Assembly (NCBI GenBank): GCA_945877135.1
Contig: CAMCQY010000021.1
Coordinates: forward strand, 1-39,178
Direction: 5' to 3'
Length of the DNA: 39,178 bases
Source of the DNA: Candidatus Kuenenia stuttgartensis
GTDB lineage: Bacteria; Planctomycetota; Planctomycetia; Pirellulales; UBA1268
The notes beneath the pieces are model-generated. The model was not told the origin of the DNA. It saw only the letters and a program-made list of their open reading frames with translations, and made no database searches. This document shows positions 1 to 39,178 of the stretch, one piece after another. Position 1 is the stretch's first letter; every line of letters starts with the position of its first letter. A program made the position numbers and the translations under genes.

Positions 1-341
1 TCGAAGGTCTCGATGCCGTGGGCGGCGAGCACCGCCTGGTCGTCGGCCCGATCATGCCGGGCAAGCACCCCGGCGAAGATCCGCGGGTGGAGCGTCTTGA
101 CGCGGCCGTCGAGGATCTCGGGAAAGGAGGTGATCGCCGAGACGTCCTCGACCTCGAGGCCGTGGCTCGCAAGCGCGGCGCTCGTGCCGCCGGTGCTCAC
201 CACGCAAACCCCCGCCGCTTTCAGTCCGGCAGCGAGCCGGGCAAGGCCGGTCTTGTCGAACACGCTCACGAGAACGCGGCGGATGGGGACGATATCGACG
301 GCAGGCGTGTTGGACGCCGGGGCGGCATGTGATGGATTCAT
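1..341 (-). CDS. purH: Bifunctional AICAR transformylase / IMP cyclohydrolase, N-terminal part (window edge)
   Basis: Reading the minus strand from the ATG at 341 gives an open frame to the window edge, about 113 codons with no stop. After a 20-residue Ala/Pro-rich leader the protein reads RRVLVSVFDKTGL, then VVSTGGTSAAL, then FPEILDGRVKTLHPRIFAG, followed by LARHD. These are the hallmark motifs of the methylglyoxal-synthase-like IMP cyclohydrolase domain at the start of PurH, which closes the purine ring of FAICAR to give IMP as the last step of de novo purine synthesis. The transformylase domain would lie beyond the window. No clear Shine-Dalgarno precedes the ATG. The next gene (702) is divergent. 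The family assignment is very secure; only the exact start is uncertain. Confidence 0.95.
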   Translation of the reverse strand, partial: MNPSHAAPASNTPAVDIVPIRRVLVSVFDKTGLARLAAGLKAAGVCVVSTGGTSAALASHGLEVEDVSAITSFPEILDGRVKTLHPRIFAGVLARHDRADDQAVLAAHGIETF

Positions 342-701
342 AAAAGGGATTAGACCAATCCTGCCTCAGTCGGAAAGAGGGGCACGTCCAGAGGCAACCG
401 CAACGCCAATCCCCGCTGTCGATACCGGACGAAGTGACGCTTGCAGTGAGCGGGGCGAAGTGTCCGGTTCGGCCGCGGAACGACGCCTATTGATCCAACG
501 GGCTTGCCGTGCGATCCAAACACAATTCTCAACGATTTCTAACAGCAAGAACTGTTTGTTGGGCTGTATAACCCCCCAATTAGGGCTCAACAGACGAGCG
601 GTCTTTTCGGATCCAGACCTACCGGCGGAATTCCTCCGGCATCCACCACATCCTTCAGCAGCCACAGGATCCTCCAGCATCCAACAGGAGTTGACCATCA
701 G
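342..701. other. Divergent intergenic region, purH / prepilin-like gene
   Basis: This 360-base stretch separates two divergent starts and must hold both promoters. No convincing coding frame is visible. A TATAAC at 567-572 inside TGTATAAC could be an extended -10 for the plus-strand gene, but I see no good -35. AGGAG about 12 bases before 702 is the likely ribosome binding site. I looked for a ZTP (pfl) aptamer upstream of purH and did not find its conserved blocks. Confidence 0.5.
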
Positions 702-2012
702 ATGACTATTCGGAGCCGTGATGGTTTCACACTCGTCGAGTTGCTTGTCGTCATCGCCATCATGGGGATTCTGCTTGGCCTGTTGCTGCCCAACCTGGCG
801 GCGGTTCAGCAGACGGCGAAGGCGGGAACTCAGGCTGCGATCATGCAGTCATTTGGCAGGGGGTTCATGGACTTCTCCACGCTCGACAGCCAAGGGCGAC
901 TGAGCAGCGGCGCGTACGACCACATGCGTGATGGCGACATGACGAAGGTGGGGTGGGTGGCTGACCTCGTGAACGGCAAATTTGCCAACACGGGCAAGTC
1001 GCTTGACCCGCTCAATCAATACAAGGTCAATGGGGTTTTTGGTGTTGCCTGCGGGGCTGGAGAGAGCGAGTCGATGCAGCACTATCTGTTCGCTTTCAAC
1101 GAAGTCCGCTGGGACACCACCCGGAGACCGAGCGATGGCACGGTTGTAGGTTCGGCCTCGGCAGTGCGGGGCACCGCCTACTTTGGCACATCACAGACCG
1201 TGTGGGCCGACGGCTACAATACGAACTTCGCCACGACGTGGCACTTCAGTCGCGGTGACAACATCATCAACCCCGAGAGATTTCCGGAGGGCGGTGCCGC
1301 CTACGGCGGCTGTGATGCCGACGACAGTGACGGGCAGTCGAGCCCGCGGGACGGCGACGGACCGCTCTCTACCGCGCATCTCGGCGACCCTTCACTGCTG
1401 ACATCGGCAGACAAGATTGCGCTGTTGGGTCCCGCTCAGACTGGAAGCATGACATACGATTGGGAAAATGGTCCGATGGATACAGCCGTCGCCTCGACCA
1501 TCAACAGTTTTATTGATCCAACCGGCCGTAAGCGGATCGTCAAGGGTGGCGACTTCACACTTGAATCATTCACAGATGGCCCAAATGCGCTGGACTTGGG
1601 CGGTCTCCTAGCCAAACCCAAACAATCCTTCGGCCATCCCGCTTGGACGTGGTCGGCCAATAACAACATGCCCTATGTCCACGAAATCAGTGACATCGCC
1701 CCGAGGGCCAAGGCGAAGAAGGTCATCAATGCAGCGAATCCCACCGGAGTCCTCGCTGGGGGCTTCGCGAACGTGCTGTTTGCCGATGGTTCGACGCGGC
1801 GTGTCAGCGACAACAACGGATATGGCGGCGGGCAGAAGGGCGATGGTTGGATAGGCCCATACCAAGAGAGCGGGCGGCACTTTCAGAAGGGGCGGTACAC
1901 TTCGGGTAATTCTCACGTCGCCGACGAAAACGCCTACGACGAGGTCCGCGACGACATCTATCTCGGCGCTCTCCGCTCACGCCTGTCGGCCGGAGGCGGC
2001 TCCTCCGAATAG
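702..2012 (+). CDS. Type II prepilin-like secreted protein (N-terminal methylation motif, DG-type C-terminus)
   Basis: A 436-residue protein that starts with a short basic leader, then G8[17 protein letters not shown], the classic prepilin peptidase site (cleavage after Gly8, Glu at +5) followed by a roughly 20-residue hydrophobic helix. Such proteins are processed by a PilD-type peptidase and inserted in or exported across the inner membrane. Near residues 353-366 the segment NVLFADGST matches the late 'H-X9-DG' processing-associated motif of planctomycete prepilin-like proteins, but the His is missing. The residues just after the helix lack the usual DUF1559 signature (REAARR..C..NL), so this is a divergent member. 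The long middle part is rich in Gly and Asp with no domain I recognise. No pilus-assembly genes lie nearby. Confidence 0.85.
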   Translation: MTIRSRDGFTLVELLVVIAIMGILLGLLLPNLAAVQQTAKAGTQAAIMQSFGRGFMDFSTLDSQGRLSSGAYDHMRDGDMTKVGWVADLVNGKFANTGKSLDPLNQYKVNGVFGVACGAGESESMQHYLFAFNEVRWDTTRRPSDGTVVGSASAVRGTAYFGTSQTVWADGYNTNFATTWHFSRGDNIINPERFPEGGAAYGGCDADDSDGQSSPRDGDGPLSTAHLGDPSLLTSADKIALLGPAQTGSMTYDWENGPMDTAVASTINSFIDPTGRKRIVKGGDFTLESFTDGPNALDLGGLLAKPKQSFGHPAWTWSANNNMPYVHEISDIAPRAKAKKVINAANPTGVLAGGFANVLFADGSTRRVSDNNGYGGGQKGDGWIGPYQESGRHFQKGRYTSGNSHVADENAYDEVRDDIYLGALRSRLSAGGGSSE

Positions 2013-2200
2013 CTCCGGCGGCTTGCGTCTGCGGATGAACTGTCCGACGACAGGGCCAGGGGAGCGATCGACGACCCCCGCCGCCGCGGAAAAGGGGGGT
2101 GTGTCAGCGGCCCAAACCAGTGCGTCTGCCGAGACTCGCAGGTACCGCACCTCGCAGAAATTGGTCTGCGATCCGCGGGCGACGGGGCTATACTTTTGAT

Positions 2201-2446
2201 ATGTCGCATCCACCGTCCCCAACTGCCGATCCGCGTCGCGTCGATGAAGCGGTGGCGGCGGTTCCGTCTGAGTGGGTTGGCAGGCTTGGCGACAAGGAAC
2301 CCGACGCCTGTGCGTCGATGACGCCGGCCGAACGGATCGAAATGGTGTGGCCGATCACGCTCACTGCCTGGGCCTTTAGCGGAAAGCCGTGCGATGAATC
2401 GCGACTTCGCCGAGATGTTGAAAGCGTTAGCCGCAGAAAACGTTGA
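2201..2446 (+). CDS. Small conserved protein paired with a nucleotidyltransferase
   Basis: An 81-residue protein. An upstream in-frame ATG at 2099 exists, but the composition becomes protein-like only from the ATG at 2201, and the sequence MTPAERIEMVWPITLTAWAF in its middle looks like a conserved core. It is hydrophilic with a short aromatic stretch and a basic C-terminus, and has no signal peptide. Its last 53 bases overlap the start of the nucleotidyltransferase gene in another frame, which implies translational coupling and a joint function. Small proteins of this kind sit upstream of DUF6036-like nucleotidyltransferases, so an antitoxin-like or partner role is possible. That is inference; the biochemical function is unknown. 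Confidence 0.7.
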   Translation: MSHPPSPTADPRRVDEAVAAVPSEWVGRLGDKEPDACASMTPAERIEMVWPITLTAWAFSGKPCDESRLRRDVESVSRRKR

Positions 2447-2837
2447 CTACCTCGTGGTCGGGGCGTATGCGGTCGCCGGCCACGGAATTCCTCGGGCAAC
2501 CGGCGACATCGACCTCTGGGTACGGCCTACCGCCGAAAATGCCGCCCGTCTGTGGCAGGCCTTGCAACGGTTTGGTGCCCCGAGGAGCCGTCTTTCTCCG
2601 GCGTCATTCACGCAGCCCGATGTCGTCTACCAGATCGGTCTGCCGCCGAACCGCATCGATTTCTTGACCACCATCGATGGCGTGGTGTTCGACGATGCTT
2701 GGATTGAAAAGGTGCCGTGTATTGTTGATGGCATCGCTTTTAGCATGCTCTCATTTCGGCACCTCGTGGCGAACAAGAGAGCGACAGGCCGTCCCCAGGA
2801 CCTTGCAGACGTTGCCCGTCTTGAGTCGCTTGCCTGA
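2394..2837 (+). CDS. Nucleotidyltransferase-fold protein (DUF6036-like)
   Basis: A 147-residue protein. VDYLVVGAYAVAGHGIPRATGDIDLWV (residues 17-43) is the nucleotidyltransferase signature: the G-[AG]-x-A-x-x-x-H strand-helix followed by the T-x-D-[IL]-D-[LV]-W metal-binding motif. RIDFLTTIDGV (from about residue 86) supplies the third acidic strand (Asp). The C-terminal SFRHLVANKRATGRPQDLADVARLE is the usual ending, in which the Lys and Asp residues complete the fold. This family is related to the AbiEii/MNT groups, which transfer nucleotides to tRNA or protein in toxin-antitoxin or defence contexts, but many members are uncharacterised. It overlaps the upstream small gene by 53 bases. The fold call is strong; whether it is a toxin is open. 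Confidence 0.85.
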   Translation: MNRDFAEMLKALAAENVDYLVVGAYAVAGHGIPRATGDIDLWVRPTAENAARLWQALQRFGAPRSRLSPASFTQPDVVYQIGLPPNRIDFLTTIDGVVFDDAWIEKVPCIVDGIAFSMLSFRHLVANKRATGRPQDLADVARLESLA

Positions 2838-2862
2838 GGGGCTTGGGTGACTGACTTTGCAA

Positions 2863-2880
2863 GTGACGCAGATTCGTCAC
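2863..2880. terminator. Small hairpin at convergent gene ends
   Basis: GTGACG and CGTCAC form a 6-bp stem around a 6-base loop between the end of the nucleotidyltransferase gene and the end of the convergent aminotransferase gene, overlapping the latter's stop. There is no T-run on either strand, so it is at best a weak terminator. Confidence 0.3.
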
Positions 2881-4112
2881 GCCGCGGCGTATTCGTCGAG
2901 CAGCGACTCGATCCGGGCAAAGACATCGGCCATCTGCTCAGCGTCGGGCAGCAGCGTGACCCGGAAATGGTCGCGGTAGGGCACATTGAAGCTCGATCCC
3001 GGAGCCACCAGCACGTGCTTGCGCTCCAGCAGATCGAGCGCGAAGGCCTGGTCGCTGAACGTCTTGCTGCCGCTGGGGAGGCGGTCGGCATGCACGCGGA
3101 CGAAGGCATACATCGCCCCGCGCGGTGGCACGACGGAGAGATAGCGGCTGCGCTGCACCGCTTCCAGCACCGCGGCGCGGGTGGCATGGAGCCTGCCGCC
3201 GGGCCGCGTGAGATCGAAGATCGACTGATGGCCGCCAAGCGCCGTCTGCACGGCGTATTGGCCCGGCACGTTCGAGCAGAGGCGGAGCGACGCGAGCAGT
3301 TCCACCGCTTGGATATAGTCCCGTGCGTGCTCCCGCTCGCCCGAGAAGATGAGCCAACCGACGCGGAGTCCGCAGGCACGGTAGATCTTGCTCAAGCCGC
3401 CGAAGGTGAGGCAGAGGGTGTTTTTCGCGAGCGTGGCGGCCGGCACGAATGCGGCGTCGCCGTAGAGCATCTCGTCGTAGATCTCGTCGGCGCAGAAGAC
3501 GAGGTGACGCCGCTCGGCGATCTCGGCCAGCGCCGCCAAGGTCTCACGCGGATAGACCGCGCCGGCGGGGTTGTTGGGATTGATCACCACCAAGGCCCGC
3601 GTGCGGTCGGTGACGAGTGATTCCACCTCGGCCGGGTCGGGGATGAAGCCATTCTCAGGCCGGCACGGATAATGCACCGCCTTCGCACCGTGGATCACGA
3701 CCGACGCCGTCCAGAGCGGATAGTCGGGACTGGGCACGAGCACCTCGTCGCCTGGATTGAGCAACGCCCGCATGGCGAGCATGATCAGCTCGGAGCAGCC
3801 GTTGCCAATGAAGACGTCGTCGGCGGTAACGTCCATGACGCCGCGGTTTTGTTGCTGCATCACCACCGCCTCGCGGGCCGGGAAGATGCCCTTCTGGTGC
3901 GAGTAGGGATCGGCTTGGTGGAGGTTTTCCACGATCGCCACCCGCATCGAGCCCGGCATGCGGAAGCCAAAGGCGCCGGGGTTGCCGATGTTGAGCTTGA
4001 TGATCTCATGACCCTCGCGCTCGAGCTGTTCAGCACGACGGGCGAGGGCTCCGCGGATCTCGTACTTGACCTCGTGGAGGTGCTCGGAGGCACGGAGTGG
4101 AGGAAGGCTCAT
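2877..4112 (-). CDS. alaA: Pyridoxal-phosphate aminotransferase, class I/II (alanine-type)
   Basis: A 411-residue cytosolic enzyme of the fold-type I aminotransferase family, likely converting pyruvate and glutamate to alanine and 2-oxoglutarate. NIGNPGAFGF (41-50), the NPNNP of the substrate/PLP loop (178-182), CADEIYDEM (207-215) with the PLP-pyridine Asp209 and Tyr212, and GGLSKIYRACGLRVGW with Schiff-base Lys242 are all present. The early ...IRGALARRAEQLEREGHEIIKLNIG region resembles E. coli AlaA more than AspC. The ATG at 4112 gives the length usual for AlaA. It is transcribed in the same direction as the histidine kinase upstream, but 268 bases with repeats lie between them, so co-transcription is doubtful. 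The alanine specificity is inferred from resemblance. Confidence 0.88.
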   Translation of the reverse strand: MSLPPLRASEHLHEVKYEIRGALARRAEQLEREGHEIIKLNIGNPGAFGFRMPGSMRVAIVENLHQADPYSHQKGIFPAREAVVMQQQNRGVMDVTADDVFIGNGCSELIMLAMRALLNPGDEVLVPSPDYPLWTASVVIHGAKAVHYPCRPENGFIPDPAEVESLVTDRTRALVVINPNNPAGAVYPRETLAALAEIAERRHLVFCADEIYDEMLYGDAAFVPAATLAKNTLCLTFGGLSKIYRACGLRVGWLIFSGEREHARDYIQAVELLASLRLCSNVPGQYAVQTALGGHQSIFDLTRPGGRLHATRAAVLEAVQRSRYLSVVPPRGAMYAFVRVHADRLPSGSKTFSDQAFALDLLERKHVLVAPGSSFNVPYRDHFRVTLLPDAEQMADVFARIESLLDEYAAA

Positions 4113-4212
4113 GGCTGGGTGTCGTCAGACTGGGCGGGTTTGGAAAACCGATCATCATACTACGGGGAGCATCAAAATAGTTCACATGAGAGACTTCCGC
4201 CCGTTGCCTTTT

Positions 4213-4306
4213 CCATCCAAGCCCGACGCGCGAGCGAGGGAATCCGGGTCTGATTTCCGGGTGATGGATCGCGTTTTCCCTTGCTTGCGCTGCGGGCTTG
4301 GATGGA
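4213..4306. repeat. Interspersed GC-rich repeat, inverted pair (locus 1)
   Basis: An inverted copy (about 4213-4244, CCATCCAAGCCCGACGCG then GCGAGGGAATCC) faces a direct copy (4276-4306, TTCCCTTGCTTGCGCTGC then GGGCTTGGATGG). The two halves are largely complementary, so about 30 bp could pair around a loop of about 30 bases. The same element recurs at 20317-20467, 22922-23070 and 36853-37030, always between genes. Confidence 0.85.
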
Positions 4307-4380
4307 GCACTTCAACCGTTCCCGAAGAACAGTCAACTTCAACAGCGAACGTCCGGCTCTCGGGGCATGGGCAGGCCCGG

Positions 4381-5346
4381 TCACGGTGCGGCCGGCAGCT
4401 CCACCTCCATGACCGTGCCCTTCTGCGGCAGCCGGCCCTTCGCCACCACCCTGCCCCGCAGCTGCTTCACGATCGCATGCACGAGAAACAGGCCGAGCCC
4501 CGTGCCGGGTGTGGACCGCTCCAGTTCGCTGCCCAGCCGCACGAACCGCTGGAAGACGTTCTGCCGTTCGGCGATCGGAATGCCCGGCCCGTTGTCGGCC
4601 ACCCGCACGAGCACCTTGCCGCGCGGCAACGCTGATGCCGTCACCTCCACCGCGGGCGCGGGCAGCGAATACTTCACCGCGTTGTCCACGAGGTTACGAA
4701 ACACGATCTCCACGTCGGCCTCGCGGCCACAGACCCGCAGGGGCCCACCCGATGCCGGCGCGCCTGCCACGCCCACGCCCACCCCCACGACCTCGAGCCG
4801 CACGCTCTCGGGCGGCACGCCATAGCGGTGCACTGCGGCTTCGCAGGCACGCTCGAGCACCGGCTCGACGTCGGTCGCGTCGGTGCCTGGGCGGGCCCGT
4901 CGCTGGAGTGTCTTGGCAGCATCGAGCAGATGGTCGATGAGCGTGTCGAGACGTTCCACGTCCTTGAGCATGAAGCGGTGGAAGTCGGCCTGCTGCTCAG
5001 GGGGCACGGGCCGCCGCGTGAGCGTCTGCAGGTAGAGCTTGAGCGACGCCAGCGGGCTCTTCAGTTCGTGCGTGACGCTGTCGATGAAGTTGCTCTGCCG
5101 CTGGGAGAGGGCGATGGCCTTGAGCGTGAGGGCGAGGTAGATGATCACGCCCACGAGCACGAGCACCAGCAGCGCCACGCCGACGCCGAGAATAGCCCAG
5201 TAGAAGGCGGCATTTTCGTTGCGGTTCTTCGAGCCCAGCGCCGCGGCGATGCTGACGAGCACCCAACCGACGCCGAGCGCCAGAATTGAGCCGATCAGCA
5301 CAACGCCCAGCAGGATCGGCCAACGGAGCGAGCGACGCGGTTCCAT
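4381..5346 (-). CDS. Membrane sensor histidine kinase (orphan)
   Basis: Starting at the ATG at 5346 (MEPRRSLRW) gives 321 residues. The longer frame upstream to 5604 has no credible signal and would run through the divergent gene. Two membrane helices (about residues 9-37 and 49-76) are separated by only about a dozen residues, so there is almost no extracytoplasmic sensor. HisKA follows with the phospho-acceptor H93 in THELKSP, then the HATPase domain: N-box FRNLVDNAVKYS (216-227), G1 DNGPGIP (251-257) and G2 GTGLGL (281-286). It should autophosphorylate and pass phosphate to a response regulator, but none is encoded nearby. A Gly/Val run (GVGVGVAG, about 188-195) is coded by a CCCACG-like short repeat in the linker before the N-box. 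Confidence 0.88.
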   Translation of the reverse strand: MEPRRSLRWPILLGVVLIGSILALGVGWVLVSIAAALGSKNRNENAAFYWAILGVGVALLVLVLVGVIIYLALTLKAIALSQRQSNFIDSVTHELKSPLASLKLYLQTLTRRPVPPEQQADFHRFMLKDVERLDTLIDHLLDAAKTLQRRARPGTDATDVEPVLERACEAAVHRYGVPPESVRLEVVGVGVGVAGAPASGGPLRVCGREADVEIVFRNLVDNAVKYSLPAPAVEVTASALPRGKVLVRVADNGPGIPIAERQNVFQRFVRLGSELERSTPGTGLGLFLVHAIVKQLRGRVVAKGRLPQKGTVMEVELPAAP

Positions 5347-5428
5347 CAGACGCACAAGCCTCGGCTGAATGCGGCCCGAACCACCGAGCAATCGAATGGA
5401 CACGCCGTCCCGGTATGCTACCACCATC

Positions 5429-5965
5429 ATGGAGCCACACGACACGCGATCCCCGACCAGCCGGCCGCCGGTGCACCTCCACGCCGGCCGGACCGCAGCC
5501 GTGTTTCTCTGGACGAGGGATCGCTGGACGCACCAGATCACGACCGCGGGGGCCGAAACATTGGCCGGATGGACGTCCCTCGATGGGCCATTTCCCCCTG
5601 CCAACGATCCCCGTTGGCCGGCATCGCCGGTGCTCGTCGAACTCTCGCGAGTGAGCGTGCCGCGGGGCGATGCGGCCGGTGGTCAGGCCGTCGTCGGGGT
5701 CGGACTGGCCGGCCGTTCCCACTTCTCGGCGAGCATCGCCCCCGATCCCCACGTGGCCGACGCGATTCGATTCGAGATCGCCTGCCGGCTCCACGAGTCT
5801 CCCGGCTGGCTGGGGTCAACCTACCGGACGGCCAACGGCCTGGTGCAGCTGACCGCGTCCGACGACTCGACCTCGCTGCCGCGGACGGTCGTCTGGGCCT
5901 ACTCGATCGGACCGCAGGGCATCGCCGCGGTCAGCGGCGCAGCAGTCGCGATCGTCCCCGCGTGA
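5429..5965 (+). CDS. Conserved hypothetical protein
   Basis: A 178-residue protein counted from the ATG at 5429 (MEPHDTRSP). An in-frame ATG at 5369 would extend it to 198 residues but lacks protein-like composition. It has no signal peptide or membrane helix and no motif I recognise. The middle (VLVELSRVSV, then GLAGRSHFSASI, then RFEIACRL) alternates hydrophobic and polar residues, which suggests a compact beta-rich fold of roughly 130 residues. It ends with WAYSIGPQGIAAVSGAAV. It is divergent from the histidine kinase, with only 82 bases between the starts, so the two may share a control region. Function unknown. Confidence 0.65.
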   Translation: MEPHDTRSPTSRPPVHLHAGRTAAVFLWTRDRWTHQITTAGAETLAGWTSLDGPFPPANDPRWPASPVLVELSRVSVPRGDAAGGQAVVGVGLAGRSHFSASIAPDPHVADAIRFEIACRLHESPGWLGSTYRTANGLVQLTASDDSTSLPRTVVWAYSIGPQGIAAVSGAAVAIVPA

Positions 5966-6118
5966 GAGCCGGCCCTCCACCGGCAAAATCCTCCAGCGGA
6001 CGCGTTTTTCGACGGCCTGCCGATGGTGCCTTGCGATTCGTCTGCCGATCGATCAGATTCATAGGCCGGATCCGAGGGTTTCCCGTCCTGTCTTCTGCCT
6101 TCCCGCCGGAAAGCACAC

Positions 6119-6823
6119 ATGTTCGAAGCCATCGAGCGACTGAAGTCGGAGTGGACCGATAAGTATGTCGTGATCAACTCGTCGGCCCCCGAACTGGCTC
6201 GGTTCGCCCGAGCGACGGGCACCGTCAAAACCGTCAATATGAACGGCCGCTGTCTGGTCGAGTTCGACCAGTTCAACAACACCGGCTGGTACGACATCGA
6301 CCCGGCGGCGCTCAAGATTGTCACCGAGCCGCTGCCGAAGCCCGCCGAAAAAGAGGCTGCCAAGCCTGCGGCAACTGCCAAGCCTGCGGCGACCGCCAAA
6401 CCGGCCGCAGCCGCCAAACCAGCGGCAAAAGCTGGCGGCGCAGGGAAGCCCTCGACAGCCGACATCCTCGCCGCGGCACGGGCCAAGGCGGGCGGCGGAG
6501 CGGCACCGGCAGCAGCCAAGCCCGCCTCGGCCGACAAGAAAGCCGACAAGAAACCTGCCGTCCCCTCCCCGGCTGCATCCGCCCCGGCCGGCGGCAAGCT
6601 CTCGACCGCCGAGATCCTTGCCCGGGCCCGCGCTGCCAAGGCGGGCGCCGCTCCGGCAGCCGAGGCAGAGGAGAAGTCCGAGCCGACGATCGCCGAAGTT
6701 GCCGCACCGGAAGCCGCAGCACCGAAGGCCGCCGCCAAGAAAACAGCTTCGGCCGGTGGTTCGCTCCCCACGACCACAGCCGATAAGATCGCCTGGTGTC
6801 GGCAGCACGACGCCAAGGCCTGA
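6119..6823 (+). CDS. Conserved N-terminal domain with Ala/Pro/Lys linkers and three short helix motifs
   Basis: A 234-residue protein. Residues 1-72 form a small folded domain (MFEAIERLKSEWTDKYVVI, then TVKTVNMNGRCLVEFD, then NTGWYDIDP), perhaps an SH3-like beta barrel. The rest is low-complexity KPAATAKPAA-type sequence, probably disordered. Into it are set three similar short amphipathic stretches: STADILAAARAKAG, STAEILARARAAKAG, and at the very end TTADKIAWCRQHDAKA. Such beads on flexible linkers often act as docking or tethering helices. There is no signal peptide, so it is cytosolic. I infer a scaffold or adaptor role but cannot name a partner. 153 bases separate it from the upstream gene. 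Confidence 0.72.
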   Translation: MFEAIERLKSEWTDKYVVINSSAPELARFARATGTVKTVNMNGRCLVEFDQFNNTGWYDIDPAALKIVTEPLPKPAEKEAAKPAATAKPAATAKPAAAAKPAAKAGGAGKPSTADILAAARAKAGGGAAPAAAKPASADKKADKKPAVPSPAASAPAGGKLSTAEILARARAAKAGAAPAAEAEEKSEPTIAEVAAPEAAAPKAAAKKTASAGGSLPTTTADKIAWCRQHDAKA

Positions 6824-6909
6824 TCGCAGCCTGACTGATCGCAGGCCTGCCGCGGTTTTCAGACAGTTTTTCCACAGTGTCCAGACACCGCGTCCAGGAG
6901 GGACTCTTC

Positions 6910-7395
6910 ATGCGACGGATCGTGATGCCGATCTTTGTGGTCCTCGCCACGCTTGCCTGCACCGCCGGCTGCGGACGACTCTCCAGCCACCCGCTCGTGG
7001 TCGATGCGAAAGCAGAAGTCGAGCGAAACGCGCGGGTGCTTGCACTGCTGGCAGGACCCGGCGGGAAGGTCACCTGCAGCCCGCAAGTCACCGGCAGGGC
7101 CAACGAGACCGACGGCATCGCCGCGATGGAGTTCGAGGCGAGCGGCCCCAAAGGGCGGGGCACCGTGGTCGTCGAGGGGAAAAAACTCGGTAAAGAATGG
7201 AACGTCACGCACCTTGAGCTGCGACCGGCCGGAGGGGGTGAACACCTCATGCTGACGACGGATCTCGAGGCAAGCACCGGCACGGACACGCCGAAGTTCG
7301 ACCCTGCGGTCGCGTCATCACCCTCGGCCAAACCGGCCCCGCCGCCACCTGCCGAGATCGAGATCGCGCTGCCGCCCGGCGGGCCGGCTCAGTGA
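6910..7395 (+). CDS. Small lipoprotein with a Coa1-like domain
   Basis: A 161-residue protein from the ATG at 6910, preceded by AGGAGGG about seven bases upstream; the in-frame ATG at 6877 would spoil the signal peptide. MRRIVMPIFVVLATLACTAGC is a lipoprotein signal with Cys21 as probable lipid anchor, though the -3 residue (Thr) is unusual. Residues about 36-100 (ARVLALLAGPGGKVTCSP, then ASGPKGRGTVVVEGKK, then EWNVTHLEL) resemble the Coa1/TIM21-like 'cytochrome oxidase complex assembly' domain found in many small bacterial membrane proteins. The C-terminus is a Pro/Ala-rich tail. It probably sits on the periplasmic face of a membrane. No cytochrome oxidase genes are nearby, so the role is not known. 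Confidence 0.72.
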   Translation: MRRIVMPIFVVLATLACTAGCGRLSSHPLVVDAKAEVERNARVLALLAGPGGKVTCSPQVTGRANETDGIAAMEFEASGPKGRGTVVVEGKKLGKEWNVTHLELRPAGGGEHLMLTTDLEASTGTDTPKFDPAVASSPSAKPAPPPPAEIEIALPPGGPAQ

Positions 7396-7507
7396 GTGGC
7401 CGGCTCAATGAAGGGCCGCGTGCGCGTTAAAAGGCAGCGGTCGTGACGGTCAACTCGGCCCGCTTCGCAGCCATTTTCTGCGTTTCAAATTCCTAGCTGC
7501 AAAATGT

Positions 7508-7535
7508 TTGACTCGCGCAAGGGCGGCCTCATAAT
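7508..7535 (+). promoter_or_regulatory. Sigma70-like promoter for the small gene at 7668
   Basis: TTGACT (7508-7513) and CATAAT (7530-7535) are separated by 16 bases in the 272-base gap after the lipoprotein gene. This would start transcription near 7542 and give a leader of about 125 bases for the next gene. Confidence 0.5.
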
Positions 7536-7667
7536 GGCGAGTCCTTCGTGAGCACCTGCCCGCTGCAGCATTTCCGGCCGCCACTCTCTGCCGGTTTGCA
7601 TGCCGCGGGTTCCGTGCTCGCCCCGCCCCTCATCATGGTTCACCAGACAAGGAGTTGTTTCGTTCCC

Positions 7668-7889
7668 ATGGCCCGGATTCGCAACGTTTTTGAAATCATC
7701 GAGCTGTACGGTCACGACGAGAATTTTGAACCTCACGCGACCACTGAATTCATCCCCACGGCGGCCCCCGCCGGCTCGAAGCAGAAGATCGACATTCTCG
7801 CTGAGCGGATTCAGCGGGGCATGCCGCTGTGGCACCCCGAAGATTCAACCGATTCGAGCACTGCCGATCTGGTCGCGCAACACGCGTGA
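7668..7889 (+). CDS. Small conserved planctomycete-type protein
   Basis: A 73-residue soluble protein. I chose the ATG at 7668 (MARIRNVFEIIELYGHDENF). In-frame starts at 7548 and 7635 add Cys/Pro/His-rich sequence that does not look coding. An AAGGAG at about 7649-7654 could serve as ribosome binding site, though spacing is long. It contains FEIIELYGHDENFEPHATTE, then AGSKQKIDILAERIQRG, and ends soon after MPLWHPED. It has no signal, membrane helix or known motif; the polar, conserved look suggests a small regulator or subunit. It has its own likely promoter, and a perfect hairpin at 7934-7970 follows 45 bases after its stop. Function unknown. Confidence 0.7.
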   Translation: MARIRNVFEIIELYGHDENFEPHATTEFIPTAAPAGSKQKIDILAERIQRGMPLWHPEDSTDSSTADLVAQHA

Positions 7890-7922
7890 GCGGTCGCTCC
7901 AGCGGTCAGACGACGGGATCCT

Positions 7923-8540
7923 TCAATCTTTTGATCGCCCTCCGCGGCCAGTCTTGCCGCGGAGGGCGATTTCAATATCCCGCTTCGCCGATTCGGCCTT
8001 CAGCTTCTGCCGCTTGTCGTGGGCCTGCCGCCCGCGGCCGATCCCCATCAGCACCTTCACGCGGCCGTCTTTGAAGTACATCTTCAGGGGCACCAACGTG
8101 AGCCCCTTTTCCAGGGCTCGATCTGCAAACTTGCCGATCTCGCGACGATGCATCAGCAGCTTCCGCGGCCGCTTCGGCACGTGGTTGAGCTGGTTGGCCT
8201 TTTCGTATTCGGGAATGTCGCAGCCGAGCAGCCAGACCTCGCGGCCATCGACGCGGCCGTAGGCCTCGTCGAGCGACATCCGACCGCCGCGAAGGCTTTT
8301 CACCTCGCTGCCGACCAGAGCGATGCCGCACTCGAGCGTGTCGATGATCTCGTAGTCGTGACGGGCACGACGATTTTCCGACACCACCTTTTCGGCCGGT
8401 TTGTCGTCGGCCTTGCCCTTGGCCTTTGCTTGGCCCTTGCCTGCTGGCTTGGCGGCTTTTCCGGTCGGCTGGGTTGGCTTGGGTGCTGCCACGGATGGGG
8501 CTCGGGGGTGGCTGCCCGTCGGTGGGCAGGGGATTTCCAA
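7923..8540 (-). CDS. smpB: SsrA-binding protein SmpB
   Basis: A 205-residue protein. Residues from about 52 carry the SmpB core: VVSENRRARHDYEI, LECGIALVGSEVKSLR, GGRMSLDEAYGRV, EVWLLGCDIPEY, then RPRKLLMHRREI, LVPLKMYFKDGRVKV, and the basic tail GRGRQAHDKRQ..AKRDIE. It binds tmRNA and brings it to stalled ribosomes for trans-translation. The first 50 residues are a Lys/Ala/Pro-rich extension not found in the roughly 160-residue E. coli protein; no internal Met offers a shorter start. The tmRNA gene is not in this window. It is divergent from the FGE-like gene, with 100 bases between starts. The family assignment is secure. Confidence 0.97.
   Translation of the reverse strand: MEIPCPPTGSHPRAPSVAAPKPTQPTGKAAKPAGKGQAKAKGKADDKPAEKVVSENRRARHDYEIIDTLECGIALVGSEVKSLRGGRMSLDEAYGRVDGREVWLLGCDIPEYEKANQLNHVPKRPRKLLMHRREIGKFADRALEKGLTLVPLKMYFKDGRVKVLMGIGRGRQAHDKRQKLKAESAKRDIEIALRGKTGRGGRSKD
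7934..7970. terminator. Perfect 15-bp hairpin inside the 3' end of smpB
   Basis: ATCGCCCTCCGCGGC (7934-7948) is exactly complementary to GCCGCGGAGGGCGAT (7956-7970) around a 7-base loop. It lies in the last codons of smpB and just downstream of the convergent small gene ending at 7889. Neither strand has a strong T-run after it, so if it ends transcription it does so as an atypical, possibly two-way barrier. Confidence 0.55.
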
Positions 8541-8640
8541 CAGATTACACTCTATCGATCGGAGCGGGTTGGTTCCCGGACGCGGTCTCCCCCCGAGCGG
8601 CGTGCCCGCTGTCGATCCCCTTCCTGATCAGGAGAGTGCA

Positions 8641-9909
8641 GTGTTCACGCGGATTCGTCGCCTCCTCGGATATTCGTTGCCGGGCTCCATACTGTCATGG
8701 AGCCTGGCACTGGCGGCACCGCTGGGTGGCCCGCGGGCATGCTGCCTGGCCGCAGAGGGCGGCGCGACTGCCGTGGCCGAGAGTGCCGCCGCCGGATTCG
8801 TGGCGGGTGAGCAGCGGCCAGAGGGAGACGGCCCTGCCATCAAGGTGCCCGGCGGCTGGATGGTGGCCTACGACGAAACCATCCCGGGCACCGACGTGAC
8901 CTTCCGCATGATCCCGGTGCCCGGCGGCACGCTTCGCATGGGCAGCCCTGCCGCCGAGGCAGATCGTGGTGCCGACGAGGGGCCGCAGTATGACGTGGCG
9001 ATCGAGCCCTTCTGGATCGGCCGCTGCGAGGTGACCTGGGCTGAATACAAGGCCTACATGGCGGCCTGCGACGTCTTCAAGGCGATGGAATCGGCGGGCA
9101 TCCGGCCTGTGACGGCCGACAACGAGGCCGACGCCGTCACGGCGCCTTCCAACCTTTACGACCCCACGACCACATTCACCAACGGCGAAGATCCCGCCCA
9201 GCCGGCAGTCACGATGACGCAGTTCGCCGCGCGACAATACACGAAGTGGCTGAGTGGTCTCTCGTCGCGGTTCTACCGTCTCCCTTTGGAGAGTGAATGG
9301 GAGTACGCCTGCCGGGCCGGCACCGCAACTCCGTGGAGCAGCGGCGTCGAGCCCGACTCGCTCGATGCCATCGCCTGGTTCGCCGACAACTCCGACGAGA
9401 CCACGCACCCGGTCGGTGAGAAAGAGCCCAATGCCTGGGGACTCCACGACATGCACGGCAACGTGGGCGAGTGGGTGCTCGACCAACTGGCTCCCGAGGG
9501 CTATGCCCGCCAGGCCGCACTGCCGCAGCCTGTGCCTGCCGCCACGGCCGCCGTCTGGCCGACCAGCCTGTCGCCTCGCGTGGTCCGCGGCGGCAGCTAC
9601 TACGACGAGCCGCCGCAGTGCCGCAGTGCCGCCCGACGCGGTTCAGAGGATCTGCCGTGGAAGGATGTCGATCCTAATCTTCCCAAGAGCCCGTGGTGGT
9701 ATACCGAAGAGCCGGCACTCGGCGTGGGCATGCGGATCGTGCGGCCCCTGGCGGTGCCCGATGTCGCCGAACGCCGCCGCTGGGGCGACGCTGACATCGA
9801 CAGCATCCGCGCTGACACCGCCGACCGCCTCACGCAGGGCCGCGGCGCCCGCGGGATCGTTGACCCGAAAGTGCCCGCTGAGCTCAAGGCCGAAGGCATC
9901 ACACAGTGA
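8641..9909 (+). CDS. Secreted formylglycine-generating-enzyme-like (SUMF1 domain) protein
   Basis: A GTG at 8641, four bases after AGGAGAG, starts a 422-residue protein with a signal peptide (MFTRIRRLLGYSLP, then a hydrophobic stretch to about residue 38). The FGE/sulfatase-modifying domain is clear: VPGGTLRMGSP, FWIGRCEVTWAEYKAYM, QPAVTMTQFAARQYTKWLS, RLPLESEWEYACRAGT, GLHDMHGNVGEWV, VVRGGSYYDEPPQCRSAARR and a late GMRIVRP. In true aerobic FGE two Cys bind copper; here only the second (CRSAAR) is present and the first position is RGGSYYD. It is therefore probably not a sulfatase activator but a relative used in binding or another oxidation. It opens the secreted-protein run to 17476; the next gene starts 11 bases after its stop. 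No sulfatase gene is in the window. Confidence 0.88.
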   Translation: MFTRIRRLLGYSLPGSILSWSLALAAPLGGPRACCLAAEGGATAVAESAAAGFVAGEQRPEGDGPAIKVPGGWMVAYDETIPGTDVTFRMIPVPGGTLRMGSPAAEADRGADEGPQYDVAIEPFWIGRCEVTWAEYKAYMAACDVFKAMESAGIRPVTADNEADAVTAPSNLYDPTTTFTNGEDPAQPAVTMTQFAARQYTKWLSGLSSRFYRLPLESEWEYACRAGTATPWSSGVEPDSLDAIAWFADNSDETTHPVGEKEPNAWGLHDMHGNVGEWVLDQLAPEGYARQAALPQPVPAATAAVWPTSLSPRVVRGGSYYDEPPQCRSAARRGSEDLPWKDVDPNLPKSPWWYTEEPALGVGMRIVRPLAVPDVAERRRWGDADIDSIRADTADRLTQGRGARGIVDPKVPAELKAEGITQ

Positions 9910-9920
9910 CGAGGTGAACC

Positions 9921-12293
9921 ATGCTGTTGCGTAATGTGACCCTGCTGGCTGCGAGTCTGGCCGCCTGCGCCGCCTCCGCGGCCGACTGGCCCGACTGGCG
10001 TGGACCGCAGGAAAACCGTACCGCCGGCGGCCCACCGCTGGTGACGTCGTTCAATCCCGAGAAGGGCACGAACATTCTCTGGAAGAACGACGAGGCTGGG
10101 GGCATCTCCACGCCGGTGATCATGGGGGACAAGCTCTACACCATCGTGCGGCACAAGCCTGGCACGACGGAGGAGGCCGAGAAGGTGCTCTGTCTTGATG
10201 CGGCCACCGGAAAGAAGCTCTGGGAAAACATCTTCAATGTCTACCTCTCCGACGTGCCGGCCGAGCGGGTCGGCTGGTCGGCTGTCGTCGCCGATCCGGC
10301 GAGCAACACCGTCTTCGCCCATGGCGTCTGCGGCGTATTCACGGCAATCGATGCCGCAACGGGCAAGACGCGGTGGCAGCGTTCGCTTCACGAGGAGTTC
10401 GGGTTTCTCTCCACCTACGGCGGCCGGACGAATGTCCCAGTCGTGTTCGAGGATCTTGTGATCGCCAGCGCCGTCGTCACCGGCTGGGGCGACACGGCCC
10501 GGCCCGCCCACCGCTTCCTCGGGCTCGACGCAAAGACAGGCGAAGTCCGCTGGATGAACGGCACGAAGGAACTCCCCGAAGATACCACCTACAGCACGCC
10601 GTCACTGGCGTCCGTGAACGGGCAGGCGGCGCTCATCTTCGGGTCGAGCGACGGCAGCGTCTGGAACCTCCAGCCGCGAACGGGCAAGGCCGTCTGGAAT
10701 TTCAGATTGTCGCGGCGGGGATTGAATGTCGCCCCCCTCGTCGACGGCGAGACGGTCTACATCTCCCAGGCCGAGGAAAATCTCGACAACACCACGATGG
10801 GCTCGGCCACCGCCTTCAAGGCTGCTGGCTCGGGCGACATCACCGCCACCAACGCGATCTGGCAGCGAAAGGGCGTGATGGACGGCCGGGCGATGCCGGT
10901 CGTGCTTGGCGAGCGAATCTATTTCGTCGATGACGGCGCGAAGGTCTACGTGCTCGACAAGGCGACGGGCGAGCCGATCGGCAAGCCCCAGAAACTGCTC
11001 GGCACGATCGTCCGCGGCAGCCCGCTCGTGGCAGATGGAAAACTCTACATCTGTTCGACCGGCGGCTGGCATGTGCTCGAGCCCACAAAGGATGGCCTGA
11101 AGTTCGTCAACCGGATGCGGCTCAGCGAGGAGGATGAGGTCACAGCCTCACCCATCGCCTGCAACGGGCGGATCTACCTGACGACCGGCGAACGGCTCTA
11201 CTGCCTGGGTGAGAAAGCAGCCGCTTTGTCATCCACCGCGAGCGTCCCGCCGACGCTGCCGCAGCAGGTATCGGATGCGACCAAGGCGCCCGCTGGCGAG
11301 CCCGCCTGGCTGCAGGTGGTGCCAGCCGAGGCGCAGATTGCCGCGGGCGAAACGCTGCCGCTGAAAGTGCGGCTGTTCGACGCTGCCGGCCGATTCGTGA
11401 AGGAGTCTACGGCCGAGTTCACCACGACCACGGGTGCGGTCTCGGCAGACGGCCGCTACACCGCGCCGGCCGGCACGCATGCCGCGGCGCTCGTCACGGC
11501 GAAGGTGGGTTCACTCGAGGGCAGGGCCCGCATCCGTTCGATGCCGCCGCTCCCCTGGACATTCGATTTCGAGGAGATCGCGCTCGAGCCGAATCCGAAG
11601 GGAGGCCCGCCCCGGGGCGAGCCGCCGTTGCCATGGGTCGGCATGCGCTACCGGCATGTCATCCGCACGGTTGACGGATCGAAGTGCCTGGTGAAGGTGA
11701 CGACGATCCCAAAGGGCACCAGGAGCCAGGGCTGGATCGGCCCGATCGGCCTGCACGACTACAGCATCCAAGCTGACTTCCGCGCCCAGGAGACGGGCGT
11801 CGAAAAGCAACTTGGAGACACGCCGAAATCGACATCAACTCCGGCCGCGCAGCCATCGGCATCGGATGCTGATGCCTTTGCGAAAGCCTTCGGCAATCCA
11901 GCCGCCCTCGAGAAGGCGCGGCTTCCCGACATGGGGCTGATCGCCCAGCGCTACACGCTCGATCTGATGGGGGCGAGCCAGCAGTTGCAGGTGCGGAGCT
12001 GGCCGCCACAGGTGGCGACCCACTTCTCCAAGACGATCCCGTTCCCGTGGGAAGCCGGCCGCTGGTACACGATCAAGTTCGAGGCCCGCACCCGTCCCGC
12101 GACCGGCGATTCGGCCGCCGCCGCTCTGCTCCGCGGCAAGGTCTGGCCACGCGGCGAGCCGGAGCCGGCCGCATGGACGATCGAGGCCGTCCACGAGCTG
12201 GGCAACCTGCAGGGCAGCCCGGGCTTCTTCGGCAATTCCAAGGATTCCGAAATCTCCATCGACAACGTCTCCGTGGTGCCGACAGCACCATAA
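9921..12293 (+). CDS. Secreted PQQ-like beta-propeller with C-terminal Ig-like and jelly-roll-like parts
   Basis: A 790-residue protein with a signal peptide (MLLRNVTLLAASLAACAASA, cut before ADWPDWRGP). Residues about 20-430 carry propeller blades of the PQQ/YVTN type: DWPDWRGPQ, VLCLDAATGKKLWEN, FTAIDAATGKTRWQRS, FLGLDAKTGEVRW, VWNLQPRTGKAVWNF, VYVLDKATGEPIG. Then, from about residue 455, comes a bacterial Ig-like segment (LQVVPAEAQIAAGETLPLKV, later TTTTGAVSADGRYTAP), and a C-terminal part ending GFFGNSKDSEISIDNVSV that resembles the concanavalin-like domain of DUF1080 proteins. It probably binds a ligand in the periplasm or at the surface; I see no catalytic set. It is 11 bases after the FGE-like gene and 56 before another propeller. 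Confidence 0.85.
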   Translation: MLLRNVTLLAASLAACAASAADWPDWRGPQENRTAGGPPLVTSFNPEKGTNILWKNDEAGGISTPVIMGDKLYTIVRHKPGTTEEAEKVLCLDAATGKKLWENIFNVYLSDVPAERVGWSAVVADPASNTVFAHGVCGVFTAIDAATGKTRWQRSLHEEFGFLSTYGGRTNVPVVFEDLVIASAVVTGWGDTARPAHRFLGLDAKTGEVRWMNGTKELPEDTTYSTPSLASVNGQAALIFGSSDGSVWNLQPRTGKAVWNFRLSRRGLNVAPLVDGETVYISQAEENLDNTTMGSATAFKAAGSGDITATNAIWQRKGVMDGRAMPVVLGERIYFVDDGAKVYVLDKATGEPIGKPQKLLGTIVRGSPLVADGKLYICSTGGWHVLEPTKDGLKFVNRMRLSEEDEVTASPIACNGRIYLTTGERLYCLGEKAAALSSTASVPPTLPQQVSDATKAPAGEPAWLQVVPAEAQIAAGETLPLKVRLFDAAGRFVKESTAEFTTTTGAVSADGRYTAPAGTHAAALVTAKVGSLEGRARIRSMPPLPWTFDFEEIALEPNPKGGPPRGEPPLPWVGMRYRHVIRTVDGSKCLVKVTTIPKGTRSQGWIGPIGLHDYSIQADFRAQETGVEKQLGDTPKSTSTPAAQPSASDADAFAKAFGNPAALEKARLPDMGLIAQRYTLDLMGASQQLQVRSWPPQVATHFSKTIPFPWEAGRWYTIKFEARTRPATGDSAAAALLRGKVWPRGEPEPAAWTIEAVHELGNLQGSPGFFGNSKDSEISIDNVSVVPTAP

Positions 12294-12349
12294 AAGCCCG
12301 GAGCCCAAGCGACGGGACTACAGTTTCACGACCAATCAGGACCACTTCC

Positions 12350-14008
12350 ATGACACGCATCCGTATGCACCTCGCATGCATCCTGCTGATTCTGCTGGTC
12401 AGAGCTGCCACGGCCGCCGACTGGAACCAATGGGGCGGCACACCCGTCCGCAACAACGTCTCCGCCGCCAAGAACGTCCCTTCCACCTGGACTCCCGGCG
12501 ACTTCGACGCCGAGACGGGCAGGTGGAAGCCGGAGACGAGCGAGAACGTCGCCTGGGTCGCCGAACTTGGCAGCCAGAGCTACGGCAATCCGGTGGTGGC
12601 CGGCGGCAAGGCCTATGTCGGCACCAATAACGGCAAAGGCTGGCTCAAGCGATATCCCGCCGCAACCGATCTCGGCTGTCTGCTCGCCTTCGACAGCAAG
12701 GATGGCTCGTTTCTCTGGCAGGATTCCAGCGAAAAGCTGCCCACCGGCCGCGTGCACGACTGGCCCCTGCAGGGCATCTGCTGTGCGCCGCTCGTGGAGG
12801 GCGACCGACTCTGGTATGTCACCAGCCGCGGCGAGGTGAAGTGTCTCGACACAGAGGGTTTCCGGGACGGCGAGAACGATGGCCCGTTCAACGCCGAAAA
12901 GGTGAACGCCAGCGACGAGGCCGACGTGGTCTGGTCGCTCGACATGATGAAGCAGTTGGGCGTGTCGCAGCACAACATGTGCTCCTGCAGCGTGACGGCT
13001 GCCGGCGACCTGCTCTTCGTCAATACGAGCAACGGCGTGGACGAGGGGCACATCAACCTGCCGAACGCCGAAGCTCCCAGCTTTCTCTGCGTTGACAAGC
13101 GCGACGGCAAGGTGCTCTGGGCCGACGGCTCTCCCGGCGCGAATGTGCTGCACGGGCAGTGGTCGAGCCCGTCGTATGCCGAACTCGGGGGCGTGCCGCA
13201 GGTGCTCTTCGGCGGCGGCGACGGCTGGCTCTATGCATTCGATGCCCGCGGGGAGAATGGCAAGGCGAAGCTCCTCTGGAAATTCGACTGCAATCCGAAA
13301 GAATCGAAATACACACTGGGCGGCCGCGCCGACCGCAATCACATCATCGGCACGCCGGTGATTCACGAAGGGCTGGTCTACATCGCCGTCGGCGAGGATC
13401 CGGAACACGGCGAGGGCGTCGGGCACCTCTGGTGCATCGATCCGACGAAGCGCGGTGATACGAGCCCCGAACTGGCCGTAAGCCTCAAGGACCCCAACAC
13501 TCCCCTGCCCCACCGTCGCAATCAGGCGGTCATCAAGGAGCAGGGCGAGGTCGCGCGGCCCAACCCCAACTCTGCCGCGGTCTGGCACTATCCAGGCTTC
13601 GATGCTGACGGCAACGGCAAACTCGACTTCGAGGAGACGATGCACCGCACCTGCGGCACGGTGGCGATCCAGGATGGGCTGCTTTTCGTAGCCGACTTCA
13701 GCGGCCTGTTTCACTGCCTCGATCTGAAGACGGGCAAGCCGCACTGGACGCACGACATGCTCGCCGCGAGCTGGGGTTCGCCCCTGATCGCCGACGGCAA
13801 GGTCTACATCGGTGACGAGGACGGCGACATTTCGATCTTCACGCTGTCGAAGGAGAAAGAACTGCTCGGCGAGATCAACATGGGCAACAGCGTCTACTCG
13901 ACGCCGATCATCGCAGGAGACACGCTCTACATCGCCAACAAGAGCCATCTCTTCGCGATCCGGGAAGGGGCCAAGCCATCGGCCGCGACGACTCCGGAAA
14001 CAAGGTGA
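12350..14008 (+). CDS. Secreted PQQ-like beta-propeller with an EF-hand-type calcium loop
   Basis: A 552-residue protein from the ATG at 12350; earlier in-frame codons lie inside the previous gene. The signal peptide is MTRIRMHLACILLILLVRA with cleavage near ATAADWNQWGG. It has propeller motifs: WNQWGGTPVRNN, CLLAFDSKDGSFLWQDS, FLCVDKRDGKVLWAD, LYAFDARGENGKAKLLWKFD, CLDLKTGKPHWTHD. Between blades, at 13601-13636, the codons read DADGNGKLDFEE, a textbook 12-residue EF-hand loop (Asp1, Asp3, Asn5, Asp9, Glu12). A Cys-rich patch HNMCSCSV lies mid-protein. Quinoprotein-like dehydrogenase activity is possible but no PQQ-ligand set is evident. It is similar in type to the preceding propeller and probably shares its operon and compartment. 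Confidence 0.87.
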   Translation: MTRIRMHLACILLILLVRAATAADWNQWGGTPVRNNVSAAKNVPSTWTPGDFDAETGRWKPETSENVAWVAELGSQSYGNPVVAGGKAYVGTNNGKGWLKRYPAATDLGCLLAFDSKDGSFLWQDSSEKLPTGRVHDWPLQGICCAPLVEGDRLWYVTSRGEVKCLDTEGFRDGENDGPFNAEKVNASDEADVVWSLDMMKQLGVSQHNMCSCSVTAAGDLLFVNTSNGVDEGHINLPNAEAPSFLCVDKRDGKVLWADGSPGANVLHGQWSSPSYAELGGVPQVLFGGGDGWLYAFDARGENGKAKLLWKFDCNPKESKYTLGGRADRNHIIGTPVIHEGLVYIAVGEDPEHGEGVGHLWCIDPTKRGDTSPELAVSLKDPNTPLPHRRNQAVIKEQGEVARPNPNSAAVWHYPGFDADGNGKLDFEETMHRTCGTVAIQDGLLFVADFSGLFHCLDLKTGKPHWTHDMLAASWGSPLIADGKVYIGDEDGDISIFTLSKEKELLGEINMGNSVYSTPIIAGDTLYIANKSHLFAIREGAKPSAATTPETR

Positions 14009-14045
14009 CCGTCACCTTTTTCCTATCGGTTTTCGGGGACACTTC

Positions 14046-15734
14046 ATGGCTGCCCGCTTCTGCCTGCTGATCGTGCTCGGCTGTGCGACGAGCCTGCTGA
14101 TGGCGGCTGAACAGGCCGAGCCGCAGACCGCGTTTCGCGTGCGGCCGTATCTGCAGAACCCTGCTGCCGACGCGATGACGATCCGTTGGTTCTCACAGTC
14201 GGTAGATGCCGGCCGACTGACGATCGATGGAAGAACCTTGGCATCGAAACCCACGCTCTGTGCCGAACTCGACTATCAGGGGGCCGAGGCAGCCGAGCAC
14301 CGGTATCCGAAGCCTCCTTCTCTGCATTCGATCCGCGTCACCGGCCTGTCGCCGGCGACGAGCTATCCCTACAGCGTTGAACAGGACGGCGAGACGATCA
14401 AGGCGATCCTGACCACATCCCCGCGGCCCGGTGAGGTCGGCAAGGGGGGCGGCGTGCGGCTCTTCTTTTATGCCGACAGCGACGCACAGCCCGAATCGCG
14501 CGACAGCCGCGTTGACTGGCCCTCCTCGATCTCGATGCCCGGTGGGCCGCGGCCCCGCTGGATCCGCGACCAATACCTGGCAGACGAATCGACCGGCTAC
14601 CGGATGAACCTCGCACTCATCGCCAGCCGGGCCGCCGAAAGCCTCCGTGCGGGCAACCCCGTGCTGGCCAGCATGGTCGGCGACCTGGTGGCCAACGGCG
14701 GCGAGCAGAGGGACTGGGACGAGTTCTGGCGTCACAACGCCGGCATCTTCGGCAGCCTCGCCTCACGGGTTCCGATCGTGGCAGCGCTCGGCGACAACGA
14801 GATGTGCGGCGGCCCATACTCGACCGACCTGCTCGCCGATCTCGGCGGCCACTCCGGCCCGGCATCGCTGCTGGGGTCACGGAAATTCCTGACCTACTTC
14901 GAACATCCCGCCAACGGGGCGGCTGACAAGCGGCACGTAGGCCGCTACCACCGCGTGGACTTTGGCCCCGTCACGCTGCTCACACTCGATTCGACCAATG
15001 GCGGCACCGACGGCACCGACAGCGACACCAACCACCTGCTCGATCGGGGCAAGGCGATGCACATCCCCGACTACGCCGAGGGCTCGGAACAGCACGCGTG
15101 GCTGGAGCGGGAACTGGTCGAAGCCCAACGCCGCGGTGCGATCATCTTCGTGCAGTTTCACCACGCGCCGTTCTCGGCCGGCCCCCACGGTCGGGCTCCC
15201 GGCAAGGGGCCTGGTTTGGACGAGCACTCCGGACAGCCGCTCCGGGCCCTCGCGCCCCTGTTGCGGAAGCATGGCGTGCGGGCCGTGTTCTCAGGACACG
15301 ATGGGATGTACGAGCACTCGATCGTGGAAGGAGTGCACTATTACGATGTCGGTATCGGCGGCGACAGCCTGCTGGGGCCGGAAGAGGGCGTCGTGAACGA
15401 CCGCCAGATCTTCATCGCCCACGACCATGCTCCCGAGCACTGGAACGGCAACGTGCTGGAGGCGGGCGGCAAGCATTACGGCCACCTCGAGGTTGACGTG
15501 CGTCGAAAGGCGGCCACCGAGGGCAACGGCGACGCCGGCGACGCTCCCCCGACCGAATTCGCCGTGACCATCACGCCGGTGTATGTTTTCCCGGTTCTCG
15601 ACCCTGACGAGACGGGCGAGATCGTGGCCTGGGAACGCCGCGAATACGACGACACCCTGACATTCGACACCGGTGAGAGTCGACCTGCACCGACAGCCGC
15701 CGGCGTGACAACACCAAAGGAGATTGTTCCATGA
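14046..15734 (+). CDS. Secreted metallophosphoesterase, purple-acid-phosphatase-like
   Basis: A 562-residue protein from the ATG at 14046. The signal peptide is MAARFCLLIVLGCATSLLMA. An N-terminal fibronectin-III-like domain (FRVRPYLQNPAADAMTIRWFSQ, then HSIRVTGLSPATSYPYSV) is typical of purple acid phosphatases. The catalytic domain follows: FYADSDAQ (141-147), MVGDLVANGGEQRDW (210-224), ALGDNEM (247-253), VQFHHAPFS and FSGHDGMYEHS. These are the metal-ligand blocks D-x-D/H, GDxxxxG, GNxE, HxxP and GHxH, in variant forms: the classic GNHE is GDNE, and GHxH is spread as GHDGMYEH. It likely hydrolyses phosphomonoesters or diesters outside the cytoplasm. It is 37 bases after the propeller, and its stop overlaps the next start by 4 bases. 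Confidence 0.87.
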   Translation: MAARFCLLIVLGCATSLLMAAEQAEPQTAFRVRPYLQNPAADAMTIRWFSQSVDAGRLTIDGRTLASKPTLCAELDYQGAEAAEHRYPKPPSLHSIRVTGLSPATSYPYSVEQDGETIKAILTTSPRPGEVGKGGGVRLFFYADSDAQPESRDSRVDWPSSISMPGGPRPRWIRDQYLADESTGYRMNLALIASRAAESLRAGNPVLASMVGDLVANGGEQRDWDEFWRHNAGIFGSLASRVPIVAALGDNEMCGGPYSTDLLADLGGHSGPASLLGSRKFLTYFEHPANGAADKRHVGRYHRVDFGPVTLLTLDSTNGGTDGTDSDTNHLLDRGKAMHIPDYAEGSEQHAWLERELVEAQRRGAIIFVQFHHAPFSAGPHGRAPGKGPGLDEHSGQPLRALAPLLRKHGVRAVFSGHDGMYEHSIVEGVHYYDVGIGGDSLLGPEEGVVNDRQIFIAHDHAPEHWNGNVLEAGGKHYGHLEVDVRRKAATEGNGDAGDAPPTEFAVTITPVYVFPVLDPDETGEIVAWERREYDDTLTFDTGESRPAPTAAGVTTPKEIVP

Positions 15735-17476
15735 CGAATCCGACAAGCCTGACAGGCCTGATGCAGCCGCCCCGGCTTGTATCCGGTATGTGCACGACAT
15801 GCATGCCACGATGGATGGGTGCCGTGACAGCCGCCGGCCTCGCGGCCGCAGCCCTCTGCCTGCTTCCGCACCGGGGAGTCTGTGCAGAACCGGCAACACC
15901 CGCCCGCCAGCTCGTCGAGCAGGCGCGACGGATCGTCGTGCTTGGCGACTCGATCACCTACGGCGGCCGGTGGGTTGCCATTGTGAACGCATGGATGGAA
16001 TCTCAGGGCATGACGGCCGAGCTCATCGATGTCGGCCTGTCGAGCGAGACCGTGTCGGGACTCTCGGAGGAGGGGCATGCCGACGGAAAGTTTCCACGGC
16101 CTGACCTGGCCGAGCGGCTCGACCGCGTGCTCCGCGTCACGCGGCCCGATCTCGTCATCGCCTGCTATGGCATGAACTGTGGCATCTATCAGCCGCTCGA
16201 CGAGGGCCGGTTCGCGAAGTTCAAAGCCGGCATGGAAAAGCTGCACGCCGCCGTCGAGAAGGCCGGTGCCAAGATCATTCACGTCACGCCGCCGGTCTAT
16301 GACAAGCGGCCCGACAAGCCGGGCCCGGCCGGTGCGACCGACTACGACGCGGTGCTCGACGCCTACTCGAAGTGGCTGCTCTCAAAGAGGGCCGATGGCT
16401 GGATCGTCATCGACGTGCATGGTCCCATGAAGGAACTGCTCGCCGCAGCGCGGGCCAAGGATCCGGCCACCATCTTCGCCCCCGACACCGTCCATCCCAA
16501 TGACGAGGGACACTGGGCGATCGCGAGGGCGGTGCTGACCGGCCTCGGTGATACCAAGGCCGCCGCGGCCGACACGCCGGCGGCATTCGCGGCGTTTCTG
16601 CCGGAGGTGACCGCCCGCCTGCAACTGCTTCGCGATGCCTATCTCTCTGCGGCCGGGCACCTTCGCCCGGGCGTGCCGACGGGTCTGCCGATCGGCGATG
16701 CGGAAGCCAAGGCGCGGGCGATCACGGAGTCGATCCGCTCGCGCCGTCTGCAACTGCGGGGCGTGAAGCACGCCAGCGGGGAATGGCGGATGCCGATCGA
16801 GTGGCCACGGCCGCGGGTCGTCGATCCGGGGCCGGCACCGTCCACGCCCGCTCCCGTGCCTGGCGACGCGATCATACTGTTCGACGGCAAAAGCCTCGAC
16901 TCCTGGGTGGGTGGTGAAAAGTGGTCTGTGGCCGATGGCGTCGCCACAATCGGCAAGGACTCCATCCGGACCAAGCAGGGTTTCGGCGACTGCCAGCTGC
17001 ACCTTGAATTTCGGATGCCGACGCCCGCCACAGGCAAGGGTCAGGGCCGTGGCAACTCGGGCGTGCATCTGATGGGACAGTACGAGATCCAGGTGCTCGA
17101 TTCGTTTGAAGACGGAACCGACGGCCCCCTCACCTACCCCGATGGCCAATGCGGTGCCCTCTACAAGCAGCAGCCGCCGGCGGTGAATGCCTGCCGCAAG
17201 CCAGGCGAGTGGCAGACCTACGACATCCTGTTCACGCGGCCGCGATTCCACGCCGATGGCTCGCTTGCGAAGCCCGGCCGGGTGAGCGTGCTGCACAACG
17301 GCATTGCGATCCATTCCGACACCGTCATCAACGGCCCCACGTCGTGGCTCGAACCGACCTTATACAAGGCCCATCCCGACGCCCTGCCGATCTCGCTGCA
17401 GGACCACGGCAACCCGGTGCAGTTCCGCTCGATCTGGATCCGCCCCTTCGAGCCCGTCGTGGGAAAAGAAAAATAG
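15731..17476 (+). CDS. SGNH/GDSL hydrolase fused to a DUF1080 (3-keto-disaccharide hydrolase-like) domain
   Basis: A 581-residue protein whose ATG overlaps the previous stop (ATGA). After an N-terminal export signal (hydrophobic part about residues 30-51) comes an SGNH hydrolase: IVVLGDSITYGG with nucleophile Ser74, a block with CYGMN for the oxyanion Asn, and DTVHPND with Asp252 and His255. From about residue 378 is a DUF1080 domain: ILFDGKSLDSWVG, EFRMPTP, GNSGVHLMGQYEIQVLDSF, then a C-terminal WIRPFEP. DUF1080 proteins bind or cleave sugars, some with 3-keto-glycosides as substrate. The fusion suggests removal of an ester such as acetate from a glycan together with glycan binding or cleavage. 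It closes the secreted-protein run. Confidence 0.88.
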   Translation: MTNPTSLTGLMQPPRLVSGMCTTCMPRWMGAVTAAGLAAAALCLLPHRGVCAEPATPARQLVEQARRIVVLGDSITYGGRWVAIVNAWMESQGMTAELIDVGLSSETVSGLSEEGHADGKFPRPDLAERLDRVLRVTRPDLVIACYGMNCGIYQPLDEGRFAKFKAGMEKLHAAVEKAGAKIIHVTPPVYDKRPDKPGPAGATDYDAVLDAYSKWLLSKRADGWIVIDVHGPMKELLAAARAKDPATIFAPDTVHPNDEGHWAIARAVLTGLGDTKAAAADTPAAFAAFLPEVTARLQLLRDAYLSAAGHLRPGVPTGLPIGDAEAKARAITESIRSRRLQLRGVKHASGEWRMPIEWPRPRVVDPGPAPSTPAPVPGDAIILFDGKSLDSWVGGEKWSVADGVATIGKDSIRTKQGFGDCQLHLEFRMPTPATGKGQGRGNSGVHLMGQYEIQVLDSFEDGTDGPLTYPDGQCGALYKQQPPAVNACRKPGEWQTYDILFTRPRFHADGSLAKPGRVSVLHNGIAIHSDTVINGPTSWLEPTLYKAHPDALPISLQDHGNPVQFRSIWIRPFEPVVGKEK

Positions 17477-17481
17477 GGGAT

Positions 17482-17724
17482 TCAGCCCGTGAGCGTCTCG
17501 CGGATCGACCGCAGCTCGTCGAACGGCTCCTTGTCCACCCAGTCGAGCCGGCCCGCCTGGCGATACCAGTAGCGGCTGTTGGCGAGGTCTCCCTCGATCT
17601 TGTGCAACACGGCGTGGATCCACTGGGCCGTGGCGTTCGACTCATCACGCTGCGCGATCTCGTGGGCCTCGTCCCACTTGTCGTCGATGGCCAAATCGAT
17701 CGCCCGCACAAGATCGTCGTTCAT
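17482..17724 (-). CDS. Small conserved protein with a helical repeat look
   Basis: An 80-residue soluble protein: MNDDLVRAIDLAIDDKWDEA, then ATAQWIHAVLHKIEGDLANS, then RYWYRQAGR and LRSIRETLTG. The pattern of paired helices and the sentence 'WIHAVLHKIEGD..NSRYWYRRAGR' is found in many small bacterial proteins of unknown function, and resembles a TPR-like pair. It is on the opposite strand to the preceding operon, whose stop is only five bases from this gene's stop. It probably follows the big secreted protein in one transcript, 12 bases downstream. Function unknown. Confidence 0.75.
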   Translation of the reverse strand: MNDDLVRAIDLAIDDKWDEAHEIAQRDESNATAQWIHAVLHKIEGDLANSRYWYRQAGRLDWVDKEPFDELRSIRETLTG

Positions 17725-17736
17725 GGTGAGGCTTTC

Positions 17737-19758
17737 CTACCGCACGACCGCCAGCCGCGAATCGGCCGGCACGACGATCCCGGACAGGATCTCCGCGGGC
17801 ACCGACGTGCCGGGAACGGTCTCCTCATGGATGATCGTCTCCCCCGGAACGGCCTCAATCGACCGCTCGATGGAGCGGCTGCCGCCGTCGCGGCGACGCC
17901 ATCCGGCCACCATCCAGCCATCCTTCCGCGCAACCAGTTGCTTCATCGACAGCGGGCCGGCCGACGCCAATTCCCCCTGCAACGGCAGATCGGGGATGTC
18001 GATCACCTGCTTCCAGAGCTTGTCGAACCGCTTTTGCAGGATCCGCCGCAGCGATGTCTCTGCCATCGAGAGCTTCTCGCGGCCGCCCGGCTTGAATCCG
18101 GGCGGGTAGATCTGGACGTCGCCCTCACGGACGAGATGCAGGCCCTGCGACGATGTCGCGATCGCGTAGGTCGCCCAGATGTCCATGCCCGGGAAGCTGC
18201 GGTCACCCGACACGAACTTGTCGCCTCGCACCATCACCTTCACGCGGCCGTCATCGACCGCCACCGTGACAGGCCGGTGCTTCGCGAAGGTGACAGCCCA
18301 CGGCTTCTGATCGGGATCGCTCCCGAGCGACTCGGGCATCTTGGCCTTGCCTTCGCGGGCCATGCGATCGGCGTCGGCCTGCGTGATGATACGGCCGCCC
18401 AGCTTTTCCTCGAGCATGTTGTTGATGGCCGATTCGTGCACGCGGGCTGATATCAGATTGCCGGCGGCAGAGGCCGGCGGCAGGCTCGCCGCTGCCAGTT
18501 GGCTGGCGGTCGCCTTGCGGGCCGTGATGGCCAGCGTCGTGTCGGTCGTGTTCATGTGGAGCATCTCGGGATAGAGGCCCTGCTTCTCCAGCGGACCACG
18601 CACCTTCTCCTGGAACTGATCGCGGAACTGCGCGAGGGCAGGCTCCGTCTGTTCCTGAAACTGCTTCCTGAGCCGATCGCGGGCCCGGCCCTCGGCGATA
18701 GCCTCGGCCTGCGGCATGGTCTCGGCCATCTTGCGGCTGGCGATCTTCTTGATCAACCGCTTCCCGAACCGCGAACTGATTGCCATGCCGGTGACGGTCG
18801 TATCGGTCGAGGCAGACGCCTGCACGGGCGAGGCCGTAGCGGAGTATTCGTCGAGGAAGAACCGTCGACGGGCGCCGAGGCTGGTCACGCCGCGGCTGTT
18901 GACCGTCACGGGCCCCTGCGAGCCGCGGGTATTGGCGACGTTGGTGGCGGCGAACACCAGATCGAAGGCGGCCCGATCGGACGACGGCACGAAGTCGAGC
19001 CGCACGTTGCCGCGGGTGTGGCCGTTCCCGCGGACCCTGGTGCCCAGCACCACCTCGTCAACCGGCATCATCTGATCGATGGGGCGATTGACGGCCTGCG
19101 CGAGCAGGCTCTCGTGCACTTCGAGAAGCAGGTTCGGTCGGGCGTTGGCACCACGCACGGCGGCCACGACAGCGGGGGCCTGGCCTGCCTCCGCGAGCCG
19201 CTCCAGGATCGGCGGCACCGGCGCGAGGCTTTCGGCCGACCCCGTCGCGGAGGCCGACAACAACGACGAAGCCAGGGCACCGAGCCGCTGGCTCATGCGG
19301 TTGGCACCGTTGCCGCGGGCGGCATCGGCCACTTCGGCATACCTGCCGACCGCCTTTCGGACGCGCACAAACTCGGGCATATCGAGCCCGGTTTCGGTGG
19401 CGTTCAAGAGTTCTTCCAGCCGACGCAGCGTGGCGGGATCGGCAGCCATTCCGGAGGCGGCCTGCGACTGAAGGGCGGGCCAGTCGAGGTAGGTCCGCCA
19501 AGCCGATCCGCTCTTGCTGCGGTTGAGGAGCGTGTCGAGCGGCGCGAGAGCCTGCCGCAGGCCTGCGGCCGCCGATTCCAGGGTGGCGTCGCCTGCTGGA
19601 CGGAAGGTTTCCGTCGCCTGCAGGGCCTCGTTGGCCAATTGTTCGAGCCGCTGGGCTGGCAGTTGAGCCAAGACAGGCGTGACCGATGCAGCGAGCAGCA
19701 GCCAGCCGCCAACGGCGTATCGGGGCAGCGACGCGAGGACTGGAATGCTGGAAGCCAT
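17737..19758 (-). CDS. Large secreted protein of unknown function
   Basis: A 673-residue protein from the ATG at 19758 (MASSIPVLASLPRYAVGG); the longer frame to 19983 has no signal. An N-terminal signal peptide (hydrophobic to about residue 31, ending VTPVLAQ) is followed by a helical, Ala/Gln-rich part (about 35-260), a middle part with repeated beta-like stretches, and a C-terminal part holding VHESAINNMLEEKLGGR and IWATYAIATSSQGLHLVREG, with a lipid-binding-like alternation of hydrophobic residues. I do not recognise a family. The HESAINN..EEKL block recalls outer-membrane or lipid-transfer (TULIP-like) proteins, but that is only a guess. There are no catalytic motifs. It lies downstream of the PII-like gene, with 209 bases between. 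Confidence 0.7.
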   Translation of the reverse strand: MASSIPVLASLPRYAVGGWLLLAASVTPVLAQLPAQRLEQLANEALQATETFRPAGDATLESAAAGLRQALAPLDTLLNRSKSGSAWRTYLDWPALQSQAASGMAADPATLRRLEELLNATETGLDMPEFVRVRKAVGRYAEVADAARGNGANRMSQRLGALASSLLSASATGSAESLAPVPPILERLAEAGQAPAVVAAVRGANARPNLLLEVHESLLAQAVNRPIDQMMPVDEVVLGTRVRGNGHTRGNVRLDFVPSSDRAAFDLVFAATNVANTRGSQGPVTVNSRGVTSLGARRRFFLDEYSATASPVQASASTDTTVTGMAISSRFGKRLIKKIASRKMAETMPQAEAIAEGRARDRLRKQFQEQTEPALAQFRDQFQEKVRGPLEKQGLYPEMLHMNTTDTTLAITARKATASQLAAASLPPASAAGNLISARVHESAINNMLEEKLGGRIITQADADRMAREGKAKMPESLGSDPDQKPWAVTFAKHRPVTVAVDDGRVKVMVRGDKFVSGDRSFPGMDIWATYAIATSSQGLHLVREGDVQIYPPGFKPGGREKLSMAETSLRRILQKRFDKLWKQVIDIPDLPLQGELASAGPLSMKQLVARKDGWMVAGWRRRDGGSRSIERSIEAVPGETIIHEETVPGTSVPAEILSGIVVPADSRLAVVR

Positions 19759-19866
19759 GAGCCAAAGCCTGTCGTTGGGGGGCTGGGAAAACGAGCCGGG
19801 AGTGTAGTCTGTTGCCGGATTCCCCTCCACAGCGGTCGTCAACCGTGAAATCATCCCTGTTCTTCC

Positions 19867-19888
19867 GGGGAAAAAGCGGGGTTTTCCC
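19867..19888. terminator. Possible weak hairpin in the PII-like / secreted-protein gap
   Basis: GGGAAAA and TTTTCCC can pair around a short GC-rich loop on both strands, 80 to 100 bases downstream of the PII-like stop on the minus strand. It could end that transcript but is not followed by a long T-run. The rest of 19759-19967 shows nothing else I can name. Confidence 0.25.
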
Positions 19889-19967
19889 ACTGGCATCAGC
19901 CAGCGAAACCGGCGGCACGCGAAACAGATTGCCCAGGCGGCACGTCCGGCAAAGTCACCGCGACCCG

Positions 19968-20276
19968 CTAGGTCGCTGCCCATTCGGCCGCCGGGAGCAC
20001 AAAGATCTTGCCGTCGCCCATCCGGCCGGTGCGAGCCACCTCGGCGATGCGATCCACTACCTCGTCAACCCTGGCGTCGTCCACCCACAGTTGAATCTCC
20101 ACCTTCGGCAGAAAGGCCAGCGCATAGTCGCTCTCGCCGTACTGGTCGAGGTAGCTCTTCTGCCGGCCGAAGCCCTTCACCTCCCGGACCGTGCATGCCT
20201 CCAGCGGCGCGAACTTGAGCGCCTCGAGCACCCGCTCGGCGAGGAACGGCTTCACAATGGCGATGACTTCTTTCAT
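19968..20276 (-). CDS. PII-family nitrogen regulatory protein, short form
   Basis: A 102-residue protein. MKEVIAIVKPFLAERVLEAL (beta1-helix), TVREVKGFGRQKSYLDQYGES (T-loop entry), DYALAFLPKVEIQLWVDD and ARTGRMGDGKIFVLP (the B-loop TGxxGDGKI that grips ATP) identify PII (GlnB/GlnK). DYALAFLPK aligns with the canonical EYxxDFLPK, so the T-loop Tyr51 equivalent is kept. The protein ends soon after the B-loop and lacks the usual C-loop with RTGE, so it is about ten residues short. PII senses ATP/ADP and 2-oxoglutarate and binds transporters or enzymes. No amtB or glnA is adjacent, so its partner is unknown. I give no symbol because GlnB and GlnK cannot be told apart here. Confidence 0.88.
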   Translation of the reverse strand: MKEVIAIVKPFLAERVLEALKFAPLEACTVREVKGFGRQKSYLDQYGESDYALAFLPKVEIQLWVDDARVDEVVDRIAEVARTGRMGDGKIFVLPAAEWAAT

Positions 20277-20316
20277 GGTTTCACGGTCACGACGCGAGGG
20301 ATCAGCAAAACCGCTC

Positions 20317-20467
20317 TGTCCCTCGCTTGCGCTTCGGGCTTGCCTGAGAGTGAAGCGTCATCCAAGCCCGTAGCGCTCCATCCAAGCCCGACGCGCCAGC
20401 GAGGGAATCTGCGACCCCTTGCCGTGAGGCGAACCGCATTCCCTTGCTTGCGCTGCGGGCTTGCATG
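20317..20467. repeat. Interspersed GC-rich repeat cluster (locus 2)
   Basis: Four copies of the element lie between the PII-like and ferredoxin genes: a direct copy at about 20317-20343 (CCCTCGCTTGCGCTTCGGGC), a partial inverted copy at 20359-20376, an inverted one at 20377-20409, and a direct one at 20438-20467. The inverted and direct copies can pair. Nothing else is seen in the 232-base gap. Confidence 0.85.
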
Positions 20468-20508
20468 AACATGGGACGCCCTGCGCAGGATGCCATGTTT
20501 TTCGTAAT

Positions 20509-20856
20509 TCAGCTGAAGAAGCTCTCGCCGAACAGGTTCAGGGGGGGGCAGGTGGTGACGGTGATGTCGCCCTTCACCTTCGTCTGGCAGGCGAGCCGCA
20601 TCGTGCTTTCGTTGCCGATGTAGGCCAGCGACACCGCCATGCGGGCCGCTTCAAGGATGCCCCGGGGGCTGGTGTTTTCCATCCCCTTGGTGATCAGCAC
20701 CCGGCAGGTACCGCACGAACCAAACCCATGGCAGTTGGCGACCGTGTGGATTCCCGGGTAGAGGGCCACGCCTGCGGCGAGCGCCTCCTTGCGGAGGTTG
20801 GCCCCCTCGGGAACCTGAATTTCCTTTTTTTCGTTCGCGAAGGTAATCGTGGGCAT
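20509..20856 (-). CDS. [2Fe-2S] ferredoxin
   Basis: A 115-residue protein with the plant/vertebrate-type ferredoxin pattern CHGFGSCGTC (Cys42, Cys48, Cys51) and Cys90 in TMRLACQTKV, so all four cluster ligands are present with CX5CX2C spacing. The N-terminus MPTITFANEKKEIQVPEGAN gives the beta-grasp strands, and RMAVSLAYIGNE is the connecting helix. It carries single electrons between reductases and oxygenases or synthases. It ends TTCPPLNLFGESFF without a targeting tail. It is divergent from the gene at 20941, with 84 bases between starts. Which redox partner it serves cannot be told from the neighbours. Confidence 0.93.
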   Translation of the reverse strand: MPTITFANEKKEIQVPEGANLRKEALAAGVALYPGIHTVANCHGFGSCGTCRVLITKGMENTSPRGILEAARMAVSLAYIGNESTMRLACQTKVKGDITVTTCPPLNLFGESFFS

Positions 20857-20940
20857 CGGAATTCTCTCGCTTGTGTGGGGTGAATTGTCCGATACTGTAG
20901 CCAGCGCAGGGAAGACCTTCCAGCAGACCGGAACGGGGCC

Positions 20941-21201
20941 ATGGCGGAACTCTCAAAATACCAGCAATCAGTCGTCAAGAATTACTACGACAACCTCGAC
21001 ACAGCCCTTCTCCAGCGACTGGGAGAGCAGGTGACCGACCTCTACCTGGCGGAGGGGAAGAAGCGGGCCAAACTCTGGGAAACCATCGAGAAGTCTCTGG
21101 CCAAGTTGGGGGTGCCCAAGGGCCGGATCGCGACGATCGTAAAATCGGACGACGCCCGCCAACTCGCCACGATCCTGCAGGAACTGCTGGCGAAGGATTG
21201 A
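20941..21201 (+). CDS. Small conserved helical protein
   Basis: An 86-residue soluble protein, mostly helical: MAELSKYQQSVVKNYYDNLD, then QRLGEQVTDLYLAEGKKRAK, then LWETIEKSLAKLGVPKGRI and DDARQLATILQELLAKD. Similar small proteins seem common in planctomycetes, and the pattern YLAEGKKR..W....LxKLGV recurs. There is no signal peptide or known domain. It lies 55 bases before thyX on the same strand and may be co-transcribed with it. Function unknown. Confidence 0.75.
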   Translation: MAELSKYQQSVVKNYYDNLDTALLQRLGEQVTDLYLAEGKKRAKLWETIEKSLAKLGVPKGRIATIVKSDDARQLATILQELLAKD

Positions 21202-21256
21202 CCGCTCGGCCGGCGTGCCGCATTCTGTGGGGCTTCCATCCTCCGGGAGTCACGCC

Positions 21257-22186
21257 ATGAGCACGACCGATCCAGCCGCCGACCGCACCGCCCTGCTCGA
21301 GTCCCTGCGCTGGAAGAAGTTTCCGGTGCTCGACGACGGCTTCGTGGCGCTGGTGGACTGCATGGGCGACGACGGCTCCGTCGTGCAGGCCGCCCGGGTC
21401 AGCTATGGTGAAGGCACCCGCAAGGTCAGCGACGACCGCCAACTCATCCGCTATCTCCTGCGGCATGCCCACACCACCCCCTTCGAGATGGCGGAACTGA
21501 AGTTCGTGGTCCGCGTGCCGATGGACTGCTGGCGGCAGTGGATCCGGCACCGCACGGCCAGCATCAACGAATACTCGACGCGGTATTCGCTGGCGATCGA
21601 TTCGATGCAGTCCACGCACGACGACGAGTGGAGGAGCCAGGCCGCGAACAACCGCCAGGGTTCGGCCGGCCTGCTGTCGCGGTCGGCGGGCCACAGCCTC
21701 ACGCAGTCGGAACAGGAGCTGCAGAGCCTCGCGCGACGGGTCTACGAGGAGCGTCTGGCGGCAGGCATCGCACGAGAGCAGGCGAGAAAAGATCTGCCGC
21801 TCTCCACCTACACCGAAGCCTATTGGAAGATCGACCTTCACAACCTCCTGCACTTCCTGGCGCTGCGAATGGACTCCCACGCTCAGTTGGAGATCCGTCG
21901 CTACGCCGAGACCATCGGCCAGCAGATCGTACAGCCGCTTTTTCCACTCGTGTGGGAGGCCTTCGTCGACTACCGGCTGGAGGCGATGCGGCTCACGAAG
22001 CTCGACCGCGACGTGATCCAGCGGCTGGCCGCTGCATCTGGAAAGCATGGCCTGCCGGCGAGCCAAGCCGATTTTCTGGCGGCCCAGGACCCCTCATGGA
22101 TCGCCCTGGAGAGATGCCGCGAACGCGACGAATGCCACTCCAAGCTCGTGCAACTCGGATTGGTGCGGCCCGCCGAATCGAACTGA
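21257..22186 (+). CDS. thyX: FAD-dependent thymidylate synthase ThyX
   Basis: A 309-residue enzyme that methylates dUMP to dTMP using methylene-tetrahydrofolate, FAD and NADPH, in place of ThyA. The signature RHRX7S is intact: RHRTASINEYS, residues 97-107, with TRYS after it. VVQAARVSYGEGT (42-54) and LLRHAHTTPFEMAELKFVVR (67-86) are FAD and dUMP contacts, and WKIDLHNLLHFLALRMDSHAQLEIR is the conserved C-terminal helix with substrate Arg. The ATG at 21257 is chosen over an in-frame ATG at 21215 because the extra 14 residues are not conserved-looking. The length is above the usual 220-260; the extra sequence is an insert near residues 112-150 and a C-terminal tail of about 50. No thyA is present in the window. 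Confidence 0.96.
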   Translation: MSTTDPAADRTALLESLRWKKFPVLDDGFVALVDCMGDDGSVVQAARVSYGEGTRKVSDDRQLIRYLLRHAHTTPFEMAELKFVVRVPMDCWRQWIRHRTASINEYSTRYSLAIDSMQSTHDDEWRSQAANNRQGSAGLLSRSAGHSLTQSEQELQSLARRVYEERLAAGIAREQARKDLPLSTYTEAYWKIDLHNLLHFLALRMDSHAQLEIRRYAETIGQQIVQPLFPLVWEAFVDYRLEAMRLTKLDRDVIQRLAAASGKHGLPASQADFLAAQDPSWIALERCRERDECHSKLVQLGLVRPAESN

Positions 22187-22245
22187 CAAACTCGCAACCG
22201 AACCTTCGCCCCGCTTTGATTCACCCCCTTTGGAGTTCCATCCAC

Positions 22246-22662
22246 ATGGCATCCGCTGCCGACGACGTGCTCGATCTCAATCGCCGCCTGCTGGCCGCAG
22301 TCGCCTCCGGCGACTGGAAGACCTACCGCGAGTTGGTGGCTGACGACATTACCTGCTTCGAGCCCGAGGCCCGCGGCCACCTGGTGGCGGGGCTTCCCTT
22401 CCACGAGTTCTATTTCAAGCTGCCCGCGGCCGGCGGTGATGCGAAGTCGCCTCCCGCGAGCAAGCCGGTGACAACGACGATGACCACACCGACGGTGAAA
22501 CTGCTCGCGGCTGATGTGGCGCTCGTCGCCTACGTCCGCCTCACGCAGACACTCGACGACACCGGCAAACCGGTGACACGAGCATCCGAGGAGACGCGGC
22601 TCTGGCAGAAGCAGGGCGGCCATTGGAAGCACGTCCACTTCCACCGCAGCCTGCCGTCTTGA
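22246..22662 (+). CDS. SnoaL/NTF2-like (CaMKII-association-type) protein
   Basis: A 138-residue protein from the ATG at 22246; the longer frame begins inside thyX. DVLDLNRRLLAAVASGDWKTYRELVADDITCFEPEA is the typical opening helix and loop of NTF2-like 'calcium/calmodulin-dependent kinase II association-like' proteins, followed by GHLVAGLPFHEFYF, then VALVAYVRLTQTL and SEETRLWQKQGGHWKHVHFHRS, the closing strands. This fold is used both as an oligomerising scaffold and as an enzyme. It is 59 bases after thyX. A strong terminator begins directly after the stop, so it ends this transcription unit. Confidence 0.85.
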   Translation: MASAADDVLDLNRRLLAAVASGDWKTYRELVADDITCFEPEARGHLVAGLPFHEFYFKLPAAGGDAKSPPASKPVTTTMTTPTVKLLAADVALVAYVRLTQTLDDTGKPVTRASEETRLWQKQGGHWKHVHFHRSLPS

Positions 22663-22692
22663 GGAAAAACATGGCATCGTGCCATTTTTTCC
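22663..22692 (+). terminator. Rho-independent terminator after the SnoaL-like gene
   Basis: ATGGCA and TGCCAT (22671-22676 and 22680-22685) pair around a TCG loop, extended by AAAAA/TTTTT, then CC. The T-run at 22686-22690 follows at once. The A-run on the other side makes it plausible on the minus strand too. Confidence 0.8.
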
Positions 22693-23071
22693 TGGCGAGC
22701 CTCCGCTCGCTGGCGAGGGCGTCGCATCCATGCGACGCAGTTGGGCGGAAGCGCGTATCGTCGGCGGGTCGGGGCTGCCCGTGCCCCATCGCCGGACGTT
22801 CGCTTCGGGCATCCTGCCCTTCGCTCACTCGATGGCGGCTGCGCTCTCGGCATCCTGCCTTCGCTTGCCGCCAACGCCGGCTCTCGGGAAACGGGCAGCC
22901 CCTCACGGGTGATTCCGATCGCATACAAGCCCGAAGCGCAAGCGAGAGGAATCCGCGTCCTCGCTCGTCCGGCCGCCCACACTTCCCTTGCTTGCGCTGC
23001 GGGCTTGGATGATGCGCAGTCGCGCGGCCCCCACTCTCATAAAAGCCCGAAGCGCAAGCGAGAGGAATCCG
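22693..23071. repeat. Convergent intergenic repeats (locus 3)
   Basis: This stretch between the convergent SnoaL-like and moeA genes holds no credible gene. 22693-22720 has a CGAGC/GCTCG hairpin. Near 22805-22865 the phrase GGCATCCTGCC occurs twice with TTCGCT following. From 22922 come three copies of the interspersed element: inverted at 22922-22955 (AAGCCCGAAGCGCAAGCGAG), direct at 22982-23011, inverted at 23040-23070. The last copy abuts the moeA stop. Confidence 0.8.
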
Positions 23072-24313
23072 CTACCGCAGCACGACTTCGACTTCTTCGC
23101 CCGCCTCGTACCGCTGGCCGCCGGCTGGCAGCGCGATGAGGCCGGCCGCACCGGCCAGCCCGAGCAAATCCGATGAGCCCGACCAGGGCAGCGGCGTGGC
23201 AACGAGCCCATCGTCTGAAGTTGCCAGCCGACAGGGTAGAAAGACCGGCCGGTCGGCCGCGGCCTTGGCCGGGCCGGTGAGCCGGGCCGGGCGGCGGGGA
23301 AGATGCCATGACTCGCGGGCCTGGCCCGCGAGGATCGCGATCGCCGGCCTGGCAAAAAGCTCGAAGCAGACGAGGCTGCTCGCGGGGTTGCCAGGCAGAC
23401 CGAAGACGAGCGTCGGTGCGGCATTCTCGCGCTGCAGGATTCCAAACCAAACGGGCTTGCCGGGCTTGAGCCGCACCTTGTGAAAGATCTTCTCGACACC
23501 ACAAAGGCGGAAGATCTCCGGCACGAGGTCGAGGTCGCCCGCCGACACCCCGCCCGACAGGACGAGGACGTCGGCGGCCAGTCCTTGGGCAACCGCGGCG
23601 CGGATCGCCTCCGGCCGGTCGGCCGCGATGCCGAGCGGAATCGGCTCGGCCCCCAGCAGGTGCACCGCGGCAGCGATCATCGGGCCGTTGGAGTTGCGGG
23701 TCTGCCCGAAGGCGGGCGTCGCGGCCGGCGGCACGAGTTCGCTGCCTGTGGAAAGGATCGCCACGCGGACCCGCGGCGGGACCAGCACGTGCGTGGCGCC
23801 AGCCTCCGCTGCCAGCCCGATCTCGGCGCTGCCGAGCATCATGCCGTCTGTGAGCACGTCCTGCCCGCGACGAAATGCGGCCCCCTGTCGGGCGATGTGC
23901 TGGCCGGCGCGAAACCGCTCGTCCCGCAATCGCACCCTGCCGCCCGCATGTACGCGTGCGGTGCCGTCCACGGCCGATTCAACCGGCACGACCGCATCGG
24001 CCCCCGCAGGAATCGGTGCACCAGTCATGATCCGAGCGCACGTGCCGCGGGCGATCTCGAGCGTCGTGACATCGCCAGCGGCGAGGTCAACTGCCACGTC
24101 GAGTTCGACGACCTCCTGCGCACCGGCTGAAAAGTCCTCGCTCCGCACGGCGAAGCCGTCCATCATCGCCCGGTCCCAGGGGGGCGAATCGACGTCCGAC
24201 ACGATCCCCGCGGCGAGCACGCGGCCGCACGCTTCGAGCAAGGGCATGCGTCGCGGCGGGAGCGGCGCGGCTGCCCGCTCAATGAGAGAGATTGCCTCCG
24301 ACAGTTCGATCAT
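23072..24313 (-). CDS. moeA: Molybdopterin molybdenumtransferase MoeA
   Basis: A 413-residue enzyme that inserts molybdate into adenylyl-molybdopterin to make the molybdenum cofactor. [19 protein letters not shown] (43-61), [58 protein letters not shown] and [14 protein letters not shown] with [17 protein letters not shown] are all classic MoeA blocks in the right order. A C-terminal domain IV follows. Its ATG overlaps the stop of the GATase gene (ATGA), so translation is probably coupled. No molybdoenzyme is in the window. Confidence 0.96.
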
Positions 24314-24906
24314 GCCGGCACCGCGAGTGTGCCCAGAAAACCACGCAGCAGATCGTAGCCCGCCGGCGTCAGGAAGCTCTCCGGATGAAACTGCACTCCG
24401 TAGATGGGCAGCGTGCGGTGTCGGATCGCCATGATCTCGCGGCTGCCGTCGGGCGCGGTTGACCAGGCATCCACCTCGAAGTCTCGGGGGAGCGTGGGCG
24501 GATCGATGACGAGGCTGTGGTAGCGGGTCGCCTCGATCGGGCTTGGCAGCCCCGCGAAGAGCCCTTGCCCCGAGTGCTCGATCTGATCGACCTTGCCGTG
24601 CATCAGTCGCTTGGCCCGCACGATCGTGCCGCCAAACACCTGTCCGATCGACTGGTGGCCGAGACAGACGCCGAGGATCGGCATCCGTCCCGCGAACCGG
24701 CGGACCACCTCGCAGGAGATGCCGGCCTCGTCAGGCGTGCACGGGCCCGGGGAGATCACGATGTGGCTGGGTGCCTTGGCGGCGATCTGGTCGCCGGTGA
24801 TCTCGTCGTTGCGATGCACCTCGACGGGAATCTCGGGGGCGATTTCCCCCAGACGTTGGACGAGGTTCCACGTGAACGAATCGTAATTGTCGATGAGGAG
24901 GATCAT
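24310..24906 (-). CDS. pabA: Anthranilate/aminodeoxychorismate synthase glutamine amidotransferase subunit
   Basis: A 198-residue class I glutamine amidotransferase that supplies ammonia to chorismate. [41 protein letters not shown] with nucleophile Cys81, and YGVQFHPES with His174 and Glu176 give the complete triad. The family covers TrpG and PabA, which cannot be told apart by sequence alone, and many bacteria use one subunit for both tryptophan and folate. Placement in front of moeA, away from trp genes, slightly favours PabA (p-aminobenzoate for folate), and thyX nearby also needs folate. It lies 20 bases after the ABM gene and overlaps moeA by 4 bases. Confidence 0.9.
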
Positions 24907-24926
24907 GGGGAGCGGAGAGAGTGGGT

Positions 24927-25214
24927 TCAGTCGAGGAGCGTGGCGGGATGGCCTTCACGGTCGATGAGCGGCATCACGTGGGGTTTGTAGATCGTGGTGT
25001 AGGCCTCGGCCAGCCGATGCTGGTCGAGCGCCTCCTGCGAGGCCCAGTGCTCCACGAGCACGAACCGTCGCGGCTCGGCATTCGAGTGATAGACATCGAA
25101 CCGCAGGCAGCCGGGCTCCGTGCGGCTCTTCCGCATCGCCTCGGCGAGATGGTCGCGAATCGTCGGCACATCGGCCGGGTCCTTGGCCATGAGGAGCACG
25201 TTCAAGCAGATCAT
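24927..25214 (-). CDS. Antibiotic-biosynthesis-monooxygenase (ABM) domain protein
   Basis: A 95-residue protein with the ferredoxin-like ABM fold: [62 protein letters not shown]. This resembles YgiN-type quinol monooxygenases, small cytosolic dimers that oxidise quinols or aldehydes. It is the first gene of the tight run ABM - GATase - moeA. Its promoter must lie in the 131-base gap shared with vapBC. Confidence 0.82.
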
Positions 25215-25308
25215 CGCACGCCCTTTTTGGACACTGGCTTCACATACGGGGATTCCGAAAGACGCCGTCTTGAGTGTATCCGCACGACATCGGGGCTCGC
25301 CGTATAAA

Positions 25309-25338
25309 TTGACATATTGATGTATACCTTAGTATGAT
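25309..25338 (+). promoter_or_regulatory. Strong sigma70-like promoter of vapBC
   Basis: TTGACA (25309-25314) and TATGAT (25333-25338) are separated by 18 bases. The vapB ATG is at 25346, so the expected transcript start falls at or within a base or two of it, which would give a leaderless or nearly leaderless mRNA. There is also no Shine-Dalgarno in front of this ATG. Confidence 0.75.
25312..25335. promoter_or_regulatory. Twin palindromes, probable VapB operator
   Basis: ACAT-ATTG-ATGT (25312-25323) is immediately followed by ATAC-CTTA-GTAT (25324-25335). Each is a 4-base inverted repeat around a 4-base centre, and together they fill the spacer between -35 and -10. Ribbon-helix-helix antitoxins bind tandem short palindromes of this size, so autorepression is likely. 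Confidence 0.6.
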
Positions 25339-25345
25339 TTGATGC

Positions 25346-25597
25346 ATGCGCACAACCATTCGGCTCAACGACGACCTGCTCGCACAGGCCAAAGTGGCGG
25401 CAGCACGCAGCGGCCGCACCCTCACCGCCGTCGTCGAGGACGCTCTGCGTCAGTTTCTCTCCCGTGGCAAAAAGCCCGCCGCACGGCAGCCCACCAGGCT
25501 CAAGACGTCGGGCCGCGGCGGGCTGCGACCGGGCGTCAGCCTCGACAGTACCTCCGATCTGCTCGACATCATGGACGGCGGCGATGCAGCTGTGTGA
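25346..25597 (+). CDS. vapB: VapB-type ribbon-helix-helix antitoxin
   Basis: An 83-residue protein. MRTTIRLNDDLLAQAKVAAARSGRTLTAVVEDALRQFL is a complete ribbon-helix-helix unit: a short beta strand RTTIRL that contacts DNA, then two helices. The basic, flexible C-terminal part (KKPAARQPTRLKTSGRGGLR, then DLLDIMDG) is the kind that wraps the toxin. It should neutralise VapC and repress its own operon. Its end overlaps the vapC start by 14 bases in another frame, which couples translation and keeps antitoxin made first. Confidence 0.9.
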   Translation: MRTTIRLNDDLLAQAKVAAARSGRTLTAVVEDALRQFLSRGKKPAARQPTRLKTSGRGGLRPGVSLDSTSDLLDIMDGGDAAV

Positions 25598-26012
25598 TGT
25601 CAACGTGCTCGTGTACGCGTTTCGCCGCGATGCAGCCGACCATGCGAGTTTCGCGGCGTGGTTGCAGGAACGCATTGACGGCGATCTGCCGTTCGGAATT
25701 CCCGATCAGGTCACGAGCGGGTTTCTGCGGATCGTGACCCATCCGCGGGTCTTCAAGGAGCCCTCCACGATCGACGAGGCTCTCGCGTTCACGGAACAAG
25801 TGAGGGCGAGCCGGTCGTGGGTCGACATCGCGCCGGGCAGCCGCCACTGGGAGATTTTTTCACGGCTCTGCAGCACGGGCGGCGTGCGGGGCAACCTCGT
25901 GCCTGATGCTTTCCTGGCAGCGATTGCCATTGAGTCTGGCAGTGAATGGATCACGACCGACCGCGACTACGCCCGTTTCCCGGGGCTCCGCTGGCGTCAC
26001 CCGTTCGCGTAA
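25584..26012 (+). CDS. vapC: VapC-type PIN-domain ribonuclease toxin
   Basis: A 142-residue protein from the ATG at 25584. The PIN fold is shown by MQLCDVNVLVYAFRRDA with Asp5, VTSGFLRIVTHPRVF, LVPDAFLAAIAIESGS with Asp108, and WITTDRDYARF with Asp126 and Asp128. The GFLRxVTHPRVF phrase is typical of the Mtu_PIN-type subgroup. It is a magnesium-dependent RNase that cuts tRNA or rRNA when freed from VapB. Its end overlaps the convergent methyltransferase gene by 16 bases. Confidence 0.92.
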   Translation: MQLCDVNVLVYAFRRDAADHASFAAWLQERIDGDLPFGIPDQVTSGFLRIVTHPRVFKEPSTIDEALAFTEQVRASRSWVDIAPGSRHWEIFSRLCSTGGVRGNLVPDAFLAAIAIESGSEWITTDRDYARFPGLRWRHPFA

Positions 26013-26839
26013 CCCACCCGCACGATCTTTCCGGCAGTGACGCCGGCCGACCGCCGGGCGAGTATGCGAAGGTAGGGCGGCACGAAGACGGCACGGTGGG
26101 CGAACGAGCCAGGAGCCGCCGCCGGCTGCGCATGGTCGGGCTCGCAGACGTCCTCGATGGCGAAGCCCGCGGCGCAGATTCCGCCAAGCAGCGACGTGAG
26201 CGAGTGGATGAATTCCAGCGTGCCGGTTTCCCGCAACCGTGACGGCGGCTCGGGCGGCAGGGGCTCGCCGCTGGAGTGCGGGCGCACGAGTTCGTAACGA
26301 CCACCGACCCCGGGCTCGACCGCTGCCTGCAGACTCACCGGCGACTTGTGCTGGCTGACATAGCGTCCACCTGGCTTCGTGACCCGGGCCACTTCGCTGA
26401 ACACGCGGCGGACGTCGGGCAGGTAGCAGGTGCTCACCGGATGGATCACGAGGTCGTAGCGGGCGGCGGCCAGCATCGAGAGATCGTCCATCGAGCCCTG
26501 CAGGATCTCCATGTCGATCCGCCGCTCGCGGGCCACCTGCCGGTCGAGGTCGAGCATGGATGACGAGAGATCGACGACGGTGACTCGCGCGCCAGCCGCC
26601 GCATAGAGCGGGCCGTGCTTCCCGCCCCCGGCGGCCAAGCAGAGCACCTCCAGTCCATCGAGCCGGTCGGGGAGCCAGTTGCGTCCCGCCGTTCCGCCGC
26701 TGCCCAGCCAGGTGCGGGGGTCGGTGAATGCCGCATCGACGGCCGGCCGCGTGAGCGAGGCTTGCCTGTCGGCCAGCCTGTTCCAAGCCCGGCCGTTGTG
26801 GGCCAGCACGGCGTCGCGGTCTGCGTGGTGATGCATCAT
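25997..26839 (-). CDS. SAM-dependent methyltransferase, class I
   Basis: A 280-residue protein. LEVLCLAAGGGKHGPLYAAAGARVTVVDLSSSML holds the SAM-binding motif I (Gly-rich, in the form AAGGGKHG) and the acidic end of strand 2 (Asp). DLVIHPVSTCYLPDVRRVFSEVARVTKPGGRYVSQH gives motifs II-III, with the usual post-motif PGG. Its specific acceptor is not clear; the family includes small-molecule and tRNA methyltransferases. The end VPPYLRILARRSAG is reminiscent of UbiE-like enzymes. It overlaps vapC at the 3' end and has 53 bases between its start and the next minus-strand gene. Confidence 0.85.
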   Translation of the reverse strand: MMHHHADRDAVLAHNGRAWNRLADRQASLTRPAVDAAFTDPRTWLGSGGTAGRNWLPDRLDGLEVLCLAAGGGKHGPLYAAAGARVTVVDLSSSMLDLDRQVARERRIDMEILQGSMDDLSMLAAARYDLVIHPVSTCYLPDVRRVFSEVARVTKPGGRYVSQHKSPVSLQAAVEPGVGGRYELVRPHSSGEPLPPEPPSRLRETGTLEFIHSLTSLLGGICAAGFAIEDVCEPDHAQPAAAPGSFAHRAVFVPPYLRILARRSAGVTAGKIVRVGYANG

Positions 26840-26892
26840 GGTGGGCGGAGAATCACGTCGGCAGAGTCAAATCCGTACAGCGGTCCGCCCGC

Positions 26893-27195
26893 TTACCCCC
26901 GCCGCGTCCTCGGCGCCTGCCTGATGTCGAGCGGGGGCCCCTGCTTCCAGACCTTCGCACGAGCATCGTACACGGCCGGAACGAGGGTCGATTTCCCGGT
27001 CTTTGGATTGGCCAGCAGCGGGCCGGTTGCGGACAGCCGAAAGACCTCCTTCGTCTCACGGCAGATGTATTCCATCACCGGAATATCCTCGGCGCGAATC
27101 CGTGGAGGCCGTGCACCGAGCACCTGCGGCACGACAAGCCAGGCCGTGATCCCAAAGCCCACGGCGGCTGACCAAAACCGTGCATCCCTGAACAT
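26893..27195 (-). CDS. Small membrane-anchored or exported protein downstream of the B12-regulated prepilin gene
   Basis: A 100-residue protein from the ATG at 27195, with AAGAAGGAG about six bases upstream; longer starts would run into the neighbouring gene. MFRDARFWSAAVGFGITAWLVVPQVLGA is a signal peptide or signal anchor. The rest reads RIRAEDIPVMEYICRETKEV, then FRLSATGPLLANPKTGKSTL and VPAVYDARAKVWKQGPP, a small polar domain that I do not recognise. A single Cys lies in EYICRET. It lies 50 bases downstream of the DUF1559 gene on the same strand, so it probably shares its riboswitch-controlled transcript. Function unknown. Confidence 0.75.
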   Translation of the reverse strand: MFRDARFWSAAVGFGITAWLVVPQVLGARPPRIRAEDIPVMEYICRETKEVFRLSATGPLLANPKTGKSTLVPAVYDARAKVWKQGPPLDIRQAPRTRRG

Positions 27196-27245
27196 GCGAA
27201 ACTCCTTCTTTGACGTGCTATGTCGCGATTCTGAGGGGTAGAAAA

Positions 27246-28139
27246 TCATTCGCGGTCGTAGAGGGCGTCTCGAGTGGCTGGATCGTTGGGGTCGCCGTCG
27301 CAGACATGACCGAGCCGCTTGAACTCCATGAGGTCGGCCTGAGGCTGGCTCATCCAGTTCGATCCCGGAACCTCGATGGCGAATTTCCACGGGTATGCCT
27401 CCACGTGGCCGTCGAGGAAGGCGACGTTGGCAGAAGACATATGCCGAAAATGCACCGACGGCGAATTCTCGCTCGGGCGCGTCAGACCGCCGAGGTTTTC
27501 CCGGAACTGGAGGTAGAAGTCGACCTTCGCGCTTTCGGCAAACGCGATCGTCCGCTTCGGCTCACGGACATCGGCGATGCGGTACTGACGGCAGCTGTTT
27601 ACGAGGACGACGGTCGGCCAATTGTCCCAATTCCACTCGGTGCCGGTCCCAAGGGTCGGGTTGTAATCGAACGCCGTCGCCACCCGGCCGAATCGGACGA
27701 AATCGATGGTATCGGCCCCGAAGCTTGGACACTGGTACGCCGCAGTGTTCCCCTCCATGAAAGGCGAGAGGGAGCCTTTTTCGAAATCGAGTTGCAGTCC
27801 CGGTGGTTGGTTTTCGTCGACCTCGCCAAACCAGTAGCGGCTCTTTCCCGGATAGGGATCCTGGTTGGGATCGGCGAGTGTACCGGCGATCCGAGTCGCA
27901 TCGTCTACCTTCAGGGGCAGGAGCTTGCCTCCGCTGGCAGACATGAAGTTCTGCAGGGCCAGTCCCAGTTGTCTGAGGTTTCCGGCGCAGCTCGTGCTGC
28001 GGGCCGCTTCCCTCGCCGTCTGCACGGCCGGCAGCAGCAATCCCACGAGTACGGCGATGATCGAAATCACGACGAGCAGTTCGACCAACGTGAAAGCGGC
28101 CCTACGCGCGGCGGCCCGATGTCCATAGCAAGCCTGCAT
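27246..28139 (-). CDS. DUF1559 prepilin-like protein under a cobalamin riboswitch
   Basis: A 297-residue protein from the ATG at 28139, preceded by GGAGG five bases upstream; the frame continues to a GTG at 28268 but without signal features. [53 protein letters not shown] is the prepilin cleavage site and helix followed by the DUF1559 signature. The residue before Phe is Ala rather than Gly. [19 protein letters not shown] near the end is a perfect H-X9-DG motif. DUF1559 proteins are abundant in planctomycetes and are thought to be secreted or surface pseudopilins. What is unusual is the leader: an aptamer for adenosylcobalamin lies 184 bases upstream. Confidence 0.92.
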
Positions 28140-28322
28140 GACAACCTCCATGCGGTCTCCCGCCACACTCCGGGTGCGCAGCACGGCCCTCTGACGGCCC
28201 TCTGACGGCACTCGCCCGGCGAAATGAGCAGACAGACCGATATCCTGATAAGCCAACAGCCTGCACACGCAGACCGTGCTCGTGTGACCGCCCTCGCAGT
28301 CGGCACGCGCTCCTCATGAAAA
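28140..28322 (-). other. Leader between the riboswitch and the DUF1559 start
   Basis: These 183 bases would be transcribed after the aptamer. They hold an 11-base tandem duplication, GGCCCTCTGAC twice (28185-28206 on plus), and a 71-codon frame (28317 to 28102, minus) that does not look like protein. I see no clear terminator with a T-run, so control may act on translation or through an RNA structure I cannot fold by eye. Confidence 0.5.
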
Positions 28323-28554
28323 CTGGTAGGTCTTCTGACTCCCAGACTCAGCCGACTGCATGCCTTCTCGCGATCCGCACGGCTTCGCCATGTGGATCGC
28401 AATGGCCTGATAACAGTCGACCTCTCTCTCCCCGTAGGCCCCGCTGGGGCTTGATCGAAGAGAATCGCCTGGACACAGCGGCGGGGCCGTCCCGGAATTG
28501 CACCGGAGTTCCCTGTTTGCCGGTTGTTCACAGCTGCAAACAACCGGCCACCAG
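28323..28554 (-). promoter_or_regulatory. Cobalamin (B12) riboswitch
   Basis: Read on the minus strand from 28554 to 28323. CTGGTGG (28554-28548) pairs with CCTACCAG (28330-28323) as P1. Then GGGAA-CTCCGGTGCAATTCCGGGA (near 28512-28490) matches the GGGAA..GGTG.AA.TCC core of P4-P5, followed by GGCCCCGCCGCTGT in place of GCTGCCCCGCAACTGT. The 3' box AGTCAGAAGACCTACC corresponds to the GCCAGGAGACCTGCC B12 box. The helix at 28519-28548 (GCCGGTTGTT with AACAACCGGC) takes the place of the usual P3 arm. Length and order fit the class. It most likely lowers expression of the genes downstream when B12 is plentiful. Confidence 0.9.
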
Positions 28555-28566
28555 ATTCGATTGCGG

Positions 28567-28594
28567 AGTCTATCGGTCGTGCCACCACTGTCAA
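28567..28594 (-). promoter_or_regulatory. Sigma70-like promoter of the riboswitch transcript
   Basis: On the minus strand TTGACA (28594-28589) and TAGACT (28572-28567) have a 16-base spacer. The start would be near 28560, only a few bases before P1 of the aptamer. That fit supports both calls. Confidence 0.7.
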
Positions 28595-29027
28595 GCTGTG
28601 CCGATCACGCCACCACAACCGGCACATCTTCACACACCGCACCTGTCAACGCGAAACCTTGCCGGTTGCGCAGACAAACCGGCTGAATCTGTAACGGTTC
28701 TCCGGCCCTGCGCCGCACAGACTGCATGCGCCTTACGCACGGCATTTCTTGCCCACAACACGCCACAAGTCGTGTGTTGAAAAATACTTGGGTGTCTCTC
28801 AAGCCGCTTTCCCCTGCCCGCCGATAGCCCCTCATGTCCCCCGGGGCAATCACTGTGCCCGTCGGGCAACCAGGGGGCGGTAGTAACCTGAAAATACTTC
28901 GAGTCACGGAATGGCTCGACAGGCCTGCCGCAAGACAGTTTCGTAGATCACAACCTCGGGGTGACCTCTACCTCGCGTTCGGGACGAAGACTCTCACGTG
29001 ATCTACACGCAAAGGAGATGTGGCTCG
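28595..29027. other. Divergent upstream region of the Cys-rich gene
   Basis: This 433-base stretch shows no gene. AAAATACTT occurs twice (28781-28789 and 28891-28899), 110 bases apart and each preceded by TGA, which could be a repeated operator. CCCCCGGGG lies near 28848. AAAGGAG (29011-29017) is the ribosome binding site for the gene at 29028. I could not pick a confident promoter. Confidence 0.45.
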
Positions 29028-29855
29028 ATGAAGCGTATGTTGTTCCTCGGTGCGCTGGTTTTCGGCGTCACCGTTTGTAGTCAGTCGTTTGGTTTCGAGC
29101 TCCTTGACCGGATGCTCGGCCATAAGGGGTGCACCTCGTGCTGTGAGCCCGGCTGCGATGCCGGCAATGGATGCTGCGATCCCGGCTGCGGTGCCGGCAA
29201 TGGATGTGCGGAGCCCGCTTGTGGTGCTGGCAACGGCTGTGCGGAACCTGCCTGCGGAGCCGGCAACGGCTGTGCGGAGCCGGCCTGCGACGCTGGTGCT
29301 GGCTGCTGCGAGCCGAGCTGCGGTGCTGCCAGGGGCCTCTGCAAGAAGAAGCATGACCTCTTCGGCGGTCTGAAGGGTCTGTTTGCTTGCAAGAAGCGTC
29401 TCCATGGCTGCACGGACAGCTGCTGCGAGCCGGCTTGCGGTGCTGGCAACGGCTGTGCTGAGCCGGCCTGCGGTGCTGGTAACGGCTGTGCGGAACCTGC
29501 TTGCGGAGCCGGCAACGGCTGTGCGGAGCCGGCCTGCGACGCTGGTGCTGGCTGCTGCGAGCCGAGCTGCGGTGCTGCGAAGGTCTGCGGGAAGAAGAAG
29601 CATCGGATTGCCGACCTGCTGAAGGCGATCCACCAGGCGAAGAAGAGCCGCTGCCACAAGGCAAGCTGCTGCGAGCCCGACTGCAGCGCTGGCTGCTGCG
29701 AGCCCGGCTGCGGTGCTGAGCCGGCCTGCGGTGCGGCTGCCTGCAGTGCTTGCGAGTCCTCGTCGGTTGCCCCGGCCCCCACGCCCGATGCGTCTGCCAA
29801 GAAGCAGACCACCGGCAAGGTGGTGGCGGTGAGCCGCACGGTTTCTGCCAAGTGA
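29028..29855 (+). CDS. Secreted Cys-rich modular repeat protein
   Basis: A 275-residue protein from the ATG at 29028, with AAAGGAG ten bases before it. The signal peptide is MKRMLFLGALVFGVTVCSQSFG. The mature protein holds about 42 Cys, mostly in the 11-residue repeat CAEPACGAGNG and variants CCEPxC. The repeats form two large blocks (each ending DAGAGCCEPSCGAA) and a shorter third one. Between the blocks are Lys/His-rich linkers that start [LC]xKKKH and end with CCEP, so the module 'repeat block + basic linker' occurs twice. The C-terminal 35 residues are Ser/Ala/Pro/Lys-rich. Such Cys density in an exported protein suggests either a disulfide-stabilised wall or coat, or metal binding. I do not know a described function. 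It is divergent from the B12-controlled unit. Confidence 0.88.
   Translation: MKRMLFLGALVFGVTVCSQSFGFELLDRMLGHKGCTSCCEPGCDAGNGCCDPGCGAGNGCAEPACGAGNGCAEPACGAGNGCAEPACDAGAGCCEPSCGAARGLCKKKHDLFGGLKGLFACKKRLHGCTDSCCEPACGAGNGCAEPACGAGNGCAEPACGAGNGCAEPACDAGAGCCEPSCGAAKVCGKKKHRIADLLKAIHQAKKSRCHKASCCEPDCSAGCCEPGCGAEPACGAAACSACESSSVAPAPTPDASAKKQTTGKVVAVSRTVSAK
29232..29580. repeat. Internal duplication in the Cys-rich gene
   Basis: About 100 bases from 29232 to 29331 recur at 29481-29580, offset exactly 249 bases (83 codons), with one difference that I can see. The near-identity at the DNA level suggests a recent in-frame duplication or gene conversion. Confidence 0.85.
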
Positions 29856-29907
29856 TGACCGGTCGATAGGTCGATCGGAGATCTGTTGCCCGACTTCGGC
29901 CAGTGAG

Positions 29908-29945
29908 CTCCGCCCGGGACCAAAAGTCCCGGGCGGAGTTTTTTT
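29908..29945 (+). terminator. Rho-independent terminator after the Cys-rich gene
   Basis: CTCCGCCCGGGAC (29908-29920) and GTCCCGGGCGGAG (29926-29938) form a perfect 13-bp stem with a CAAAA loop, followed by seven T. The T-run also contains the stop codon of the convergent ABC gene (29944). Confidence 0.95.
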
Positions 29946-30651
29946 ATGCGCTCGCCAGCCCGTCGGCCGACAGCACATCGCCCGCCAGGCCCTCGCGGGC
30001 GATTCGGCCGGCAGCGAGTTCCACCACCCGCGATGCAGCCCGCCTGGCGAAGCCGTGATCGTGCGTGACCACCACCATCGTCTGCCCGGCCCGGGCCAGT
30101 TCGACGATCACCTCCATCACCTCCGCAGCCATCGCCGGATCGAGCGCGCTGGTCGGCTCATCGAAGAGCATCACACGCGGCCGCATCGCCAGCGCTCGCG
30201 CGATCGCCACCCGCTGCTGCTGGCCGCCCGAGAGCGTGGCCGGTCGGGCGTCGGCGAAGGGGCGGAGGCCGACCCGGTCGAGCAGGTCGAGGCCACGGGC
30301 ACGGGCATCGCTCGCAGACAATCCCAGCACCACGCGGGGCGCCAGGGCGACGTTCTCAACCGCCGAGAGGTGGGGGAAGAGGTTGAATTGCTGAAAGACC
30401 ATCCCCACGTCGCGACGCAATCGTTCCAGGAGTCCCGGGGCCTGTGGCCCCGCCGCCAGTCGATGACCAGCGATCGTGACCTGCCCGGCATCGAACGTCT
30501 CCAGTCCGTTCAAACACCGCAAGAGTGTGCTCTTGCCACTCCCGGACGGCCCTACGAGCGCGGTCACGGTGCCCTCGGCTCCCTCGAGGCTCACATCGTG
30601 GAGCACGCGGACCTGCGCCCGCGACTTCGTCAGTGATGACACGGTGATCAC
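29944..30651 (-). CDS. Amino acid ABC transporter ATP-binding protein
   Basis: A 235-residue ABC ATPase of the polar amino acid (GlnQ/HisP) family. Walker A GPSGSGKST (34-42), Q-loop VFQQFNLFPH (85-94), signature LSGGQQQR (140-147), Walker B VMLFDEPTSALD (160-171) and H-loop His197 are all present. VFQQFNLFPHLSAVENV and FDEPTSALDP are typical of this family. It powers uptake through the fused permease encoded just upstream, 7 bases away. The stop lies in the T-run of the convergent terminator. Confidence 0.95.
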   Translation of the reverse strand: MITVSSLTKSRAQVRVLHDVSLEGAEGTVTALVGPSGSGKSTLLRCLNGLETFDAGQVTIAGHRLAAGPQAPGLLERLRRDVGMVFQQFNLFPHLSAVENVALAPRVVLGLSASDARARGLDLLDRVGLRPFADARPATLSGGQQQRVAIARALAMRPRVMLFDEPTSALDPAMAAEVMEVIVELARAGQTMVVVTHDHGFARRAASRVVELAAGRIAREGLAGDVLSADGLASA

Positions 30652-30658
30652 GATGCGG

Positions 30659-32158
30659 TCAGCCCTCCGTTCCGTCGGCAGCGGGCCGTTCCAACCGCCG
30701 CTCGAACCAGCGCGAGAGCAGTGCCAGCGGCCAGCTCATGCACAGATAAAGCAGCGCCGTGACGACGGCCAGTTCCACGATCCTGCCGGTGGAAAGCGCG
30801 AGCACGCTGTATCGCTTCGTGAGTTCGATCACGGTGATCGCCGAGCAGACGCTCGTGTCCTTGAACAGCGCGATGAAGTCGCTGGTCACCGGCGGCATCA
30901 CGATCCGCACCGCCTGCGGCACCAGCACATACCGCAGAGCCTGCCACTTCGAGAGCCCCAGCGACAGGCTCGCCTCGAACTGCCCCAGCGGCACCGCCTT
31001 GAGTCCGGCCCGGTAGATCTCCGACTCGTAGGCTGAATAGTTGAGCGCGAGGCCGATGACAGCCGCCGCCACCGCCGGCAGGGCGAGGCCGATCTTGGGG
31101 AGCAGGAAGAAGATGGCGTAGAGCTGGAGCATCAGCGGCGTGCCGCGAAGCACCTCGACATAGCCCGTCAGCAGCGGCTTGAGCCACGTTGGACCATGCA
31201 TCCTTCCCACGGCCACAGCCAGGCCGATGCCAACCGCCAGCGGAAACGCCAGGCACGACAGAAGCACCGTCATTCCGGCCGACTTGAGCAGGAGCGGCAG
31301 CGTGTCGCGGGCGAGTTCACCGAGTGTCTTCCGGCGGGCGACGGGGATCTCGGCGCCGTCGCGGAGCATGAGCATCTGCTGACGGCCGGCGAGATCCCAG
31401 CGATCGTAGAGCGACTTGAGCCGACCGTCGGCGATGAGCCGACCGATCGCCGCGTCGATCGCGGCCGACAGCTTCGGCGTGTCGCGGGCGGTGAGGATCG
31501 TGTAGAAGCCGCCGGCAAACGGCCGCTCCACCGTCCGCAGTCGGCTGAATCGGTCGGCATAGAAGTTGAAGATGCAGTCGTCCATCACCGCGGCATCGAG
31601 CACGCCCGACGAGACCTGTTCCAGCGAGTCGATCGTGCCGTCGTAGCCGATCACATCGACTTCGAGATCCGATCGCGACCGCATCACGCTCTCGGCGGCC
31701 GAGCCGGTGAGCACGCCCACCCGCCACCGGCCTTCAGGCCCAGGCGCGGCGAGCGTGTGGAACGTGTCCACGGGACCGTCGCGGCGGGCGAGCAACTGCA
31801 GGCTGTAGCCGAAGTAGGGCCGCGAACAGGAGTAGTCGCGCAGCCGTTCCGGCGTCAGTTCGATGCCGTTGATGACGCAATCAGCCGCGCGGCCGAGCAG
31901 CAGCGGCAGCCGGTCCCACTGCCCCTGCTGAAACCGCGGCTTCACCCCCAACTCTTCGGCGAGGAGCGCCGCAAGCTCGACCTCGAAGCCGGTCAGCCGC
32001 CGCGGATCGGCCGGGTCGGGGAAGACGTGGGGCCCGCCCCCTTCCTGATCGGCGGCCCAGATCAATTCACCGCGGGCCACCACCTCGTCGAGATCCGCAG
32101 CCACGGTCGCCGCCGTCAGCCAGCCGACGACGGCAAGGGCCCCCAGCAGGCTCTTCAT
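30659..32158 (-). CDS. Fused substrate-binding protein and permease of an amino acid ABC transporter
   Basis: A 499-residue protein. A signal peptide (MKSLLGALAVVGWLTAATVA) is followed by a periplasmic binding domain of the GlnH type (about 22-270: GELIWAADQEGGGPHVF, GFEVELAALLAEELG, GVLTGSAAESVM, LDAAVMDDCI). From about residue 285 comes the permease domain: TLPLLLKSAGMTVLLS, VLRGTPLMLQLYAIFFLLP, NYSAYESEIYRAGLKAVPLGQFEASLSLG and FIALFKDTSVCSAITVIEL. FEASLSLG is the EAA motif that docks the ATPase. The fusion tethers the binding domain to the channel, as in Firmicute GlnHP-type transporters. It likely imports a polar amino acid; which one is not shown. It overlaps the upstream GTPase gene by 4 bases. 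Confidence 0.93.
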   Translation of the reverse strand: MKSLLGALAVVGWLTAATVAADLDEVVARGELIWAADQEGGGPHVFPDPADPRRLTGFEVELAALLAEELGVKPRFQQGQWDRLPLLLGRAADCVINGIELTPERLRDYSCSRPYFGYSLQLLARRDGPVDTFHTLAAPGPEGRWRVGVLTGSAAESVMRSRSDLEVDVIGYDGTIDSLEQVSSGVLDAAVMDDCIFNFYADRFSRLRTVERPFAGGFYTILTARDTPKLSAAIDAAIGRLIADGRLKSLYDRWDLAGRQQMLMLRDGAEIPVARRKTLGELARDTLPLLLKSAGMTVLLSCLAFPLAVGIGLAVAVGRMHGPTWLKPLLTGYVEVLRGTPLMLQLYAIFFLLPKIGLALPAVAAAVIGLALNYSAYESEIYRAGLKAVPLGQFEASLSLGLSKWQALRYVLVPQAVRIVMPPVTSDFIALFKDTSVCSAITVIELTKRYSVLALSTGRIVELAVVTALLYLCMSWPLALLSRWFERRLERPAADGTEG

Positions 32159-34014
32159 CGCGTGTCTCCGCGAAGGCGGCCGAGGCCACTGCTCGGCTCG
32201 GTCAGGCGGGCCAGCAGCGTCTCATGATCGCGAGTAAGACGGTCGGCCTGTTCGATGAACTGGGTCGTGGCGTCGGCGGCTGCGGCAAAGTCAGCCAGCA
32301 GCGGATCGGTGAGATGAGCCTGCGGCAGCCGGGCGACGAGCGTTTGGATGTCGCTGTCGAGCCCCACACGAACGCGGGCAAACGCGATCCACCGCAGCAA
32401 GAAGCCCCACAGAATCACCCAGACGAGCGCCTCCTGCAGGAAGCCGCCGCCATCCACCACGCGGCCCTGCCAGAGGTGGCCGACGAAGAAATTCCAGCCC
32501 GCCCGCACGAGCACCGCCACGAGCAGCCCCGAGAAGAGTGCCTCGCATACCCAGCGAAACACCGGCCCATCGATCCGTTCGCGCCGGTCGGCGACGAGCC
32601 GATCGATGCCGGAGGAGAGCCAGGCGGCGGTTCGCTCGAGCAGCGGGCCGACGGTCGAAGCGACATGGGCATCGTCAAGCCGGGCCCGCCCCACCAGCGG
32701 CTCAGCCAGCCGGGCCCGCGCAGAAAGCCCGCAGAGCACGCTTCGCGACTGCTCGACTTCCGCAGCAGAGAGCCCCAACTCCTCGACCGCCTGCCAAGTG
32801 CCCTGCCCTGCGGGCTTGATGTCGGCCGGCTGACCAGAGAGCAGACGACTGATCAGCCCGCCGCCGGCAGCACGCATGCGTGGCCAGAACGCGATGATCG
32901 ATTCCACCACGTGGAGAAACGACGCGAACGGTCCCCCGTGCCAGCGTTCCACGATCTCGCTGGTGAGGATGCGTTGCCAGGCCGTGCGACTTGCCCGCAG
33001 CCGCGAGCCGACCGACCTCGCGAGAATCCCCTCGAGCCTCGTCCGTTCGCTCGCGACGCCGGCGGAGAGCTGCGCCACGGGCCCGCGCAATGGGGCCAGG
33101 GCTTCCTGCGACTGCCTCAGAAACCAGCCGGCGAGGTCGAGGCTGCCGGTGCGGCGAACGCGACGGGCGGCCCGCCCCACCAGTTCCGCGTCGATCGCCT
33201 CCACCAGCTGACGAAAGCCGGCGTCGGGCTCGAGGCCCGCAGCAGAACGCGTCGCCGCCTCGACCCCATCGAGCCGGAAGATCCGCGGCACGATGAAGCC
33301 CTGCGACTCCAGTTCCCGCCGCCAGTCGTCCCGAATGTCGGGATCACGCGAGGCGTGAGTCTGCACGAACAGCAGCGGCCGGCCCGGAGCGAAGGCGGCC
33401 ACCTCGCGGGCGACGACCCACGAGCGGTATTTCTGCGCCGTTGACACAAGCAGGAGCACGTCGCAGGCGGGCAGCACAGCCTCGAGGAGTTCGCGGTTGT
33501 GATTGCTGTCACTCGGCCGGGCGGGGCCGTGTGGCGTCTGCCCACTTCCATGCCGCGGGGCCTCCGCCTGCGTGTCGGGGTCGGGGCAGTCAACGAGGAC
33601 GATGTTGGCGACCGCCGCGGCATCGCTGCGAACGACGCGGGCGTTCATCGCCTCGACCGGCAGCCAGGAGAGATCGACATCGCGGGCCGCGACCACCACC
33701 GGATTGATCGTGGTCGGCCGCGCGATGTCGCCTGCAGGGCTCAGATCGCAGCCGGCCAGCGCGTTGACGAGCGTGCTCTTGCCGGTGCCGGTGCCTCCGA
33801 TCACGCCGACGACGAGCATCCTGGAAAGCTCGCGGCGGGCGCGGTCGAGCCGCGGTTCGATCTGTTCCCATTCCGCCCGCACCGCCCGGGCCGGCGGCCA
33901 CTCCGGCAGCGAGCCGCTCCAGCGAGCGAGTGTCTCGACCAGTTCGTCAAAGCTGGCAAAGTCGATCGGTTCGCCGCGAGGCTGTTGAAACGACTGGTCT
34001 TGTTGCTCGTTCAT
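32155..34014 (-). CDS. Membrane-associated GTPase A of a paired operon
   Basis: A 619-residue P-loop GTPase. G1 is GGTGTGKST (73-81), a Thr-rich switch I is GDIARPTTINPVV (95-107), G3 is DCPDPD (142-147), and the G4 position reads QTHASRD (218-224) instead of NKxD, so guanine recognition is degenerate. STAQKYRSW (191-199) follows the switch II helix. After a long helical middle come two hydrophobic helices (about 505-560: LFSGLLVAVLVRAGWNFF and LQEALVWVILWGFLL), so the protein is inner-membrane bound. This resembles bacterial dynamin-like or YfjP-type GTPases. The ATG overlaps the stop of GTPase B (4 bases) and its own stop overlaps the permease start. Confidence 0.85.
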   Translation of the reverse strand: MNEQQDQSFQQPRGEPIDFASFDELVETLARWSGSLPEWPPARAVRAEWEQIEPRLDRARRELSRMLVVGVIGGTGTGKSTLVNALAGCDLSPAGDIARPTTINPVVVAARDVDLSWLPVEAMNARVVRSDAAAVANIVLVDCPDPDTQAEAPRHGSGQTPHGPARPSDSNHNRELLEAVLPACDVLLLVSTAQKYRSWVVAREVAAFAPGRPLLFVQTHASRDPDIRDDWRRELESQGFIVPRIFRLDGVEAATRSAAGLEPDAGFRQLVEAIDAELVGRAARRVRRTGSLDLAGWFLRQSQEALAPLRGPVAQLSAGVASERTRLEGILARSVGSRLRASRTAWQRILTSEIVERWHGGPFASFLHVVESIIAFWPRMRAAGGGLISRLLSGQPADIKPAGQGTWQAVEELGLSAAEVEQSRSVLCGLSARARLAEPLVGRARLDDAHVASTVGPLLERTAAWLSSGIDRLVADRRERIDGPVFRWVCEALFSGLLVAVLVRAGWNFFVGHLWQGRVVDGGGFLQEALVWVILWGFLLRWIAFARVRVGLDSDIQTLVARLPQAHLTDPLLADFAAAADATTQFIEQADRLTRDHETLLARLTEPSSGLGRLRGDTR

Positions 34015-35909
34015 CGGGAAACCTCCCGGACCGCTTCGCGGCCGATATCACGGCCAAGGTCTCGCCCAAGGTCCCGCCCGCACTCCACGAGCAGCCGGCG
34101 GGCCCGTGTCACTTCGGGCGCCGCGGCCGCGTTCGCCAGGCGGTCGATCTCCTCGAGCCTGTCGCCGAGCACGACGTCGTGCAGCGTCTCCGCGAGCACG
34201 CGGCCCCGTTCCGCTGACCAGCCGGCGAACAGCGTCTCGATGAGCGGTTTGAGCCCTGCCATCGTCAGGCCGAGCGCCCCCTCGCCGGCGATCGTCGCGG
34301 CCGTTCCCACGACGACGTCACCCACGTGGTGGACGAGCACGGACAGCCCTCCGGCCGAGGCCGCCGCCGCGGGCACAGCCGCCGCTCCCGCCATGCCGAG
34401 CGCCACGGTGATTGCGGGCCGCGCCACCGCGCCGACATTCAGCCCCGTGAGGATGAACCGCACCATGCCGGGGTTCTCCTTCGCGAAGCGGTCGAGTTCG
34501 TTGCGGACAAATGTGCGGTAGTCCTCCGACACCAGCGGCAGGCTCGCGTGGCGGCGTTCGAGGTCGGCATACCACGCCGCGCGGTCGCCATCCACGAGCC
34601 GGCCCCCGAGCATCGCGGCCAGCCGCGGATTGCGGCGGCAGGCGTCGTCGAGCCGTTCGACGAAGTCGCCGAGGGCGGTCTTCAGTGCCGCCAGTTCGAC
34701 CGTGGAAAAATCCTCGCGTCGCTCCGCCTCGCTGCGGACCAGGCCCACCTGCCGTGCCGCCCAGTTCACCCCCTTGCCCGCCACGCGATAGACCTTGCTG
34801 ACGGTGAGGTCGAGGCCCGAACGACGCGGTTCGAGCCACTGCCAGATCTCGTTCCAGACGATTTCGCGGGGCGCGGTGGGCAGTTCCACCCGCACGTGGG
34901 CCTCGTCGGTCAGCAAGCGTCGGGCGTCACGCCACTCTTTCGCCGTCGTCTCGAAGGAGTCGAGCCAGCGGCCGGCACCGGTCTCGGGATCGAGCACGAC
35001 GCGGAGAGCCCCCTCCATCGCCTGCAGCTTGATGCGATCGAAGTCGCAGTCGGCCAGTCGGACGGCGAGGTCAACCGCGGCCCCGTCGGGTGTGAGTTCA
35101 GGCAGTGGATGAAACTCGATCCGCCCCGCCTCGGCGGCGCGGAAGTCGTGGGGCACGGCGTAGACGGCCAGCGGCGCGACACCTGTCTCCGCGGTGAAGG
35201 TCGTCAGCCAGCCGCCGATGCGATCGCGTTGCCGCGGCCAGTCGATCATGTTGAAGACGACGACCACGGCCTTGCCCGCAGCCGCTGCGGCGGCGAAGAA
35301 ATCCCGCACGGCGGCGTCGTTGTATTTCTGCTGGGTGAGCACGGCCACGATCACGTCGCAGGCGTTCCGCACCAGCTCGGCCCGGTGCCAGTTTTCCCGC
35401 AGTGTGCCGTCGATGTCGGGCGTGTCGAGAAGCACGAGCCTGGCGGGCTGCCGGCCGCTGGCATCCTCGCGCCACACGAGCCGGTCGGCGTTGCCGCTCG
35501 CATCCGGCCCGAGGTCGATCGCGTCCTGCACGCTCTGCCATGCCGCAAGCGCGAAGCCGGGAAAGAGCGCCGCCAGATCGGTGCGGGCGGCGAGCCCCTG
35601 CGGGAGACTCGCCACCGGATGGCGGGTTCGCGCCGCCTCAGGCACGGAGCGGCTGATCTCCGCGGCCACGAGCGTGTTGGTGATCAGGCTCTTGCCGGTG
35701 TTGGTGCCGCCGCAGACGGCCGCGACGAGCACGGGCTCCCGCGACACCTGGGGCCGGAGTTTGCCAAAGAGCGCGCCATACCAATCGTCGGCCTGCGGAT
35801 CGGGGGCGCCGAGCGAGTGGGCCAGCGGTCGCAGGGTGTCGATCAGGCCGCACAGCTCTTCAACGCTGCCGGCCCACACCGCAAACCCCGTCCGAGGGAA
35901 AGATGCCAT
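34011..35909 (-). CDS. Membrane-associated GTPase B of a paired operon
   Basis: A 632-residue P-loop GTPase from the ATG at 35909 (MASFPRTGFAVWAG); the frame upstream to 36035 has no support. G1 GGTNTGKS (67-74), G3 DTPD (162-165) and a G4-like NMID (220-223) are seen, and LTQQKYND (191-198) matches the STAQKY of GTPase A. A long helical part is followed by a Gly/Ala-rich hydrophobic region near the C-terminus (ITVALGMAGAAAVPAAAASA, then VGTAATIAGEGALGLTMAG), and the tail carries the repeat GRDLGRDLGRDIGRE. Two such GTPases in a row, each with different loops, suggest a heterodimer, as in paired bacterial dynamin-like proteins. It is the first gene of the four-gene operon. Confidence 0.85.
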   Translation of the reverse strand: MASFPRTGFAVWAGSVEELCGLIDTLRPLAHSLGAPDPQADDWYGALFGKLRPQVSREPVLVAAVCGGTNTGKSLITNTLVAAEISRSVPEAARTRHPVASLPQGLAARTDLAALFPGFALAAWQSVQDAIDLGPDASGNADRLVWREDASGRQPARLVLLDTPDIDGTLRENWHRAELVRNACDVIVAVLTQQKYNDAAVRDFFAAAAAAGKAVVVVFNMIDWPRQRDRIGGWLTTFTAETGVAPLAVYAVPHDFRAAEAGRIEFHPLPELTPDGAAVDLAVRLADCDFDRIKLQAMEGALRVVLDPETGAGRWLDSFETTAKEWRDARRLLTDEAHVRVELPTAPREIVWNEIWQWLEPRRSGLDLTVSKVYRVAGKGVNWAARQVGLVRSEAERREDFSTVELAALKTALGDFVERLDDACRRNPRLAAMLGGRLVDGDRAAWYADLERRHASLPLVSEDYRTFVRNELDRFAKENPGMVRFILTGLNVGAVARPAITVALGMAGAAAVPAAAASAGGLSVLVHHVGDVVVGTAATIAGEGALGLTMAGLKPLIETLFAGWSAERGRVLAETLHDVVLGDRLEEIDRLANAAAAPEVTRARRLLVECGRDLGRDLGRDIGREAVREVSR

Positions 35910-36043
35910 CTCGCTACACTTTGGATGAAAAACGTCTAGACTTCTTTGAACAGTGTGTCTTCCGCCGCCGTTTGCCGCAAATCCAGCCGGCGGGCCGCGG
36001 GCCTTAGGCCAGCCATTTTTCCTCACGCAGACCATCCACTCCC

Positions 36044-36835
36044 ATGCTCGAACGTCGTCCTGTCTTCCCCGGTGTCATCGAGATGAACCACCAGGCCGGC
36101 TGGCGGATTGGCTGCAACGTCTACCTGATCTACGACGACCGCGACTGGGCGCTGATCGACATCGGCTACGAAGAGAGCGTCGACGAGATCGTGGAGATGA
36201 TCCGGGAGATGGACTTCCCGCTGTCGCAGTGCAAGGCACTCGTGGCCACGCACGCCGACGTTGACCACATCCAGGGCCTCGCGAAGGCGAAGGCCATCCT
36301 CAAGGCGCCGGTGCTGGCCCATCCGCTGGCGGTCGAGTCGCTGGAGACGGGCGACCGCATCAAGACCTTCGCCGAAATCGCTGCGCAGAACGTCCACCTC
36401 GACATGCCAATCGTGAAGATCGATCGCCAGGTGGTCGACGGCGAGAGCATCGAGATCGGTGGCCACAAAGTGGAGGTTTGGCACACGCCGGGCCACACCG
36501 ACAGCCAGCTCGCCTTCCGCATCGGCAACCTGCTGCTCTCGGGCGACAACATCTACCGCGACGGCTCGGTGGGGGCGATCGACGCCCATCACGGCAGCGA
36601 CATTCCAGCCTTCATCAAGTCGCTCGAGCGGATCGCGGCCAGCGATGTGGAATGGCTCCTTCCCAGCCATGGGCCGATCTTCAAGAAAGATGACCGGTTG
36701 ATCGCGAAGACGCTCGAGCGGCTGCGGGGCTACCTGCAACTCGCCGACTTCGGCACGTGTGCCCAGCATTGGCCGCTGATCGAGGAGTGGGATCGGGAGC
36801 TGGCCGAGGGCCGGCTGCCGTCATCGAAGGCCTGA
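36044..36835 (+). CDS. MBL-fold metallohydrolase
   Basis: A 263-residue enzyme of the metallo-beta-lactamase fold. [14 protein letters not shown] holds the first Asp; [10 protein letters not shown] is the metal motif in the form HxDxDH instead of HxHx[15 protein letters not shown] has the third His; [11 protein letters not shown] the bridging Asp; LPSHGPIF the last His. The Ala-Asp change removes one of the two first-site His, so one metal site may be lost or altered. The protein is close to glyoxalase II-like hydrolases. The start at 36044 lies 135 bases from the divergent GTPase B start. Confidence 0.85.
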
Positions 36836-37149
36836 CCGTCCGAGGCTGCCCGGATTCCCTTGATTGCGCTGCGGGCTTGGATGGAAGCCTATTCCCTTGC
36901 TTGCGCTGCGGGCTTGGATGGAAGCCGATTCCCTTGATTGCGCTGCGGGCTTGGATGGAAGCCTATTCCCTTGCTTGCGCTGCGGGCTTGAATCTCCCCT
37001 CTCATGCAAGCCCGACGCGCAAGCGAGGGAACTGTGCGTGCCATCACGTGCCAGCGGGTTTTCCGACCCTGCCGGTTTTTCCGTGAAGAACGGTCGTGCG
37101 GCCGGCCGATACAACCCCTGAGTCCGGGATCTTCAGGGGGGACAATCCG
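36836..37149. repeat. Tandem 37-bp repeat array plus inverted copy (locus 4)
   Basis: Four head-to-tail units of 37 bp start at 36853, 36890, 36927 and 36964 (the last partial, to about 36992). Units 1 and 3 read TTGATTGCGCTGCGGGC in the core; 2 and 4 read TTGCTTGCGCTGCGGGC, so the array is a 74-bp duplication (A-B-A-B). An inverted copy lies at 37006-37030 (AAGCCCGACGCGCAAGCGAG). The rest, 37031-37149, has no gene; AGGGGGG at about 37134 is the ribosome binding site for the gene at 37150. Confidence 0.9.
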
Positions 37150-37488
37150 ATGATGCGATCCATGCTTGGCACGGCCATTCTGGCCGGAGCCATGTTGATG
37201 GCAGCGCCTAGAGCGCACGCCCAGCCGCCGGCCGCCGGCCAGCAGGCGTATGGCTACCAGTGGGGCAACTCCTACAACGCCACCGACTGGAACCGCTTCT
37301 ACCACTATCCGTATGTGTGGTATCCGCACAACTTTTATGCGGATAGCTACCAGCAGAGCGCCAACGATCTCTACTACCGCTATCCGCAGGAGATGCGGGT
37401 GCCGGTCTACAACCGGGCGTGGCAAAACGAATACCCGAAGTCGCGCCGCTACTACCAGGGTCACCACTTCCATTTGGACGTGTTTTGA
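37150..37488 (+). CDS. Small secreted aromatic-rich protein
   Basis: A 112-residue protein from the ATG at 37150, preceded by AGGGGGG; the in-frame start at 37096 would hide the signal peptide. MMRSMLGTAILAGAMLMAAPRAHA is a signal sequence. The mature part is packed with Tyr, Trp, His and Asn: WNRFYHYPYVWYPHNF, then NDLYYRYPQEMRVPVYN, then RRYYQGHHFHLDVF. Proteins with the Y-x-P-Y-V-x-Y-P-H-N-F phrase occur in planctomycetes and are sometimes labelled 'calmodulin-binding', for which I see no basis here. A structural or metal-binding surface role is possible. The stop overlaps the start of the OPT gene. Confidence 0.75.
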   Translation: MMRSMLGTAILAGAMLMAAPRAHAQPPAAGQQAYGYQWGNSYNATDWNRFYHYPYVWYPHNFYADSYQQSANDLYYRYPQEMRVPVYNRAWQNEYPKSRRYYQGHHFHLDVF

Positions 37489-39178
37489 CCCCACCCGACA
37501 CGCAGCATCCGCCATTTGACGATGAGCGCCAGGCGGCGCAGTGGTGGCTGGCCAACGTCTATGCCGGCGACGACGCCGTGCAACTCACGCCCCGCGCGGT
37601 GGTCACCGGGATGATCATCGGCGGGGTGATGTCGATCTCGAACCTCTACGTGGGGCTCAAGACGGGCTGGGGACTGGGCGTCACGATCACGGCGTCGATC
37701 ATCGCCTATGCCGTCTTCTCGGTGCTCGAGAAGGTGGTGCCGGCGTGGCGAAACAGGCCGTTCACGACGCTCGAAAACTACACGATGAGCAGCGCCGCCA
37801 GCGCCGCCGGCTATATGTCGAGCGCGGGGCTCGTGTCGGCGTTGCCCGCGCTCTATCTCACCACCGGCCGGCTGATGCAGTGGTGGGAGATCATGCTCTG
37901 GCTGGGGGCGCTGTCGTTTCTGGGTGTGTTCATGGCGATCCCGCTCAAGCGGCAACTGATCAACATCGACCAGCTCCCCTTCCCTTCCGGCATCGCCACC
38001 GCCGAAACGCTCAAGAGCATGCACACGGCCGGCGGCGAGGCGGTGGTGAAGGCGCGGTCGCTCTTCGCAGCCGGGATCATCGGCGCCGTGGTCGCGGTCT
38101 GGCGAGATCTCTTCGCGGCGGTGAAGTCGCTCTCCGCCTATGCCTTTCCGGCGGAGCTGCCCTTCCTGCCGACGGCGGTCGGCCGCGACCTGCTCACGAA
38201 ATACACGATCGGGATCGAAGGCTCGCTGATCATGCTGGCGGCCGGGGCGATCATGGGGCTGCGGGTGGCGGCATCGATGCTGATCGGCTCGATCATTTGC
38301 TTCGGCGTCATCGGCCCGATCCTCGTTGCGCAGGGGATCGTGCAGCCCGGCTACAAGGGGATCGTGTCGTGGGTGCTCTGGCCGGCGACGGCGATGATGG
38401 TGACGAGCGGGCTCCTGTCGTTTGCACTCAAGTGGCGGACGGTGCTGCGGGCGTTCGGCGGCCTGTCGGGCACGTTCGCGGGCCTCTTTGGCCGCGGGCG
38501 GACGAACGAGCGGATCGACGACGAACTGGCGCACATCGAGGTGCCGGCCTCGTGGTTCGTAGTGGGGGTTGGTCTGGCGGGCACTGCCTGCGTGGTGCTC
38601 GGCCATTTTCTTTTTGGCATCACCTGGTGGATGGGCATCCTCGCGGTGCTGGTGACGTTTCTGCTCTCGATCGTGGCAGCGCGGGCGACGGGTGAGACCG
38701 ACATCACGCCGATCGGGGCGATGGGGAAGATCACGCAGCTGCTCTATGGCGTGATCGCGCCGTCAAACATCACGACCAACCTGATGACGGCCTGCATTAC
38801 GTCGGGGGCGGCCTCGCATGCGGCCGACCTGCTCACCGATTTGAAGAGCGGCTACCTGCTCGGCGGCAATCCGCGGAAGCAGACGATCTCACAGCTTTTT
38901 GGCGTGGTGGCGGGCACGCTGATTTCGGTGCCGGCCTATATCTTCGTGGTGCAGAGCAATCCTGGCAGGCTTGGGTCGGCGGAGCTGCCGGCGCCGGCGG
39001 CGAAGGTCTGGGAAGGGGTCGCGCGGCTGCTCGCGCAGGGGCTGCATGCCCTGCCGAAGGGTGCGCTTGCGGCGATCGTGGTGGGCGCCGTGCTCGGCGT
39101 GGTGCTCACGCTCTTGGAGGAGTTTGCCCCGAAAAAATGGAGGCCGTGGATTCCCTCGACGACAGGGCTGGGGATTGC
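37485..39178 (+). CDS. OPT-family oligopeptide transporter, N-terminal part (window edge)
   Basis: The frame is open from a TTG at 37485 to the window end, about 564 codons; no ATG or GTG precedes the conserved region, and the TTG overlaps the previous stop (TTGA), which suggests coupled translation. The protein begins TPPDTQHPPFDDERQAAQWW and then has TPRAVVTGMIIGGVMSISNL, YVGLKTGWGLGVTITASIIA, a TLENYTMSSAASAAGYMSS segment, NIDQLPFPSGIATAETLKSM, GETDITPIGAMGKITQLLYG and APSNITTNLMTACITSGAAS. These phrases are typical of OPT transporters, which move peptides or metal chelates with protons. Many membrane helices are visible. The C-terminus is missing. Confidence 0.93.
   Translation, partial: MTPPDTQHPPFDDERQAAQWWLANVYAGDDAVQLTPRAVVTGMIIGGVMSISNLYVGLKTGWGLGVTITASIIAYAVFSVLEKVVPAWRNRPFTTLENYTMSSAASAAGYMSSAGLVSALPALYLTTGRLMQWWEIMLWLGALSFLGVFMAIPLKRQLINIDQLPFPSGIATAETLKSMHTAGGEAVVKARSLFAAGIIGAVVAVWRDLFAAVKSLSAYAFPAELPFLPTAVGRDLLTKYTIGIEGSLIMLAAGAIMGLRVAASMLIGSIICFGVIGPILVAQGIVQPGYKGIVSWVLWPATAMMVTSGLLSFALKWRTVLRAFGGLSGTFAGLFGRGRTNERIDDELAHIEVPASWFVVGVGLAGTACVVLGHFLFGITWWMGILAVLVTFLLSIVAARATGETDITPIGAMGKITQLLYGVIAPSNITTNLMTACITSGAASHAADLLTDLKSGYLLGGNPRKQTISQLFGVVAGTLISVPAYIFVVQSNPGRLGSAELPAPAAKVWEGVARLLAQGLHALPKGALAAIVVGAVLGVVLTLLEEFAPKKWRPWIPSTTGLGI

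Follow-up and report, generated by a model that had tools for sequence, protein, structure and literature searches.

Does the reading frame at 29028 to 29855 encode a genuine exported protein and, if so, what might a chain so rich in cysteine be for and how is its synthesis controlled? The window (the whole stretch of 39,178 nucleotides that was analysed) carries this frame on its + strand. The original prediction had counted about 43 cysteines in it, or roughly one residue in six, and the count was confirmed: the 275-residue protein contains 43 Cys (15.6%), 42 of which remain past the predicted signal peptide, alongside 47 Ala, 44 Gly, 20 Lys, 17 Pro and 15 Glu. The features of the gene are given below, where the order is Pirellulales as judged from the names on the matching records (Pirellulales, Pirellulaceae, Blastopirellula and unclassified Planctomycetaceae).

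29028..29855 (+), gene for the 275-residue Cys-rich protein with predicted export (ORF analysis, family search, dN/dS)
29028..29093 (+), predicted signal peptide, residues 1-22, cleavage inferred after SFG (sequence and 23-member alignment)
29130..29342 (+), Cys-rich block 1, residues 35-105 (composition)
29343..29408 (+), linker 1, KKKHDLFGGLKGLFACKKRLHG, Lys/His-rich, with its LFGGLKGLF portion kept order-wide (composition and alignment)
29409..29588 (+), Cys-rich block 2, residues 128-187 (composition)
29589..29651 (+), linker 2, KKKHRIADLLKAIHQAKKSRCHK, Lys/His-rich, with the amphipathic helix IADLLKAIHQAKK, residues 188-208 (composition, alignment, structure model)
29652..29753 (+), Cys-rich block 3, short, residues 209-242 (composition)
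29754..29852 (+), Cys-free C-terminal tail, APAPTPDASA...KVVAVSRTVSAK, with a related tail across the order (alignment)
29905..29941 (+), intrinsic terminator, 16 pairs and a U tract (terminator analysis)

Purifying selection (median dN/dS of 0.18 over 268 pairs at 80% identity or above, which are not independent of one another), the Shine-Dalgarno sequence AAAGGAG and the intrinsic terminator together identify 29028 to 29855 as a real gene, and the terminator predicts that it is monocistronic. Its cysteine richness is not a product of chance either: of 1641 distinct ORFs in the DNA examined that were 150 residues or longer, 96 contained at least 12% Cys, and those inspected were relatives' copies of the same gene, frequently with a start taken further upstream, and perhaps one shadow frame of it (L131). 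The predicted N-terminal signal peptide, MKRMLFLGALVFGVTVCSQSFG followed by F, ends in SQSFG and is standard-looking, and together with the repeat blocks and an order-wide family it agrees with the modular, exported protein that had been proposed. A bacterial lipoprotein was considered and rejected, since the -1 position of Cys17 is occupied by V or L, Cys17 itself falls within the signal peptide, and several members of the order lack it.

The exact 11-mer CAEPACGAGNG occurs four times, at residues 60, 71, 143 and 154, while C-x-E-P-x-C-x-A-G-x-G repeats run through residues 38-98 and again through 132-181, followed by a short third block at 209-242; there are thirteen C-x-[ED]-P-x-C units in total. 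The repeat and the Lys/His-rich linkers were therefore as originally described, but there are three blocks and not two. Structure prediction, which had been put forward as a check, was run with a 23-row alignment and returned helices at 22-30 and 193-209 (the latter with a pLDDT of ~75), but the Cys blocks were left without confident structure and the mean pLDDT was 48.

Homologues were detected in 46 of 59 relatives searched, and a profile built from 23 members matched 215 of 297 order genomes, mostly at one locus each; some Pirellulales genomes had no detectable copy in this profile search. Across a phylum-wide sample of 392 genomes, the profile matched 11 members of the order and gave 3 weak matches elsewhere in the class (G383, G401, G633), which were rejected as family members and taken as compositional because the leader RNA described below was found only in order members of the same sample. 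The family conserves its N-terminus, MK(R/W)...GALVxSVxLCSQSFGFELLDRMLG, along with the linkers, the PxPxDxSAS tail and several Cys, and Cys content reaches up to 28%. Pro (5.1%) and Cys (6.8%) are the least replaced residues, compared with 18.5% for Ala, and His is among the more frequently replaced. Odd and even Cys counts are about equally common in the mature proteins (40:44), which fits inter-chain bonds or a use other than disulfides better than a closed intramolecular set. In eight homologues (G184, G212, G220, G251, G020, G027, G011, G024) an in-frame stop falls inside the profile-aligned region; either these members may manage without the C-terminal tail, or the stops may be assembly errors.

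The window protein matched no Pfam (E up to 1), NCBIfam or PDB entry, in keeping with the statement that no characterised member was known, and the close match to a well-described family that had been named beforehand as refuting was not found. Pfam Keratin_B2_2 (PF13885, hair high-sulfur keratin) matched 5 of the 23 members, with a best value of 4e-5, but not the window protein, and these matches were read as composition or convergence, not homology. Hair keratin-associated proteins carry dense CCxPxC-type repeats and are cross-linked through disulfides; the family shares CCxPxC repeat units with the high-sulfur type, but differs in being bacterial and of an exported type, with Lys-rich helical linkers and a conserved N- and C-terminus. 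Chlamydial OmcA and OmcB, exported Cys-rich proteins of a disulfide-linked envelope in a related phylum, may be analogous as Cys-rich envelope proteins of an exported type, but the repeat and the architecture are different, and no Pfam family of chlamydial outer membrane proteins matched the window protein or the 23 members. To my knowledge, the proteins named so far for a disulfide sacculus are the YTV proteins. These YTV-domain Cys-rich proteins are described as planctomycete-specific and as coming from cell-wall preparations (Hieu 2008; Mahajan 2020a, as cited in PMC8567305), and the window protein resembles them in being Cys-rich and planctomycete-specific. Unlike them, the present family is encoded roughly once per genome, behind an RNA leader, and no YTV domain was found in the window protein (Pfam E up to 1) or in the 23 members (E up to 0.1).

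A cross-linked coat component is a plausible role for this protein and the leading reading here. The mature protein would be extended and mostly unfolded, its Cys/Pro/Glu-rich repeat blocks spaced by short cationic amphipathic helices (FELLDRMLG, LFGGLKGLF and IADLLKAIHQAKK), and after export its cysteines would cross-link it into a surface or envelope matrix, in the style of hair keratin-associated proteins. Such a matrix would fit older reports on the same group, in which planctomycete envelopes have long been described as a disulfide-bonded protein sacculus (cited in PMC2754498 and PMC8567305). Searches showed DsbB to be absent from 27 of 30 genomes (the window's own and 29 relatives) and VKOR to be absent from the own genome, which weighs against simple disulfide formation, and another oxidase or oxygen would be needed to form the bonds.

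The main rival to the coat reading, and a rather unlikely one, is a periplasmic or surface metal sponge or metal-delivery protein, whose Cys/Glu/His clusters would chelate soft metals and whose leader or promoter would sense metal or redox stress. The 42 Cys, 15 Glu and 6 His of each chain, with vicinal CC pairs among them, would suit this role, as would the random parity of the Cys count and the fact that DsbB and VKOR are not evident; yet no metallothionein or other metal family profile matched the window protein or the 23 members, no metal transporter or regulator is kept beside the gene, where the neighbours are not conserved, and His is one of the more frequently replaced residues. Moreover, the gene is kept as a single copy throughout an order of varied habitats, according to the records, unlike typical mobile metal-resistance genes.

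The most informative feature, absent from the original prediction, is the conserved structured RNA leader with its promoter, and here the following elements were located.

28779..28792 (+), upstream promoter element GAAAAATACTTGGG, order-wide form tGAAAAtTACTTccG (homologous-locus alignment, conservation profile)
28799..28827 (+), promoter-like TCAAG-N16-GCCGATAG, kept across the order (alignment, genome pattern search)
28834..29027 (+), 5' leader, approximate, its start inferred from a -10-like box; single copy in the genome
28877..28931 (+), three-helix leader stem (model R1), GCGGUAG..CCUG..CGAGUC-ACGGAAU-GGCUCG..CAGG..CUGCCGC (covariation, about one copy per genome)
28906..28912 (+), apical loop ACGGAAU, a candidate CsrA site of the form A-N-GGA (ANGGA in homologous loops)
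29011..29017 (+), Shine-Dalgarno sequence AAAGGAG, also an ANGGA element and a possible second CsrA site (sequence, alignment)

The region upstream of the gene is highly conserved in close relatives, and this conservation reaches into other families. Order-wide, the leader is preceded by a tGAAAAtTACTTccG-like block and then by TCAAG placed ~16 nt before GCCGATA; the promoter region as a whole (28779-28827), including the upstream GAAAATTACTTCCG-like element, is strongly conserved throughout the order. Searching the own genome for TCAAG-N16-GCCGATA gave 4 matches compared with 6 for the reversed control, which is chance level, and no regulon could therefore be built from the core pattern. The FliA consensus spacing differs from that of this pattern by ~2 nt, and a sigma-28-type regulon was rejected on the grounds of this spacing and the chance-level counts.

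The evidence for the leader stem came from covariation. In a hand-cut alignment of 32 sequences, which was not fitted to any model, 95.4% of the cells paired, and 47 double-change cells were counted, where shuffles gave 13.7 and slid controls no more than 4; RNAalifold returned a nearly identical stem unaided. Extending the analysis to 66 distinct sequences found with the RNA model, an alignment that is fitted to the model and hence biased towards it, gave 95.6% paired cells, double changes at 13 of the 17 pairs, and 122 double-change cells, where shuffles gave 32.7 and slid controls no more than 20. The outer helix was replaced wholesale between members, as in GCGGCAG/CTGCCGC, GCGTCAGG/CCTGACGC and GCATCGA/TCGATGC. 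Folding of the whole leader was no more stable than that of shuffled sequence (z -0.65).

A covariance model of the stem matched 169 of the 297 order genomes, nearly always once. In all 16 genomes that had an RNA match but no match to the protein profile, a Cys-rich ORF of a predicted exported type and of the same design was found downstream, ~150-310 nt beyond the stem, two of these ORFs being cut by contig ends. The leader RNA and the Cys-rich protein thus form one conserved unit, and a stem match points to the gene even when the encoded protein has diverged beyond the reach of the profile. When the window and ten relatives were scanned at permissive settings with the Rfam 15 covariance models, no credible match to the leader emerged. 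Rhodopirellula-1 is a candidate RNA, possibly cis-regulatory, that the table in PMC2864571 lists in Planctomycetes and Proteobacteria without an Rfam accession; going by that table listing, both are candidate planctomycete cis-RNAs, Rhodopirellula-1 differs in being listed also in Proteobacteria, and the two may or may not be the same RNA.

In the apical loop, ANGGA was present in 66 of 70 matches with N freely variable, one of the four exceptions being a chance match elsewhere in the window, and the loop consensus was A-N-GGA-N-(U/C), where N is any base. The loop is 7 nt long in most members. Most of the few 8-nt loops could, on inspection, fold into an ANGGAN hexaloop with a closing G-C or G-U pair, and the loop of the window could be reduced to CGGAA by an A-U pair. 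RsmE contacts ANGGAN, the CsrA/RsmE pattern, and extra loop nucleotides can weaken RsmE binding (PMC7652899). The leader thereby resembles CsrA/RsmE-regulated leaders in its hairpin showing A-N-GGA and its ANGGA-like Shine-Dalgarno sequence (PMC7652899), but is unlike them in its mostly 7-nt loop instead of the preferred 6, in its three-tier stem, and in being one gene-specific leader kept across a whole order. CsrA was encoded in all 20 genomes examined (the window's own and 19 relatives), with 3 to 9 matches each and 6 in the window's genome, and given such a loop and a csrA gene in every genome, control of the leader by CsrA is the best guess, the sites being candidates for binding. Three to nine CsrA genes per genome is an unusual multiplicity for a global regulator, and the leader is a candidate target for the several CsrA genes that these bacteria carry.

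Two other roles for the leader were weighed. It is improbable that the stem merely stabilises, or aids translation start of, a very abundant mRNA, with A-N-GGA serving the ribosome or another protein: the stem does start ~45 nt from the inferred transcript start, and the strong Shine-Dalgarno region is kept across the order, but a plain stabiliser needs no invariant A and GGA flanking a freely variable base. A ligand-binding riboswitch in place of a protein-binding hairpin is very unlikely. The leader is structured, covarying and gene-specific throughout the order, as a riboswitch would be, but outside the apical loop the paired positions hold most of the conserved stem nucleotides and the large internal loop is variable both in length and in sequence, which makes poor aptamer material, and none of the Rfam riboswitches matched. 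A switch that pairs the apical hairpin with CTCG before the start codon was also considered and found no support, since the 5' strand has changed to CGGG in some members while the sequence before the start stays CTCG (e.g. L132).

Taking protein and leader together, the best joint explanation, which I put tentatively at about 45%, is a stand-alone Pirellulales unit in which a CsrA/RsmE-family protein controls the synthesis of a cross-linked surface or envelope matrix. The unit would comprise its own promoter, the structured 5' leader RNA, the secreted Cys-rich repeat protein and the terminator. A CsrA/RsmE-family protein would grip the A-N-GGA apical loop while its second site holds the AAAGGAG Shine-Dalgarno region, and would in this way set translation and/or mRNA stability, with both the binding and the direction of regulation presumed here. 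It is doubtful, on the other hand, that this is an order-defining unit in which one CsrA paralogue reads the gene-specific RNA and so times a keratin-associated-protein-like coat that forms the basis of the disulfide layer reported in the 1980s for Pirella/Planctomyces. An adhesive or holdfast component, an extracellular thiol store or a precursor of Cys-rich antimicrobial peptides is highly improbable, for although R. baltica is described in one account as having motile and sessile stages and a holdfast substance (PMC2754498), and Cys blocks here alternate with cationic amphipathic helices, no protease, exporter or immunity gene is conserved alongside and the repeat architecture looks structural.

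The protein is an independent, order-wide and sequence-defined candidate for the proposed disulfide-bonded planctomycete coat. Both the family and the leader were absent from the libraries searched (Pfam, NCBIfam, PDB and Rfam) and are apparently uncatalogued. What is new is the order-wide coupling of a keratin-associated-like protein of an exported type with its own RNA leader, each half being of a known kind.

Finally, the surroundings of the gene were compared between relatives.

28308-28570 (-), cobalamin riboswitch, divergent from the Cys-rich gene
27246-28268 (-), DUF1559/N-methylation pseudopilin-like gene behind the cobalamin riboswitch
30659-32158 and 29944-30651 (-), ABC transporter of the amino-acid type whose binding protein and permease form a single fused chain

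The gene had been described as divergent from a B12-controlled unit, and the cobalamin riboswitch is indeed there, but it is kept only in close relatives (14 of 15 close loci, 0 of 5 distant loci). Control of the Cys-rich gene by B12 was rejected, as the riboswitch lies on the opposite strand and is missing in distant relatives; it is part of the neighbourhood of close relatives only and lies outside the conserved unit. Synteny comparison showed that the neighbouring genes differ between families, and the adjoining ABC transporter was consequently not taken as a partner. Further along, at 32155-36035 (-), two large GTPase-like genes lie side by side; one of them encodes a dynamin N-terminal domain, and they are possibly a membrane-remodelling pair.
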